Source of the DNA: Betaproteobacteria bacterium HGW-Betaproteobacteria-4
Lineage (GTDB): Bacteria; Pseudomonadota; Gammaproteobacteria; Burkholderiales; Rhodocyclaceae
Length of the DNA: 64,000 nucleotides
Assembly: GCA_002840785.1 (NCBI GenBank)
Contig: PHCH01000001.1
Span: 1 to 64,000 of the forward strand
Direction: 5' to 3'
Under the pieces are notes generated by a model. The model was not told where the DNA came from, made no database searches, and was given only the letters and a program-made list of their open reading frames with translations. A program made the translations under genes and the position numbers. Of the stretch, positions 1 to 64,000 are shown piece after piece. The number at the start of each line of letters is the position of its first letter. The first letter of the stretch is position 1.

Positions 1-46
1 ATGATAGTGAGCTTCCGCTCGCGAAAGTAGGTCAACGCCAGACTCC
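1..46 (+). rRNA. rrf: 5S rRNA, 3' end only (truncated by window start)
   Basis: Sequence ...ATAGTGAGCTTCCGCTCGCGAAAGTAGGTCAACGCCAGACTC resembles the conserved 5S 3' region (GCGAAAGTAGGnCA.CGCCAG) and is followed by a strong terminator. Confidence 0.7.
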
Positions 47-55
47 CCCACAAGC

Positions 56-90
56 AAAGCCCCTCCCGGTATTCCGGCGAGGGGCTTTTT
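56..90 (+). terminator. Rho-independent terminator after rRNA operon
   Basis: AAGCCCCTC-CCGGTATTCCGGC-GAGGGGCTTTTT hairpin plus T run. Confidence 0.85.
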
Positions 91-149
91 GCTTTGGCTG
101 CGAATAGCCGTTTAGAATAAGACGTTTTGACGATTTGAGGAGGCCGAAA

Positions 150-914
150 TCAGTTTTGGATGATTTGTTTTATAGCCTCAGCTGCTGCAACCATGCCGAA
201 TACTGATGTGACACAAACAGATGAACCGAATCCGGTGCAATTGAGTCCCAATGAGGACTTTTCGGTATCACATGTAGTTGTTCTATCTGGATAACGAACT
301 GGCTCGGTTGAAAAAATAGCTGAAACGTTAAATTTCTTCTTTGGGTCTTTCGGAAAGCCATATTCCCGGCGGAGTATCGAACGAACCTTGGCCAGTAGAG
401 GGTCTTGAATGGTCCGACTTAGATCGGCTGCAGAAATTCTTGTCGGATCTATTTTTCCGCCAGCCGCTCCGGCGACGATAATAGGCGTATTAATCTCCCG
501 GCAAAAGGACGCTATGGCGGCCTTGGCGCGGACCTGGTCAATCGCATCAATAACCACTGAAAAATTTTGATCGAGGATGCTTTTCACGTTTTCAGGGGTG
601 ACAAAATCTTCGATGATGGAGACTTTGCAATCTGGGTTGATTGCTAGTATTCGCTCGGAAATGGCATCAACTTTCGACTTGCCGTAGATATCTCCAAGCG
701 CATGGATTTGTCGATTTGTATTCGATTCGGCAACCATGTCGAGATCTACTACTGTGATCTGCCCCACTCCGGTACGGGCGAGAGCTTCAACACTCCACGA
801 ACCAACGCCGCCAATTCCAACCACACAAACGTTGGCACTTCGTAAGCGTTCAGCGCCATCTGTTCCATAAAGACGTGTTACTCCTCCAAAACGACGCTCA
901 AGATCAACAGACAT
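150..914 (-). CDS. tcdA: tRNA threonylcarbamoyladenosine dehydratase (E1/ThiF-like)
   Basis: ERRFGGVTRLYG..GVGSWSVEALARTGVG..DLD.V..SNTNRQ; TcdA/CsdL family. Confidence 0.9.
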   Translation of the reverse strand: MSVDLERRFGGVTRLYGTDGAERLRSANVCVVGIGGVGSWSVEALARTGVGQITVVDLDMVAESNTNRQIHALGDIYGKSKVDAISERILAINPDCKVSIIEDFVTPENVKSILDQNFSVVIDAIDQVRAKAAIASFCREINTPIIVAGAAGGKIDPTRISAADLSRTIQDPLLAKVRSILRREYGFPKDPKKKFNVSAIFSTEPVRYPDRTTTCDTEKSSLGLNCTGFGSSVCVTSVFGMVAAAEAIKQIIQN

Positions 915-2017
915 CAGTTTTCAATGGTCTTTCGAATAACGGCATTGAACGGAACAATCCATTCAGGGGAGAATTGATTGTCGCAGGCATTTATTTCAGC
1001 GATGGCTCGCAGTACGGAACGGTTTTTCCCCCGGTGGATGTGTTTGAGCATTACTGCTTCGAACGCATCGACGATAGCGAGAATTTTGGCGCCAGTACAG
1101 ATATCGGAGTCGTGCAGCCCTTTTGGGTAGCCTCCTCCGTCCGGCATTTCGTGGTGCTGGGCGACCATTTCTGCCGCCGCATTCCAATAGGGAATCCGTT
1201 CTAATATTCCAGCGGCGAAGCCCGGGTGATTTTTCAGGCTGAGCTTGTCATCTGGACTCATTTTGCCAACTTTCAACCAGATTGATTCCGGGAGAAGCAT
1301 CATCCCAAGATCGTGCAGATACACCGCGGCTTCTAACTGAGTAGGATCAACCGGGCTGATGCCGGCCTTGTTGGTTTCTAGTGCAAGGCGAAGGATGCGC
1401 ATGGTTCTCCCCTTGAAAAGGGGGGAGCGACTTTCAAATTGCAGCGCAAGTGAGCGGAAAAACTGCAAATCGCTAGTAGCTGTTTTTTGTTCCGGATTTG
1501 GAGTCCCTGACCGCGGAGGGCGGCTTGATATATCCGGAATGACCGGGGGAAAACCGGTAACGGCCTCGATCAGGTCGGCGCAAGCCGCATCTATCTGTTC
1601 GGTTGATTCTTGGGCGAGGGCTTCGAGTCCCTGTATGAGGATATCGAGTTGAAGGTTGTCCAGCGATTTGTTCGCCAGCAAGGCATTGGTTGCCAACTCA
1701 AGGCGGTCAACGGCGAGCAGTATCATTTCTGCCAGCGGCTCAGAGAAGGGAATTTCACCTTCTCGAAAACGAGCCATCATTGTTTCTATCGGATGCGCAA
1801 TGGCAATGCCCAAATCAAATTTGCACAGCGAAGCATCGCCTTTGATATTGTGAACGGCCCGAAAGAGGGCTGCAATAATCTCCCGATCCGTTCTGTTTTT
1901 TCTTAAGCGAGTGACGTCGCGCTCGATTTCCGGCGCGCGGTCGGTCAGAACCTCGGCAAACTCGTCCAACGCCTCGCGATCCTGGATCGTTGGCGCGATG
2001 ATAGCCCGAATGTCCAT
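914..2017 (-). CDS. Hpt domain plus HD-GYP phosphodiesterase-like protein
   Basis: N-terminal Hpt (AVHNIKGDASLC), C-terminal YLHDLGMMLLP, NHP, QHHEMPDGGGYP. Confidence 0.8.
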   Translation of the reverse strand: MDIRAIIAPTIQDREALDEFAEVLTDRAPEIERDVTRLRKNRTDREIIAALFRAVHNIKGDASLCKFDLGIAIAHPIETMMARFREGEIPFSEPLAEMILLAVDRLELATNALLANKSLDNLQLDILIQGLEALAQESTEQIDAACADLIEAVTGFPPVIPDISSRPPRSGTPNPEQKTATSDLQFFRSLALQFESRSPLFKGRTMRILRLALETNKAGISPVDPTQLEAAVYLHDLGMMLLPESIWLKVGKMSPDDKLSLKNHPGFAAGILERIPYWNAAAEMVAQHHEMPDGGGYPKGLHDSDICTGAKILAIVDAFEAVMLKHIHRGKNRSVLRAIAEINACDNQFSPEWIVPFNAVIRKTIEN

Positions 2018-2097
2018 GCCGTCTCCCTTGCTTCCATTAATCTGAGCAGTTTAACAAACTGGCGCGCAAAACAGCGCTCAACCTTGATCGTTCAGTC

Positions 2098-3123
2098 TTG
2101 ACTGTACAGGCGCCGCCACCTAAGATTCCGCGCTTCATTGAGGAATTACCTTACGTGACTTTGGAACAGCTCTACGCCCTGATTGGGCCTGACATGAAGG
2201 CCGTTGATGCGGTCATCCGCGAACGCCTGCATTCAGAGGTGGTCCTGGTCAGGCAGGTTGCCGAATACATCATCGGTGCTGGCGGCAAGCGCATGCGTCC
2301 AGCTCTCGTGTTGCTTGCAGCGGGAGCGCTTGGCTATCAGGGCGTTCGCCACCATGAAATGGCGGCGGTCGTCGAGTTCATTCATACCGCCACCTTGTTG
2401 CATGATGACGTGGTTGATGAGTCCGCATTACGGCGCGGGCAAGATACGGCCAATGCAATGTTTGGCAATGCTGCTAGCGTCTTGGTAGGCGATTTCCTCT
2501 ATTCGCGTGCGTTCCAGATGATGGTGCTGGTCGATAACATGCGCGTGATGCAGGTTCTTTCCAATGCGACAAATATCATCGCTGAAGGCGAGGTCTTGCA
2601 GTTAATGAATTGCCATGATGCCGACGTTGATGAAGCGCGTTACATGCAGGTAATTCATTACAAGACAGCAAAGCTTTTTGAAGCCGCGGCACAGTTGGGG
2701 GCTATTCTTGGTCAAGCGTCTCCGGAAATCGAAATGGCACTGGCCACCTATGGAATGCATCTGGGTACAGCCTTCCAGTTGATTGATGACGTCCTTGATT
2801 ATTCTGGCCACGAGGCTGACACAGGCAAGCACATTGGGGACGACCTTGCAGAAGGAAAGCCGACCTTGCCTTTGATCTACGTCATGCAGCATGGAACCGT
2901 CGAGCAGGCAGCATGCGTGCGCAAGGCAATCGAAGAGGGGGGGCGCGATGATTTCCCCGCTGTTCTTGATGCGATCAGAAATAGTGGCGCTCTACACCAT
3001 GCGCGGACCCGTGCTGCCCATGAGGCAGATCTCGCCAGAGCATCAATTCAGTGCCTGGGGGATTCAAATTATAAAAAAGCTCTGCTACAATTGACGCTCT
3101 TTGCAGTTGAGAGAAATCATTAA
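2098..3123 (+). CDS. ispB: Octaprenyl diphosphate synthase
   Basis: Polyprenyl synthetase motifs GGKRMRPAL, LLHDDVVDES, QLIDDVLDYSG; TTG start. Confidence 0.9.
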   Translation: MTVQAPPPKIPRFIEELPYVTLEQLYALIGPDMKAVDAVIRERLHSEVVLVRQVAEYIIGAGGKRMRPALVLLAAGALGYQGVRHHEMAAVVEFIHTATLLHDDVVDESALRRGQDTANAMFGNAASVLVGDFLYSRAFQMMVLVDNMRVMQVLSNATNIIAEGEVLQLMNCHDADVDEARYMQVIHYKTAKLFEAAAQLGAILGQASPEIEMALATYGMHLGTAFQLIDDVLDYSGHEADTGKHIGDDLAEGKPTLPLIYVMQHGTVEQAACVRKAIEEGGRDDFPAVLDAIRNSGALHHARTRAAHEADLARASIQCLGDSNYKKALLQLTLFAVERNH

Positions 3124-3138
3124 GTTTCTTTCTGATGT

Positions 3139-3215
3139 CGGAGTGTAGCTCAGCCTGGTAGAGCACTGCGTTCGGGACGCAGGGGTCGCAAGTTCGAATC
3201 CTGTCACTCCGACCA
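3139..3215 (+). tRNA. tRNA-Pro (CGG anticodon)
   Basis: Acceptor CGGAGTG/CACTCCG, anticodon arm CTGCG-TTCGGGA-CGCAG, T-loop GTTCGAATC, encoded CCA; 77 nt. Confidence 0.95.
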
Positions 3216-3231
3216 AAACACTGCAAAGAAG

Positions 3232-3268
3232 AAAACCCACGTAATTCAAAAGATTACGTGGGTTTTTT
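3232..3268 (+). terminator. Rho-independent terminator after tRNA-Pro
   Basis: AAAACCCACGTAAT-TCAAAAG-ATTACGTGGGTTTTTT. Confidence 0.85.
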
Positions 3269-3387
3269 GTTTTCTAAAGCCCTGGTTCGCAACGTCCATT
3301 TGTCATCGCCGTGACTATTTCGTGACTAAATTGTGGCTATTTCGTGACTAGGGTTCAGTGCGCTAAGCGGCAATTCGAAAATATTGA

Positions 3388-3642
3388 CTACTGCGCGCTG
3401 TGACTGTCCTCTGTGACCGTCTCGTCAGGCACATATTCAGCCAATTGTTCTAATTTGCATCCGAAGAACCTGCACAGCTTGTCTAGGTTGTCCGTAACGG
3501 TGCTGTAGCTTCGTTGATTCACCATCTTTGAAAGCGTGACGCGATTGATACCCGTTGCTTGAGATACCTCGAGCAACGTCACACGCTTTCCCTCTGAAAA
3601 GCGTTTTTCTGCGAGCAGTTCTTGTAAGCGAAAACGTATCAT
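3388..3642 (-). CDS. XRE/Cro-CI family helix-turn-helix regulator
   Basis: TLLEVSQATGINRVTLSKMVNQRSYSTVTDNLDKLCRFFGC. Confidence 0.75.
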   Translation of the reverse strand: MIRFRLQELLAEKRFSEGKRVTLLEVSQATGINRVTLSKMVNQRSYSTVTDNLDKLCRFFGCKLEQLAEYVPDETVTEDSHSAQ

Positions 3643-3765
3643 TGTTCATCAATATTAACGTACGTAACAAATTTCTTGCAAAACCAATTCGTTTGTGTAA
3701 CGATATATTTACATTGATTCAGAAAAAGATATCGATGTATTTATTAACTAACAAACGAGGTTGCT

Positions 3766-4050
3766 ATGTACTCAGCTATTCCCAGCGCAGCTAACCATCT
3801 GTCAGACAATTCTAGCGCTAGTCTGACTTACCTGACCACTGACGAACTTTCCTCGAGAATCAAGTACGACTCTCGGACCATTCGGGAAAGACTCAAAGAT
3901 AGCGTTCTGCTGGAAGGTATCCACTATATCCGTCCATTTGGCGGCCGAAAAATTCTCTACATCTGGGAGAAGATTGAATTTGACATGGCAAAACGCACTG
4001 TCAGTTCATTCTCGATTCCTATGGCCAATGGAGGGGTATGCCATGGCTAG
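3766..4050 (+). CDS. Small DNA-binding/excisionase-like protein
   Basis: LTTDELSSRIKYDSRTIRERLKDSVLLEGIHYIRPFGGRKILYIWEKIEFDM, directly upstream of and overlapping the integrase. Confidence 0.55.
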   Translation: MYSAIPSAANHLSDNSSASLTYLTTDELSSRIKYDSRTIRERLKDSVLLEGIHYIRPFGGRKILYIWEKIEFDMAKRTVSSFSIPMANGGVCHG

Positions 4051-5290
4051 CATTCAAGTTCGAAAGGAAAGTAATACCCTGATCATCGACTTTTATTGGC
4101 AAGGAAAGCGTTGCCGTGAGCAAACACTTTTGGTGGATAGCTCAACCAATAGGAAACGGCTCTCCAAGGTTGCTGAAAAAATCGAAGAAAAAATTTCGAC
4201 TGGAGAATTCAACTACCGCGAATTTTTCCCCAACAGCAAGAATGCCGCGAAATTTGACCTTCCCGAGCCCTCTGCTACGGTCGTAGCGCAAGCTGTATTG
4301 AACATGGGTCATTCGGATGTCGGCAGCACGCCTTTGTTCAAAGACTTCGCCGAGGTTTGGTATTCCGAGAAAGCCGTGGAGTGGCGGACGTCCCATAAAA
4401 AGACGATCCGCGATGACATCAATAAGCGTCTGAATCCCCGATTTGGGGATATGGAGGTCGGCGTCATCACTAAGGCTGACATTCTTGCTTTCCGTGCAGA
4501 CCTCGCCAAAGCTCCGGCACGGAACAAGAACACTACGCTGTCGAATCCACGAATCAATAAAATCCTCGATCCGCTAAGGCAAATCATCTGCGAAGCCGCC
4601 GACCGCTTTAATTTTCGCACGCCCTTCCAGAACATCAAACAACTTCGCGTAAAGCGGAGCGATGTCGAACCCTTCTCGCTGGACGAAGTGAAGGCGATCA
4701 TCAATACCGTACGGCCGGACTTCAAGAACTACTTCACGGTCCGCTTCTTTACTGGGATGCGCACGGGCGAAGTTCACGGCCTCAAGTGGAAATACATCGA
4801 TTTTGAGCGCCGCCTGATTCTCGTCCGGGAAACCGTGGTGGATGGTGAAGAAACCTACACCAAGACCGATTCCTCACAGCGTGAAATCCAGATGTCGCAA
4901 CTGGTCTTCGACGCGTTGAAGGAGCAGCACAAAGGTACTGGAAAGCGTTCGGAGTTTGTCTTCTGTAATCGGGATGGATTGACGCTCGACTACAAGAACG
5001 TCAATAACCGTGTCTGGAAGCCTCTATTGCGTCATCTTGGGCTCAAGGTACGTCGGCCTTATCAATGTAGGCATACGGCAGCCACGCTGTGGATGGGAGC
5101 AGGGGAGAACCCAGAGTGGATCGCCAGGCAGCTAGGGCACAGCACCACGGAAATGTTATTCCGTGTCTATTCGCGCTATGTGCCCAATCTAACTCGGCGC
5201 GATGGATCAGCGTTTGAACGCATGCTGACGGCCTCGCTGGGTGAAGGTCAGGCGCAGATTGTTGTAGATCCCGTTTCGGAAGGAGTTTAA
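4043..5290 (+). CDS. Tyrosine recombinase / site-specific integrase
   Basis: GMRTGEVHGLKW, CRHTAATLWMGAG, ARQLGHSTTEMLFRVYSRYV; start refined to ATG 4043 (MASIQVRKE), adjacent to tRNA-Pro. Confidence 0.9.
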   Translation: MASIQVRKESNTLIIDFYWQGKRCREQTLLVDSSTNRKRLSKVAEKIEEKISTGEFNYREFFPNSKNAAKFDLPEPSATVVAQAVLNMGHSDVGSTPLFKDFAEVWYSEKAVEWRTSHKKTIRDDINKRLNPRFGDMEVGVITKADILAFRADLAKAPARNKNTTLSNPRINKILDPLRQIICEAADRFNFRTPFQNIKQLRVKRSDVEPFSLDEVKAIINTVRPDFKNYFTVRFFTGMRTGEVHGLKWKYIDFERRLILVRETVVDGEETYTKTDSSQREIQMSQLVFDALKEQHKGTGKRSEFVFCNRDGLTLDYKNVNNRVWKPLLRHLGLKVRRPYQCRHTAATLWMGAGENPEWIARQLGHSTTEMLFRVYSRYVPNLTRRDGSAFERMLTASLGEGQAQIVVDPVSEGV

Positions 5291-5293
5291 AGC

Positions 5294-6223
5294 ATGACTG
5301 CATCTATTCCTCTGTCCCACGCTGTCGTTCAATCCTCTTCCGAGACAGCTGCCTATTACCGACTCACGAGTATTACCCGCCTGCCCGGAAAAGGGGGCCG
5401 GGGTGTCACCAACATCGCAACGCTGTATCACGAGCAGGGTGCCCTTGAAGTCACCTGGCAGTCTGCACAGGTTGATAGTCGCCTGAAGCGTGGCTGCTAT
5501 GTAGCCATGCGTGGCATCGAGCATTCAGTCGCATCGGACAGTGTGACCAAGATCCAGCGCCTCGATCTGCTCGACAAGCCACTGCCGAGCATTAATCCGT
5601 TCGATGTGGTGCCTGCCAATTGGGTTCGTGATCGCGCCCTGGTAAAGCGTGCCAGTAACTTGTGGGGCCAGCTCTCTCGTCCACTTCAGCATCTGGTTAC
5701 TGCTGTGTTGTGGGATGGGAGTCGGTTCGAACGCTTCGTGACCGGGCCTGCTGCATTGAGTTGCTACCCGCCGGTGCCCAATGCCAATCTCAGTCACGCC
5801 GTTGAAACCGCTGAAACTGCTCTGATGCTGGCGAATGGTCTGATGGATGTCTCGACATCTGTGGTGATCGTCGCCGCCCTGTTGCACGATGCTGGGAAGG
5901 CAGATGACTTTAGGCTTAGTCCGGATCGTGATGGCTATGCCTATTCCGAACGCGGCCAATTGGTCGGGGCGCGCCACACGGTTCTCGAGTGGCTGGCGGT
6001 CGCGCGGGGTAGGGACGGGGTAATTGTGCCGGAGGGGCAATACCTCGCCTTGATTCATGCGCTGACTGCAACTCGCGGTGCTGGTTGGTTGGGTATTCGC
6101 GAGCCGCAGATTATCGAAGCCACAATTCTCGCAGCGGCTGATCGGGTCTGTAACGAATCGGGGTGGTCGCCCAATCGCTACGCCGAGCGGCATGAGTCGT
6201 TCCGGACGGGCGGTGTGCGTTGA
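5294..6223 (+). CDS. OB-fold-like plus HD-domain protein (YhaM-like architecture)
   Basis: HAVETAETALMLANG...ALLHDAGKADDFRLS..GQLVGARHTVLEWL...LALIHALTATRG...EATILAAADRV. Confidence 0.55.
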   Translation: MTASIPLSHAVVQSSSETAAYYRLTSITRLPGKGGRGVTNIATLYHEQGALEVTWQSAQVDSRLKRGCYVAMRGIEHSVASDSVTKIQRLDLLDKPLPSINPFDVVPANWVRDRALVKRASNLWGQLSRPLQHLVTAVLWDGSRFERFVTGPAALSCYPPVPNANLSHAVETAETALMLANGLMDVSTSVVIVAALLHDAGKADDFRLSPDRDGYAYSERGQLVGARHTVLEWLAVARGRDGVIVPEGQYLALIHALTATRGAGWLGIREPQIIEATILAAADRVCNESGWSPNRYAERHESFRTGGVR

Positions 6224-6489
6224 GTCGCGCGACATTCATGATGCGCTGTCGCGATGAGTGGCGGAGACTTAATCCCAAGTTTGTACGGTCAGGCACAACC
6301 CTGGGGGAAACTTTCTGGGATGCATGCCGCGAAGGTGTCTATGGTTTCTTCGCCCCGCCGGGCCTGCTCTGGTGGTTGTGTTTAAACGCGTGGAAATAGC
6401 CGGCGCCGGATTCCGGCAATATGCAAAGGCGGTAGTCTGAGTTGATGTAACGCAAAGGGCAGGGGTTCGGGCATTGGTAGACTTTCCGA

Positions 6490-6735
6490 ATGCCTAAATT
6501 CCTGCCCCCATCCACCCCGCAACTGAATCGGTTACGCGCTGCTGCCACGCTGATTCCCATCATTGAATCAGGATTGGCTGACTCAAAACTATCACCGGAT
6601 AAGGCTGCCTTGATGGCTTCCTTCTGCGAATGGGCCGCTGAAGCCACGACGAGCGATGCAGAAGAGGCCATGCTTTCTGAGAGTATCGGTCAAGGTTTGG
6701 ATCGATTGAAGGCACGGTTCGCTAGATCGGTATAA
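6490..6735 (+). CDS. Hypothetical protein
   Basis: 81 aa ORF; no recognised domain. Confidence 0.35.
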   Translation: MPKFLPPSTPQLNRLRAAATLIPIIESGLADSKLSPDKAALMASFCEWAAEATTSDAEEAMLSESIGQGLDRLKARFARSV

Positions 6736-6787
6736 ATTCCGTATAGTGGTTACGGAAATCTTCGGCTTTTATGCCCTCAAGTAAATA

Positions 6788-7126
6788 TTGATTAACTATA
6801 GGAACAAAATGGACATTTCTAATCTTTCCGTATCTGAGCTGAAATCTCTTCTTGAGCAAATCCCCGCGGAGATCAAACGGCGTGAAAAGCAAGAGAAAGG
6901 CCGTATCCGGCAAGAGCTTGAGGCATTGGCAGCAAAGAGTGGCTATTCCCTCGATGAGTTGCTAAATGAGGCAAGTGAGAAGGTCCGCAAAGTGGTAAAA
7001 GTTGTTCCGGTCAAATATCGCCATCCACAGGATAGCTCTTTGGCTTGGACGGGCAGAGGTCGCCAACCAAAGTGGGTAGTAGAGTTTTTGGCTGCAGGAG
7101 GGACGCTGGGGCAACTTTCAATCTGA
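6788..7126 (+). CDS. H-NS family nucleoid-associated protein
   Basis: C-terminal YRHPQDSSLAWTGRGRQPKWV plus N-terminal coiled coil. Confidence 0.9.
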   Translation: MINYRNKMDISNLSVSELKSLLEQIPAEIKRREKQEKGRIRQELEALAAKSGYSLDELLNEASEKVRKVVKVVPVKYRHPQDSSLAWTGRGRQPKWVVEFLAAGGTLGQLSI

Positions 7127-7146
7127 GTTGTTCAAAGCTAAACAAC

Positions 7147-7170
7147 AAGGGCCGCGTATGCGGCCTTTTT
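7147..7170 (+). terminator. Rho-independent terminator after H-NS gene
   Basis: AAGGGCCGC-GTAT-GCGGCCTTTTT. Confidence 0.75.
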
Positions 7171-7360
7171 GCTAGCCCTGCGGGATCATCCAGCGCGAGT
7201 AGTCGAGAGCCAGATTTCCGATGAGCTAAATTAGATTTGCACATCGTGGCTGACTTGAATAAGTAAATTGACCATCAAATCCGGATGCGTTGAAGCCGTA
7301 TTCAAACGTGGCCGTTCACAATCCAAACCTGCCCAACCTGCATTACAGAGAACAGAACCA

Positions 7361-7615
7361 ATGAAAACGCCGATTCAAGCCGCCGTTGATGAAGTAATGA
7401 AGAGCCGCTATTCGTGCCGAGCTTATTTGCCAACTGAGGTCCCCAAGAAAGTCATCGAGGAAATTCTGGCCATTGCATCTCGAGCACCATCCGGAACCAA
7501 CATCCAACCTTGGAAGGTTTGGGTTCTGACGGGAGAAAGCAAAACCAAACTTAGTGAGCGCATTGTCGCGGCTTTTGATGATCCGGAAGAAGCCGCTACC
7601 CATTCGGAGAGTTAG
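7361..7615 (+). pseudogene. Nitroreductase family, N-terminal fragment
   Basis: MKSRYSCRAYLPTEVPKKVIEEILAIASRAPSGTNIQPWKVWVLTG then stops at the junction with patatin sequence. Confidence 0.7.
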
Positions 7616-8364
7616 GCTATAGCGTTGACGCCATCTTGGAGTTGTACCGCAAGCACGTGCCCGTAGTTATGTCGCAGAAGACTGCTCAGGCTAGGTCGGT
7701 AGCGCTGAAGAAATTGGCCAGCGAAGTCTTCGGCGATGCGACGTTTAACGACGTAAAGACCGGCATCGGTATCGTCTCAGCCAAGTGGCTGACCGAGCGC
7801 CCGATGATCTTCAAGGGTAGCGTTGCGCAGGCGCACGGTCGCGTGAGCACATTTGTACCCGGCTTCGGCGTGAGCATCGCCGATGCCGTCAAGGCATCGT
7901 GCTCTGCATATCCCTTCTTTGAGCGCACGATCGTCCGGACCTCGATGGGCGAGGAGATCGAGTTGATAGACGGTGGCTACTGCGCGAACAACCCGACTTT
8001 GTACGCGATTGCGGATGCTGTGCAGGCTCTCAAGCGCGAGCGCAAGGATATCCGGCTGGTGAGCGTCGGCGTGGGCATCTACCCGGACCCTAAACCGGGC
8101 CTCCTGATGCGACTGGCGAAGAAGTATCTCGTCAGCGTCCAGTTGCTGCAGAAGACTCTGGAGATTAATACGCAGTCGATGGACCAGTTGCGCCAGATTC
8201 TGTTCCAAGACGTGCCGACCATCCGGATTAGCGACTCCTACGTTACCCCTGAAATGGCCACCGACCTGTTGGAGCACGACCTCAAGAAGCTGGGCATCCT
8301 GTTTCAACGCGGACGTGAGTCGTTTGCCTCGCGGGAGAAGCAGCTTCGCGAGTATTTGATGTAG
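7615..8364 (+). pseudogene. CapV-like patatin phospholipase, 5'-truncated (lacks GGGxRG and GxSxG)
   Basis: Begins at GYSVDAILELYRKHVP (the region normally just after GxSxG); retains SCSAYPFF and catalytic-Asp motif IDGGYCANNP. Confidence 0.75.
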
Positions 8365-8379
8365 CCAAGGAAGAGATAG

Positions 8380-9273
8380 ATGCCAATACCAGAATCGCAA
8401 TTGGAAACGTGGTCGCACCAAGGGTCGATCACCCAGTCGAGCAACACCTACAACACGATCAAGAGCGTACTGGAAGCTAGCACCACACCTTACGCTAGCA
8501 AGAACTTCAAGGTGTTCCTCCAAGGCTCATACGGCAATGATACAAACATCTACGCCGAGAGCGACGTGGATCTCGTCATCCGGCTTGACGACTGCTTTCA
8601 GAGTGACCTTAGCGAACTGACAGAAGAGGAGAAAGCCGCATACAAGTCCGGGTTTCCTGACGCGACCTATACGTATGCCGACTTTAAGAAGGATGTTTTA
8701 TCGGTACTCACGCAGGCATACGGAGGGGCAGTCACAGCAGGCGATAAGGCTATTGCCATTGATGCCAATGGATCGCGTCGCAAAGCCGATGTGATTGTGG
8801 CCATCCAATTTCGGCGCTACTTCAAGTTCCGGTCATCAAGCGACTCAACGTATGTTGAAGGGATTTGCTTCTGGAACGGCAATGGAGACCGGATCGCGAA
8901 CTACCCGAAACAGCACTCGGCCAATCTGACAGCGAAGCACCAGAGTACTTCAAAGTGGTTCAAGCCGTTGGCTCGTGTGTTCAAAAACATGCGCAGTCGA
9001 ATGGTTGACGAAGGCTTGATCAAGCCCGGTGTGGCACCTTCGTACTATATCGAAGGCCTGCTCTACAACGTACCAAACGAGAAATTAACGTCCAGCTACC
9101 AAGACTGCGTGGTCAACGCTTTGAACTGGTACCGACAGGAGGCGTTGAAGACGGATCTTGTGTGTGCCAATGAACAGTATTACTTGCTACGTGACGGACA
9201 ACATACCTGCTGGAACCAAGCGAATTGCGACGCGTTTATTGAAGCTGCAGTTAGGTTGTGGAATGAGTGGTAA
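8380..9273 (+). CDS. CBASS CD-NTase (cGAS/DncV-like nucleotidyltransferase)
   Basis: [24 protein letters not shown] (GS..DxD) and third acidic residue in [11 protein letters not shown]; 16 nt downstream of the patatin. Confidence 0.85.
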
Positions 9274-9596
9274 CGGTGGCAGAGCCCGTCATTCCAATCG
9301 CCGGCCTTGGTAGGTAACCGTATTTGAAGCTCAACTCCCCTGAAGGCAGCCGCCATGCTGGTACGACAGGGCTACTTTGCTAAGCAGACACTCGGATTTG
9401 TATGCGAAAGTCGTGGCAGTTCAGACGTCCTAGCCGTGGGGGCAGGACTGCCCATCCTGAAGGCGACTGTTATCTTCGGCTTCATGCCCTAATGTCGGAT
9501 AAACTCTGAACTTCTACCCATTATCAATATGTCGTGTGGCATTCTCGTCGCCAACTTCTCCGGTGGCTATTATCCGGGCTTTGTTACCAGAAACAG

Positions 9597-10214
9597 TTAA
9601 TAATAAGAAACGTCAGTTGTGACTTCCTTGCTAAACTGCTGCAACCGAATTCTGCCGGTGGTCTTTCGGTCCGTATAATAACTTCCCGATAACTCTAGTC
9701 TAACGTTTCCTTTGATTTCCACGCGTCGTATATCAAAGAGAGTTGAGCCTGTGTAGGTATACCAATCAGGGTTTCTCGGAGTGACACGATGGACGTAATA
9801 TAATCTCGCCTGCCCACCTTCTGTGACTGGGGTCGACTCTAGAGTGATAGATTTTGATGTCGGGGTGTGCAAATCAATTTGTGTATAGCTCAGTGTTTGT
9901 CTAATTATTGCGCGCGTTACCAGTTTGGTTTCGCCGAATGTTATCTCACCCTCCCACGCACCATTTATATCTGGAAACAAGGAACCGTCAAATAAACTCA
10001 GTAAGGACCATATTTTACGAGATATAAAACTTGAGCTTACTGCAGTTATCAAAACCGCACTCACGGCGGAAGCAATTGTAAAAAGCTTGATTAGTGATGT
10101 CCCAGGCAAAAACCAGTCGATCATTGCATAGAGCGCGATACTGAAGGCAACTGTTACGCCGACCAATATCTTGATTAAAACAGAAATATTTATAATTCTG
10201 AACATATCAACCAA
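9597..10214 (-). CDS. optE: S-2TMbeta effector (two TM helices plus beta-rich domain), Panoptes effector-like
   Basis: Two N-terminal TM helices, then DINGAWEGEITFGETKLVTRAIIRQTLSYTQIDLHTPTSKS beta-rich domain; 8-nt overlap with the mCpol gene. Confidence 0.7.
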   Translation of the reverse strand: MVDMFRIINISVLIKILVGVTVAFSIALYAMIDWFLPGTSLIKLFTIASAVSAVLITAVSSSFISRKIWSLLSLFDGSLFPDINGAWEGEITFGETKLVTRAIIRQTLSYTQIDLHTPTSKSITLESTPVTEGGQARLYYVHRVTPRNPDWYTYTGSTLFDIRRVEIKGNVRLELSGSYYTDRKTTGRIRLQQFSKEVTTDVSYY

Positions 10215-10584
10215 CTAGGTCTTTGTAGTTGTGAAGTTGTGCCTTGCCCGCGCTTTTGGCCGACATCAATGCGATGTACGATTCCCGCAAGGTACATCCC
10301 ACTCCTACCGAGAAGGTAGCGCACCCCTCTCCTAGTGCAGATATCTCCTTAAAGATATTCGACTCTGGAACTTTTAGATATTGTGCAAATCCCGCTACAC
10401 CATCCGCACCGCAGAATATTACGGTAAACCCAATACCTTTAAGGTAAGTGGAAATTAACTGCGTTGTCTTCCCCATTAAATCATTAAGATTTGCCAGCGA
10501 TTTTTCATCGTTATTTAGATAAAATCTGGTAATCCGCTGGCCTACATCGTCACCATCAATTGTAAGATATATCATCTCAAACAA
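10207..10584 (-). CDS. optS: Minimal CRISPR polymerase (mCpol) cyclic-nucleotide synthase, Panoptes-like
   Basis: 125 aa single Palm-like domain: YLTIDGDDVGQRITRFYLNND...TVIFCGADGVAGF...FSVGVGCTLRESYIALMSAKSAGKAQLHNY; same strand and overlapping the effector. Confidence 0.75.
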   Translation of the reverse strand: MFEMIYLTIDGDDVGQRITRFYLNNDEKSLANLNDLMGKTTQLISTYLKGIGFTVIFCGADGVAGFAQYLKVPESNIFKEISALGEGCATFSVGVGCTLRESYIALMSAKSAGKAQLHNYKDLVG

Positions 10585-10871
10585 ACCATCTCGCTGTTAG
10601 TGATTGCGTTGCAACAGGCAGGCGTATTAGGAAGGTGAGTGAATCAGAGAAAGGCGTATTCCCGTGAGGATGTCGCCGCTCAGTATTTGCCGTCATTCGA
10701 GTGTCCAGAGTTATGGGGAAGTCTAGCCGGCGACTTACGGCCGCAGGGATGCATACCAAGTAACTGCTTTCTGGCATCATGTCAAATGAGTGCTTTCAAA
10801 CAGAAATGGACGCTCATGAAGTTTAAACGAGTGCTGGCTCAAAAGACGAAACCTTCTCGACAGGGGAAACT

Positions 10872-11510
10872 TTGGCTTCTAATCACGAATATGCAGTCAT
10901 AGGCCATAGCCGTGCAACGGTGGGGCGCTTCCTCGGCGTCGGCGCCGGACTGGCGAGCTCAGGTCTCGCCCTCCTAATCGCCAGTGCGATCACCTACGCA
11001 GAGCGTTGGGGCTTCCTCCACGCGCGCGCCTATTGGACTCTGCCTCTCACTGCTACGATTTTCTACACGCTTGGACACCTCGCGTTCGACAAATGGGCGT
11101 GGCGGACCTGGTTGGTGCATTTCGTCCTCGATATCCCTGATCTGCGCGGCAAGTGGGATTGCATCGGCGAGACTATCGATTCCGCCACTGGCGGGGTCGA
11201 ATATAACTGGACCGCAGAGGTAACCATTTCTCAGGGGTGGGAGAAAATTAGAATCTACTCCGAGACAAAGCACTCCCGCTCGCGCAGCGTCGCTGCCTCT
11301 ATCCTGGTCGAGGAAGAGGTGGGCTATATCTTAATGTATAGCTACCGCAACGAACCCCGGCCCGGGGAGCCCGAACTCAAAGCGCATTTCGGTTATGCCG
11401 AATGGCATATTTCCCGAGACGGATCCACAGCCGAAGCAACTTATTTCAACGGTGGAGGCCGCTACACCGGCGGCTGCATGAAACTAACAAGGAAGACACG
11501 TGGCAACTGA
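10872..11510 (+). CDS. cap15: Cap15-like CBASS effector (2TM plus beta-barrel, S-2TMbeta)
   Basis: Two N-terminal TM helices, then IPDLRGKWDCIGETIDS...YNWTAEVTISQGWEKIRIYSETKHSRSRS; overlaps the downstream CD-NTase; start codon uncertain (TTG). Confidence 0.75.
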   Translation: MASNHEYAVIGHSRATVGRFLGVGAGLASSGLALLIASAITYAERWGFLHARAYWTLPLTATIFYTLGHLAFDKWAWRTWLVHFVLDIPDLRGKWDCIGETIDSATGGVEYNWTAEVTISQGWEKIRIYSETKHSRSRSVAASILVEEEVGYILMYSYRNEPRPGEPELKAHFGYAEWHISRDGSTAEATYFNGGGRYTGGCMKLTRKTRGN

Positions 11511-12606
11511 TTTTTCCAGCCGTCTCAGCAGGGTTAATGCGCGCCGCAACGGTACGGGCGTCGCTGTACTCAACAAGAGTTTCTCGTTCAGCGAAGACAG
11601 TTCACTTCTGGACTCAGTAACCCAGGGCTACCAGAACAAGACCAAGTCGAAGAGCTTCCAATATGCGCTGGTATCCATGCAGGAAGTGGATGCGAAGTAC
11701 ACCGCCATCAGTTTTAGGGAGGCTGAACGGGTCGCAAAACAGCTCGACTCAGGGCTCTTGAGAAATGGAAAAGTCGTAACGGTCGAATTGCAAGGCTCGT
11801 TACCGTTGAACGTGCATCTGCGACGAGTGAGCGATGTGGACATGCTCGTTTGGCCATTAAATTTCTTTGTGTATGACATTTATGGTGTGGCCGCGTCCAG
11901 TTATACGGCCAGCGCGAGCAATGCTGTTTCCGAAATTAGCACCTTGCGTTCTGATTCCTGCTCTGTCCTTCGTTCCGCCTTCCCTGCTGCCAGGGTGGAT
12001 GATTCTGGGGCGAAATGCATCAGGATGTCCGAAGGCTCGCTGCTCCGTGAGATTGATGTGGTTCCGTCCGTGTTGTATAGGGCCGAGGCCTATCAGCGTT
12101 CTAGTAATGACGACGACAGGGGTGTGCAGATCTACGACAAGAAGAAATACGCGCTAGTCACTAACTTCCCCTTTAAGGTGCGAGCGTTGATCAATGCGAA
12201 AGAGGCCCGCACGGGAGGTGGTTGTAAGAAGGCAATTCGCCTGCTCAAGAACATGAAGGAGGATGCTGATTCGGCCATCGCGCTGTCCAGTTTCGACATC
12301 ATGTCATTAGTCTATGCGATGCAGGATTTCGACCTGGTTCATCAGTCCTACTACGAGGGGAGAATCGTCGCATCGTTGCAGAACTGGTTCTTTACCTTGG
12401 CGCACAACGAGAGTCAGTTGCGAACGCTTGATGCCGTGGATGGAAGCCGAAAGATCGTGCAGTCGGCAGCCGATGTCGTGGCGGTGGCGCAGATGTCTGA
12501 GGAACTGAACATGCTGGTCCTGCGTATCGCACAAGAGTTGCAGCCCGACGTCCCAACCAGTTATCCAGCATGGCGGGCCAAGGTTGAAAGCGAACTCTTG
12601 ATCTAG
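11500..12606 (+). CDS. CBASS CD-NTase
   Basis: VELQGSLPLNVHLRRVSDVDMLVW (GS..DxD) and LLREIDVVPSVLYRA third acidic residue; GTG start overlaps the Cap15 gene by 11 nt. Confidence 0.8.
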   Translation: MATDFSSRLSRVNARRNGTGVAVLNKSFSFSEDSSLLDSVTQGYQNKTKSKSFQYALVSMQEVDAKYTAISFREAERVAKQLDSGLLRNGKVVTVELQGSLPLNVHLRRVSDVDMLVWPLNFFVYDIYGVAASSYTASASNAVSEISTLRSDSCSVLRSAFPAARVDDSGAKCIRMSEGSLLREIDVVPSVLYRAEAYQRSSNDDDRGVQIYDKKKYALVTNFPFKVRALINAKEARTGGGCKKAIRLLKNMKEDADSAIALSSFDIMSLVYAMQDFDLVHQSYYEGRIVASLQNWFFTLAHNESQLRTLDAVDGSRKIVQSAADVVAVAQMSEELNMLVLRIAQELQPDVPTSYPAWRAKVESELLI

Positions 12607-12836
12607 GCCACACTGCCAGGTTAGACGCGTCCGCAACGGCTCAAGGTTGTGTAAGTTCGTCGGTTCGGGAAGTTGTCTTTGAGCGCAGATTCCCACCCGC
12701 CGGCAGGTAAGCAATTCATTGCAGCCTAACGCACTGCAATTGACGAACGTCCGGTTAGGCCGATTTCCCGTCCCACGCCTTCTGTGGCCGGACAAGTCTA
12801 CGCTTCGTGTTCGCCGGTCAGGTCTCGAATTTACCC

Positions 12837-14183
12837 TCACACTTCCTTCGAAAGACGTAAAAACTCAATCAACTGCTTAGATGGCAGTGGCCGGCTAAAG
12901 TAGTACCCCTGCATTTCATTGCACCCAAGCTGTCTGGGGATAGCAACCTGATGGTCGGACTCTACGCCTTCAGCTATCAACTGAAGATTGAAATTCTTGG
13001 CAATACCAACAATCGCCTGAATGATGGCAAATGAATCGCTGAATCTATTAAGGTCACGCACAAACGACTGGTCGATCTTGATCCGACTGACTGAGAAACG
13101 ACGAAGGTAATTTAGGGACGAATAGCGAGTCCCAAAGTCGTCGATCGAAATATTTACGCCGGTCCCACGAAGATGTTTGACCCTTGCAACGATGTTTTCG
13201 ACGTCCTTCATAAGGAGACTTTCGGTAATTTCGATCTCGAGTAACTCCGGGGCAATCTGGAATTCATCCAGAGGGAGTCGAATTCGTTCCAGAAGATCGG
13301 CACGATCAAACTCTCGGGCCGATAGATTAACGCCCAATCTGAGTTCTCCGAACCCTTCTTCCTTCAGGCGCACTAATTGCGCGCAAGCCTCGCGCAGGAC
13401 CCAGTCACTGATGGTGATGATCAGCCCGGTGTCTTCAGCAATAGGGATAAAAACATCTGGGCTAATCATGCCCGCGCTAGGATGGCGCCAACGAATCAGT
13501 GCTTCGACCCCGACGACCTTTTCACATTCGGCATCAATCTGTGGTTGGAAATATAGCTCAAACTGATTTCCTTCCTTTACAGCCTTCCGTAGATCGTTTT
13601 CTATGGACAAGCGATCAAGGTGGGCCGTATGCATATCAGGCAGAAAAGCGGAGTAGCCGTTTTTTCCCTGTGCTTTGACTTGGTACATCGCCATGTCTGC
13701 GCAGCGAATCAATTCTTCGGCGTTCGTACTGTTGTCAGGATAGACCGCTATGCCAATGCTGGTTGTCGCCAGAAATTGAGTTTCGCCAAGCAGGAATGGC
13801 CAGCGCAGTTCCTCAATGATTTTGTCGGCAACGACGTACGCATCTTCTATATTGCCGATGTTCGGCAGCAATGCAGTAAATTCATCACCACCTTGGCGCG
13901 CCAGCGTGTCGCCCGTGCGCAAACAACCACGGACGCGAGCAGCAAATTTCCGAAGCAACAGATCTCCAACTTGATGGCCATAGGTGTCGTTGACCAGCTT
14001 GAATCGATCAATGTCCAGGAACATCACGGCAAGCTTTTCCTTGCGTCTCGCGGCTTGCACAATGGCCATTTCGAGGCGGTCCACGAAGAGTATTCGATTG
14101 GGCAGCTTGGTCAGAAGGTCATGAAATGCCTGGAAGGTAATCGTTTCTTCCGCTTTCTTGCGTTCCGAAATATCGCGAGCCAC
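12837..14183 (-). CDS. GGDEF-EAL protein (3' part of a frameshifted REC-PAS-GGDEF-EAL gene)
   Basis: ARQGGDEFTAL; EALIRWRHP, EITESLLM, IDDFGTRYSSLNYL; upstream frame continues as GLEATPGGASEIFLGTSGVARDISERK. Confidence 0.85.
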   Translation of the reverse strand: MARDISERKKAEETITFQAFHDLLTKLPNRILFVDRLEMAIVQAARRKEKLAVMFLDIDRFKLVNDTYGHQVGDLLLRKFAARVRGCLRTGDTLARQGGDEFTALLPNIGNIEDAYVVADKIIEELRWPFLLGETQFLATTSIGIAVYPDNSTNAEELIRCADMAMYQVKAQGKNGYSAFLPDMHTAHLDRLSIENDLRKAVKEGNQFELYFQPQIDAECEKVVGVEALIRWRHPSAGMISPDVFIPIAEDTGLIITISDWVLREACAQLVRLKEEGFGELRLGVNLSAREFDRADLLERIRLPLDEFQIAPELLEIEITESLLMKDVENIVARVKHLRGTGVNISIDDFGTRYSSLNYLRRFSVSRIKIDQSFVRDLNRFSDSFAIIQAIVGIAKNFNLQLIAEGVESDHQVAIPRQLGCNEMQGYYFSRPLPSKQLIEFLRLSKEV

Positions 14184-15007
14184 TCCCGATGTGCCCAGGA
14201 AGATTTCTGAAGCTCCGCCGGGCGTCGCTTCGAGACCCCTTGCGAACTCAAAATGGCAGTCATGACCTGACCGCCACTGGCGCGCGGCATGGAAGGCTTG
14301 CGCTTGAAGCGCACTTCAAGGTTGCTCGTGGCGCGTTCGCCAACCCGCCTTTCGTTGAAGGCATATTGCACATGCTCGTGGTCACGCGGATCGACGACAC
14401 TCGTGTAGCTTTTTCCCAGCAACTCTTCCGGCACATAGCCCAGCAAGCCGCTGACTCGCCCGTTGATGAAGGTGAATCGGCCTTCACGATCGAGGGTAAA
14501 GATCATGTCGGGCGACTGCTCGACAAGGAATCGGTGCAGCCGCTCAGAATGCTGGAGCTGAGCGGAGACGAGTGCGAGTTCCTGGTCGCGCAGCCGATTG
14601 GCCAAGGCCCGGCCAACAGCGATGATCATGTCGTTGGGGTCGCAATCCTTGCGCAGGAACTCGAAGGCCCGATGACGCAGGGCATGGATTGCCGAGTTTA
14701 TCGACTTGTCTGCGCTGAAGATGATCACCGAGGTGTTGATATTGTGGGTGCTCATCCACTCCATGATCTCCAGGCCGGAGATGTCGGGAAGCATCAGGTC
14801 CAGGATGACCAGATCGGTCCGTCCCTCCTTGAGGATGGCAATAGCCTCCTGCCCGGTACTTGCCTCGCTGATCGAGCGCTGCTCACTCGCGAGCAATTCC
14901 ATGTAGGCCCGGCGAAAGCGCGGCTCGTCATCAACAATCAGAACGTTCTGGCTCGTCTGTATCGTTGGCACATTGGCGAGATCATAAAGCGCGGTGATGG
15001 CGTTCAT
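14111..15007 (-). CDS. Response regulator receiver plus PAS protein (5' part of the frameshifted gene)
   Basis: VLIVDDEPRFRRAY..DLVILDLMLPDISGLEIM; PAS SPDMIFTLDREGRFTFINGRVSGLLGY; tail out of frame. Confidence 0.8.
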   Translation of the reverse strand: MNAITALYDLANVPTIQTSQNVLIVDDEPRFRRAYMELLASEQRSISEASTGQEAIAILKEGRTDLVILDLMLPDISGLEIMEWMSTHNINTSVIIFSADKSINSAIHALRHRAFEFLRKDCDPNDMIIAVGRALANRLRDQELALVSAQLQHSERLHRFLVEQSPDMIFTLDREGRFTFINGRVSGLLGYVPEELLGKSYTSVVDPRDHEHVQYAFNERRVGERATSNLEVRFKRKPSMPRASGGQVMTAILSSQGVSKRRPAELQKSSWAHREWLAIFRNARKRKKRLPSRHFMTF

Positions 15008-15010
15008 GCG

Positions 15011-16282
15011 CTACTGATCCGGTGAGGGCTTCCGGCTCTTTGGAATCAGCAATGCAATGCTGGTTCCGGCGGCTATCTGGCTTCTGCAGGTGATCAGTAT
15101 CCCTTCCTGTTTGGACAAAAGGCCAACCACAGAAAGACCCAGTCCCCGTTGTGCGGTGTCAGCCATTGGTTTCGGGTGATAGATCGTCTGGATGGTCTCC
15201 TCGGACATGCCCGGACCATTGTCATCGATCCGCAACTGCACATAGCTTGCACCATCATGAATGAGGTTGTCGCTGACCGATATCTTGATGGCTTTTCCCG
15301 CAACGAGCGCTTCCGAGGCGTTCTTCCAGAGATTCAGTACGATTTGCTTGAGGTTGTCGCGATTGACCTGAACGGGCAACTCGATCTCGGGAAGGGCCGT
15401 TTCGATCCGTATTCCCCGCGAATTGAACAAGGGGTCCGAATAGAGCAGCAGGAAGTCATTGAGGACGCTGACGAGATCAATAGTTGTGGCTTCAGCACTG
15501 CGTTTGAGGGCATGGGTCATGTGGCCGACAATGTTGGCCACACGATCGATCTCCTCGGTCAAAACGGTCAACTCCTCGCGAACGCCATCTTCCGGCAACT
15601 TCCGTTCGAGAATCTTGAGATAGCTCTTGATGATGCCAAGCGGATTGCCTGCCTCGTGGACAATCTGCCGGGCTTGCCGAGTAAATTGGTGGGTCAGCTC
15701 CTCTTCGACTTGCTGGCGATGCCTGTTCGCTTCAGTCAGGGCGTCAAGACTGATCGCAGCGATCTTGCCGAAATTGGCCAACCAGGGAATCCGCCGCTGA
15801 AGACGGTCGTACTGCTTTTTCGACAAGCCGCAAATCATCACGCCCATGGGGCGAGTACGCGCCAGCATCGGGATAAATAGCAGGCCATCGGCAGAAAGCG
15901 CGCGGGCCAGTTGCAGATCGAGCAAGGTGGGCGACTCAGCCTGATCAAAGCTGGTTCGTACCTGCCGACCGATGACTGCTGCCGCAGCTATCGAGCGGCT
16001 TGAAATCATCGGGATGGAAAGTTGCCGGAAGATTTCCGGCTGCGCCCCGACCTTATCCCCGGACAGCACATCGCCTTTCTCATTGGCGAGCAGGATAGCC
16101 ACTTTCGGGAGCTCGAAGAGGATGCGCGCGGACTCCCGCAAGGCGAGCAGCACCTCCGTATCGCTTCCGAGCTGAAACAAGTCCTGTTGCAATGGCTGTA
16201 ACAATGCATTGCCACTGACTATCGTCGCCATTTCCTCCTCAGCCTCGTTCGACGGAAGGTCGGAAGGGGGGTATGGGCGCAC
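15011..16282 (-). CDS. GAF-like sensor histidine kinase
   Basis: QIVHEAGNPLGIIKSYLKIL (H-box), LKQIVLNLWKNASEAL (N-box), RIDDNGPGMS, RGLGLSVVG. Confidence 0.85.
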   Translation of the reverse strand: MRPYPPSDLPSNEAEEEMATIVSGNALLQPLQQDLFQLGSDTEVLLALRESARILFELPKVAILLANEKGDVLSGDKVGAQPEIFRQLSIPMISSRSIAAAAVIGRQVRTSFDQAESPTLLDLQLARALSADGLLFIPMLARTRPMGVMICGLSKKQYDRLQRRIPWLANFGKIAAISLDALTEANRHRQQVEEELTHQFTRQARQIVHEAGNPLGIIKSYLKILERKLPEDGVREELTVLTEEIDRVANIVGHMTHALKRSAEATTIDLVSVLNDFLLLYSDPLFNSRGIRIETALPEIELPVQVNRDNLKQIVLNLWKNASEALVAGKAIKISVSDNLIHDGASYVQLRIDDNGPGMSEETIQTIYHPKPMADTAQRGLGLSVVGLLSKQEGILITCRSQIAAGTSIALLIPKSRKPSPDQ

Positions 16283-16395
16283 CTATGGCACTGCTCCGCC
16301 TCGGGAATTCGTCGGAGACAGTGATGCCCAACGCCTCTGCAATCTGCCTGGTTCTCTCGACCGAACGTTCTCTAGCGGCGAGCAGCGCAGACATT

Positions 16396-17142
16396 TCAAG
16401 CTTGAGACTGCTGTGATTGACGACCATGCTCAGTTCCGGTGAGTCTCATCGTCTGGGCGATCCAGATAATCTGCGGCAGCGATGTCGCCGTCAGGATCTG
16501 CACCGCTGAGGCATGATGGAAAGCCACGCCATCGGCAAGCAACGTGTCGATCCCCCACTGATCGATCAGCCAGCCACCCACCTCGGCGTGAGTCGTGCCA
16601 AACAGTTGGCTCTCCTCAGCCTGGAGCCTGGGGCTTTCGGCGGAGTTTTTCAGGAAACGCCAGTACGGATCCCCCAAGGCCGACAGCAGGATCAGTTCTC
16701 CGATGTCGTGCAACAAACCCGACAGATACGCTTCGTCGGGGTGTGGATATTCCGCCAGCTCGGCTACGCTGCGTGCGAGCTCGCCCACCAGCAGGGAGTG
16801 GCTCCAGAAGTCCGCAACGGTGGAAGCATCGAGCTTGGCGTTACGATCAAAAAGCCTCTGGATGGAAAGGCAGGTCGCCAGAGAGCGAACCAGGCGCGTC
16901 CCCAGCGCCACCAGGCAGGTTTCGAGACTCTTGAGTTCTCGCCCCCGGCGCAGCGCAGGCGAGTTGGCGACGCTCAGGATTCGGCTGGCCAACCCCGGAT
17001 CCTGCTCGACGATATTCGCCAAGTCGCCCATCGTTGCTTGTTCATCATCCACGGTCTTCATCAGTCGCAAAAGAATCTCCGGCGGCGAAGGGAGATGGCC
17101 GCTTTCGATCGATTCTTGAACAGACTGAGGAATTCGTTGCAT
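16396..17142 (-). CDS. HDOD domain protein (probably the N-terminal part of the downstream kinase, frameshifted)
   Basis: LPSPPEILLRLMKTVDDEQATMGDLANIVEQDPGLASRILSVANSPAL..GLLHDIGELI..HAEVGGWLIDQWG. Confidence 0.85.
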   Translation of the reverse strand: MQRIPQSVQESIESGHLPSPPEILLRLMKTVDDEQATMGDLANIVEQDPGLASRILSVANSPALRRGRELKSLETCLVALGTRLVRSLATCLSIQRLFDRNAKLDASTVADFWSHSLLVGELARSVAELAEYPHPDEAYLSGLLHDIGELILLSALGDPYWRFLKNSAESPRLQAEESQLFGTTHAEVGGWLIDQWGIDTLLADGVAFHHASAVQILTATSLPQIIWIAQTMRLTGTEHGRQSQQSQA

Positions 17143-17338
17143 GAGAGTCCCGAATCAAAAATATGTCTATAGACAGAACAGGCAAGGAAGAGTGTTCGCC
17201 ATGATCTACACGGTCTTTGAGTAGATACACTAAAAGTTATAAATTTACTTGAAGGAAAATATACTGCAATTCTTGCAATTGAATTGCTCCTGAGCATTGG
17301 CCGAATTGTTATGTGGATAAGCCTGCTTTAAATGGGAC

Positions 17339-18214
17339 TCAATCGACTACAGAAGAAAATTGTTCGGAAAGCCGACCATCAATGGTGGTTTCAATCTTTT
17401 GTACAGCAGCAATCAGGTCAGGCAAGAATTTTTGTGCAGCATCCGGGATACTGATAGCCTTCTTCAAAAAAACCACATTGATTGCCGCTAGAGTGGTTCC
17501 CTTATGTCTCACGGGAATTGCAATAGCACCGATGGCTACCTGAGGTGACGGATTCCAGTCTCCGTCATTGGATGCATATCCTTGATGTCGCACCTTCTCA
17601 AGGAGGCGATCAACCAAGATGCTATTCCGAGCGAAACCTGCCTGTGCATCATTGCCAGCCGCGATCAAACGGATGGCTCTCCGCCGCTCTTGTTCATCGC
17701 AATAAGCCAAATAGGCACGGCCAGCCGACGTAAGAAGTATCGGCATGCGCTGACGAATTCTGGCTCGATGAAACGAAAGCGGGCTGAATCGATGCGTGGT
17801 TTCGCGGACCAACATGTCGGTACCATCGATGGTGCACAAATCTGAAGGCCAGACAATTTTTTGCAAGAGCTCGCCCAATATCGGGCTGGCGATCTCCGAT
17901 ATCCATTCTTCATCTGTAAAGCCATCGCTCAGTTGCCGAATTTTCTGATTGAGGCGATAGGTTCTATCCGAAGTGCTCTTGCGAACATACCCCTCGGCTT
18001 CGAGTGTTTCCAGAAGACGGCGTACGGTAGGTCGTGGGAGACCCGTTGCCTCGCTAAGACTGGCGATCGTTGCTCGGCCATTCGAAGAAAAATTGATAGC
18101 CTTTAAAAGTGCCAATCCCCTACTTAGGCCTTGTACATGAGGATAAGCATTCGTATTGGATGGACACATCTGTCTTCCGATTTCTTCAATAGTGCCGAGC
18201 TCTGTCGGAGGCAA
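17339..18214 (-). CDS. mhpR: IclR family transcriptional regulator (MhpR-like)
   Basis: VQGLSRGLALLKAIN..ASLSEATGLPRPTVRRLLETLEAEGYV; adjacent to mhpC. Confidence 0.8.
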   Translation of the reverse strand: MPPTELGTIEEIGRQMCPSNTNAYPHVQGLSRGLALLKAINFSSNGRATIASLSEATGLPRPTVRRLLETLEAEGYVRKSTSDRTYRLNQKIRQLSDGFTDEEWISEIASPILGELLQKIVWPSDLCTIDGTDMLVRETTHRFSPLSFHRARIRQRMPILLTSAGRAYLAYCDEQERRRAIRLIAAGNDAQAGFARNSILVDRLLEKVRHQGYASNDGDWNPSPQVAIGAIAIPVRHKGTTLAAINVVFLKKAISIPDAAQKFLPDLIAAVQKIETTIDGRLSEQFSSVVD

Positions 18215-18264
18215 GGCGCAAGTTTTTCAAAAGTGGCGAAGGCGCCTTCCGAGAAAATGGCGCC

Positions 18265-19137
18265 TCAATCCCGAAAGAAATCTAATACCAAACGGTTGAA
18301 TTTTTCAACGTGCTCCCACTGCGCCCAGTGGCCGCAACGATTGAAAACATGCAGATCGGCATTGGGTATGCCCCAAAGCAACTTGAGGCCGATATCCAGG
18401 GGCACGAAGCGGTCGTCCCGGCCCCAGATGATCAGGGAAGGTGCCTTGATTTCGCCGAGACGTGGCCCGTAGTCGGAGAATTGCTTGGGATTGGCTGCGA
18501 GGCTCTTGACGAAATTTTCGAGGTGATCGCGTCGAGAGAGCATGTTGTCCAAGCGCGCCTGGAAAAGCTCCTCGGTCAGGCTGCTGGTATCGAAGACAAA
18601 CACATTCATCATTTTCTTGAGATTTTCGATGCTGGGATCCCGATAGAGCGCTTGTACCAGCTTGATGCCTTCCGTCGGCATCGGGACGAACTGGCTGGGC
18701 CCTCCCGTACCCCCTCCCATTAGCACCAATTTGCCGACTCGTTGCGGATAGGCCAACGCGAAAGCGACGGTGCTGTGAGCACCCATCGAATTGCCGATGA
18801 TGTGAACGCGGCCATCAATGCCTATGCCGTCGAGTAGTCCGTTCAGTGCTCGCGCGTTCAAGTCCGAACGAGATCCCGAACAGACCAGGGTGTCGCTCTT
18901 GCTCCAACCCGGGCAGTCCATCAGGATGACGCGATAGCCGGCGGCGACCATGGGCTCGATATTGCGGTTGAAATTGGCCCAGCCGCTGGCGCCGGGCCCC
19001 GAACCATGCAACATGACGATGACTTGATTGCCTTGGCCGGCATCGTTGTAGTGGAGTTGCAGGTCCAGATCACCTTCCTTGATGCGGACGAACCGGCTGG
19101 TGGTGACTTCAGTGAGGCTAGGAGCAGTTGTGTTCAT
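18265..19137 (-). CDS. mhpC: meta-cleavage product alpha/beta hydrolase (MhpC-like)
   Basis: [57 protein letters not shown]. Confidence 0.85.
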
Positions 19138-19162
19138 GCTGTTCTTTCTTCTATCATGTATT

Positions 19163-19747
19163 TCAGGTGTTGTAGGGGTGTGCACCGAAACCAAGCGGCG
19201 GCGGTGCGCTCTCGACCAAGCGTGAAAACAGGGCGGAGAAATCCTCTGCCTTGCCATCCTTGCCGGAATTGATTGCCATCTCGATGCGGAAATCGCGGTC
19301 CACCTCTATCCATTCCTCGTGCGTCAGATGCAGGCGCACAAGCGGCAGGACGACCGTCTCTTCGAGAATCATGTGAGCACGGTAGAACTCGGCGTAGGCC
19401 TGGAAAGCGGCGACGAAGTCGGCTGTGCGCGAGGGGGCGGCGACGAAGTCCGTAACGGCACGCTCCAGAGCGGCTATGCGCTGCGGCGCGGCGGCATGTT
19501 GCTCGCCCAACCGGGCGATCGCCTCTGCTCCTTCGTTCGTGCGCTGGCCGAGTCGGGCGAAGAGCATATCCTCTTTGGGATGGTGACGCTTCTCAGCGAA
19601 GGCGTCTAGGTAGTGGACCATGGCCTGGAATAGTTCGAGATCCGGTTTCAGTTGCCCGGCCTCGATCTTCTTGAGCATGAAGCGGATGGCATGCAGCACG
19701 GCGGCCAATGACTGGTGCTCGTCGGAGATGATTTGAAGTGCTTGCAT
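19163..19747 (-). CDS. Hemerythrin domain-containing protein
   Basis: [49 protein letters not shown]. Confidence 0.8.
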
Positions 19748-19767
19748 GCAATGCTCCAGATACTCAT

Positions 19768-20520
19768 TCAGGTGACAGGCATTTCCTGGTGCTTACTAGC
19801 CAGGCCGAGGTAGCTGTCGATGACGCGAGCGTCGTTACGCAGTTCTTCGGCCCTGCCTTCCATCTTCATGACGCCGTTTTCCAACACGTAGGCGTAGTCA
19901 GCCACCTGCAAGGCCGCGCGGGCGTTCTGCTCCACCAGCAAGATTGAAACGCCGCGCCGGCGCAATTCGGCAATGATGCGGAAGACCTGGCGCACGATCA
20001 GGGGGGCTAAGCCAAGGCTGGGCTCATCGAGCATCAGGAGCTTGGGCTTGGCCATCAGTGCCCTTCCGATGGCCAGCATCTGGCGCTCGCCTCCCGACAA
20101 GGTGGCGGCTGTCTGCTGGCGCCTTTCTTTCAGGCGCGGGAAGAGCGCGTACACCTCTTCCATCGTGCCCCGCAGGTCGCGGGGGCCCTGGCGAGCGCGC
20201 AGGAAAGCGCCGAGCAAGAGGTTGTCCTCGATCGTCATTGTCCCGAACAACTCACGCTTTTCCGGTACCAGGCTCATGCCCCGCAGGACCATGCGTTCCA
20301 CCTCCGGAATCGGCTCAATGGTGCCATCGAATTCCACCTGCCCATCCGAGGATGGCAGCATCCCCATGATGGCGGAGAGCGTCGTCGTCTTGCCGGCCCC
20401 GTTGGGACCGATAAGCGTCACGATGCTCCCCTCTGGCACCGACAGGCTGATTGCGTTGACCGCTTCGACTTTGCCGTAGGCGACCGAGAGATTCTTCACT
20501 TCGAGCAGGTTTCGGCTCAT
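19768..20520 (-). CDS. livF: Branched-chain/aromatic-acid type ABC transporter ATPase (LivF-like)
   Basis: LIGPNGAGKTTTLSAIMGML, LSGGERQMLAIGRALM, LLMLDEPSLGL; start refined to MSRNLLEVKNLS. Confidence 0.85.
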   Translation of the reverse strand: MSRNLLEVKNLSVAYGKVEAVNAISLSVPEGSIVTLIGPNGAGKTTTLSAIMGMLPSSDGQVEFDGTIEPIPEVERMVLRGMSLVPEKRELFGTMTIEDNLLLGAFLRARQGPRDLRGTMEEVYALFPRLKERRQQTAATLSGGERQMLAIGRALMAKPKLLMLDEPSLGLAPLIVRQVFRIIAELRRRGVSILLVEQNARAALQVADYAYVLENGVMKMEGRAEELRNDARVIDSYLGLASKHQEMPVT

Positions 20521-23381
20521 GCCACGGCCTCCACGCCGCCTAGGTAGGCTTCCAGCACCACCGGATCCTTCTGCACGTCTCCGGGCAATCCTTCGGAAAT
20601 CTTCTCGCCGAACTCCATGACGACCACCCGATCGACCAGATTCATGACGAAGTCCATGTCGTGTTCGACGATCAGCACTGCCATGCCTTCTGACTTGAGC
20701 CGCTTCAGGAGTTCTGCCAGGGCCTCTTTTTCCTTCAATCGCAGGCCCGCCGCCGGCTCGTCGAGCAGCAGCAGACACGGATCTGAACTGAGCGCGCGGG
20801 CAATTTCCAGGATGCGCTGCTGGCCAAGGGACAGCGTGCCTGCTTCGGCATGCATGCAGCGGCCAAGGCCGACGCGCTCGACCTGGATCGCAGCTTCCCG
20901 CAGCAGGGAAGCCTCTTCCTCCCGATCCAGGCGCCAGGCAGCTGCCAACACCCCCTTGCTGCCGCGCCGGTGGGCCCCGAGGGCGACGTTCTGAAGTACC
21001 GTCATGTTCGGCATCATCCTCACGTGCTGGAAAGTCCGGCTCATGCCCAGAGTGGCGATTTCGCGCGAACTCCTCCCAGCGACGAGTTGGCCACGAAAGA
21101 AAATCTCGCCGGAGGTCGGCGTATCGACCCCCGAGAGCTGGTTGAACAGGGTGCTCTTGCCTGCGCCGTTGGGACCGATCAAGGCCAGGATCTCGCCAGC
21201 CGTGACGTCCAGGCTGACAGCGTTGTTGGCCACCAGACCGCCGAAGGCGCGAGTGACATTGCGCGCTTCCAAGATGGTTTCGCCCCGCGGCGGTAGGGGT
21301 TTCCTCGGCAGTGGCTCGGCGAGGAGATCAACAGGCTTCGGCTTGTTGTGTACCGGCACCAGGCGGGCGATCAGCGGCCACAGGCCGTCACGCGCCCGAT
21401 GCAGTACCAAGATCATCATCAGGCCGAAGACGATCACCTCGAACTGGCCGGCGGTACCGAACAGCTTCGGCAAGATGTCCTGCAGCCATTGCTTGAGCAA
21501 CGTGATGACACCGGCCCCGAGCAGCGCTCCCCAAACCTGTCCCGCGCCGCCGATGACCGCCATGAACAGGTACTCAATGCCGATCTGCAGGCCGAACGGG
21601 GTGGGATTCACGAAACGCTGCAAGTGGGCATACAGCCAGCCGGCGGCGCAAGCGTGCAGCGCGGCCAGGACGAAGATCACCATACGTGCCCGCGACGTGT
21701 CGACACCCATGGCCTCGGCCATCACGATGCCGCCCTTGAGCGCCCGGATGGCCCGGCCTTCGCGCGAATCGAGAAGGTTCTTGGTGGTGAACAAGGCGAC
21801 CAGAACGAAGGTCCAGACCAGATAGTAGTAGTGCCGGTTGTCCCCGAGTTCGAAGCCGAACACCTCGACCGCAGGCAGATTGGACAGCCCGCCGTGACCA
21901 CCGAGAAATTCCAGATTACCGAACAAGAAGTAAAGGCTGATGCCCCAGGCGATGGTCCCGAGCGGCAGGTAGTGGCCGGAGAGCTTCAGGCTCAAGGAGC
22001 CCAGCGCAATAGCCACGATGGCCGTGAGGGCCAAGCCGATCAGCAGTGCCGTCCAAGGGGAGCCCCCCAGGACGGCCAGCCAAGCCGGCAGTTGTGCTGT
22101 GGTCAGCCATGCCGTCGTGTAGGCGCCGAGGCCAACGAAAGCCGCTTGTCCGAATGAGGTCAGCCCGCCGACCCCGGTCAGCAGCACCAGACCGATCGCG
22201 ACGAGCGCCGCCAGGCCTACGTAGTTGAGCAACGTGACATAGAACTCCGGCAGCACCCACGGCCCGACGGCAACAGCAGCCAGGAACAGGGCGAGGACCG
22301 CGCGGGGATCAAGCCAGCCCTTTCGCGGCGCACTGCCAGCCGAGGTTGTGCTGTCCTCCTCCTCGATATGGTGGGTCGAAAGCGACCGCCAAAGCAGCAC
22401 GGGGATAATCAGCGTGAACACCAGCACATCCTTGAACGCGCTGGCCCAGAACGAGGAAAAGGACTCCAGCAACCCGACCAGCACAGCGCCCACCGCCGCC
22501 AGCGGATAGCTGGCCAGTCCGCCGATGATGGCAGCGACGAAGCCCTTCAATGCAACCAGGAACCCGCTGTCGTAATAGACCGTGCTGGTCGGCGCCATCA
22601 ACAGGCCGGACAGGACACCGATCGATGAAGCGACGAAAAAGGCGTGGCGTCCGGCCAAGGCTGGCGAGATGCCTACCAGCCGTGCGCCGTTCCGGTTCAC
22701 TGCTGTGGCAAGCAGCGCCTTTCCCCCGAGCGTGCGTGAAAAGTACGCGTACAAGCCAATGATCAGAATAATCGACACCGACAGCACCACAATGGTGTGT
22801 CCGCCAATGGAAAGCGGTCCGACCTCGAACTCAGCATCACTGAACGGCGCCGTACGAGAGCCTTCTGGTCCGAAGATGAGAAGTCCCAGGCCGACCATCA
22901 GCAGATGCAAGGCGACGGAAATGATCAGCAGGATCAGCACCGGGGCCTCGGCCACTGGTTGATACGCGAGGCGGTAGAACATCGGCCCCATCGGCACCAC
23001 GATGGCGAGCGTCAGCAGAACCTTGGCGGCGTGAGGCAGTTCTTGCAGTGGTAACAACCACAGAAGCCCGGCGATGAGCAACGGATAGAACAGGTTCCAG
23101 CCGAGCGATTTCCCCAGAAGGCGCCGCCCGGGACGTGACCCGATGACATCGGCCGCCAGAGTCAAGATGCCTGCGCCGACGAGCAGCCATGCCGTGGCTG
23201 GAAATCTGCCAGCCTCCAGCGCAGCCATGCTCAGAGCCCCCCAGGCAAGGAACTCGCCCTGCGGGATGAAAATCACGCGGGTGACTGCGAACACCAGAAC
23301 CAGAGCCAACGCCAGCAGGGCATAGATGGCACCGATGGTGATGCCATCTATGCCAAGTAGTGCAAAAACCTGAGTATCCAC
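20517..23381 (-). CDS. Fused LivH-LivM-LivG ABC transporter (permease-permease-ATPase)
   Basis: 954 aa ORF: LivH-like N-terminus (GITIGAIYALLALALVLVFAVTRVI), LivM-like middle (LTGVGGLTSFGQAAFVGLGAYTTAWL), LivG-like C-terminus (ALIGPNGAGKSTLFNQLSG, LSLGQQRILEIARAL). Confidence 0.85.
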   Translation of the reverse strand: MDTQVFALLGIDGITIGAIYALLALALVLVFAVTRVIFIPQGEFLAWGALSMAALEAGRFPATAWLLVGAGILTLAADVIGSRPGRRLLGKSLGWNLFYPLLIAGLLWLLPLQELPHAAKVLLTLAIVVPMGPMFYRLAYQPVAEAPVLILLIISVALHLLMVGLGLLIFGPEGSRTAPFSDAEFEVGPLSIGGHTIVVLSVSIILIIGLYAYFSRTLGGKALLATAVNRNGARLVGISPALAGRHAFFVASSIGVLSGLLMAPTSTVYYDSGFLVALKGFVAAIIGGLASYPLAAVGAVLVGLLESFSSFWASAFKDVLVFTLIIPVLLWRSLSTHHIEEEDSTTSAGSAPRKGWLDPRAVLALFLAAVAVGPWVLPEFYVTLLNYVGLAALVAIGLVLLTGVGGLTSFGQAAFVGLGAYTTAWLTTAQLPAWLAVLGGSPWTALLIGLALTAIVAIALGSLSLKLSGHYLPLGTIAWGISLYFLFGNLEFLGGHGGLSNLPAVEVFGFELGDNRHYYYLVWTFVLVALFTTKNLLDSREGRAIRALKGGIVMAEAMGVDTSRARMVIFVLAALHACAAGWLYAHLQRFVNPTPFGLQIGIEYLFMAVIGGAGQVWGALLGAGVITLLKQWLQDILPKLFGTAGQFEVIVFGLMMILVLHRARDGLWPLIARLVPVHNKPKPVDLLAEPLPRKPLPPRGETILEARNVTRAFGGLVANNAVSLDVTAGEILALIGPNGAGKSTLFNQLSGVDTPTSGEIFFRGQLVAGRSSREIATLGMSRTFQHVRMMPNMTVLQNVALGAHRRGSKGVLAAAWRLDREEEASLLREAAIQVERVGLGRCMHAEAGTLSLGQQRILEIARALSSDPCLLLLDEPAAGLRLKEKEALAELLKRLKSEGMAVLIVEHDMDFVMNLVDRVVVMEFGEKISEGLPGDVQKDPVVLEAYLGGVEAVA

Positions 23382-23395
23382 AGACGGAACCCCGG

Positions 23396-24484
23396 CTAAT
23401 GAACGGCCCCGGTTCGTTCGGACTTCATGCGAATATCAGTAGGTGTCTGCGAAAACCAGCGGCGACAGCTTCGCGTGAGTACCGAGGTTTCGCTATAGCC
23501 AATTCGCTCGACTATCTCTGTCAGCAAAACGCTCTTGTCGGCCAAATTCCTAAGTGTGATTTCCTTTCGGACATTGTCGACTATCGCCTCGAATGAGACG
23601 CCCTCTGCCCGAAGACGCCTTTGCAGCGTTCGCGAGTGCATGCCAAGCATGTTGGCCACGGTCGTCTGGGTAGCGCGTCCAGTCGACAATTGCTTGGCTA
23701 TCAAGACACGTACCTGTCGGATGAGTGAGGTGCTGGGGGATGGATAGTTCTGGTCAATGAAACTCGCAGACATGCGAAAGGCCATTGAATTTCGATTTGG
23801 AATGGGCAAATCCAGGTCACCCTTGCCAAAGAAGACGGCATTGAATGGCATGTTGAATTTGACTGGAACGCCGAAAGATTGGGCATGGCTCGCCTTCGAG
23901 GATGGCTCCCCATGGCTAAACCATATCTCCGATGCCCGTATTTGATGATTGGAAATAACTCTGATGTTGGTATTTGTCAGGGCTAAAGCATGCTCGACCA
24001 CTTGCCGCATCTGGCCGATACCGTCCAACAGGACATCGAACAGCATATACTCCCGTCCATCCCATTCACTTCGCTCAAGGCTCATGTGAATCGCCGAACT
24101 GTATATGTGGACATGCTCAGCGCAGAAACTGAATGCATCCCGCAAAGTCTCGCTGTTTTTCATGGCGATCTCGAGAGGTCCGAGAACTTTCGTCGTGTCA
24201 GACGTATGGCGAGCGAGCAGGAGACCGAAGTCGGGTACTCCCAACTCATACGCGGATCGCTCCAACAGGCTAATCAATGATCGGTACGGAATCATCCCAT
24301 CAGATTCGTCCAAAAATTCCGGACTAATTCCTTCGCCCGACAGCAATTTCTCTGGCTTTCCTCCAACAGCAAGCACCGCACTCTGAAATGCGCCTCTGAG
24401 CGTATCGGCACGGACTAATGCCTTTTGGCCAGACATCAAATAATCAACAATTTTCACCCCAGGGGTGTGAAGGCTCTGCATCAT
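23396..24484 (-). CDS. AraC family transcriptional regulator
   Basis: C-terminal TTVANMLGMHSRTLQRRLRAEGVSFEAIVDNVRKEITLRNL..IGYSETSVLTRSCRRWF; ligand-binding N-terminus; ATG possible at 24541. Confidence 0.85.
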   Translation of the reverse strand: MMQSLHTPGVKIVDYLMSGQKALVRADTLRGAFQSAVLAVGGKPEKLLSGEGISPEFLDESDGMIPYRSLISLLERSAYELGVPDFGLLLARHTSDTTKVLGPLEIAMKNSETLRDAFSFCAEHVHIYSSAIHMSLERSEWDGREYMLFDVLLDGIGQMRQVVEHALALTNTNIRVISNHQIRASEIWFSHGEPSSKASHAQSFGVPVKFNMPFNAVFFGKGDLDLPIPNRNSMAFRMSASFIDQNYPSPSTSLIRQVRVLIAKQLSTGRATQTTVANMLGMHSRTLQRRLRAEGVSFEAIVDNVRKEITLRNLADKSVLLTEIVERIGYSETSVLTRSCRRWFSQTPTDIRMKSERTGAVH

Positions 24485-24609
24485 TACTTGTCTCCTCAAG
24501 ATGTACATTGCATCTATCGTTTCAAAGCTCGATTGCTTCATGTCAGCATCGGCTCCTGAATTACATGTTGCAATCGGTTCAGCGCCAGTGCAACGGTTAT
24601 TTTTAGAAC

Positions 24610-24624
24610 GTCCACAAAGTGGAC
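24610..24624. promoter_or_regulatory. Candidate operator palindrome upstream of AraC gene
   Basis: GTCCAC-AAA-GTGGAC; same half-sites and spacing as 55012-55026. Confidence 0.45.
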
Positions 24625-25099
24625 AACCCTTTCGCGTAAGAAGTTCGTCAAGGGTGTGAAGTCACGGGGGGGCAAGAAGGGCGCAGCCTTACCTGCCGGA
24701 GTTGCTGGTTGTTGGTTGCTCGCAACTAACTGCCGCGCGGGTAGTGCCGCCCTGTCCATGAAAGGAGTGCGTTCAGTAAACCCGCATTGACGACTGGCAA
24801 TATGTCGATCCGATTCAGCCGCAGATCGGCCAAGGCAGGCGCTTAAGGTCGTGGTCGATGGCCGCTACACTTTCCTTGGGCGCCTTCTACCGGTCGGCCA
24901 GCAGCCAGGCGCACAGCTTGCAGCCGGAACAGTCATTACGGATCAGCACGCTGCGCCAGCCACAGAGTCCATCTTCGCCGAGGCGCAGGTGGGGCTGGGG
25001 GGTCTCCGGCTCAGCCATCGGCAAAGTCGAAGAGCGCCGCGTTGATGTCGTCCCAAGCTATGTTGGAGCATTTGCGAAGTTTCTCGCTTAGGGCGGCCT

Positions 25100-25420
25100 G
25101 CTTCAGTTGCTTGGGTGCCGCCTCCTGTGGGCGAACTTGGCACTGAGTACCACAGTGTGCCACAGCTGGGCCTGAAGCCGCATGGCCACCGGGGCGTCCA
25201 ACTGGGCTCGCGTCGGCGTCAGTGCGCTGCCATTGCGAGACCAAACAAAGTGGCCGGCGTTCAGGTGCCTCGCGGCCAGCCACACGCCGATGCCATCGTG
25301 CACCAGAGCATGTCCAGTGGGTCGCAGGTCTGGCATATCGTGTCCAATCAAGTCATCCGCTTGTCGCAATGTGTCAAGACCATGGCGCACTGCCAGCCTA
25401 TCGTGATGCTTGATCAACAA
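25100..25420 (-). pseudogene. IS66-family TnpB-like transposition protein remnant
   Basis: ALVHDGIGVWLAARHLNAGHFVW matches the conserved IS66 TnpB core VLVHDGxGxWLAARRLNxGxFxW; rest degenerate. Confidence 0.5.
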
Positions 25421-25438
25421 ACATGATTAACGAGCGAC

Positions 25439-26512
25439 ATGTATCAACACATCTTGGTGCCGATCGACGGCACATCAATCTCTGACCTTAACGTCGAGCG
25501 TGCTGTCGAACTGGCTGTCCGTCTCGGTGCACGCGTGACATTCGTACATGCATCGGCTGACGTCGCGGCCAGCGGGGACGGTGCGTTGATTCATGCCGTG
25601 TCGCCCGACAGTTTTGCCGACATGGCTGTTGGCGACACCAACGTCGTTCTGACCAAGGCGTCTGCCGTAGCGCGAGCGGCTGGTGTGAGCTATCAATTGG
25701 CCTCGCGAACGAGCGGCCACGCAGATGAAGTGATCGTCGAGTTGGCACGGCAGTTCGCCTGCGACCTGATCGTCATGGCGTCGCATGGCACGAAGGGGCT
25801 GTCTGGATGGCTGCACCGGACGACGACGGAACGAGTGCTCCGGCGGGCAGCTGTGGCGGTTCTTGTGACCAGAGTCGAGTCGACACTGCCGCTCACGGCA
25901 TCCGAGAGGGCGCTTGGTATCCTTCGTGAGGAGCACCGATCGTTGGCCGTCGTCGCCCATGCCATGCGGCGCGCGGCAGTCGCAGTGGCGCAGCTGGATT
26001 CATCGGAGCTCGAACTCTTGGTGGGCATGATCGCTTACATGCGAGGATTTCCGCAGCAAGAGCACCACCCCAAGGAGGAGCTCCATCTCCATCACCATCT
26101 GCGGGCCAGAACAACCCTGGCGGAGCCTCTGTTGGCATCTCTGGAAGAGCAGCATCAGCGCGAGTACGCCTTGGTCGGGGAAGTCGATCAGATGCTCAAG
26201 CAATCCTTGAGTGCTGGCCGACAAGTGGAGGGTCTTTCCGAGGCCGTGGAGACTCTAGCTCGCGAGCTACTCGCTCATATCGGAAAGGAAGAACGCGAGG
26301 TGTTCCCGCTTGCTCAGGCTCACTTGAGCGACGCTGACTGGACCGATATCGCGGCGGCATTTGCCGCAAACACCGATACGCCACTCGAAGCGCTGAGTCA
26401 CGAGGATTTTCGTGCACTCTTCCGTCGCATTGCGAATCTTGTAGCTGTTCCAGCGACAGGTGAGGGCGTTCTGGCTTCAGGTGGAGAGACTTCGGCCTCT
26501 TCGAAAAACTAG
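25439..26512 (+). CDS. Universal stress protein - hemerythrin domain fusion
   Basis: N-terminal UspA (ILVPIDGTSISDLNVERAVELA..DLIVMASHGTKGLSGWL), C-terminal hemerythrin (LREEHRSLAVVAHAM..QEHHPKEELHLHHHL..HIGKEEREVFPLA). Confidence 0.8.
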   Translation: MYQHILVPIDGTSISDLNVERAVELAVRLGARVTFVHASADVAASGDGALIHAVSPDSFADMAVGDTNVVLTKASAVARAAGVSYQLASRTSGHADEVIVELARQFACDLIVMASHGTKGLSGWLHRTTTERVLRRAAVAVLVTRVESTLPLTASERALGILREEHRSLAVVAHAMRRAAVAVAQLDSSELELLVGMIAYMRGFPQQEHHPKEELHLHHHLRARTTLAEPLLASLEEQHQREYALVGEVDQMLKQSLSAGRQVEGLSEAVETLARELLAHIGKEEREVFPLAQAHLSDADWTDIAAAFAANTDTPLEALSHEDFRALFRRIANLVAVPATGEGVLASGGETSASSKN

Positions 26513-26749
26513 GTCGACGCGTCCGAGCATGGTAATGAAGTTATCGCAAATGGGCGCTTCACCCATAAATGAGCTGCCTCCCGACCGGTGCACTAGAACG
26601 GTAAACCGGATCCGCGCTGGCCCTGCTCGCGGCTACCGCGCTTTGTTTCAAACCGAATGCGCTTGCGCATCCAAGCGAACGTGGAAGCCCGGTTGCACCT
26701 GTCGTTTCACCACGCTAGCAATTAAATGAAATCACCAAAGGAAGGCAAA

Positions 26750-28573
26750 ATGAAAGCAGATCGAATTCTCGGTAATATTGAGCAATGGAAAGTGGCGTTC
26801 GAGCGGGCGTTGACCGCAAAGAATCCGGAGGGTCTCAAGTCTCTGTTGACTGAAGTGTCTTACTTCCGCGACCATGGGGCACTCACTTGGGACTTGCGCC
26901 AGTTCCACGGTCGTGACGCCGTCGTGGCGACGTTGCTGGCAGTTGTTGACGAGATCAAACCCCACTCGTTCAAGGTCTCCGCAAAATGGCCGGCCCCCCA
27001 GATTTCCGGTGCCGGAGAGGAGGCGCTCATCGAGGCCTTCTTCGATTTCGAGACGGCCCACGGCCGGGCGGAGGCCTATGTTCATTGCAAGCTGGATCCG
27101 ACATCGCAGATTGGAATTCGTGCCTACGCAATCTTCACGCGGCTCGAAGGCCTTAAGGATGTCGTGCTGCCGGAAGGGCATCCGCGCGACCAAGGGTATA
27201 CGCCCAACTTTAGCGGCGAGCTTTGGCGGGAGAACCGCGACACTGCGCGCCAGTTCATCAATCACGACCCCGAAGTGCTGATCGTCGGCGCGGGCCAGGC
27301 CGGCATGATTCCGGCAGCCTACCTGAATCAGATGGGCGTCAGCACGCTGCTCGTGGACAGGAACGAGCGGGTGGGCGACAACTGGTACAAGCGCTATGGG
27401 CAGTTGAACCTGCACAACCCAGTCGAAATGAACGGCTTCCCGTTCCTGCCCTTCCCCAAGCACTACCCGGAGTACCTGCCCAAGGACCTGATCGGCGACT
27501 GGCTCGACACCTATGCCCAATACCTGGATCTCAACATCTGGACATCGACCTCCTTCAAGGGGGCGCAGTACGACGAGGCGGCCCAGTGCTGGACGGCCAC
27601 GCTGCAGATGAAGGACGGCAGCGAGCGGGTGATGCGTCCCCGCCACATCATCCTGGCCACTGGCGGCATCGGCGGCAAGCCGAACGTACCTTCGCTGAAG
27701 GGCCTCGAATCGTTCAAGGGCAAAGTTGTGCACTCAACCCAGTACAACAAGGCCGCGGACTATGGGGCGAAGAAGGCGATCGTCGTCGGCTGCGGAGCGA
27801 GCGGGCATGACATCTCGGTAGACCTGTACCGTGCAGGCGTGGCGGTGACAATGCTCCAACGCGATCCAATCGTCGTGAACCACATCGACACCGCCAACCT
27901 GGCCTACATCGACTACATCAATCCCGCCCTTCCCACCGAGCTGGTCGACTTCCGCTACGGGATCAACATGATTTCTCCGATGCGCGAAGCAGGCAGCCGC
28001 AAGTACCACCAGTTCGCCAAGGCTCGGGATGCGGAACTCCTCAAGGGACTCGAAGCGGCCGGAATGCGCCTCAACGATGGCTTCGAAGGAATGGGCTGGT
28101 TCGACCTCTTCCTTCGCTTCGGCGGCGGTTACTATCTGAACAAGTGCACCTCGGAGATCATCGTTGAGGGCGGCATCAAGGTGGAGCAGATTGCCAATGT
28201 GGATACCTTTGCTTCCGCGGGCGCGCAGCGTATCGACGGCAGCGTCCTCGAAGCAGATCTGGTGGTCCTGGCCACCGGCTACCAGAACCGCCAGGTCGAG
28301 GTGGCCGAGTGGTTCGGCAACGACGTCGCCGAGCGCGTGGGCAAGATCGCCGTCCTGGATACCGATGGCGAATGGGCAAACGTGTGGGGGCAAACCGGCC
28401 AACAAGGCCTCTGGTTCAACGGTGGCGGCATAAACCAGGTGCGTTCGTATTCGGAGCGTCTGACGCTGCTCATCAAGGCAGATCTCAGTGGGCATATTCC
28501 GAAGGGCTTCCGTCGCCCGCCGAAGAACTCCAGCGAAAAAGCCGTCTGCGATTCGGCCCGTTCGGTTGGGTAA
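26750..28573 (+). CDS. Flavin-containing monooxygenase with N-terminal NTF2-like domain
   Basis: VLIVGAGQAGMIPAAYLNQMGVSTLLVDRNERVGDNW, AIVVGCGASGHDISVDLYRAG, VVLATGYQ. Confidence 0.8.
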   Translation: MKADRILGNIEQWKVAFERALTAKNPEGLKSLLTEVSYFRDHGALTWDLRQFHGRDAVVATLLAVVDEIKPHSFKVSAKWPAPQISGAGEEALIEAFFDFETAHGRAEAYVHCKLDPTSQIGIRAYAIFTRLEGLKDVVLPEGHPRDQGYTPNFSGELWRENRDTARQFINHDPEVLIVGAGQAGMIPAAYLNQMGVSTLLVDRNERVGDNWYKRYGQLNLHNPVEMNGFPFLPFPKHYPEYLPKDLIGDWLDTYAQYLDLNIWTSTSFKGAQYDEAAQCWTATLQMKDGSERVMRPRHIILATGGIGGKPNVPSLKGLESFKGKVVHSTQYNKAADYGAKKAIVVGCGASGHDISVDLYRAGVAVTMLQRDPIVVNHIDTANLAYIDYINPALPTELVDFRYGINMISPMREAGSRKYHQFAKARDAELLKGLEAAGMRLNDGFEGMGWFDLFLRFGGGYYLNKCTSEIIVEGGIKVEQIANVDTFASAGAQRIDGSVLEADLVVLATGYQNRQVEVAEWFGNDVAERVGKIAVLDTDGEWANVWGQTGQQGLWFNGGGINQVRSYSERLTLLIKADLSGHIPKGFRRPPKNSSEKAVCDSARSVG

Positions 28574-28604
28574 GCAACGGCAAACTTAGATAAGGAAACA
28601 GTCC

Positions 28605-29366
28605 ATGAAAACGACCGTGTATTCCAGCTTGGCTGGCAAGGTTTGCTGGGTATCGGGCGCGGCCAGCGGTATCGGCCACGCCATTGCGAAAGTCCTCGCC
28701 GCCAGCGGTGCCACCATCATCGTTGCCGATCTCGAGGAGTCGAGCGGTAACGCTGTCGTAAACGACCTGCTGAGCCAGGGAGCCACGGCCGTTTTCATCC
28801 GGACTGACGTCCTTAGCGACGAATCCGTGCGCTCAAGCATCGACGGTGCAGTTGAGCGCTTCGGAAAGCTTGACGTGATCGTCAACGGAGCCGGCAAAAC
28901 AAGCATCGATTGCTACGACGATTTCGAGCGCAACGTCGACATGTTCCTTCTCGGAACCTGGCGTGCGATGCGAGCCGGCATCCCGCATCTGGTACGTTCG
29001 GGCGGGGGATCGGTCATCAACATCGACTCGATTGCGGGCGTAACCGGCTCGATCGGCCCGGCCGGCTACGGCCCTGCCAAGCATGGTGTCATTGGTGCCA
29101 CCAAGGATGCTGCGCTCAAATACGCCAAGGACGGCGTGCGCGTAAACGCCGTATGCCCGGGCTACATCGAGACACCGATGACTGCCCGCAATCGCCCATC
29201 GGAGGCCGAGAGCAAGGCCTTGATCACCGAGACGCTCCGCGTCCCTATGGGGCGCTGGGGGCAACCCGAGGAGATCGCGGCAGCCGTTGCCTTTCTTCTA
29301 TCGGGCGATGCCTCGTTTATCACCGGAACTGCTCTCATCGTCGACGGCGGCCTCACGGCACGCTGA
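28605..29366 (+). CDS. SDR family oxidoreductase
   Basis: CWVSGAASGIGHAIA, YGPAKHGVIGATKDAAL, VCPGYIETPM, GTALIVDGGLTA. Confidence 0.85.
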   Translation: MKTTVYSSLAGKVCWVSGAASGIGHAIAKVLAASGATIIVADLEESSGNAVVNDLLSQGATAVFIRTDVLSDESVRSSIDGAVERFGKLDVIVNGAGKTSIDCYDDFERNVDMFLLGTWRAMRAGIPHLVRSGGGSVINIDSIAGVTGSIGPAGYGPAKHGVIGATKDAALKYAKDGVRVNAVCPGYIETPMTARNRPSEAESKALITETLRVPMGRWGQPEEIAAAVAFLLSGDASFITGTALIVDGGLTAR

Positions 29367-29408
29367 CACGCAGGAGTAGCGCGGTGTGACTTATCTATTC
29401 GAGGATAC

Positions 29409-31001
29409 ATGAATCGATTCAATAATATACACCTGAAGCACGTGCTCTTCGCCGCGTCCATGACCCTGGGCCTCGCTCCGTTCGCACACGCAGTCGACGG
29501 CAATGGCGTCGGCGAGGATGCTGAACAGTTCGACACCAGTTGGCCCTCGTACAACAACGACTACGCAAGCCAGCGTTTCTCGATGCTGAACGAGATCGAC
29601 GCGAAGAACGTCGCCGGTCTCAAGGAGATCTGTCGCCTCGAACTTTCGGACGGCGGCTCCCTGCAGTCGGGGCCCATCGTCGTCGATGGCACGCTATACG
29701 TGACGACGCCGCTCGACACCCTAGCCGTCGACCCCACTAACTGTAAAACGATCTGGAAGGTCACCCGGAAGCCGGTTGCACACATGCCCTTCGTCGTGAA
29801 TCGCGGTGCAGCCTATGCGGATGGAAGGATCATCCGCGGCACGCCCGATGGGCACCTTCTGGCGCTCGATGCGAAGACGGGCGAGGTACTGTGGGATAAT
29901 CAGTTCACTGACACGTCGTACGGCGAATTCCCATCCGGTGCTCCCGTGGCCTGGCAAGGCATCGTGTATGCCGGCGTCACTGGCAGCGAATGGGGTGCGC
30001 GCGGTCGCGTTGTCGCGCTTGACGTCCGAACCGGGCGCGAGCTGTGGCGCTTCAACACGATTCCCCGCGGCAAGGAAGTGGGCGCCGAGACATGGAAGAA
30101 GCCCGACTCGACGCGCATCGGCGGCGGCGGCGTCTGGAGCTCTTTCACGGTGGACTTGCGTGACGGCGAGTTGTTCGTGAGCGTCGGCAACCCGAACCAG
30201 GACTTCGTTCCGGACACGCGCCCGGGCGACAACCTGTTCACCAATTCGCTTGTGGTACTCGACGCCCGGATGGGTAGCCTGAAGTGGTGGTACCAGGCTG
30301 TGAAGCACGATGCCTGGGATTACGATCTTGCTTCACCGGCGGTGCTGTACCAGTCCAAGGCGGACTTTCGCGATCTCGTCGCGGTCGCCGGCAAGGATGG
30401 CTACCTTCATGGCGTGGACCGAGTGACCCACAAGTTGTTGTTCAAGACGGCCACGACGACCCAGTACAAAGAGGCGGCAGCCCCGACCGAGAAGGGCGCC
30501 CGGCATTGCCCCGGTATTATGGGGGGCACCCAGTGGAACGGCCCGGCGTACGACGTAGTGAACCATCAGCTCATGGTTGGCGCTGTCGACTGGTGTTACG
30601 TTTCCTCCAGGACGGGCCCTGATTTCGTGCGCAACGCGGTGCGTTACGGCGGCAAGTCCATCCCGGCGCCCGGCGAAAAAGCCACGGGCTGGATTACGTC
30701 TATGGACGCCGACACGGGTGCGGTGAAGTGGCGATATCACACGGAGGCGCCGGTCGTGTCGGCCATCACGCCTACCGCCGGCGGCATCACTTTCGCAGGC
30801 GACACCGGCGGCAATTTTCTCGCACTGGATAGCAAAACCGGTGAAGTTCTCATGGCGAAGAAACTCGATGGCGCACTGGGTGGCGGCATCGTTACCTATG
30901 CCGCTAAGGGCAAACAGTTCGTCGCTGCGGTTACTGGCAACATCTCGCGAGTAACGTTCGGCGGCGCAGGCAACCCCAGCCTTGTCCTCTTCGGGCTATG
31001 A
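29409..31001 (+). CDS. PQQ-dependent alcohol dehydrogenase (periplasmic quinoprotein)
   Basis: Signal peptide; WPSYNNDYASQRFSML; repeated W-motifs (GHLLALDAKTGEVLWDNQF, GRVVALDVRTGRELWRF, WDYDLASPAVL). Confidence 0.85.
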   Translation: MNRFNNIHLKHVLFAASMTLGLAPFAHAVDGNGVGEDAEQFDTSWPSYNNDYASQRFSMLNEIDAKNVAGLKEICRLELSDGGSLQSGPIVVDGTLYVTTPLDTLAVDPTNCKTIWKVTRKPVAHMPFVVNRGAAYADGRIIRGTPDGHLLALDAKTGEVLWDNQFTDTSYGEFPSGAPVAWQGIVYAGVTGSEWGARGRVVALDVRTGRELWRFNTIPRGKEVGAETWKKPDSTRIGGGGVWSSFTVDLRDGELFVSVGNPNQDFVPDTRPGDNLFTNSLVVLDARMGSLKWWYQAVKHDAWDYDLASPAVLYQSKADFRDLVAVAGKDGYLHGVDRVTHKLLFKTATTTQYKEAAAPTEKGARHCPGIMGGTQWNGPAYDVVNHQLMVGAVDWCYVSSRTGPDFVRNAVRYGGKSIPAPGEKATGWITSMDADTGAVKWRYHTEAPVVSAITPTAGGITFAGDTGGNFLALDSKTGEVLMAKKLDGALGGGIVTYAAKGKQFVAAVTGNISRVTFGGAGNPSLVLFGL

Positions 31002-31008
31002 GCGCGCG

Positions 31009-31374
31009 ATGCGAGTGCACCTCCCCCTCGTGCTGGCCGTCCTAGGGTTGAGCGGTCTGTTCAACCCGGTTCGTGCCCAGGACGCGCCCGGTGCGGCAGC
31101 GGCCACAGCGGCACCGGGCGTTGCCGCACCGGGCGGCGACGTCAATGCCTTGCGAGGCAAGCGGGCCTTCCAACGCTACTGCGTGGTATGCCACGGGGCA
31201 CGCGGCGAGGGCGGCATCGGCCCTACGCTGCAGGGGGTGGCGACTCGACTGGGCGAGGACGCCATCCGGCATCAGGTACACGAGCCTCGCGGCACGATGC
31301 CTCGTCTGTATCCCAGTCCGGTCGACGAACCGATGCTGGGTGATCTCGTCGCTTTCCTGTCCCAACTGAAGTAG
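31009..31374 (+). CDS. c-type cytochrome
   Basis: Signal peptide; GKRAFQRYCVVCHGARGEGGIGPTLQG (CxxCH). Confidence 0.85.
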   Translation: MRVHLPLVLAVLGLSGLFNPVRAQDAPGAAAATAAPGVAAPGGDVNALRGKRAFQRYCVVCHGARGEGGIGPTLQGVATRLGEDAIRHQVHEPRGTMPRLYPSPVDEPMLGDLVAFLSQLK

Positions 31375-31434
31375 TGAACGGTGCCCATCACGGGAGCACA
31401 GACCACTCCACCCCAGAATCGCTGAAGGAAAACC

Positions 31435-32394
31435 ATGAAAACGCTCATTATCGGAGCTACGGGCTATGTTGGATCCCGTATCGCCCAAACCTTTCTGTCG
31501 CATGGGAGTGAGACTTATGGGCTTGCGCGTAACGACAAGAACAAGGAAGCACTTTCGGCCGCAGGCATCACGCCCTTCGAAGGCGATCTTGCGGCGGTCA
31601 GTAAGCTTGCAGGCCGTCTGGATGGCTTCGACACCTTGGTATTTGCTGCAACCATCCCATTCGAGGATGAGCAAAAAACCATCAGTGAAGTGCTGGGCGC
31701 CTTCGCCAAGCCCGGACGTTCGCTGATCTTCATCTCGGGTTCGGGCGTCGTCTCGACGCCGGCGCGGGACGGAGCCTGGAATGACTACACTGCGGCAGAG
31801 GATTCGCCGTATCCGTTCGAGCCAATGCGTAACCGCAAGGTGCGCTTGGTGACGGAAAAGCTGATCAGCGATGCCGCATCTAGTGGACTGAGATCCTTTA
31901 TCCTGCGTCCGCCGCTCATCTGGGGGCATGCTGGAAGCATCCAGGTGCCGCAGTTGTTCGAATCCGCACGCAAGACGGGCTCCGTATGCTATCTCGGGCA
32001 GGGGCTGAATCTTTATTCGCACATCCACGTCGATGATGTTGCACTCGTTTCGCGTCTGGCTTTCGAGAAAGGTACTCCCGGCAGTATCTACCACCTCGTT
32101 GCCGGGGAGGTTAACTTTCGAAGTATTGCTGAAGCCATCGGCGAAGTGACAGGCTGCCCCACACGCAGCCTGAGCTACGAAGAGGCCGTCGAGCTGTGGG
32201 GCGCCGCCTGGGTCGATCTCGGACTGGCAGTCAACAGTCGTGTCAGGTCGCCGAAGACGCGCACCGATCTCGGGTGGACACCGACTCATGTCGATCTTAT
32301 CGAAGACATCCGGAATGGCTCGTATAAGCAGGCCTACGATGCCGCGATGAAGTCTGGCTACTTGCAGAGCTATTCTTGGGGGGCTCACGGCTAG
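31435..32394 (+). CDS. NAD-dependent epimerase/dehydratase family (extended SDR)
   Basis: KTLIIGATGYVGSRIAQTFLSHG; HIHVDDVALVSRLAFEKG. Confidence 0.8.
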   Translation: MKTLIIGATGYVGSRIAQTFLSHGSETYGLARNDKNKEALSAAGITPFEGDLAAVSKLAGRLDGFDTLVFAATIPFEDEQKTISEVLGAFAKPGRSLIFISGSGVVSTPARDGAWNDYTAAEDSPYPFEPMRNRKVRLVTEKLISDAASSGLRSFILRPPLIWGHAGSIQVPQLFESARKTGSVCYLGQGLNLYSHIHVDDVALVSRLAFEKGTPGSIYHLVAGEVNFRSIAEAIGEVTGCPTRSLSYEEAVELWGAAWVDLGLAVNSRVRSPKTRTDLGWTPTHVDLIEDIRNGSYKQAYDAAMKSGYLQSYSWGAHG

Positions 32395-32639
32395 CATAGT
32401 TTTTCGTTCTGTCGCCCGCACACTAAGGATAACGAAACCCGTTCGCTTGAAGAGTCGTTTGGAGCTCTCGCCCAAATTGAATTTCAGGGTGCTAGGGTGC
32501 TATTCGCAACCTCTAGTCGTCACGCAACAACAATCATGTTATCTGGTCCTCAACACCCCAGATTGAATGCAAACATAATTTTTCGATTATTAAAAGTGCC
32601 GGGGCTCCCTAGCGTGATCTTCCTCCAGGCTTTGGACCA

Positions 32640-33101
32640 TGATTCGGTCCTTAGACGCTTTTCGCGTTGAGCGGACAAAAGTGTCTGGCAGGCCCTTTTT
32701 GCCACGCTTTGCGAGATCGCAGACGTCGAGGAAGTTTGATTGCCCCACACCCCTTTTGCCTGTTCACGATCTTCTGAGCAAAAGCACCAGAAAGGCGAGA
32801 TGAATGAACTGTAGGCTGGTGTTGAGTTGCGTTCGAATTTTTTCCACCGACGGCGGCATTTCTCGATCCTGTCGAATGATCGTTCAACTACCCAGCGCAG
32901 CGGCATAACAGCAAAGGTATGCAGTTCGCTACGTTTGGCGATTTGAACCTCGGCACCGAGCAGTTCTTCAATAGCACAGACAAATGGCTGACCGATATCC
33001 CCGCTATCGGCCAAGATGCTTTGAACGGCTTGTAAATCAGCAGCGCTACTGCTCAAGGCCAGCAAAGCCCCCTTGTGCTCAGTCACTTCGCCCGTCGTCA
33101 C
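32640..33101 (-). pseudogene. IS5-like transposase remnant
   Basis: FAVMPLRWVVERSFDRIEKCRRRWKKFE = conserved DDE C-terminal segment; disrupted. Confidence 0.65.
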
Positions 33102-33253
33102 AGCAATGGCATGAGGGCACCGTTGCTGCCGCGCATGGGGTACGGTCGGTGTCGCTCATGGTCAAGACTACGCGGCGTGCGTTGATTAGCCTCTGATCTT
33201 CCTTAATGTCTGAAGAGGCTCTGAGCATGAAGTGCAACGAACAGGGGGGGGTG

Positions 33254-35685
33254 ATGAAGAAAAGCGGAGAGGTGCCAACGAGCTGGCACATTCGTATAGT
33301 GCAGGTATTTTTCGCGCTCCTGCTGACGGCGGGGGGGGGGGGCTGTGCTGGTTCGGCGCCCAACTCGTTACCGTGGGTGGTTCGCCCTACTATCTAGTCG
33401 CGGGTTTGCTCGTGCTCGGTGCTGCTTTCTACTTGTGGCGGGGCGACCGGCGTGGTGCCTGGCTGTACGGGCTCATGCTGGCGGGGACATGGCTGTGGGC
33501 TCTGTGGGAGGTGGGGTTCGATGGCTGGGCGCTGCTACCGCGCGTGCTCGTGCCGACTGTGCTCGGGCTATGGCTGCTGACGCCTTGGGCTTTTGCGCCT
33601 GGCGATGGGGAAATCCGCCGGTCGTGGCGCATGTTGCGCGCCGGAGCCGTGGTGCTGCTGTTAGGCATGCTCGGGGTCGCCACGATGTGGTGGGAAGCTG
33701 TTGATACTCCGTCGATTGCCGCAACGGCAACGACAACCAGTGCTCTCGTAACGGAAGCATCTGCAGATACGGCTGCGGGCGAGTGGCATCACTACGGCAG
33801 GGATGCCGGTGGTACGCGTTTCTCGCCGCTCGACCAGATCACGCCTGCCAACGTCGCTGACCTGCAGCCCGCTTGGTCAATGCGCACCGGTTACGCAAGT
33901 AATGGAGCGCCCGCACCGTTCGAAGCGACTCCGCTTAAGGTTGGCGACACACTATATTTCTGCACGCCGGCCAATGACGTGTTCGCGTTGGATGCTCAGA
34001 GCGGCGCCACGAAGTGGCACTTCCGGGCGCAGACCGATGAACATCGTGTGGGCTTCAAAGTCTGTCGCGGCGTCGCCTACTATCGTGATCCGGCGGGCGA
34101 TAAGGGGGCGTGTTCTGAGCGCATCATCACGGCAACGATCGACGCGCGCTTGCTTGCCATGGATGCACACACGGGCGAACCGTGCAGCAGCTTCGGCAAG
34201 AACGGCGCGGTCGATCTGCGTCAAGGCATGGGCACGGTCGACAAAGGTTACTACTACACGACCTCGGCGCCGCAGGTGATCCGCGGCAAGGTTGTGTTCG
34301 GTGGCTGGGTCTCGGACAACCAGCATATCGGCGAGCCTTCCGGCGTGATCCGAGCCTTTGATGCGGTGACAGGAAAGTTTGCTTGGGCTTTCGATATGGG
34401 GCGGCCTGACGTCCACGCCGAGCCCGGCCCCGGCGAGCAATACACGGCAGGAACGCCCAATAGTTGGGCCCCGATCAGTGCCGACGAAGCGCTCGGCCTC
34501 GTGTACCTGCCGACCGGCAATTCGGTGCCGGACTGGTACGGCGGGCAGCGCAGGCCGTTCGACGAGCGCTACGGCAGTTCGGTGCTGGCGCTCGACGCGG
34601 AGACCGGCGCACTGCGCTGGTCGTTCCAAACGACGCATCACGACCTGTGGGACTTTGACGTCGCATCGCAACCGACGCTCTACGATATGCTGGTTAATGG
34701 CCAGCGCGTACCTGCACTGATTCTACCGACCAAGCGCGCCGAGATCTTCGTGCTCGACCGGCGAACCGGCAAACCGCTGACCGCTGTCGAGGAGCGAACC
34801 GTCCCAACCTCCACGGTCCCAGGTGAACGCGCCGCACCGACCCAGCCTTTTTCTGTCGGCATGCCCTCTCTGGCAGGCTCGCCGCTTACCGAGAAAATGA
34901 TGTGGGGGCTGACACCGCTCGATCAGGCTTGGTGCCGGCTGGCCTTCAAAAAATCGGTGTATGAAGGTCCGATGACGCCGCCTGCTATCAATCAGCCAAC
35001 GATCGCCTATCCTGGCTACATGGGGGGGATCGACTGGGGTAGTGTTGCTGTGGATCGCGACCGTGACATTCTGATCGCGAACTCGTCGCGCTTGGCGATG
35101 CGCGCGATGTTGATCCCGCGAGCCGAAGCTGACCAGCTCGGCATCAAGCCGATTGCGGAAGGGGTGCACGGCAACGTCGGCGCGGCTTCGGCTCAAGCCG
35201 GTACGCCGTATGCAGTCTCAATCACGCCATTCATGTCGCCGCTGGATGTGCCCTGCCAGCAGCCGCCCTACGGAGTGCTGTCCGCGATCGATATGAAGAC
35301 GCAAAAGCTGCTGTGGGAACAGCCGCTCGGCAGTGGACGCGACAGCGGCCCGCTCGGCATTCCCTCAATGCTGCCGCTGCGCATGGGCGTGCCCAACACG
35401 GGCGGTGCGCTGGTTACGCGTGGCGGGGTGACCTTCTTGTCGGCGACACAGGATAACTACCTGCGCGCGTTCGAGACGAAGACCGGCAGACTCCTCTGGA
35501 AGACGCGGCTGCCGGCGGGTGGCCAGGCAACGCCGATGACTTATCTGTCCCCCGCTGGGCGCCAAGTCGTCGTGCTTTCGGCTGGCGGCCACGCCGTGCT
35601 GCGCAGCAAGACCGGCGACCACGTCGTCGCCTTCGCGCTGCCCGAGGAGGCTGGACGCGCTATGCCCGCGGCGGCCGGACGTTAA
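33254..35685 (+). CDS. Membrane-bound PQQ-dependent dehydrogenase (glucose/quinate type); 5' end out of frame at a G12 tract
   Basis: Membrane N-terminus, DAAGEWHHYGRDAGGTRFSPLDQITPANVADLQPAW, HHDLWDFDVASQPTL; continuous ORF 33232-35685, but the plausible start MKKSGEVPTSW (33254) is in another frame. Confidence 0.8.
33331..33342 (+). repeat. Poly-G tract (G12) within PQQ-dehydrogenase 5' coding region
   Basis: ...GACGGC-GGGGGGGGGGGG-CTGTGCTGG... Confidence 0.95.
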
Positions 35686-35776
35686 CGGCAGGAGAGTTAC
35701 ATCCGAAGCTGCTATTTAATCGGTTGGCGGGATTATTGAACCGTCAACCTTTAACCCGAGCTTCAGTCGTTCCCGC

Positions 35777-35815
35777 GCATGCGGGGAGCCAGTTTGTTCC
35801 TGGGTCCCCGCATGC
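35777..35815. repeat. REP-like palindrome
   Basis: GCATGCGGGGAGCCAGTTTGTTCCTGGGTCCCCGCATGC, 10-bp outer arms plus inner CCAG/CTGG. Confidence 0.7.
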
Positions 35816-35862
35816 ACGCGGACGGATTTGATTGCGGGTGAATAGATCATCTTCTATTTGAC

Positions 35863-36273
35863 TTGATGAAGCATATGACGCAGCTTGATTTTGAAAAAGC
35901 AGTTGCCTTGATTCGGAACTCACCCGCCGGGTTTTATGGGTGGCGTTCTGAAATGATCAATGAAGGCATTGATTCATTGGGGGGAGGCGCTGGCTTGAGG
36001 AATTTCCAGCTTCTCGTGGACAGCGGTAGGGCAATGGGTGTGAGTAGTCAGGCCAATCTGGATTTTGTTCTTCAATTATTAAGCGATCATTTGAGTTCGC
36101 TAAGTAATTCCTTGCAATGCTGGGCCAATGTTTTAAGTGAGGCTGGTTATGCTCATGATGATGCTTTGTTGAATGACGGCACTCCTACCGATATTGACGG
36201 ACAAAAATTAGCTATCGAAGCTCTTGCTGACGAGGTACTTCGATTGAGGTGCTGTCTGGATACGATCGCATAG
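35863..36273 (+). CDS. Hypothetical protein
   Basis: 136 aa ORF; no domain recognised. Confidence 0.5.
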   Translation: MMKHMTQLDFEKAVALIRNSPAGFYGWRSEMINEGIDSLGGGAGLRNFQLLVDSGRAMGVSSQANLDFVLQLLSDHLSSLSNSLQCWANVLSEAGYAHDDALLNDGTPTDIDGQKLAIEALADEVLRLRCCLDTIA

Positions 36274-36339
36274 TTCGCCAAAAATCGAGACTTGTCGTTT
36301 TGGGTCAAGACCTAGACATGGCACATCCCTAGAATAAAA

Positions 36340-36488
36340 GATGTTGTCGGTGGCTGTAGTTTCAATGGCAGTGCACTGGCGTTATTCGGCCAATAAGCCG
36401 GTAGTCGTCTCCTCTAGCGGGGCTCCATCCCTCATATATGTGCCCGCTGGTTTCAATCCCGGTCGCGAAACCGACCGGGATCTTTTTT
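36340..36488 (+). ncRNA. Candidate structured leader/sRNA ending in an intrinsic terminator
   Basis: Hairpin ACTGGCGTTATT-CGGCC-AATAAGCCGGT (36375-36402); terminator ATCCCGGTCG-CGAAAC-CGACCGGGAT-CTTTTTT (36456-36488). Confidence 0.5.
36456..36488 (+). terminator. Rho-independent terminator upstream of ribA
   Basis: 10-bp perfect stem plus T6. Confidence 0.85.
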
Positions 36489-36615
36489 AAGCGCGGTAGA
36501 AGGCATTTATCTCGAGATGGCAATCCACGGCTCATCCCTGCGAGCAGCCGAATAGGCGCCTTCAGTCTCTGTTTGGGTGTGCTTGCTGAAACCCTATCGC
36601 CAGAAGATTAAGACC

Positions 36616-37224
36616 ATGAATGACTACAAGGTTGTATCTGCCAAGTTGCCGACCCAGTGGGCCAATTTTGAACTGTATGCATTCGATTTCGGCTCGGAGC
36701 ACCATCTCGCATTGGCATTGGGTGATATTGGTAAAGACAGCCCTGTTCTGACAAGGATTCACTCGGAATGTCTTACTGGTGATGCATTTTCTAGTCTCAG
36801 ATGTGACTGTAGAAGCCAACTTGAGAATGCCATGGAGATGATTGCCAAGGAAGGCAGTGGCTTGCTGATTTATCTGCGCCAAGAAGGACGTGGAATTGGC
36901 ATCGTCAATAAGGTGAAAGCCTATCGACTGCAAGATTCCGGAGCAGATACGGTCGAAGCAAATATTTCTCTGGGCTTGGGCGTGGACAACCGATCCTATG
37001 GGGTATGCAAATCAATATTCGACTATTTTGGTATCAATTCGATACGATTGATCACCAACAATCCGGACAAAATTGAATCCGTCCGAAAAATGGGAATCAA
37101 TGTGACGCATATCATCAGTAAATCCCAAGTGACCCCCCACAATATCTCATACCTGAGAACAAAGCTTGGCCGAATGGGGCATATGCTCGGACATCTCGAC
37201 GATGCCAATTTCGAGGAGGATTAG
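36616..37224 (+). CDS. ribA: GTP cyclohydrolase II
   Basis: RIHSECLTGDAFSSLRCDCRSQLENAM, GSGLLIYLRQEGRGIGIVNKVKAYRLQD, ITNNPDKI. Confidence 0.9.
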   Translation: MNDYKVVSAKLPTQWANFELYAFDFGSEHHLALALGDIGKDSPVLTRIHSECLTGDAFSSLRCDCRSQLENAMEMIAKEGSGLLIYLRQEGRGIGIVNKVKAYRLQDSGADTVEANISLGLGVDNRSYGVCKSIFDYFGINSIRLITNNPDKIESVRKMGINVTHIISKSQVTPHNISYLRTKLGRMGHMLGHLDDANFEED

Positions 37225-37433
37225 CTCTCCGATATGGCTCGTTTTTAGCAGGCCGTCCAATGATTTTCTGATGCCTCCACCAGCTATTAACTGAATTTAA
37301 CTGATCTTCAGCCGTATTTCAGGTTCTTTTGGAGGAACGGGCGAACTCCGCCTTACGTCGCAAACAATCGCCAGCCGAACAGCGTCGCTATCCCGGTTAA
37401 GTTATATCAAGCGAAGGTGATGAGGGTTTGTAC

Positions 37434-37865
37434 CTACTCTTTCGCCAAGCCAATAAACCGGGTTTTGCGCAGACCGCCGACGGTCTTGCCCCGCCCAAAA
37501 ATCTCTTCAGCCAACTTTCGTTTCTTCAGGCTGACCCCGTAGCCCGCATGCCGAGTCGTGCGGCCATCAAGCGCCGAACCCGATATCGTGGCCGCCACAT
37601 GCGGTGTGACCGTCAACTCGCGCAACGGCCGCTCGAAGTCGGCGGTGTCGTAGCCTTTGTCCGTTTCCAGCTTGCAGCCCGCCTTGGTCGTCCGGGCTGC
37701 AATCTTCAGCGCAGCTTCTCGGTCCGCCGTGCCGGTGGCTTGCGTCGTTTCAACATCAACCACCAAACCGTTACGGTTCGACCGGTTCGCCGTCCCACTC
37801 GGGATCACTGAAGTGGTGATGTGCCCGGACAAAGTCATAAATCGTGAAATGGTCCATCCCATCAA
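37434..37865 (-). pseudogene. DDE transposase C-terminal fragment
   Basis: NRNGLVVDVETTQATGTADREAALKIAARTTKAGCKLETDKGYDTADF..DGRTTRHAGYGVSLKKRKLAEEIFGRGKTVGGLRKTRFIGLAK. Confidence 0.75.
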
Positions 37866-38031
37866 ACAGGCGCGTACCGCGTCCTATGATCTGCTTGAAC
37901 TCGATCATCGAGCCGACGGGGCGCATAAGCACGATGTTGCGCACGTTGCGGGCATCCATGCCGGTGGACAGTTTCTGAGAGGTGGTCAGGATGGTCGGGA
38001 AGGTCTTCTCGTTGTCCCGGAAGGCGTGCAA
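37771..38031 (-). pseudogene. hsdR: Type I restriction endonuclease HsdR fragment
   Basis: FPTILTTSQKLSTGMDARNVRNIVLMRPVGSMIEFKQIIGRGTRLFDGMDHFTIYDFV (helicase motif VI region). Confidence 0.8.
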
Positions 38032-38139
38032 AGACTCATCCCCTTGTGCGCACAGGGTGGGTGGGACGCCACACGTTGCCCCCGGTGCTGCTACTCCAAT
38101 CTTGCCCAGGCACAGCAGAGCCAGGCGGCTCTTGAGGGG

Positions 38140-38293
38140 GGCTAGTAATGCCAGAGCGCACCGGAAAGGGCGGATCGATCAGTCCGTTGATATTGATGAG
38201 TTTGAGGGATTTGCCAATGAATGTCAGTCCAGCGTGGGAGCTCAGGTCGCAGAGCAGTCGATTGATAAGGAAGTCGGTCGTGTTCTCACTCAC
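38140..38293 (-). pseudogene. Transposase N-terminal fragment (IS1380-like)
   Basis: MSENTTDFLINRLLCDLSSHAGLTFIGKSLKLININGLIDPPFPVRSGI. Confidence 0.45.
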
Positions 38294-38633
38294 CTGCAGG
38301 GTGAACTGAACATGGCGGTCAATGGATAGATTTTAATAAATAAGTCAAGCGTCATGATGAATTCACGGATTCAGGTTGCCAGACATCCGTATTGAAATCG
38401 AACGCCCGACTGGGCTGGTGACGGTGAACTGGCTGCTGGAAGGGGGGGTCTATGGCTTTTTCGACGCCTGACATGACACAGCGCGCCAAGCCCCTTGATG
38501 CAGAGCATTGCTGAGCAGCAGTTGAAGTTGACATCATAATTCAACGACCGTAGAATAAAATTCACGAGCAGCAACGCTGCTCCGTCCGACATTGCTCGCC
38601 GGTGACGTTCACCGAACTGAAGGTATTGGGCGC

Positions 38634-38695
38634 CTTGACGCTCAGCCTCTAAGCCGATGGACATTCAGCGTCGACGCAGAGTCCTGTTGGGATCG
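38634..38695 (+). repeat. 62-bp direct repeat, copy 1
   Basis: CTTGACGCTCAGCCTCTAAGCCGATGGACATTCAGCGTCGACGCAGAGTCCTGTTGGGATCG; matches copy 2 at 53/62 positions. Confidence 0.85.
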
Positions 38696-38724
38696 AACTT
38701 AGCGAACATTAATAAGGAAGAAAT

Positions 38725-39513
38725 ATGAGACAAGAAAGTCTGGATAAGAAATCCCTCATCATCACCGGCGGCGCTTCGGGTATCGGCGAGGCAGCCGTCG
38801 TGCTCGCAGCGCGCGCGGGCGCCAGAGTTACCATCGCCGATATCAATCAGGCCGCCGGCGAAGCGCTTGTCACGCGGCTGACGGCCGAAGGGCACACGGT
38901 GCAGTTTATCTGCGTGAACATCGGCCGGGAGGCGGACGTCAAGGCAATGGTGGACGCCGCCGTGTCGGCGTACGGCCGGCTCGACGGTGCTTTCAACAAC
39001 GCGGCGATCGTGGGTTTCACGCAGAGCGGCAAACACGAAAAGCAGCTCAAGTTCGCCGAGATACCGACCGATGCCTTCCGGCACGGCATGGACATCAATG
39101 CGACGGGTACCTTCCTGTGCATAAGGTACGAGATTGAGGCCATGCTGGCATCCGGCGGCGGTTCGATCGTCAATACCTCGTCGATGGCGGGTATCTTGGC
39201 GATCCCGAATGCACCCGACTACATAGCCTCTAAGCATGCCGTGATCGGCCTGACAAAAGCAGCAGCGCTGGACTATGCCACCCAGAACATCCGTGTGAAT
39301 GCAGTTCTACCCGGAGTGATTCGCACGCAAATGTTGCAAGCGGCGATCGAGGCCGATCCTGGCATCGAGCAGTGGGCGGCGAACGTGCACCCGATCAAAC
39401 GCCTGGGCGAGCCGCACGAGGTGGCGCATGCGGCGCTGTGGCTGCTCTCGGATGCTGCGTCGCTGATAACGGGCATCTCGCTGCCCGTCGACGGCGGCTA
39501 TTCGATGGTCTGA
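38725..39513 (+). CDS. SDR family oxidoreductase (tandem paralogue 1)
   Basis: LIITGGASGIGEAAV, NTSSMAGILAIPNAPDYIASKHAVIGLTKAAALDYA, LPVDGGYSMV. Confidence 0.88.
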   Translation: MRQESLDKKSLIITGGASGIGEAAVVLAARAGARVTIADINQAAGEALVTRLTAEGHTVQFICVNIGREADVKAMVDAAVSAYGRLDGAFNNAAIVGFTQSGKHEKQLKFAEIPTDAFRHGMDINATGTFLCIRYEIEAMLASGGGSIVNTSSMAGILAIPNAPDYIASKHAVIGLTKAAALDYATQNIRVNAVLPGVIRTQMLQAAIEADPGIEQWAANVHPIKRLGEPHEVAHAALWLLSDAASLITGISLPVDGGYSMV

Positions 39514-39564
39514 ATCAGCGGTCACGGAACTAATTTATATCCAAAAGATAAAGGAGACAATCGC

Positions 39565-40353
39565 ATGCAAGGCCTGAATATTAGCGGAAAGTCAATCATC
39601 GTGACTGGCGGTGCGTCGGGTATTGGTGAAGCTACCGTGCGCTTGGCAGCGCTCGCCGGAGCGAAGGTCACGATTGCCGACCTCAACGTCGAGGCCGGGG
39701 TTCGGCTGGTCAAACACCTGCAAGAGCAAGGGTGCGCGGTGCAGTTCATACGCACCGATATTTCTGACGAACAACAAGTACAGGACATGGTAGCGCTTGC
39801 GTTAAAGACGTTTGGACGGCTGGACGGCGCCTTCAATAATGCAGGAGTTGCAGGGTTCAATCAGAGCAATCTTGGTGCCGATGAGCCAGCAAAGTTTAGT
39901 GCCCTGCCATTGGATGTATACCGACGGGTTCAGGAAGTAAACGTGGTTGGGACCTTCATCTGCATGAAGCACGAGATCATCGCGATGTTGCAAACGGGCG
40001 GTGGCGCCATCGTCAACACGGCATCTTTCTCGGGAATCTTTGCCTCACCAGGCGCTGCGGATTATGTTGCGTCGAAACATGCGGTCATCGGGTTAACGAA
40101 GTCCGCAGCGCTGGACTACGCAACTCAGAACATCCGTGTCAACGCGGTGCTGCCGGGCGCGATCCGCACGCCCATGTTGGATATGGTCTTTAAATCTGAT
40201 GGGCGGAATAAGTTGCTAGCAGCGGCTCATCCCAACGGACGGTTGGGAGAACCAGAGGAAATCGCGCAAGCCGCGTTGTGGCTTTTATCGGATGCGGCAT
40301 CGCTGATAACAGGCATCTCTATGTCGGCCGACGGTGGCCTGTCCATGATCTAA
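39565..40353 (+). CDS. SDR family oxidoreductase (tandem paralogue 2)
   Basis: IIVTGGASGIGEATV, YVASKHAVIGLTKSAALDYATQNIRVNAVLPGAIRTPM. Confidence 0.88.
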   Translation: MQGLNISGKSIIVTGGASGIGEATVRLAALAGAKVTIADLNVEAGVRLVKHLQEQGCAVQFIRTDISDEQQVQDMVALALKTFGRLDGAFNNAGVAGFNQSNLGADEPAKFSALPLDVYRRVQEVNVVGTFICMKHEIIAMLQTGGGAIVNTASFSGIFASPGAADYVASKHAVIGLTKSAALDYATQNIRVNAVLPGAIRTPMLDMVFKSDGRNKLLAAAHPNGRLGEPEEIAQAALWLLSDAASLITGISMSADGGLSMI

Positions 40354-40411
40354 GGCTTGGTGGATTGCACCGGCCAACAGCATTCTCTGCGATTTTTTAA
40401 CGAGGTAATCA

Positions 40412-40891
40412 ATGCCCAACGATCTACAAAATGATTTCACCTTTTCCCACGTCGGCGTTGCAGTGTCCGATCTTCAAGCCTCTCTGCGCTTCTACCGCGA
40501 CGGGCTGGGTTTCAAAGAGGGCGCCTTGATCGAGCCTGAAGAAAAACTCTCTCCGCTACTCGGTCTGCGCCCACCCATCGAGATGAAGTGCCAATTCCTG
40601 CGCCTTGGCTCGATGGTGGTGGAACTCATCGAGTTCAAACAGCCTGCGTTCGTCGCCGCGCCAGAAGTTCCACGACCGCTGAATCATGCCGGGCTCACTC
40701 ACCTGTCTTTTCGTGTCGATGACGTCGACGCCATGGCCGAGAGGCTGGAGCGGCTCGGCGGAACGATCCAGCACAGCACCCGTGTCGAAGAGAAGGATCA
40801 CGGCGTCGACGCACAGATTGTGTTCGTCGTCGACCCGGATGGCACACGCATCGAACTGATGAGTTACCCCCACTCGGTGCAGTTTGCCTGA
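40412..40891 (+). CDS. VOC/glyoxalase superfamily protein
   Basis: FSHVGVAVSDLQASLRFYRDGLGF; HAGLTHLSFRVDDVDAMAERL; VVDPDGTRIELM. Confidence 0.85.
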   Translation: MPNDLQNDFTFSHVGVAVSDLQASLRFYRDGLGFKEGALIEPEEKLSPLLGLRPPIEMKCQFLRLGSMVVELIEFKQPAFVAAPEVPRPLNHAGLTHLSFRVDDVDAMAERLERLGGTIQHSTRVEEKDHGVDAQIVFVVDPDGTRIELMSYPHSVQFA

Positions 40892-40920
40892 CCGAACTAA
40901 TTTCATTTAAAGGACTTCAA

Positions 40921-42075
40921 ATGTCATATTTTCTTACCGAAGAACAAGTCTCAATCCGCGATGTAGCACGCCGATTTACCCAAAGGGAGGTTCGGCCCCG
41001 AGTAATGGAGCTGTACGGACCAAAAGGCCACACCTTCATCAAGGAGATGGGTAAAAAGATGGCCGATCTCGGCTTCTTCAGGATTCCGGTGCCCGAGAGC
41101 GCGGGGGGGCTGGGAGCCCCGAGGACGACGCTACTCGTGGTTTATGAAGAGCTTTCCAAGGAGAGTCCCGCCCTCGCCCTTCACTTGATGCTCAATGGTG
41201 TTCTGCCGACAATGCTTCTGATGGGCATGCCGGCCGCGAGAGAAAAATGGTTCGAGAAGGTGCTGGACGGCGAGGCCACAATGGCCGGTGCCGGTACCGA
41301 CCCCCGCGGCTTGGCTAACTTCAGTGAATGGAGCGATTTGGCCGTGCGTGACGGCGACCATTTCATACTTAACGGCTCCCGGAGCTATTGCACTGGCGGG
41401 CCGTATGCCGATCTCGTAATCGTCTTCGGGCTGTACAAGGGCACCACATGGGCTTTCCCCCTGGATGTGGGAACGCCTGGGTTGATCATTCGCGAAGACG
41501 AGAAAATGGGTTTGGGGACGTCATTCGGCGCCCTCACTATGTCTGATGTCCGAGTGCCCGTGGCGGAAAGCCTGGAGATGTCGGCATGGGTGAAGGACCG
41601 AAAACTGGTCCAGGCCAATGGCCATTCCACCATCAACGTACTCGACATATCGTCGATGTCGCTCGGCCTCGCCGAAGGCGTTTTCGAGAAAACCTTCGAA
41701 TACGCCCTGCAACGCACCAATGCAGGCAAGTCGATCCTCACGCTCGGCGCCATCCAAGTGAAGTTCGCAAAGATGAAAGCGCAGATCGAGTGCGCCCGCA
41801 ACATGATCTACAACGCCGCTCGATTGCTGGAAGAGGGCCGTCAGGACAAGATGCTGGAACACATGGTCAAGCCAATTGCCACTGAGATGGCGGTTGACGT
41901 GGCGCGTAGTTGCATGCAACTGCACGGCGGCATGGGCTACTGCGTCGAAACGGGCATCGAGCGCTACTTGCGCGACGCGATGGGCCTGACGATTGGCGAG
42001 TGCACCAGCGATATGCACTGGTCAACCGTTGCTACGCTCATGGACATGCCCGAGACCCGTCTCGGTTCGTTCTGA
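40921..42075 (+). CDS. Acyl-CoA dehydrogenase family protein
   Basis: LTEEQVSIRDVARRFTQREVRPRV; MAGAGTDPRGLA; QLHGGMGYCVETGIERYLRDAMGLTIGECTSDM. Confidence 0.85.
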   Translation: MSYFLTEEQVSIRDVARRFTQREVRPRVMELYGPKGHTFIKEMGKKMADLGFFRIPVPESAGGLGAPRTTLLVVYEELSKESPALALHLMLNGVLPTMLLMGMPAAREKWFEKVLDGEATMAGAGTDPRGLANFSEWSDLAVRDGDHFILNGSRSYCTGGPYADLVIVFGLYKGTTWAFPLDVGTPGLIIREDEKMGLGTSFGALTMSDVRVPVAESLEMSAWVKDRKLVQANGHSTINVLDISSMSLGLAEGVFEKTFEYALQRTNAGKSILTLGAIQVKFAKMKAQIECARNMIYNAARLLEEGRQDKMLEHMVKPIATEMAVDVARSCMQLHGGMGYCVETGIERYLRDAMGLTIGECTSDMHWSTVATLMDMPETRLGSF

Positions 42076-42121
42076 GACACAGTCACCAAGCGTGCCATAA
42101 CCAAAGAATACAGACACAATT

Positions 42122-42183
42122 CTTGCCGCTCAGCGTCTAAGCCAACGGACATACTGCGTTGATACAGAGTCCTGTTGGGATCG
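42122..42183 (+). repeat. 62-bp direct repeat, copy 2
   Basis: CTTGCCGCTCAGCGTCTAAGCCAACGGACATACTGCGTTGATACAGAGTCCTGTTGGGATCG. Confidence 0.85.
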
Positions 42184-42184
42184 C

Positions 42185-42303
42185 TCACCACCAATCTCGC
42201 CTTTGGTGAGTGGGGTGCGGTCTTCGGCGATTTCAAGATAACCACGGCGCTGCTCGACCGTCTCGCGTATCGAAAAAGTCATGGAGGGCTACGCTCTCCA
42301 TGA
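42185..42303 (+). pseudogene. IstB-like (IS21 family) C-terminal fragment
   Basis: In-frame LTTNLAFGEWGAVFGDFKITTALLDRLAYRKSHGGLRSP*. Confidence 0.65.
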
Positions 42304-42311
42304 CTTTTTCG
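42271..42311. terminator. Perfect 16-bp inverted repeat, probable bidirectional terminator
   Basis: CGAAAAAGTCATGGAG-GGCTACGCT-CTCCATGACTTTTTCG. Confidence 0.7.
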
Positions 42312-42467
42312 GCGTACTTCGGCATCTGTTTGCTGCTCATCGCAACTCTTGCAACAGAGAAATCTGGGATAGACTTATCCACAATCGTAACTATCACATG
42401 CGGCTAATGCGCTTGCTGAAATTTCAATCGGTACACCTGCTCAAAATTCAGCCGGTATGACACCCCT

Positions 42468-43148
42468 ATGACAATCCTTGACATGACCACTGACGTGCGG
42501 ACAAAGCGTCGTCGGGGACGCCCACCAAAAACAGAGGACTCTTCTAAGGCTGATCAACTTCTGCAGGCTGCCCTCACCACGTTCGCCGAAATAGGATACG
42601 AGGGCGCTGGATTACGTCAGATCGCAGCCCGTGTCGGAGTCGATGTGGCGATGATCAACCACTTCTTTGGCTCGAAGCTCAAACTTTGGGAGGCCGTCAT
42701 TGACCATACTGCCCAGAAGGTGATTAACGCGGTGCAATCGACCGCCTGCCAAGACGACGCCTCGTTGTCGAGTCGGGAACGCTTGCGCCGCGCCATGTTG
42801 CAACTCATCGACGTCATGTGCGATGCACCGTTGATGGCGCAGTTCGTCGTGAGGGAGTCGATTCAGGAGCATGCCCGCTTCGAGTACATGTACCTGCGGC
42901 TCGTGAAGCCGATGCATGACCTGTTGACACCAATGATCCGGGATGCGGTTGAGGCCGGCGAGATAGGTGACGTCGATCCTGACTTTATGTTCTTCACGTT
43001 CACCGCCTCGGTTTCGATGGCCATTGCCGCGAGGAGGTACAGCTACCGGTTCTCTCCCGTCATCGAGAGCGACGAGAGGTTCCGTCACGAGCTCAAGTGT
43101 GTGTTGCAACAGCCCTTCGTCGCGCAACCGGTGGCGTCGACGCCGTAA
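42468..43148 (+). CDS. TetR/AcrR family regulator
   Basis: LLQAALTTFAEIGYEGAGLRQIAARVGVDVAMINHFFGSKLKLWEAVI. Confidence 0.85.
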   Translation: MTILDMTTDVRTKRRRGRPPKTEDSSKADQLLQAALTTFAEIGYEGAGLRQIAARVGVDVAMINHFFGSKLKLWEAVIDHTAQKVINAVQSTACQDDASLSSRERLRRAMLQLIDVMCDAPLMAQFVVRESIQEHARFEYMYLRLVKPMHDLLTPMIRDAVEAGEIGDVDPDFMFFTFTASVSMAIAARRYSYRFSPVIESDERFRHELKCVLQQPFVAQPVASTP

Positions 43149-43310
43149 AAGCGAGGCCGCTCCAACGCCACGTTCCGATGTGGTTAACTGCCTTGACTGT
43201 TGCTGTGTAGGCAGCAATATGCCTCGACATATCTCTCATCTAGAAGGTCTAAGGATTGGTTTTGGGCATGACCGACTTCAGGCAACTATGGGCCGCGTAT
43301 GCATTGCCAC

Positions 43311-44867
43311 TTAATGAGTGCTCCCGGCGTTGGCCGTGCCGCCGATCACCGGCTTGGCCATCCAAATGATCAAAATCAAAGCAATAAAGAGCGCAGCGGA
43401 CCCAGCGAAGATGTCGCTGGCGCTGAGCATAAAGGCTTGCTGGTCGACGAGCCGGTTCAAGTAATTCAGACTTTGTTCCCGACTTAAGCCCATAGCGGAA
43501 AGCTGGCTCAGGGACTGATTGGTTGGCAGGCTGGCAATATTGATCGACTCAACCAGTTGCGAGTGATGCAGGGCGGCGCGATTTTCCCAGAGGGTCGTGG
43601 TAATGGAGGTGCCAAAAGCACCGGCTGTGATCCTGGCGAAATTGGATAGTCCGGAGGCAGCCGGAATCCGTTCCGGACTCAGGCCGGACAGGGTCAGGGT
43701 GACGAGCGGAATGAAGAAAATGGCCACCGAAATGCCCTGGACGATAGTTGGCACCATCAGCGTCGTGAGATCGGCACTGGTGTTGAAACGGGAACGCATC
43801 CAGAGCACCACGGCAAAGACGATATAAGCGATAGTTGCATAGATGCGCGGATCGACCTTCTGCGTCGTCTTGCCGACCAGGGGCGTAAGGATCAGTGCGA
43901 ACAGGCCGATCGGCGCCATGATGATGCCGGCCCAGGTCGCCGTGTAGCCCATGTATTGCTGCAGCCACAATGGCAGCAGGACGATGTTGCCAAAAAAGGT
44001 CCCGTAGCCGAGCGACAGGGCGAGCGTGCCGACCCAGAAATTGCGCCGGGTAAAGAGCTGCAGGTCGACCACCGGGTGGGCCTCGTTGAGTTCCCAGATC
44101 AGGAAGAAGACGAAGCCAATCAGCGCCACCAGTCCGAGAATAACGATTTCCGGCGAAGCGAACCAGTCGAGCTCCTTGCCCTTGTCGAGCATGATCTGCA
44201 GCGAACCTACCCAGATAACCAGGGCAGCCAGTCCGATGCTGTCGATCGGTAGCTTGCGGGTCGGCGTTTCACGTTCACGGTAGATGTTCCAGGTCACTGC
44301 TGCCGCAAACAACCCGACCGGTATGTTGATATAGAAAATCCACTCCCAGCTCAGGTTGTCGGTGATCCAGCCGCCGAGCAGCGGCCCCATGACCGGGGCG
44401 ATCAGTGTTGTCATCGACCACATGGCCAGCGCCGTGCCGGCCTTGGTCTTGGGGAAGCTCTGCAGGAGCAGGGCCTGGGACAGGGGAATCATCGGGCCGG
44501 CGACCAGTCCCTGGATAACGCGGAAAAGGATCAGCAGGCCGAGGCTAGGGGCCAGGCCGCAGAGCAGCGAGGCGAGCACGAACAGCGCGATGCTCAGCGT
44601 AAATAGCCGGACGATGCCGAAGCGCTGGGTCAGCCAGCCGGTCAGCGGCACCGAGATGGCGTTGGAAACGGCGAAGCTAGTGATGACCCAGGTGCCCTGG
44701 TTTGGACTGACGCCAAAATCGCCGGCGATGGCCGGGATCGAGACATTGGCGATGGACGTGTCGAGCACGTTCATGAAGGTGGCCAGCGAGAGCGCCAGCG
44801 TGCCCATGACCAGCTGGCCGCCGTGCAGCGGTTCGGGTTGGCGGTAGGCCGTTGTCGGTTCAGCCAT
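43311..44867 (-). CDS. emrB: DHA2 family MFS multidrug transporter (EmrB-like)
   Basis: 14-TM; LATFMNVLDTSIANVSIPAIAGDFGVSPNQGTWVITSFAVSNAISVPLTGWL. Confidence 0.88.
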   Translation of the reverse strand: MAEPTTAYRQPEPLHGGQLVMGTLALSLATFMNVLDTSIANVSIPAIAGDFGVSPNQGTWVITSFAVSNAISVPLTGWLTQRFGIVRLFTLSIALFVLASLLCGLAPSLGLLILFRVIQGLVAGPMIPLSQALLLQSFPKTKAGTALAMWSMTTLIAPVMGPLLGGWITDNLSWEWIFYINIPVGLFAAAVTWNIYRERETPTRKLPIDSIGLAALVIWVGSLQIMLDKGKELDWFASPEIVILGLVALIGFVFFLIWELNEAHPVVDLQLFTRRNFWVGTLALSLGYGTFFGNIVLLPLWLQQYMGYTATWAGIIMAPIGLFALILTPLVGKTTQKVDPRIYATIAYIVFAVVLWMRSRFNTSADLTTLMVPTIVQGISVAIFFIPLVTLTLSGLSPERIPAASGLSNFARITAGAFGTSITTTLWENRAALHHSQLVESINIASLPTNQSLSQLSAMGLSREQSLNYLNRLVDQQAFMLSASDIFAGSAALFIALILIIWMAKPVIGGTANAGSTH

Positions 44868-44904
44868 GGTGATCGTTCGTCGAGTGGCGGCGGGGAATCA
44901 CGAT

Positions 44905-46140
44905 TCAGCCGGCCCGTTTCAGGCTGACCGGGTGGCCGAGGTTGGCCGAGACGATGGCATTGACCCGGGCGTCAGCTGCCTTGTCGAGATCGTCGTAGAG
45001 CGTGGTGCTGGCCACCGGGGCGGTGCGGGCCGATTCGGTGACGGCCTTGCCAGACTGGTCGTGGACGTCGATCGACACTTCCATGGACAGACCGATGCGC
45101 AGCGGATGGGCCGCCAGCTCCTGCGCGTCGAGCAGGATGCGCACGGGCACCCGCTGGACAATCTTGATCCAGTTACCGGTCGCATTCTGGGCCGGCAGCA
45201 GGGAAAAGGCAGCACCGGTGCCGGCGCCGAGGCCGGCAACCGTGCCCTTGAATTCCGTCCTGTGACTATAGACGTCGGCCGTCAGTACAGCGGGCTGGCC
45301 GATGCGCAGGCTTTCCAGCTGCGATTCCTTGAAGTTGGCATCGACCCACAGTTGGTCTAGCGGCACGATGGCCATCAGGGGCACGCCGCTGGCGACGCGC
45401 TGGCCGACCTGGGCGCTGCGCCGGGCGATGGTGCCGGCGACCGGCGCAGCGATGCCAAGGCGCTTGCTGGCCAGCCAGGCTTCGCGGTATTTGCCGGCGG
45501 CGGCGAGTACGCGGGGGTGCGTTTCCGTCGTCGTGCCGTCGGTCAGGCTCTGGTTCTTGGCCAGTTGCTCGCGTGCCTCGGCGAGTGCCGAGGTCGCAGC
45601 AGCCTGCGTCGAACGGGCGTTGGCCACGGCCGTCTGGAGATGCTGGATTTCTTCCTTCGATACTGCGCCGCCGTCGATCAGCGGTTCGCGGCGGGCGAGG
45701 TCGGCAGTCAGGCGGGCCAGTTCGGCCTGGGCCCGGTTGAGGTCGGCTTGGCGGCTGTCGACGGTGGCAGCCAGGGCATTGTTGTTGGCAAAGGTGACGC
45801 GCACTTCGCGTACCGTTTCGCCAAGCTGGGCTTCGGCCTGGTCGAGCGCGACACGGGCATCGACCGGATCGAGGCGAACCAGCATCTGGCCGAGATTGAC
45901 GTTGTCGGTGTCGTCAGCTTCGATGGCAACGATGGTGCCGCCGACCTGCGGGGTGATCTGCACGACATTGCCCTGGACGTAAGCGTTGTCGGTATCGACG
46001 TGGAAGCGGGCGACGAGCAGCCAGTAGGCGCCGTAGGCCAGCCCGGCCAGCAAACAGACGATGGCGAGCAGGATCAACTGGCGCTTGCGGCGTGCCTCGG
46101 GATTGGCTTGAGTAGACAGGGGCGTGTTCTCGGTGGTCAT
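44905..46140 (-). CDS. emrA: HlyD/EmrA family efflux adaptor
   Basis: RFHVDTDNAYVQGNVVQITPQVGGTIVAIEADDTDNVNLGQMLVRLDPVDARVAL. Confidence 0.88.
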   Translation of the reverse strand: MTTENTPLSTQANPEARRKRQLILLAIVCLLAGLAYGAYWLLVARFHVDTDNAYVQGNVVQITPQVGGTIVAIEADDTDNVNLGQMLVRLDPVDARVALDQAEAQLGETVREVRVTFANNNALAATVDSRQADLNRAQAELARLTADLARREPLIDGGAVSKEEIQHLQTAVANARSTQAAATSALAEAREQLAKNQSLTDGTTTETHPRVLAAAGKYREAWLASKRLGIAAPVAGTIARRSAQVGQRVASGVPLMAIVPLDQLWVDANFKESQLESLRIGQPAVLTADVYSHRTEFKGTVAGLGAGTGAAFSLLPAQNATGNWIKIVQRVPVRILLDAQELAAHPLRIGLSMEVSIDVHDQSGKAVTESARTAPVASTTLYDDLDKAADARVNAIVSANLGHPVSLKRAG

Positions 46141-46176
46141 GGTGGGGTCCGTAGATGTTGGGGCGCGACCGGGGGA

Positions 46177-47604
46177 TTAATTTTTGTCGGCAGGGGATGG
46201 CGCGGTTTCGGCGAAACCGCCGCCCAGCGCGTTGATCAGGCGAATCCGGCTGTCGATCCAGCGGCCCTGCAGGTCGACGGCGGCGCGACGCTGGGCGATT
46301 AGGCCGGTTTCAACGTTGAGCACCGTCAGGCGGTCGCTGATATCGGCTTGGTAGCGTTGCAGGGCGAGCCCGTAACTGCGCTCGGCACTGGCCAGCGTGG
46401 CCTGTTGCCGTTCCATCTGGATGTCGAGCGAGTGCAGGATGCTCAACTGGTCGGCGACATCGCGCAAGGCTTCGAGCAGCGTGCCGTTGTAGCCGGCGAC
46501 CGCAGCATCGACATTGGCGGCGGAAATCCGGTACAGGTTGCGCAGACGGCCGGCATCGAAAATGGGCAGGCTTATTGCCAGGCCAATGCCCGGCTGGCGG
46601 CTGCCGGAATCCAGCCACTGATCGAAGCCGATGGCGGAAAAACCGGTGAAGGCGCGCAGGTTGATGTTCGGATAGAACATCGCCTTGGTTGACGCCATGC
46701 CATGTCCGGCAGCCTCGACGCGCCAGCGGCTGGCGACGATATCGGCGCGATGGCCGAGCAGGTCGGCGGGCAAGGTTTTCGGCACGGCGAGCGGGGCAAT
46801 GGCCGGGAGTTTCGGCGCCAGATCATCCGCCGCCTCGGGTGTCTTGCCGATCAGGGCGGCCAACGCGTGGCGGGCCAGCGCGACTTGCTCGTCGAGGGCG
46901 GCAATGTCGCGGGCGTTTTCCGGAATCACGCCTTGAGCGGCTTCGAGCTCAACCCGGGTGTCGATGCCGGCCTTGACGCGCCGTTCGACCAGCCCGGCCA
47001 GATCAAGCCGTTGTCGCTGGCGGGTTTCGGCCAGTTCGTGCTGGGCGAGCAGGCGGGCCAGGTTGTAATAGCTGCGCGCTACATTGGTCGCCAGAAGCTG
47101 CCGGGCAGCCTGCTGCTCGGCTTCGCTGGCGCGGACTTCGCCGAGCGCCGAGCGCAGGGCTTCGCGGTTCTTGCCAAAGAAATCCAGTTCCCACTGGCCG
47201 GCCAGTTGCAGGTCGTTGATGTTGTGCGTGGTGCCCGCGTAGGGCGGCGGAATCAGGCCACGTTCGCTGAACCGTTCGCGAGTGCTCGATAGCGAGGCCT
47301 CGATTTGCGGCGCCAGCGCACTTTCAGTTTCCCCGGCAATGGCCGTGGCACGGCGCAATCGCGCTGCAGCCGCCTGCAGGCCCGGATTGTCCGCCAAGGC
47401 CTGCTCGATCAGCTTGGTGAGTACCGGATCCTGCAATTCCTGCCACCAGTTTTCGCTCGGCCAGTTGGCATAAGGCACGCTTTTGTCGGCCAGCGTGCGC
47501 TCGTTGAACCTCAGGGCGGCGGGAAAAATGCCCGAGTAACTAGCGCAACCGGCGAGCAGGAGCATGACGGCGGCCAGAACAAGAGTGCGGGCCTGGTTGA
47601 TCAC
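46177..47604 (-). CDS. NodT-family outer membrane efflux lipoprotein
   Basis: Lipobox LLAGCAS; NWWQELQDPVLTKLIEQALADNPGLQAAAARLRRA. Confidence 0.88.
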   Translation of the reverse strand: MINQARTLVLAAVMLLLAGCASYSGIFPAALRFNERTLADKSVPYANWPSENWWQELQDPVLTKLIEQALADNPGLQAAAARLRRATAIAGETESALAPQIEASLSSTRERFSERGLIPPPYAGTTHNINDLQLAGQWELDFFGKNREALRSALGEVRASEAEQQAARQLLATNVARSYYNLARLLAQHELAETRQRQRLDLAGLVERRVKAGIDTRVELEAAQGVIPENARDIAALDEQVALARHALAALIGKTPEAADDLAPKLPAIAPLAVPKTLPADLLGHRADIVASRWRVEAAGHGMASTKAMFYPNINLRAFTGFSAIGFDQWLDSGSRQPGIGLAISLPIFDAGRLRNLYRISAANVDAAVAGYNGTLLEALRDVADQLSILHSLDIQMERQQATLASAERSYGLALQRYQADISDRLTVLNVETGLIAQRRAAVDLQGRWIDSRIRLINALGGGFAETAPSPADKN

Positions 47605-47897
47605 GGCTGGCTTCCTTCGTCGCTCAGCGCCTGGGCAATACTTAGTGCCCGGCCCAGCAAGTCGCGGAAAACAGTGAATTCTTCCGGATAAAACCCCACC
47701 AGCACCTGGTTGCTCAGATTCGCCAGAATCTTGGGGACTTCGGCCGACACCTGAAGTCCTTCGTCAGTCAGCTCGAGATTGACGATACGGCGGTCGAGTT
47801 CACGGGTAACGACCTGGGCCAGCCGGCTGACCAGGTAGCCAGTGCTGTTTTCCGGACGATAGGTTTCTGCTTGGTAAAACGGGTGTCGTGTTTCCAT
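47601..47897 (-). pseudogene. MarR family regulator with in-frame loss of the wHTH core (98 aa)
   Basis: SRLAQVVTRELDRR joined directly to DRRIVNLELTDEGLQV (the post-wing motif). Confidence 0.7.
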
Positions 47898-48112
47898 GGG
47901 TAAGGTCGAGTCATGCGATGGAGGTGCTCAGTGAGGCCAACGATTCCGTGGTTTCGGTAATCGATTGGCTCTCCTTGCTGTTATTGCGCCCTGTCTGTTT
48001 GCCACCGACGCTTGAAGCGAAGGCAGCACGCTGTCGCTGCTTCAGATATTTACAAAAAATACGCACTCTCGTGCGTATTCCATTTCGGCGTGCCAATTGA
48101 GATTTTTTAGCC

Positions 48113-49846
48113 TCAAAGGTCTCCATGCTTGGCAGCATGGCGGCCACCGATAAAGCCGAACACCAATGCCGGACCGAGGGTGCTGCCAGGGCCTGGATAT
48201 GTCTGGCCCATGACCGAAGCTGTGGTGTTTCCCCCTGCATAGAGGCCGGCGATGGGCTGGCCGCTCTTGTCAAGCACGCGGGCATACTCGTCGGTCAGCA
48301 AGCCGCCCTTCGTGCCGATATCGCCAGGCATCATCTTGAGCGCGCGGAACGGACCGACGCTGAGTTCGCCCAGGTTGGCGTTGGGATAGCTCGGGTCGCC
48401 ATAGTAGTTCTCGTAAGGATTCTCGCCGCGGTGAAAGTCCTCGTCGACACCTTTGCGCGCGAAGCCATTGAAGCGCTCTACTGTTGCCTCTAAATTATCG
48501 GAGGGCACGTTGATTTTTTGCGCCAGTTCGCGCAAGGTCGGCGCTTCGATGATGGTGCCGGCCTGCTTGAGTTTATCGATGCCGACCGTCGATGCCAGGT
48601 TGACGTATTTCTTGGCATGACGGTGATCGGTCACGATCCATGAGGGGACGCAGGGCACGTCCTTGTTGTGATCGAGCACTTCCTGGATGAACTCTACGTA
48701 CGGCAACGCTTCATTGATGAATCGATTGCCATGCTGGTCAATCATCACGCTATGCGGCATCGAGCGTTCCCAGATCAGCAGCACACCGCGCGAGTCGTCG
48801 CCGAGGAATGGAATCGTCGGTGCGCCCCAAGCGAGATGCATCATGGCGACTTCGGCGCCGGCGTCTATTCCGACCTGGATGCCGCTGCCATCGTCGCCGG
48901 GGGCGGCAGCCGACCAGCCGGGTATGCCGTGATACTTCTTGCGCCATTCGGCGTTGCGCGCAAAGCCGCCGGTTCCGAGGAAGACGCCCTTGGTGGTCCG
49001 AACCCGTACGTCCTTGCCTTCCTTGTTGACGATCGCACCAACAACGACACCATCATCAACGATCAACTTCGTAATGGGTGAATTGAGCCAGACTGGCGTT
49101 CCCTGCTTGCGCACCACATGCATCAGGGCGGAGGATAAGGCAACGCCCATGCCGCGCAGCTTCCTGCCGGCAAGCATGCCTTTTGCGGTACGCCCCGCGA
49201 CGCGCAACGCGCGCAGCAGGCCTTTGGGGTTGGTGATGCCGCGTGCCAGTTCGGCGAAATCGTCGGTATTGAGAGGTAATGGAATGATTTCGTCATGACG
49301 TGTCTTTTCGTACCAGTCGCCGAGCTTCTTGATATCGAACGCCTTGATCTCGAGCGCGCGCCCGTAGCTGCCGCCCGGCAAATGCGAGAAATAGTCAGGA
49401 TAGACCTTGCTCCGGATGAATTCGATACCATATTTCTGCAGCGTGTTGACTGGGTCAGCGACGCCCATCAAGAAGGCCATTTTGCGCGCGCGAGAGGAGG
49501 CTGGGCCGACATCGTGCACCACGTTCTCCATGTACTTGAGCGCTTCTTCCTTCGCGTCGCACGCTCCCTCGCGCTGCATGACAGGATTGTCGGGCAACCA
49601 GAAGCCACCGCCCGAAAGGAACGTGGTGCCGCCCCATTTGTCCGTGCTCTCGACGACTAGGACCTTCGCTTCTTCATCTGCACCTGCGATCGCAGCCCCT
49701 AGGGCCGCAGCCCCAGTACCGGCGACCAGCAGGTCGGTGGTGATGTCCCATTGCTGATTTATAGCGAGATTTTCGTCAGACCATTGAATACCTGAAGCGC
49801 CGCCGGAAACGATGAGGGATTTCTTATCCAGACTTTCTTGTGCCAT
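48113..49846 (-). CDS. FAD-dependent 3-ketosteroid dehydrogenase-like (KstD/fumarate-reductase superfamily) with SDR-derived leader
   Basis: TTDLLVAGTGAAALGAAIAGADEEAKVLVVESTDKWGGTTFLSGGGFWLP; GLYAGGNTTASVMGQTYPGPGSTLGPALVFG. Confidence 0.8.
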   Translation of the reverse strand: MAQESLDKKSLIVSGGASGIQWSDENLAINQQWDITTDLLVAGTGAAALGAAIAGADEEAKVLVVESTDKWGGTTFLSGGGFWLPDNPVMQREGACDAKEEALKYMENVVHDVGPASSRARKMAFLMGVADPVNTLQKYGIEFIRSKVYPDYFSHLPGGSYGRALEIKAFDIKKLGDWYEKTRHDEIIPLPLNTDDFAELARGITNPKGLLRALRVAGRTAKGMLAGRKLRGMGVALSSALMHVVRKQGTPVWLNSPITKLIVDDGVVVGAIVNKEGKDVRVRTTKGVFLGTGGFARNAEWRKKYHGIPGWSAAAPGDDGSGIQVGIDAGAEVAMMHLAWGAPTIPFLGDDSRGVLLIWERSMPHSVMIDQHGNRFINEALPYVEFIQEVLDHNKDVPCVPSWIVTDHRHAKKYVNLASTVGIDKLKQAGTIIEAPTLRELAQKINVPSDNLEATVERFNGFARKGVDEDFHRGENPYENYYGDPSYPNANLGELSVGPFRALKMMPGDIGTKGGLLTDEYARVLDKSGQPIAGLYAGGNTTASVMGQTYPGPGSTLGPALVFGFIGGRHAAKHGDL

Positions 49847-50054
49847 ATATCTTCCTTGTTAATGTTAATTGATCATTAATAAAGACTCGGCGTTGCGGGT
49901 CGACCGCTTTCCTATTGCCACGGCTCCTGATGCTGCTCTCGATCCGGAGGCTCACTGGGCGCAAATTAGGAAAATGCGCAAGTCATAAGCGAATTTTTCG
50001 TGCAAGTCTGCCCGGGGAGGGCGGGGCGGCATTTCTTTGAATTGTCGGCATCAC

Positions 50055-50555
50055 TCACTTCATCGCATTCAATAGATTGACCATTTCCACTGCACAGCAG
50101 GCAGCCTCTGCCCCCTTTTGTTGCATTCGTACTTCGGCTTGTTCAAAATTCTCGACTGTCAACACGGCATTGGCGATGGGGATCCCTGTGGCCAACTGCA
50201 CATTTGTGATGCCGCTTGCCGATTCATTGGAAACGACCTCAAAATGGTAAGTTTCGCCGCGGATCACGCAACCAAGCGCGACAAGAGCATCTTGTTTGCC
50301 GCTTTGGGCCATTGCCTGCATGGCCAATGGAATTTCGAGCGCCCCGGGTACGGTCACCAGTGCGATTTCAGTAACACCCAAGCGACGCAACTCCTGGTTG
50401 CACCCCGATAACAGCCCATCGGAAATGGCTTGATTAAAGCGGGCCATGACAATGCCGATCCGGAGGCCAGCACCTTTTTGGTTGATCTCGATTTCGTGCA
50501 GGCCATCGCGGCGGCCAGCCGGAAGTACTGGTACGGTATTGGGGGAGAAGCTCAT
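50055..50555 (-). CDS. ribH: 6,7-dimethyl-8-ribityllumazine synthase
   Basis: [51 protein letters not shown]. Confidence 0.88.
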
Positions 50556-51652
50556 GAAGGAAAAGCCTCCGGAGAAAAATAACCGCATACTTCGAGACCA
50601 AAGCCCACCATGCTGGGCATCTTGCGTGGGCTTCCCAGCAAGCGCATCTTGCCGACGCCAAGCTCGCGCAGGATTTGTGCGCCGATACCATAGATACGCG
50701 GATCCCACTTCTGAGCAGAGATTTGGGGGGCATCCTGCAAGAAACTCAGAAGGTCGGCGTCGGCCTGATTTCGTTGCAACAGCACAATGACGCCGCTTCC
50801 CTGCTCGGCGATGATGCGCATCACCTGACTGACCGTGAAGCTGTGACGTTGGCTTTTGTACTCGAGAAAGTCGAGTACAGAGTCGATTTCGTGCACTCGT
50901 ACCAGAGTTTCTTGCCCGTTTCGGATCTCGCCGAGCGTCAAGCTCAGGTGTAGGTTGCCGGATGTCTGGTCACGAAATGCGCGCAGGCGAAAGCTGCCGT
51001 GCGAACAGATCAACTCCTTGTCGGCAACGCACTCGACGAGCTTTTCGTGTTCGGCGCGGTAGTGGATCAGGTCGCGAATAGTGCCGATCTTGAGGCTGTG
51101 CTCCCGCGCGAACTCCAAAAGATCGGGCAATCGTGCCATGGCACCGTCATCCTTGAGTATCTCGCATATCACAGCAGCGGGTTCGCACCCCGCCATCTGA
51201 GCGAGATCGCAGCCCGCTTCGGTATGGCCTGCTCTTACCAGCACGCCGCCTTTTTGTGCCATCAGGGGAAAGATATGGCCGGGTTGAACGATATCGCGGG
51301 GGCCGGCATTGCGTGCTACGGCTGCCTGCACCGTACGAGATCTGTCGTGTGCGGAAATACCTGTGCTTACTCCCTCGGCAGCTTCAATGGAGACAGTGAA
51401 GGCCGTGCCATGCGGTGCCTTGTTGTCCCGTACCATCAATGGCAGATCGAGTTGGCGGCAGCGGCTTTCTGTCAACGTCAGACAGATTAGCCCGCGCCCG
51501 AACCTAGCCATGAAGTTGATCGCCTCGGGCGTGACATGGTCGGCGGCGAGGACGAGGTCGCCTTCGTTTTCCCGATCCTCTTCATCGACGAGGATGACAA
51601 TCTTGCCGGCACGCATGTCGGCAACTATTTCTTGAATTGGACTGATAATCAC
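50552..51652 (-). CDS. ribBA: Bifunctional 3,4-DHBP synthase / GTP cyclohydrolase II-like
   Basis: [57 protein letters not shown]-terminal half lacks the intact GCH II Cys cluster. Confidence 0.88.
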
Positions 51653-51723
51653 CCGATAGACTCCTTTTGGAAGGTCGCTGGTATACGCAGAATTGGCGCT
51701 GCCCTGCCGTGGGGGTAGCCAGG

Positions 51724-52626
51724 TCAAGACCCGGATTGCGTCAGGAAGTCGAGAAGCACTTTGTTAACCGCCTCCGGCTGTTCCAACTGGGGGCAGTGAC
51801 CAGCTTCGGTGATTACGACGCTACGTGAATCGGGAATGGCGTCCGTCAGCTCGTTCCACCACCCTTGCGGTTTGAGCTTGTCATTGGCTCCGGCGATGAC
51901 CAAGGTCGGCACAGTGACCTTTTCATAGATAATTCCCCCGGATTGTTTGCGCGGTTCCTTCGCTTCGGCTTCGATCGGTCGCCGAAAACGGGCCGATGCA
52001 ACTGCTTCCCACGCGCCGGGAGCGAGACTGCTTTCTCGCCGACGCTCGACATAGGCATCATCGGCAGCCCACTGCCGGCCATGAAAAAGCGCCTCGACAA
52101 TCTTGCGCATGCCCGACGTGGAACCGTCATAGTTGATGAGTGCCTGCATATGCTCGGAATCGTTGTTCAGGGCGCCAGCGCCGGCGATACTGACAATACA
52201 CTCCGGCTGGAGCAGCGGGGCCGGAGATGCGGCGTCGAAAAGCAACAACATTCCGCCCATGGAGTTCCCCACGCAAGGGGCACCCGATGCTCCAACCAGC
52301 TCTAAGAAGCGCGCCAGATGGCGAAGACGACGGCCTCGGCCGTCGACGAAATCCATAATCTTCGCCGTCCTGCCAAAACCCAGAAGATCCGGAGCAATGA
52401 CACGGAAATGCTGTGCGAGGAAAGGTATCGTCGCCTCCCAGCAAACCTCTGCGTTACCGCCAAACTCGCCGCCGTGCAGTAGTACGACAGGTTTTCCCGA
52501 GCCGGCCTCGATGTAGCTAGTTTCAAGTCCGTCCACCAGCAGTTCATGCCGTTTGACGCCTGCTTTTAGTTTTTGCACTTTGCTCACGCTTTCTTTCCTT
52601 TTCTCAATTGATTTCTGATCTAGCAT
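51724..52626 (-). CDS. Alpha/beta hydrolase (meta-cleavage hydrolase-like)
   Basis: VVLLHGGEFGGNAEVCWEATIPFLA; CVGNSMGGMLLLFDA; VIAGANDKLKPQG; EAGHCPQLEQPEAVN; overlaps the upstream gene. Confidence 0.82.
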   Translation of the reverse strand: MLDQKSIEKRKESVSKVQKLKAGVKRHELLVDGLETSYIEAGSGKPVVLLHGGEFGGNAEVCWEATIPFLAQHFRVIAPDLLGFGRTAKIMDFVDGRGRRLRHLARFLELVGASGAPCVGNSMGGMLLLFDAASPAPLLQPECIVSIAGAGALNNDSEHMQALINYDGSTSGMRKIVEALFHGRQWAADDAYVERRRESSLAPGAWEAVASARFRRPIEAEAKEPRKQSGGIIYEKVTVPTLVIAGANDKLKPQGWWNELTDAIPDSRSVVITEAGHCPQLEQPEAVNKVLLDFLTQSGS

Positions 52627-54379
52627 GGCGATCAGATATTCTGTTTTGTGACTCGAGCCCATCGCCGACAGGCGCGTCAGCGGTTTCCAAGCCTGCGGCA
52701 TGGCGCATCGCAAGATAAGCAAAGGTCAATGCCGGCCCCACGGTAATGCCACCACTCGGATAGCAGCCGCCCATGATCGAGCTCCTGTCGTTGCCGCCGA
52801 TATAGAGGCCGGGGATCGGTGCACCGTCCGTGTCAAGAGCACGCGAGTATTCGTCGACTGCGATTCCATGCGTGGTCCCGATGTCGCCGGCATGGACCTG
52901 AATTGCGTAATAAGGAGCGCGCTCGATCGGTGCCAGACATGGATTTGGTTTATGCAGCGGATCGCCCAAATGGCGGTTGTACTTGGTCGACCCCTTGCCG
53001 AACTTTGAATCCTGTCCTCGCTGAGCGTCGTCGTTGTATTCATCCAGCGTACGGCGCAATGTTTGTGCTGGCACGCCAATCTTAGCGGCGAGCTCCTCGA
53101 TCGTATTGGCGGTCACGAGATAGCCGGATTGGATATGGCGCCGTCTCGATGAGGCGAGCGGCGGAACCATTCCGAACGCGAATCGCCGGACGAATGTGTG
53201 GTCGCAAATCAAATGAACCGGCATCTGGGAGGACGGCGTTGTCCTCCCGATCATGGCGCGCGCGACTTCATGATAGCTTTGCGATTCGTTGCAAAACCGT
53301 TGCCCTTGGGCATTAACGGCAATCAGGCCCGGCTTCGAACGATCGGCCATCAGATGCGGGAAGCGCGCCCGCGTGTTATCGGCGCGCCAGCCTTCGGAGA
53401 CGGGTGAAAAGAACACCCCTTCCAAATTCCTGTTGTCGAACTGGGCCCCTGTTCGCATGGCTATTGAGATGCCATCCCCTGTGCAGTCGGAGTTTGCAGC
53501 GGAATGGCCGAACGGAACATCGGGTACATACTTCTGCCGAAGTTCCTTGCTCCAGGGAAAGCCCCCGGTGGCCATGACGACGCCCTTGGTCGTCCGGATC
53601 TCGCGGGTGCCTCCAGCAGCCGAGCGGACCTTGACGCCGACAACGCGACCTTCGGCTCGAACGAGGTCGATGATCGGCGTCTCCAGCAGGACGGGGATCT
53701 TTCTGTCGAGGATCGTCTTGTACATCTGGCCGATCATCGCATTGCCCCCGGTCAGCCGAAGTCCCCGCCCGAAGCGCCGGTTGAATAATCGACCCTTCAC
53801 GTCTCGCGCGATAAGTTTCAAGGTGTGCACCGCAGATTTGAAAAAGGTGCGGGCGTTGATGAGGTGATAAAGATCGTCGCCGTCAATCATCGACGTGCCG
53901 AACAGGCACAGTTCCGGCAGGGGCGGCCGGAGGTCCATAAACTTCTCACCGAGAACAGCGCCGTCGAAGTTCTTGGGTATCAGGACGCGCCCATGGCAAA
54001 ACGCCCCTTCAACTTCGGACGAGTAGTCAGGCGTGTAAGGACGCGCAAAAAACTTGACCAGAGAGATTCGTTCGAGCTCACGAAACGCTTCCGGGGCACG
54101 CCGCAGATACCGATGACGAGCCTCGCGCCCCGCCGGATTCTCGATCACATTATCGAGATAAACGGACGCCTGCTCGAAACCATCATCAACGCCTTGCGCC
54201 CGCTGTTGGTCGCTGCCCGGAACCCAGCAGGCAGCGCCCGAGTAGGCAGTGGTGCCGCCGATGTACTTCGTCTTCTCGACGATCAGGACACGCAGGCCCA
54301 GCGTGTCAGCGAAGATGGCTGCCGCCAACCCTGCGGCTCCCGTCCCTGCGACCACGAGATCGTAGTTAGTTTCGTTCAT
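52604..54379 (-). CDS. FAD-dependent 3-ketosteroid dehydrogenase-like protein
   Basis: YDLVVAGTGAAGLAAAIFADTLGLRVLIVEKTKYIGGTTAYSGAACWVPG; GLYIGGNDRSSIMGGCYPSGGITVGPALTFAY. Confidence 0.83.
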   Translation of the reverse strand: MNETNYDLVVAGTGAAGLAAAIFADTLGLRVLIVEKTKYIGGTTAYSGAACWVPGSDQQRAQGVDDGFEQASVYLDNVIENPAGREARHRYLRRAPEAFRELERISLVKFFARPYTPDYSSEVEGAFCHGRVLIPKNFDGAVLGEKFMDLRPPLPELCLFGTSMIDGDDLYHLINARTFFKSAVHTLKLIARDVKGRLFNRRFGRGLRLTGGNAMIGQMYKTILDRKIPVLLETPIIDLVRAEGRVVGVKVRSAAGGTREIRTTKGVVMATGGFPWSKELRQKYVPDVPFGHSAANSDCTGDGISIAMRTGAQFDNRNLEGVFFSPVSEGWRADNTRARFPHLMADRSKPGLIAVNAQGQRFCNESQSYHEVARAMIGRTTPSSQMPVHLICDHTFVRRFAFGMVPPLASSRRRHIQSGYLVTANTIEELAAKIGVPAQTLRRTLDEYNDDAQRGQDSKFGKGSTKYNRHLGDPLHKPNPCLAPIERAPYYAIQVHAGDIGTTHGIAVDEYSRALDTDGAPIPGLYIGGNDRSSIMGGCYPSGGITVGPALTFAYLAMRHAAGLETADAPVGDGLESQNRISDRHARSEIN

Positions 54380-55011
54380 GCGTTCATTCCCCTAAATTTA
54401 TCTCTCGCCAACACGACACGAGGCTTATCTGCTTTGCCGGGAGGTCAGCGGCCAGGCACGGTCGCTGTGGAGCTTGAATGAGTCGGTGACGTAGAGGTGG
54501 TGGCGAACGTCGTCGCGCGGAGCCTGATACGTCCCAATCGATCAAGTGATGCTCTCCATTGGCACGAACGGAGTTTCGTCCTAGCAACGTCGACATGTCT
54601 TGATTCTGGACGACACGTGCATGGTTCTTCCACTGCCAGCGCCGGGTCATGTTTCCGGCTGCGCAAGCCTTGCCAGCCAAAGCCAGAGGGCCCGGGCGCC
54701 GGCTTTACCAAGTCCGACAGATCACTTGCGCAATAGTCGCATCAGGTAAAGACGGAGCCCCCGGGAAAAACTTTAAATACGCATGGCTACTGATTTGCAT
54801 TAGCCATGAACAGGCCAGCTTCCGCTGATGCGAAGGCTGGTACTAATTCTTAAACGCGGAACCCGAAGAAGATCATGAGCATTCCGAAAGGCGAAAGAGG
54901 CAGACAAAGAGTCCTTGCGATGCATGCTGCCGCCGGCAAGGCTGAATTTCGGCGATTGCTGGCCAGGATTGACGCACGCGTTGAGGTCGCAGCAAAGGTG
55001 CTTGAGTGCAC

Positions 55012-55026
55012 GTCCACGGTGTGGAC
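55012..55026. promoter_or_regulatory. Candidate operator palindrome upstream of mhpB-like gene
   Basis: GTCCAC-GGT-GTGGAC, 73 bp before the ATG. Confidence 0.5.
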
Positions 55027-55098
55027 GTTTGCTAAATAGATTCGCATGAGAGCACAGCCATTCCTAGAATTTTTCGAAATGCTCAGCAAGGAGTCTTC

Positions 55099-56037
55099 AT
55101 GACCATCAAATTAAAATGCCTTTCCCATACGCCGCTCCGAGGGCTGAATGATCCAGGGCTGGATATTGATACTGAAGTGGCGTTGGCGCTCGAGCGTGCC
55201 AAGGCGGAGGTTGAGGCGTTCGACCCGGAGTTGATCGTCATCTTCGCGCCGGATCACTACAACGGGTTGTTCTACGACATGATGCCGCCCTTCGTCATCG
55301 CCACGGCGGCCGAATCGGTTGGCGATTACCAGACCATGCGCGGTTCGCTGTCGATTCCGAAGGATCTGGCGCGCGACTTGGCCAAACATATCCTGGACAG
55401 CGACGTCGATATCGCCATTTCGCACCGTCTTCAGGTCGATCACGGCTGTACGCAGACGCTGGCGGAAGTGACCGGCAGTCTGACGCGCTATCCGGTGATT
55501 CCCATTGTCATCAATTCGGTGGCTCCGCCGTTCGTGCCTTATCGCCGGGTGCGTAAGCTGGGCGAAGCGGTCGGCAAATTCGTCAGCAAGCTGGGCAAGC
55601 GGGTGCTGATTCTCGGCACTGGCGGACTGTCGCATGAGCCGCCCGTGCCTTTGCTGGCCGGTGCACCTGAGGAAATCGCCGATTTCCTGATCGCCGGACG
55701 CAACCCGACGCCGGAGTTTCGCGCCGCCCGCCAGGCCAGAACCTTGGCCGCAGGTATCAAATACGGCACTCCGGAATGTTCTCAGACGCCGCTTAATCCT
55801 CAGTGGGACTTGGCGTTTATTCAGTTGTTGCTCGATAAGCAATTGGCAGAGGTCGAGAACTTCGATGTTGAAGAAGTATCGAGGGTTGCCGGTCGTTCGG
55901 CGCAAGAAGTTAGAACCTGGATCGCAGCCTTTTCAGCGCTGGATGCGGCCGGGGAATATACGGCCCGCAAGGATTACTACCGCCCGATCAATCCCTGGAT
56001 TGCCGGGTACGGCATTGTCAGTGCGGACGGTAAATAA
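55099..56037 (+). CDS. mhpB: 2,3-dihydroxyphenylpropionate 1,2-dioxygenase-type extradiol dioxygenase
   Basis: KLKCLSHTPLRGLNDPG; IVIFAPDHYNGLFYDMMPPFVIA; ISHRLQVDHGCTQTL. Confidence 0.9.
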   Translation: MTIKLKCLSHTPLRGLNDPGLDIDTEVALALERAKAEVEAFDPELIVIFAPDHYNGLFYDMMPPFVIATAAESVGDYQTMRGSLSIPKDLARDLAKHILDSDVDIAISHRLQVDHGCTQTLAEVTGSLTRYPVIPIVINSVAPPFVPYRRVRKLGEAVGKFVSKLGKRVLILGTGGLSHEPPVPLLAGAPEEIADFLIAGRNPTPEFRAARQARTLAAGIKYGTPECSQTPLNPQWDLAFIQLLLDKQLAEVENFDVEEVSRVAGRSAQEVRTWIAAFSALDAAGEYTARKDYYRPINPWIAGYGIVSADGK

Positions 56038-56085
56038 AGGTACGTCGGTCTGGAAGGCGAAGTCTTCAAGCCGGAATGTAATTCA

Positions 56086-57333
56086 TTGATTTTAAGGAGA
56101 CCCGACATGGGTAACATCGAAACTAGCAATATCCAGATTCCCAGCGATGACGAAATCGTCAAGCGTGCTGAAGAAATGATCCCGATGCTGCGCGATCGCG
56201 CGGATGCCTGCGAGAAGGCCCGGATGGTGCCGAAGGAGACGATCCAGGCCTTTCGCGAGGCCGGCTTCTTCCGCATCTTCCAGCCCAAGCGCTGGGGCGG
56301 CTATGAAATGCACCCGAACACGCTGAACCGCGTCCTCATGGAGCTGGCCCGCGGCTGCCCGTCGAGTGCCTGGAACGTGATGGTTCTGGGGTTGCATCCT
56401 TTCGAGGTCGGCGTGTTGCCCACGCAGGTCGGCGACGAGCTCTGGGGCGAAGACAACACGCGGCTGGTCTCTTCGTCCTATGCGCCGTTCGGCACGGTCA
56501 ACAAGGTCGAGGGGGGCTACATCCTCAACGGCGAGTGGCTGACTTCCAGCGGCTGCGATCATGCCAACGGGGGCGCCTTCGTCGGCGGCCGGGTCGTGAA
56601 CGATCAGGGTGAAATGGAGTTCCGCTCGTTCTGGATCCAGCGCTCGGACTATGAGATCGTCGACGACTGGTTCGTCGTCGGCTTGCAGGGAACCGGTTCG
56701 AAGAAGCTTGTCCTGAAGGAAGTCCACGTCCCTACCTACCGCAGCCACGCGATCGGTGCCTACGACCAGGAGTCTCACGGGCATCTCGACACGCTGTACC
56801 GGATGCCGTTCTTCTACATGTTCTACGCCGCTGCTGCCTCGGTCATCATCGGCATGGCACGCGGCATGGTCGACATGTACATCGAGCACATGGTGCCGCG
56901 CCAGAACCTCAACCAGGCAGTCGGTGCGGCGGTGAACGATCCGTTCATCAAGAGCCGGTTGGGCGAGGCCTACGCGAAGATCCTCGCCGCCTCCACGCGC
57001 GTGCTGCACAACTCCGAAGAGGCCTGGAGCTACGTCTCCAAGGGGCAACTGGTACCGACCGACATTCGCGTCCGCCATTTCGCGACATGTCAGTTCAGCG
57101 GCGGTGACAGCTTCGATGCGGCGCACATGCTCTTCAAGAAGACCTCGACCCGCGGCGTCTGGCTCAACAGCCCCCTGCAGCGCCAGATGCGCGACATCCT
57201 GGTCGGTGCCAACCACATCTCGCAGAACCAGGACAATATCGGCGACCTGCTCGGCGGTTATCTGCTTGGCAATCCGCTGCCGCAGCCCAATCCGTTCGGC
57301 GTCAAACCCGCAGCCGAAGCGCCGGCACAGTGA
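56086..57333 (+). CDS. Acyl-CoA dehydrogenase-fold flavin-dependent monooxygenase, oxygenase component (HsaA-like)
   Basis: FREAGFFRIFQPKRWGGYEMHPNTLNRVLMELARGCPSSAWNVMVLGLHP; paired with flavin reductase. Confidence 0.82.
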   Translation: MILRRPDMGNIETSNIQIPSDDEIVKRAEEMIPMLRDRADACEKARMVPKETIQAFREAGFFRIFQPKRWGGYEMHPNTLNRVLMELARGCPSSAWNVMVLGLHPFEVGVLPTQVGDELWGEDNTRLVSSSYAPFGTVNKVEGGYILNGEWLTSSGCDHANGGAFVGGRVVNDQGEMEFRSFWIQRSDYEIVDDWFVVGLQGTGSKKLVLKEVHVPTYRSHAIGAYDQESHGHLDTLYRMPFFYMFYAAAASVIIGMARGMVDMYIEHMVPRQNLNQAVGAAVNDPFIKSRLGEAYAKILAASTRVLHNSEEAWSYVSKGQLVPTDIRVRHFATCQFSGGDSFDAAHMLFKKTSTRGVWLNSPLQRQMRDILVGANHISQNQDNIGDLLGGYLLGNPLPQPNPFGVKPAAEAPAQ

Positions 57334-57353
57334 GCAGGGAAGGAGGATCGGAT

Positions 57354-57905
57354 ATGAGCCAAGCAATCAATCAGCGCCTCGACTGGAATCCCAATGCCAA
57401 ATTGGCGGCCTTGCCGACGGTGACTTCCAAGGATCACTGCTACGGCATGCGCCATTTCGCGGTCGGCGTGACCGTCATCACCGCCCGGCACGGCGAGGCG
57501 AAAGCCGGGCTGACGGCCACCGCCGTCTGCTCGGTGACCGCCGATCCACCGCGTCTGGTTGTCTTCGTCAACAAGAACGTGGTGGCCAGCGAGATCATTC
57601 TTAACAGCGGTGCCCTGTGCGTGAACGTTCTGGCCGGCGAGCAGGAGGAGGTGGCCAAGGCCTTCGCCAGCATGATTAAGGACGTGCATGGCGATGCCCG
57701 CTTCGCGTATGGTGAATGGTGTGAGCAGGTGAGTGGTGCGCCAGCGCTGGATGGGGCGCTGGCCAATTTCGACTGTCGCGTCATCAAGGTGTTCGACGAA
57801 AGCACCCACCACGCCTTCCTGTGCGAAGTACTGGCGATGCGTGAGCGCAACGACGGCGAAGCGCTGATCTACCTGAACGGCAACTTCCGTCGCGTTCCTC
57901 AGTAG
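57354..57905 (+). CDS. Flavin reductase component (HsaB-like)
   Basis: MRHFAVGVTVITARHGEAKAGLTATAVCSVTADPPRLVVFVNK. Confidence 0.85.
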   Translation: MSQAINQRLDWNPNAKLAALPTVTSKDHCYGMRHFAVGVTVITARHGEAKAGLTATAVCSVTADPPRLVVFVNKNVVASEIILNSGALCVNVLAGEQEEVAKAFASMIKDVHGDARFAYGEWCEQVSGAPALDGALANFDCRVIKVFDESTHHAFLCEVLAMRERNDGEALIYLNGNFRRVPQ

Positions 57906-57944
57906 AGTGGACGCGGTACCCATCCATCACACAGGAGAGAAGCG

Positions 57945-59078
57945 ATGAAATTCAACAAACTGCTTGCCTTGACCGTTGCAACCTTTGCTGCCATGCCGGT
58001 CTTCGCCGACATCAACGTCGGTGTCATCGCTTCGCTGACCGGTCCCGCTGCAGCGCTCGGTGCTGAAACAAAGAAGGCGGTGACGATGTTCCCGAGCGCG
58101 CTCGGTGGGGAGAAGGTCAATTTCATTCTTCTCGACGATGGCACCGACCCGACCAACGCAGTCAAGAATGTCCGCAAGCTGATCAGCGAAGACAAGATCG
58201 ACGCCCTTCTGGGGCCCAACCTGATCAGCATCGCCACGGCCATCGCCGACGTGGCTAATGCAGAAAAGACCCCGATGGTGTCGGTCGCGCCGCTCGACGT
58301 CGCAGGTGACAAGCGCAGCTTCATCTTCCGCAGCGAGCCGTCGTCCGACCTCATGGTCCAGCGCATCGTCGCCGACATGGTCGAAACAGGAGCCAAGAGT
58401 GTCGGGTTCATCGGCTTCTCCGATCCCCTCGGAGACATCATGTTCCAGGCGCTCACCAAATCGGCTGCGGGCAAGTTGACCATCGTCGCCAACGAGCGCT
58501 ACGGCCGCACCGATGCCAGTGTTCAGGCACAGGTGCTGAAGATCATCGCCGCCAAGCCGGACGTCGTATTCATCGGCGCCTCCGGCACGCCTGCCGCCAC
58601 GCCGCAGATCACTCTGCGCCAGCGTGGCTACAAGGGCAGGATATATCACACCCATGCGGTGGCGAGCAAAGAGTTCCTCAGGGTTGGCGGAAAGGCGCTC
58701 GAAGGTGCTCTGATGCCGGTTGGCCCTTTGTTGGTCGCGGAACAATTGGCGGACAACCATCCGACCAAGAAGACGAGCACCTTATTCGCCAAGGATCTGG
58801 AGGGCAAATACGGTCCTGATTCGCGCTCCAGCTTCGCGGGTTCCTCCTGGGATGCCTGGTTGCTGCTGAAGAACGGCCTCGACAGCGCCCTGAAGAGTAA
58901 GGCCAAGCCAGGCACGCCGGAATTCCGGACCGCACTGCGCGACGGCATCGAGAAGACCGGCAAGCTGGTTGGCACCAATGGCGTCTACACCATGACGCCG
59001 AGCGATCACGCTGGCTACGACCCCAGTGCCATCGTTTTGATCAAGGTCGAAAACAACCAATGGAAACTTGTGAAGTGA
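57945..59078 (+). CDS. ABC transporter substrate-binding protein (LivK-like)
   Basis: Signal peptide; INVGVIASLTGPAAALGAETKKAV; ALLGPNLISIATAIADVA. Confidence 0.87.
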   Translation: MKFNKLLALTVATFAAMPVFADINVGVIASLTGPAAALGAETKKAVTMFPSALGGEKVNFILLDDGTDPTNAVKNVRKLISEDKIDALLGPNLISIATAIADVANAEKTPMVSVAPLDVAGDKRSFIFRSEPSSDLMVQRIVADMVETGAKSVGFIGFSDPLGDIMFQALTKSAAGKLTIVANERYGRTDASVQAQVLKIIAAKPDVVFIGASGTPAATPQITLRQRGYKGRIYHTHAVASKEFLRVGGKALEGALMPVGPLLVAEQLADNHPTKKTSTLFAKDLEGKYGPDSRSSFAGSSWDAWLLLKNGLDSALKSKAKPGTPEFRTALRDGIEKTGKLVGTNGVYTMTPSDHAGYDPSAIVLIKVENNQWKLVK

Positions 59079-59086
59079 TGTCAAAC

Positions 59087-59869
59087 AGTACTCTTCTTGA
59101 CGCACGTGCGGCTGCCGCCGAACTCAGGGCCGCATCAGCCGGGTGCAAGCCGATAGCGCCGCTGCGTGACCGGCTTGCCCAGGCCGACCAGGATGGCGCC
59201 TATGCCATTCAGGAACTCAACACCCAGGCGGGGCTCGCCGAGGGGCGGCGTCTGGTGGGGCGCAAAATCGGCCTCACTTCGAAGGCCGTACAGGATCAGC
59301 TCGGCGTCCGCCAGCCCGATTTCGGAATGCTCTTTGCCGACATGGCTGTGGGCGACGCTGAAGCCGTGGACCTCAGGCGTTTGATCCAGCCCAAGGTAGA
59401 GGCCGAGGTCGCCCTGGTCATCGGTCGTGATCTGCCCCACGAGCGCCACACCTACGCCGATCTGGTCCGGGCTGTCGAATACGCGCTACCGGCCATCGAG
59501 ATCGTCGATTGCCGCATCACCGACTGGAACATCCGCTTCGTCGACACCGTTGCCGACAACGCATCCAGCGGTTTGTTCGTCCTTGGCAGTCGTCCCCGCA
59601 AGCTCGAGCAATTCGACATTGGCACCTGTGCCATGACGATGAAGCGGGGAGACGAAGTGGTCTCCCGTGGCGATGGTCGCGCCTGCTTGGGCAGCCCACT
59701 CAACGCCGCAATCTGGCTGGCCGACGTCATGGTCCGCTATGGCCGCCCCTTGCAGGCGGGAGACATCGTGCTCACCGGTGCCTTGGGCCCGATGGTCACC
59801 GTCCGGCCTGGAGAGTGTTTCGAGGTCGGCATTGAGGGGCTTGGCAACGTCAGCACGCTGTTTACCTGA
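59087..59869 (+). CDS. mhpD: 2-keto-4-pentenoate hydratase
   Basis: AYAIQELNTQAGLAEGRRLVGRKIGLTSKAVQDQLGVRQPDFGMLFADM; FAH-like fold. Confidence 0.9.
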   Translation, partial: STLLDARAAAAELRAASAGCKPIAPLRDRLAQADQDGAYAIQELNTQAGLAEGRRLVGRKIGLTSKAVQDQLGVRQPDFGMLFADMAVGDAEAVDLRRLIQPKVEAEVALVIGRDLPHERHTYADLVRAVEYALPAIEIVDCRITDWNIRFVDTVADNASSGLFVLGSRPRKLEQFDIGTCAMTMKRGDEVVSRGDGRACLGSPLNAAIWLADVMVRYGRPLQAGDIVLTGALGPMVTVRPGECFEVGIEGLGNVSTLFT

Positions 59870-59896
59870 ATCTCACCTCACTTACAGAGAATTGAT

Positions 59897-60832
59897 ATGA
59901 CCCAAAAAATCAAATGCGCCCTGATCGGTCCCGGCAACATCGGCACCGACCTGCTCTACAAATTGAAGCGCAGCCCCTTCCTCGACCCCGTCTGGATGGT
60001 CGGCATCGACCCTGAATCCGAAGGCCTCAAGCGCGCCGCCGAAATGGGCTTGAAGGTCACCTCGGAAGGCGTCGACGGCCTGTTGCCGCACGTCCTGGCC
60101 GACGGTGTGCAGATAGCCTTCGACGCCACCTCGGCGTATGTGCACGCCGAGAATACCCGCAAACTCAACGCCCTGGGGGTGCTGATGATCGACCTCACTC
60201 CGGCCGCCATCGGCCCCTTCTGCGTACCACCCGTCAACCTCAAGGAGCTGGTTGGACGCAAGGAGATGAACGTCAACATGGTCACCTGCGGTGGCCAGGC
60301 CACCATTCCCATGGTCGCTGCCGTCTCCCGCGTTCAACCGGTCGCCTACGGCGAAATCGTCGCCACCGTCTCTTCCAAGAGCGCCGGTCCCGGCACCCGC
60401 AAGAACATCGACGAATTCACCCGTACCACGGCCGGTGCCGTGGAAAAGGTCGGTGGCGCCAAGAAGGGCAAGGCCATCATCATCATCAACCCGGCCGAAC
60501 CGCCCATGGTCATGCGCGACACCGTGCATTGCCTGACCGAGACCGAACCGGACCAGGTCAAGATCACCGAATCGATCCACGCCATGATCAAGGAAGTCCA
60601 GAAATACGTGCCGGGCTACCGCCTGGTCAACGGCCCGGTCTTCGATGGCAATCGTGTCTCGGTCTTCATGGAAGTCACGGGTCTGGGCGACTTCCTGCCG
60701 ACCTATGCCGGCAACCTCGACATCATGACTGCGGCCGGTGCCCGCACCGCCGAAATGTTCGCCGAAGAAATCCTAAGCGGGCGGCTGATCCTTGAACCGA
60801 CCGTGACCGAGACCCCCAGGAGAAAACCATGA
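59897..60832 (+). CDS. mhpF: Acetaldehyde dehydrogenase (acylating)
   Basis: [42 protein letters not shown]. Confidence 0.93.
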
Positions 60833-61860
60833 ATCTCAATGGCAAGATCATTACCGTCCACGACATGACCCTGCGCGACGGCATGCACCCCAAGCGCCAC
60901 CTGATGACCCTCGACCAGATGGTTAGTATCGCCACCGGCCTCGACGAGGCTGGCATTCCGTTGATCGAGGTGACCCACGGCGACGGCCTGGGCGGTTCCT
61001 CGGTCAACTATGGTTTCCCGTCACATACCGACGAGGAATACCTGGGTGCCGTGATCCCGAAAATGAAGCAGGCCAAAGTCTCAGCGCTTCTGCTCCCCGG
61101 CATCGGCACCGTCGATCACCTGAAAATGGCGCGTGACCTCGGCGTGCACACCATCCGCGTCGCCACCCACTGCACCGAAGCCGACGTCTCGGAGCAGCAC
61201 ATCACCATGGCCCGCAAACTGGACATGGACACCGTCGGCTTCCTGATGATGTCCCACATGAACAGCGCCGAAGGCCTGGTCAAGCAAGCCAAACTGATGG
61301 AATCCTACGGCGCCAACTGCATCTACGTCACCGACTCGGCCGGCCACCTGCTGCCGGACGGCGTCAAGGAACGCCTGGGTGCCGTGCGTGCCGCCCTGAA
61401 ACCGGAAACCGAACTCGGCTTCCACGGCCACCACAACCTGGCGATGGGCATCGCCAACTCGATCGCCGCCATCGAAGTCGGCGCCAACCGTATCGACGCG
61501 GCCGCAGCCGGCCTCGGCGCCGGGGCGGGCAACACGCCGATGGAAGTGCTGATCGCAGTGTGCAGCCTGATGGGCATCGAGACCGGGGTTGATGTCGCAA
61601 AGATCACCGATGTTGCCGAAGACCTGGTGGTGCCGATCATGGACTTCCCGATTCGCATCGACCGCGATGCGCTGACCTTGGGCTATGCCGGCGTCTACGG
61701 CTCTTTCCTGCTCTTTGCCAAGCGCGCCTCGGTCAAGTACGGCGTGCCGGCTCGCGACATTCTCGTCGAACTGGGCCAAAGAGGCATGGTCGGCGGGCAG
61801 GAGGACATGATCGAGGACACTGCCATGACCATGGCCCGCGAACGGGGAATGGCTGTTTGA
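60829..61860 (+). CDS. mhpE: 4-hydroxy-2-oxovalerate aldolase
   Basis: [59 protein letters not shown]. Confidence 0.93.
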
Positions 61861-62111
61861 TTGAGTTGGGCGGGGATAGAGCTTGGTATCGCCCGCCCGC
61901 TATCGACACGCAATACATGTCATTTTGAATTGCTCCGCGCTTTGATTGGCACTATATTCGGAGAAGCTGGAGTCGCGTGTGCCTTGGCATCGGCGCGGGC
62001 GGGCAGAGAGAGGCTGTTTTCAGGCGATCTCATCTTTAACGGCTGCGCTCAGACTAGGCCGCTGCACGCCGCCCTGCCGGTGGCCGAACAGGAAGCGCTC
62101 GGGGAAAAACC

Positions 62112-62855
62112 GTGATAGTCGCCGCGCTGCGCGAATTTTCTTGCAGACTCCTCCCCCACGAAGACTTCCCTCTGGGTGCGGTTAACCAGAGATTTTGGGC
62201 AATTCTCGGATTGTCCATCCTCTTCCGCGCTGTACTGTTCGCCCTTATCGCCTGGCAGCGCCAGAACGGCCCGCGCAGCCTGCTGCCCCTCTTGGCCTCT
62301 ATCCGCCTCATCGCCGTTCACGAACCGGGAGCTGTTGCCGCCGCCGCCCCTGCGCCGGCCACGGTCCCCCAGAAGGTTCGGCAGGACGCAATTCGCATGG
62401 AGTGGCCGGCTCCTCGCGTGACGCAACCTGCCGGGCCGGCCAATGTGCCGACCCAAACGCCAGCGCCGTCAGCCGAGATGGCGGCGGTAGATGCGGCGCC
62501 GGTCGCCAAGGTGGTCCCGTCGGAACACGCCGTTTCCGCGCAGCGGCCTCAAGGCGAAGTGCTCGAAGCCTATCGCCGGCGCCTCGGCGAATTGCCGGCC
62601 CGCCATCAGAAATACCCGCGCGTCGCCGCCCTGCGCGGCTGGGAGGGCGAAGTCCGTTTGCGCCTGAAGGTGGCGCGCAAGGGCAACCTGCGCGGCGTCG
62701 CCCTCGACCGTTCGAGCGGCTTCGAGGTGCTCGACCAGCACGCCCTGGCCATGCTCGAGGCGCTGGCCGGCCTGCCGCCGCTGCCCGAGGCGCTCGACAG
62801 GAACGAGATATTGGTCGTCGTGCCGATCAATTTCAAACTCAAGAAAGCAACATGA
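62112..62855 (+). CDS. TonB-like energy transducer
   Basis: N-terminal TM, Pro/Ala-rich middle, C-terminal RVAALRGWEGEVRLRLKVARKGNLRGVALDRSSGFEVLDQHALAML. Confidence 0.8.
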   Translation: MIVAALREFSCRLLPHEDFPLGAVNQRFWAILGLSILFRAVLFALIAWQRQNGPRSLLPLLASIRLIAVHEPGAVAAAAPAPATVPQKVRQDAIRMEWPAPRVTQPAGPANVPTQTPAPSAEMAAVDAAPVAKVVPSEHAVSAQRPQGEVLEAYRRRLGELPARHQKYPRVAALRGWEGEVRLRLKVARKGNLRGVALDRSSGFEVLDQHALAMLEALAGLPPLPEALDRNEILVVVPINFKLKKAT

Positions 62856-62899
62856 AGAGAGGAGCCTCGGCCTGCTCGCTGATCGCCGTCACCATTTTG

Positions 62900-63301
62900 G
62901 TACGCCAACTACAGTTGGCTGTGCGCCAGCTTCCGGTCCGACGCCTTCATTCTGGCGGAAAACAACAGCACGCACGGCACGGCGGCGGAGTGCACCAGAG
63001 CGGCACCGTCACCGACGCCCTGGGCAGCACGCTCACCTTTGACGGCCCGGGCAAGATTCCCGGCTACGCCATCCTCAACCTCAACGCCGAGGCCAAACTG
63101 GGCGACGGCTGGCAGATGTTCGCCAAGGTCAACAACGTTTTCGACAAGCACTACGCCACGGCCGGCGCACTGGCCGAAAACCCCTTCGTCGGCGGCAGCT
63201 TCCAGGCCGATCCGGGCAACTGGTACCGTGAAACCTTTATAGCACCAGGCACCCCGCGCTCGGCCTGGCTCGGCGTGCGTTATGTGTTTGGTGGCAAATG
63301 A
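62900..63301 (+). pseudogene. TonB-dependent receptor, C-terminal remnant
   Basis: GYAILNLNAEAKLGDGWQMFAKVNNVFDKHYATAG..PGTPRSAWLGVRYVFGGK; upstream YANYSWLCASFRSDAFILAENNSTH lies in another frame. Confidence 0.7.
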
Positions 63302-64000
63302 CATTTCATTTCTGGCCCTTTATTCCGGTTGACCGCGCCCCGAAGGAAGTCCCCTTGGGCGATGGGAATGCAAAACTCAGCCTGCACACCCGCGTCGGTG
63401 TCGTCCTCACCGCGCTGGCGGCCAGCCTGCTCATCGTACTTGCCGGGCTCTGGCTGCACGGCACGCGGAATGCCATCCACGAAGAAGTCGAGGCGGCGAG
63501 CCGGGTTTCCGAGCAATGGCTCAAGGCCGTGCTCGGCGAAATGCACGACGTGCCGGCGGCGACACGCGGTGAGCGCCTGCTCAGTGTCGCCCGCGCCATT
63601 GGCCGGGTGCGCGCCAACGAGCTCGAAATCCGCTCGCTGGCCGGTGAAACCATCTATCGCTCGCCGGCCCCGAGCTACAAGGCCGGGCGCACGGTGCCAG
63701 GCTGGTTTGGCGGGCTGCTGGCCAGCGAATTCCCGGCCCGCACCCTGGCCGTCGAGGGCTATACATTGACCCTGCATCCCGACGATTCCCGCGCCATCCT
63801 CGACGCCTGGGACGATCTGGCCGCCATGGCCGGTTGGGCGCTGGCCCTGCTTGCTCTGCTCTTCGTGGCGACGCGCACAGCGCTGGGCCGGGCCCTGCGC
63901 CCGCTCGCCCAGATCATGCGTGCCCTCGACCGTACCGGCCGCGGCCGTTTCGACACCCGCCTGCCGGTGTTCGCCACGCCGGAACTCGGCCGCATTTCGC
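63298..64000 (+). CDS. Sensor histidine kinase N-terminal part (continues past window)
   Basis: Open frame from ATG 63298: TFHFWPFIPVDRAPKEV..KLSLHTRVGVVLTALAASLLIVLAGLWLHG..ALALLALLFVATRTALGRALRPLAQIMRALDR (HAMP-like). Confidence 0.7.
   Translation, partial: MTFHFWPFIPVDRAPKEVPLGDGNAKLSLHTRVGVVLTALAASLLIVLAGLWLHGTRNAIHEEVEAASRVSEQWLKAVLGEMHDVPAATRGERLLSVARAIGRVRANELEIRSLAGETIYRSPAPSYKAGRTVPGWFGGLLASEFPARTLAVEGYTLTLHPDDSRAILDAWDDLAAMAGWALALLALLFVATRTALGRALRPLAQIMRALDRTGRGRFDTRLPVFATPELGRIS

Follow-up and report, generated by a model that had tools for sequence, protein, structure and literature searches.

A Panoptes-type optS-optE pair travels with a Cap15-CdnE CBASS operon in a tRNA-Pro integrase island

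Results

The stretch of DNA analysed here (64,000 nucleotides, hereafter the window) carries on its minus strand two adjacent genes, optS and optE, that very probably form a Panoptes system (optSE), in which a decoy dinucleotide made by OptS would keep the effector OptE silent and which would serve as a guard tied to a neighbouring Cap15-CdnE CBASS operon. Family identity, folds, catalytic residues, synteny, clade, purifying selection and a shared mobile unit support this assignment directly. The inhibitory logic, the killing at the membrane and the triggering by phage sponges would follow by analogy with the published relatives, and the exact nucleotide made by OptS is a prediction. Panoptes was first described in 2025, and its coupling to CBASS was published in the same year; the window adds another member, in a family in which such systems are rare. 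The two genes are:

10207-10575, minus strand: optS, stand-alone minimal CRISPR polymerase (mCpol), 122 aa, ATG at 10575
9597-10205, minus strand: optE, S-2TMbeta membrane effector, 202 aa, ATG at 10205

The original prediction had described this pair as minus-strand open reading frames at 10207-10584 (125 aa) and 9597-10214 (205 aa), and both frames are present, as are the motifs quoted from them (DGDDVG, FCGADGVAGF, SAGKAQLHNY and INGAWEGEI). The 8-nt overlap that it reported between the two genes, however, is a product of the upstream TTG codons at 10584 and 10214, respectively: Since the alignments of the relatives, with their conserved N-termini, begin at the ATG codons at 10575 for optS and 10205 for optE, the genes do not overlap but are separated by a single nucleotide (TGA-T-ATG). 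The GC content of optS and optE is about 0.43-0.44, as compared to 0.50-0.58 in the surroundings, and a scan for promoters and terminators remained at chance level.

OptS and OptE belong to the Panoptes protein families

OptS matches the Pfam mCpol family PF18182 over nearly the full protein (E 1.9e-21; 77 bits against a cut-off of 26.4), and the nearest solved chains are the OptS protein of Klebsiella pneumoniae (KpOptS; 9mnr and 9pd0) and the mCpol 9nwn (E about 3e-23, and 2.9e-23 for 9mnr; 42% identity). An AlphaFold (AF2) model built from 19 relatives (pLDDT 95) superimposes on these three chains with TM scores of 0.91-0.92 and rmsd values of 1.4-1.7 A. The reading of the first gene as a stand-alone palm-like mCpol is thus borne out, and the structural match to this family that had been proposed as its check was indeed found, with KpOptS at a TM score of 0.92. 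The equivalents of the catalytic residues D6 and D57 of KpOptS are conserved (D7 and D58 in the numbering from the ATG) and are invariant across 25 aligned rows, i. e. the window and 24 others. A sensor domain is absent from OptS.

The palm fold is shared with the Cas10/Cmr2 proteins of Type III CRISPR systems and with GGDEF diguanylate cyclases (TM about 0.6-0.7 to Csm1, Cmr2 and GGDEF chains), but OptS is a stand-alone single palm without a GGDEF motif, and its match to the Pfam family Cas10-Cmr2_palm2 is weak (E 0.026). Two other classifications were rejected. A Type III CRISPR system would have a Cas10 with an HD domain and two palms, whereas here there is a single palm of 122 aa, and no Csm or Cmr partner was found among the neighbouring proteins scanned. 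The pair itself is not CBASS either: OptS is an mCpol, profile scans with Pfam and PADLOC gave no SMODS match for it, and genuine CBASS operons are located on both sides instead.

OptE was identified by Pfam Cap15_CD_rec (PF18153, E 1.1e-15) and by the PADLOC 2TM effector model (E 5.7e-20). In its AF2 model (pLDDT 86), helices at 7-32 and 40-57/59-72 form the predicted membrane part, and an eight-strand barrel at 82-192 is of the cyclic-dinucleotide receptor type, in agreement with the transmembrane helices and beta domain that had been read from the second gene. A sequence search against the PDB chains gave no relative for OptE, and a fold search was needed; its only confident match is the receptor of Cap15 from Yersinia aleksiciae (7n34 and 7n35, TM to target 0.77-0.80). 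OptE and Cap15 thus share the arrangement of two helices and a cyclic-dinucleotide-receptor barrel, but their barrels are only 18-19% identical, they belong to separate clades, OptE is partnered by an mCpol rather than by a CD-NTase, and by analogy opposite responses to the ligand are expected. The separation is evident from a maximum likelihood tree in which 18 of the 2TMbeta proteins are linked to mCpol and 11 to CBASS: One group (support 97/99), apart from the Cap15 rows, unites 17 OptE rows including that of the window, and the eighteenth, a cyanobacterial one, sits on a long, unresolved branch. The Cap15 protein encoded in the window falls outside the OptE clade, together with those of Zoogloea and Janthinobacterium. 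The OptE clade includes a Rahnella member whose locus is about 89% identical at the DNA level to the optSE loci of E. coli.

Taken with the synteny described below, the family models, the sequence and fold of KpOptS, the Cap15 fold of the barrel and the OptE clade uphold the original prediction of a Panoptes-type pair. That such a pair is observed here is not due to chance, as judged by the E-values for PF18182 and Cap15_CD_rec and by the dN/dS values (see below).

The optSE pair lies between two CBASS operons and moves with one of them

Two CBASS operons that were not mentioned in the original prediction flank optSE. The relevant features of the neighbourhood are:

3938-5290, plus strand: tyrosine integrase of the host island (PF00589, E 3e-19), beside tRNA-Pro at 3139-3215
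7268-7614, plus strand: 5' fragment of a nitroreductase gene (PF00881, partial), end of the island backbone
7615-8364, plus strand: 3' fragment of a patatin-like effector gene, CBASS operon A (PADLOC effector model matched from position 72 of 311)
8380-9273, plus strand: cdnE, CD-NTase of 297 aa, CBASS operon A (phmmer to RmCdnE 6e0k, E 1.5e-58; PADLOC, E 3.7e-138; Asn at lid 1)
10872-11510, plus strand: cap15, S-2TMbeta effector, CBASS operon B (PF18153, E 8.4e-32; phmmer to Cap15 7n34, E 1.1e-28)
11500-12606, plus strand: cdnE, CD-NTase of 368 aa, CBASS operon B (PADLOC cyclase, E 1.7e-121; 6wt9, E 9e-23; Asn at lid 1)
9487-12608, no single strand: Panoptes and Cap15-CBASS unit of 3.1 kb, about 91% identical to Zoogloea oleivorans

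The cap15 gene is divergent from optS, and the comparison with Z. oleivorans demonstrates that optSE and the Cap15-CdnE operon have been passed together between bacterial genera as one unit: blastn aligns 9695-12608 at 90.9% and 9487-9698 at 85.4% identity in one colinear block, interrupted only by an insertion sequence (IS) in Zoogloea. This block comprises optE, optS, cap15 and cdnE of operon B, with operon A outside. Between the two copies, dN/dS is 0.10 for optS, 0.15 for optE (codons 1-169), 0.10 for cap15 and 0.19 for cdnE, and identity in the spacer is 84%; with dN/dS values this low, all four genes were under selection. In Caballeronia and Janthinobacterium, related Cap15-type CdnE genes are also found beside optSE, in other orientations.

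The host island (3139-12754) next to tRNA-Pro contains the tyrosine integrase as well as HD-domain and H-NS-like genes. Its backbone is common to the congener G794, where tRNA-Pro is likewise accompanied by an integrase, 92% identical to that of the window. The 90% identity to G794 ends at 7614 inside the nitroreductase gene, whose longer homologue in G794 (an ORF of 264 aa) continues beyond this junction, and resumes at 12755. In the window, the nitroreductase 5' fragment is joined directly to the patatin 3' fragment (7268-8364). Because the patatin fragment starts exactly where the identity to G794 stops, and because this identity resumes at 12755, a defence cargo of about 5.1 kb seems to have replaced other cargo in the island, with the patatin gene cut at the junction. 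A search for a direct repeat of the tRNA-Pro end within the window gave no match, and the boundaries of the island are therefore based on the comparison with G794 rather than on att sites. The patatin fragment is devoid of the GxSxG nucleophile serine, which is present as GTSIG or GTSTG in four relatives, and retains the Asp of the DGG motif. CBASS operon A thus has an intact CdnE and presumably a dead effector; the operon was not found among 60 congeners.

Distribution of optSE and its association with CBASS

In a scan of a genome collection, we found 23 mCpol loci. The optE gene adjoins optS in 18 of them, 17 times in the same direction and once divergently. The divergent case, with abutting genes, is from the cyanobacterium Trichocoleus (L024:4719-5703) and is the sole arrangement seen that is not an operon. 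Genes for a CBASS cyclase or ThiF are present within 6 kb of 13 of the 18 optSE pairs, a count that agrees with the published linkage between Panoptes and CBASS (PMC12657218, PMC12657230). The company is varied: Several different CBASS types accompany the 18 pairs, or none. The sole match in a search of plasmids was a conjugative plasmid of Sulfitobacter, which carries the same optS-optE pair and a DncV-like CBASS. A corresponding search of phages gave no match; viral contigs of IMG/VR contain four remote mCpol homologues (L031-L034, 23-33% identity). Among 398 genomes sampled from the GTDB family of the window, one other, Z. oleivorans, has a true mCpol. A class-wide scan for mCpol returned only weak matches inside longer frames, which were rejected as Panoptes.

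The Panoptes systems of K. pneumoniae KP67, Vibrio navarrensis and E. coli ECOR31 share with the window the gene order optS-optE, the mCpol fold with the catalytic Asp pair, the effector with membrane helices and a barrel, and a CBASS neighbourhood. In the known systems, however, this CBASS contains ubiquitin-like (ThiF) genes, whereas the immediate, divergent neighbour of optSE in the window is a type-I CBASS of two genes.

Discussion

Predicted nucleotide signals of this locus

KpOptS contacts adenine via S30 and N34; the S30N variant is shifted toward 3',2'-cGAMP, and VnOptS from V. navarrensis, which has Asn at the position of S30, forms mixed products that always contain adenine (PMC12657218, PMC12657230). 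In OptS of the window, these two positions are occupied by Asn31 and Gly35, as compared to Ser and Asn in KpOptS and two Asn residues in VnOptS. As it differs from KpOptS at both base contacts, its product may not be 2',3'-c-di-AMP: The two residues point to a pocket that is relaxed or accepts G, and our best guess based on them is an adenine-containing, G-accepting product. In alphaproteobacterial OptS proteins (L007, L018, L019, L021 and L022), Arg or Lys together with Asp or Glu occupy the same positions, which suggests another nucleotide class.

Both CdnE proteins of the window and those of Caballeronia and Janthinobacterium have an Asn at lid 1 (N166 in RmCdnE), a residue that makes the acceptor site selective for uracil (PMC10442399). 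The CBASS signals of the window are thus predicted to be of the uracil type. Since the base-contact residues of OptS point to adenine and the lid-1 Asn to uracil, the signals of OptS and CdnE are predicted, from single residues, to differ. The authors of the Panoptes studies argue that the coexistence of Panoptes and CBASS needs differing signals (PMC12657218, PMC12657230), and the locus described here is a compact natural test of whether the two systems must use different nucleotides in one cell.

Signalling logic and alternative explanations

In the published relatives, OptS is constitutively active, its dinucleotide blocks the oligomerisation of OptE, and Acb sponges or nucleases of phages free OptE, upon which the inner membrane collapses (PMC12657218, PMC12657230). 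By analogy, OptS of the window, as a cyclase of the Cas10-palm type, would constitutively make an adenine-containing cyclic dinucleotide that binds to the OptE barrel and prevents oligomerisation of the effector in the inner membrane. If a phage evades CBASS by sponging or degrading cyclic nucleotides, it would also remove this decoy signal; OptE would then oligomerise and break the membrane, and the infection would be aborted. The optSE pair would in this way guard the divergent Cap15-CdnE CBASS with which it moves as a 3.1-kb unit, and the two signals would have to be chemically distinct. It is tempting to go one step further and to speculate, tentatively, that guard and guarded operon are co-inherited since their signals are tuned to be orthogonal, adenine-based for OptS with its uncharacterised Asn31/Gly35 pocket and of the uracil type for CdnE, so that two homologous effectors of opposite sign can share one membrane; we regard this cassette idea as possible but rather doubtful.

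If instead the nucleotide of OptS also acted on Cap15, or that of CdnE on OptE, the four genes would make up one circuit instead of two systems that act independently. The joint transfer of optSE with cap15-cdnE, the presence of related CdnE genes next to optSE also in Caballeronia and Janthinobacterium and the membership of OptE and Cap15 in one family would all fit such cross-talk, but we consider it unlikely: With a signal common to both, Cap15 would be switched on constitutively, the 18 optSE pairs are found with diverse CBASS types or without any, and all type-I CdnE proteins examined at these loci have the lid-1 Asn and thus a predicted uracil acceptor (PMC10442399), whereas the characterised OptS products contain adenine. 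The sign of the responses is a separate matter. It cannot be read from the sequences of OptE and Cap15, which have the same fold and receptor domain, and the locus bears on the question of why one and the same 2TMbeta fold is activated by its ligand in Cap15 and inhibited by it in OptE, for which it is well suited because the genes for the two proteins are less than 2 kb apart. The fold and the receptor barrel that OptE has in common with the CBASS-activated Cap15 would also be in line with positive signalling, in which infection switches OptS on and its product activates OptE, and the sign has been left open for mCpol systems with other effectors (PMC12657218, PMC12657230). Such a mode is nevertheless very improbable for the pair studied here, as OptS lacks a sensor domain and as the OptE clade includes the Rahnella relative of the E. 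coli system; the E. coli and Klebsiella systems studied so far are inhibitory (PMC12657218, PMC12657230).

Independent evolutionary evidence for the inhibitory logic, although small in extent, comes from naturally broken loci. In Z. oleivorans (L008:6371-7900), optE is disrupted near codon 170 by an IS5-like element that has inverted ends and a 4-bp CTAG target duplication and is mostly masked as N, and in Veronia pacifica (L010:2050-2661) there is an in-frame stop at optE codon 124; optS is intact in both, although an activating logic would tolerate this as well. The neighbours of the Veronia optE are a remote DncV-like gene and the gene for another 2TM protein. In Gemmobacter serpentinus (L026:6001-6492), a sequence junction cuts off optS after about 85 codons, and there is no optE nearby. 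A broken optS with an intact optE was found at none of the mCpol loci, in a scan that is biased by the use of OptS as the query, and at this sample size its absence favours inhibition weakly. The pattern is consistent with the direction expected if the OptS product restrains a toxic OptE, with three cases being few. The disrupted optE of Zoogloea and the loss of the nucleophile from the effector of the adjacent CBASS operon A might also suggest that optSE of the window is itself only a remnant within a defence island, in decay or no longer active. We regard this as most unlikely, since both genes of the window are full length, have retained every family-invariant residue and show low dN/dS values.
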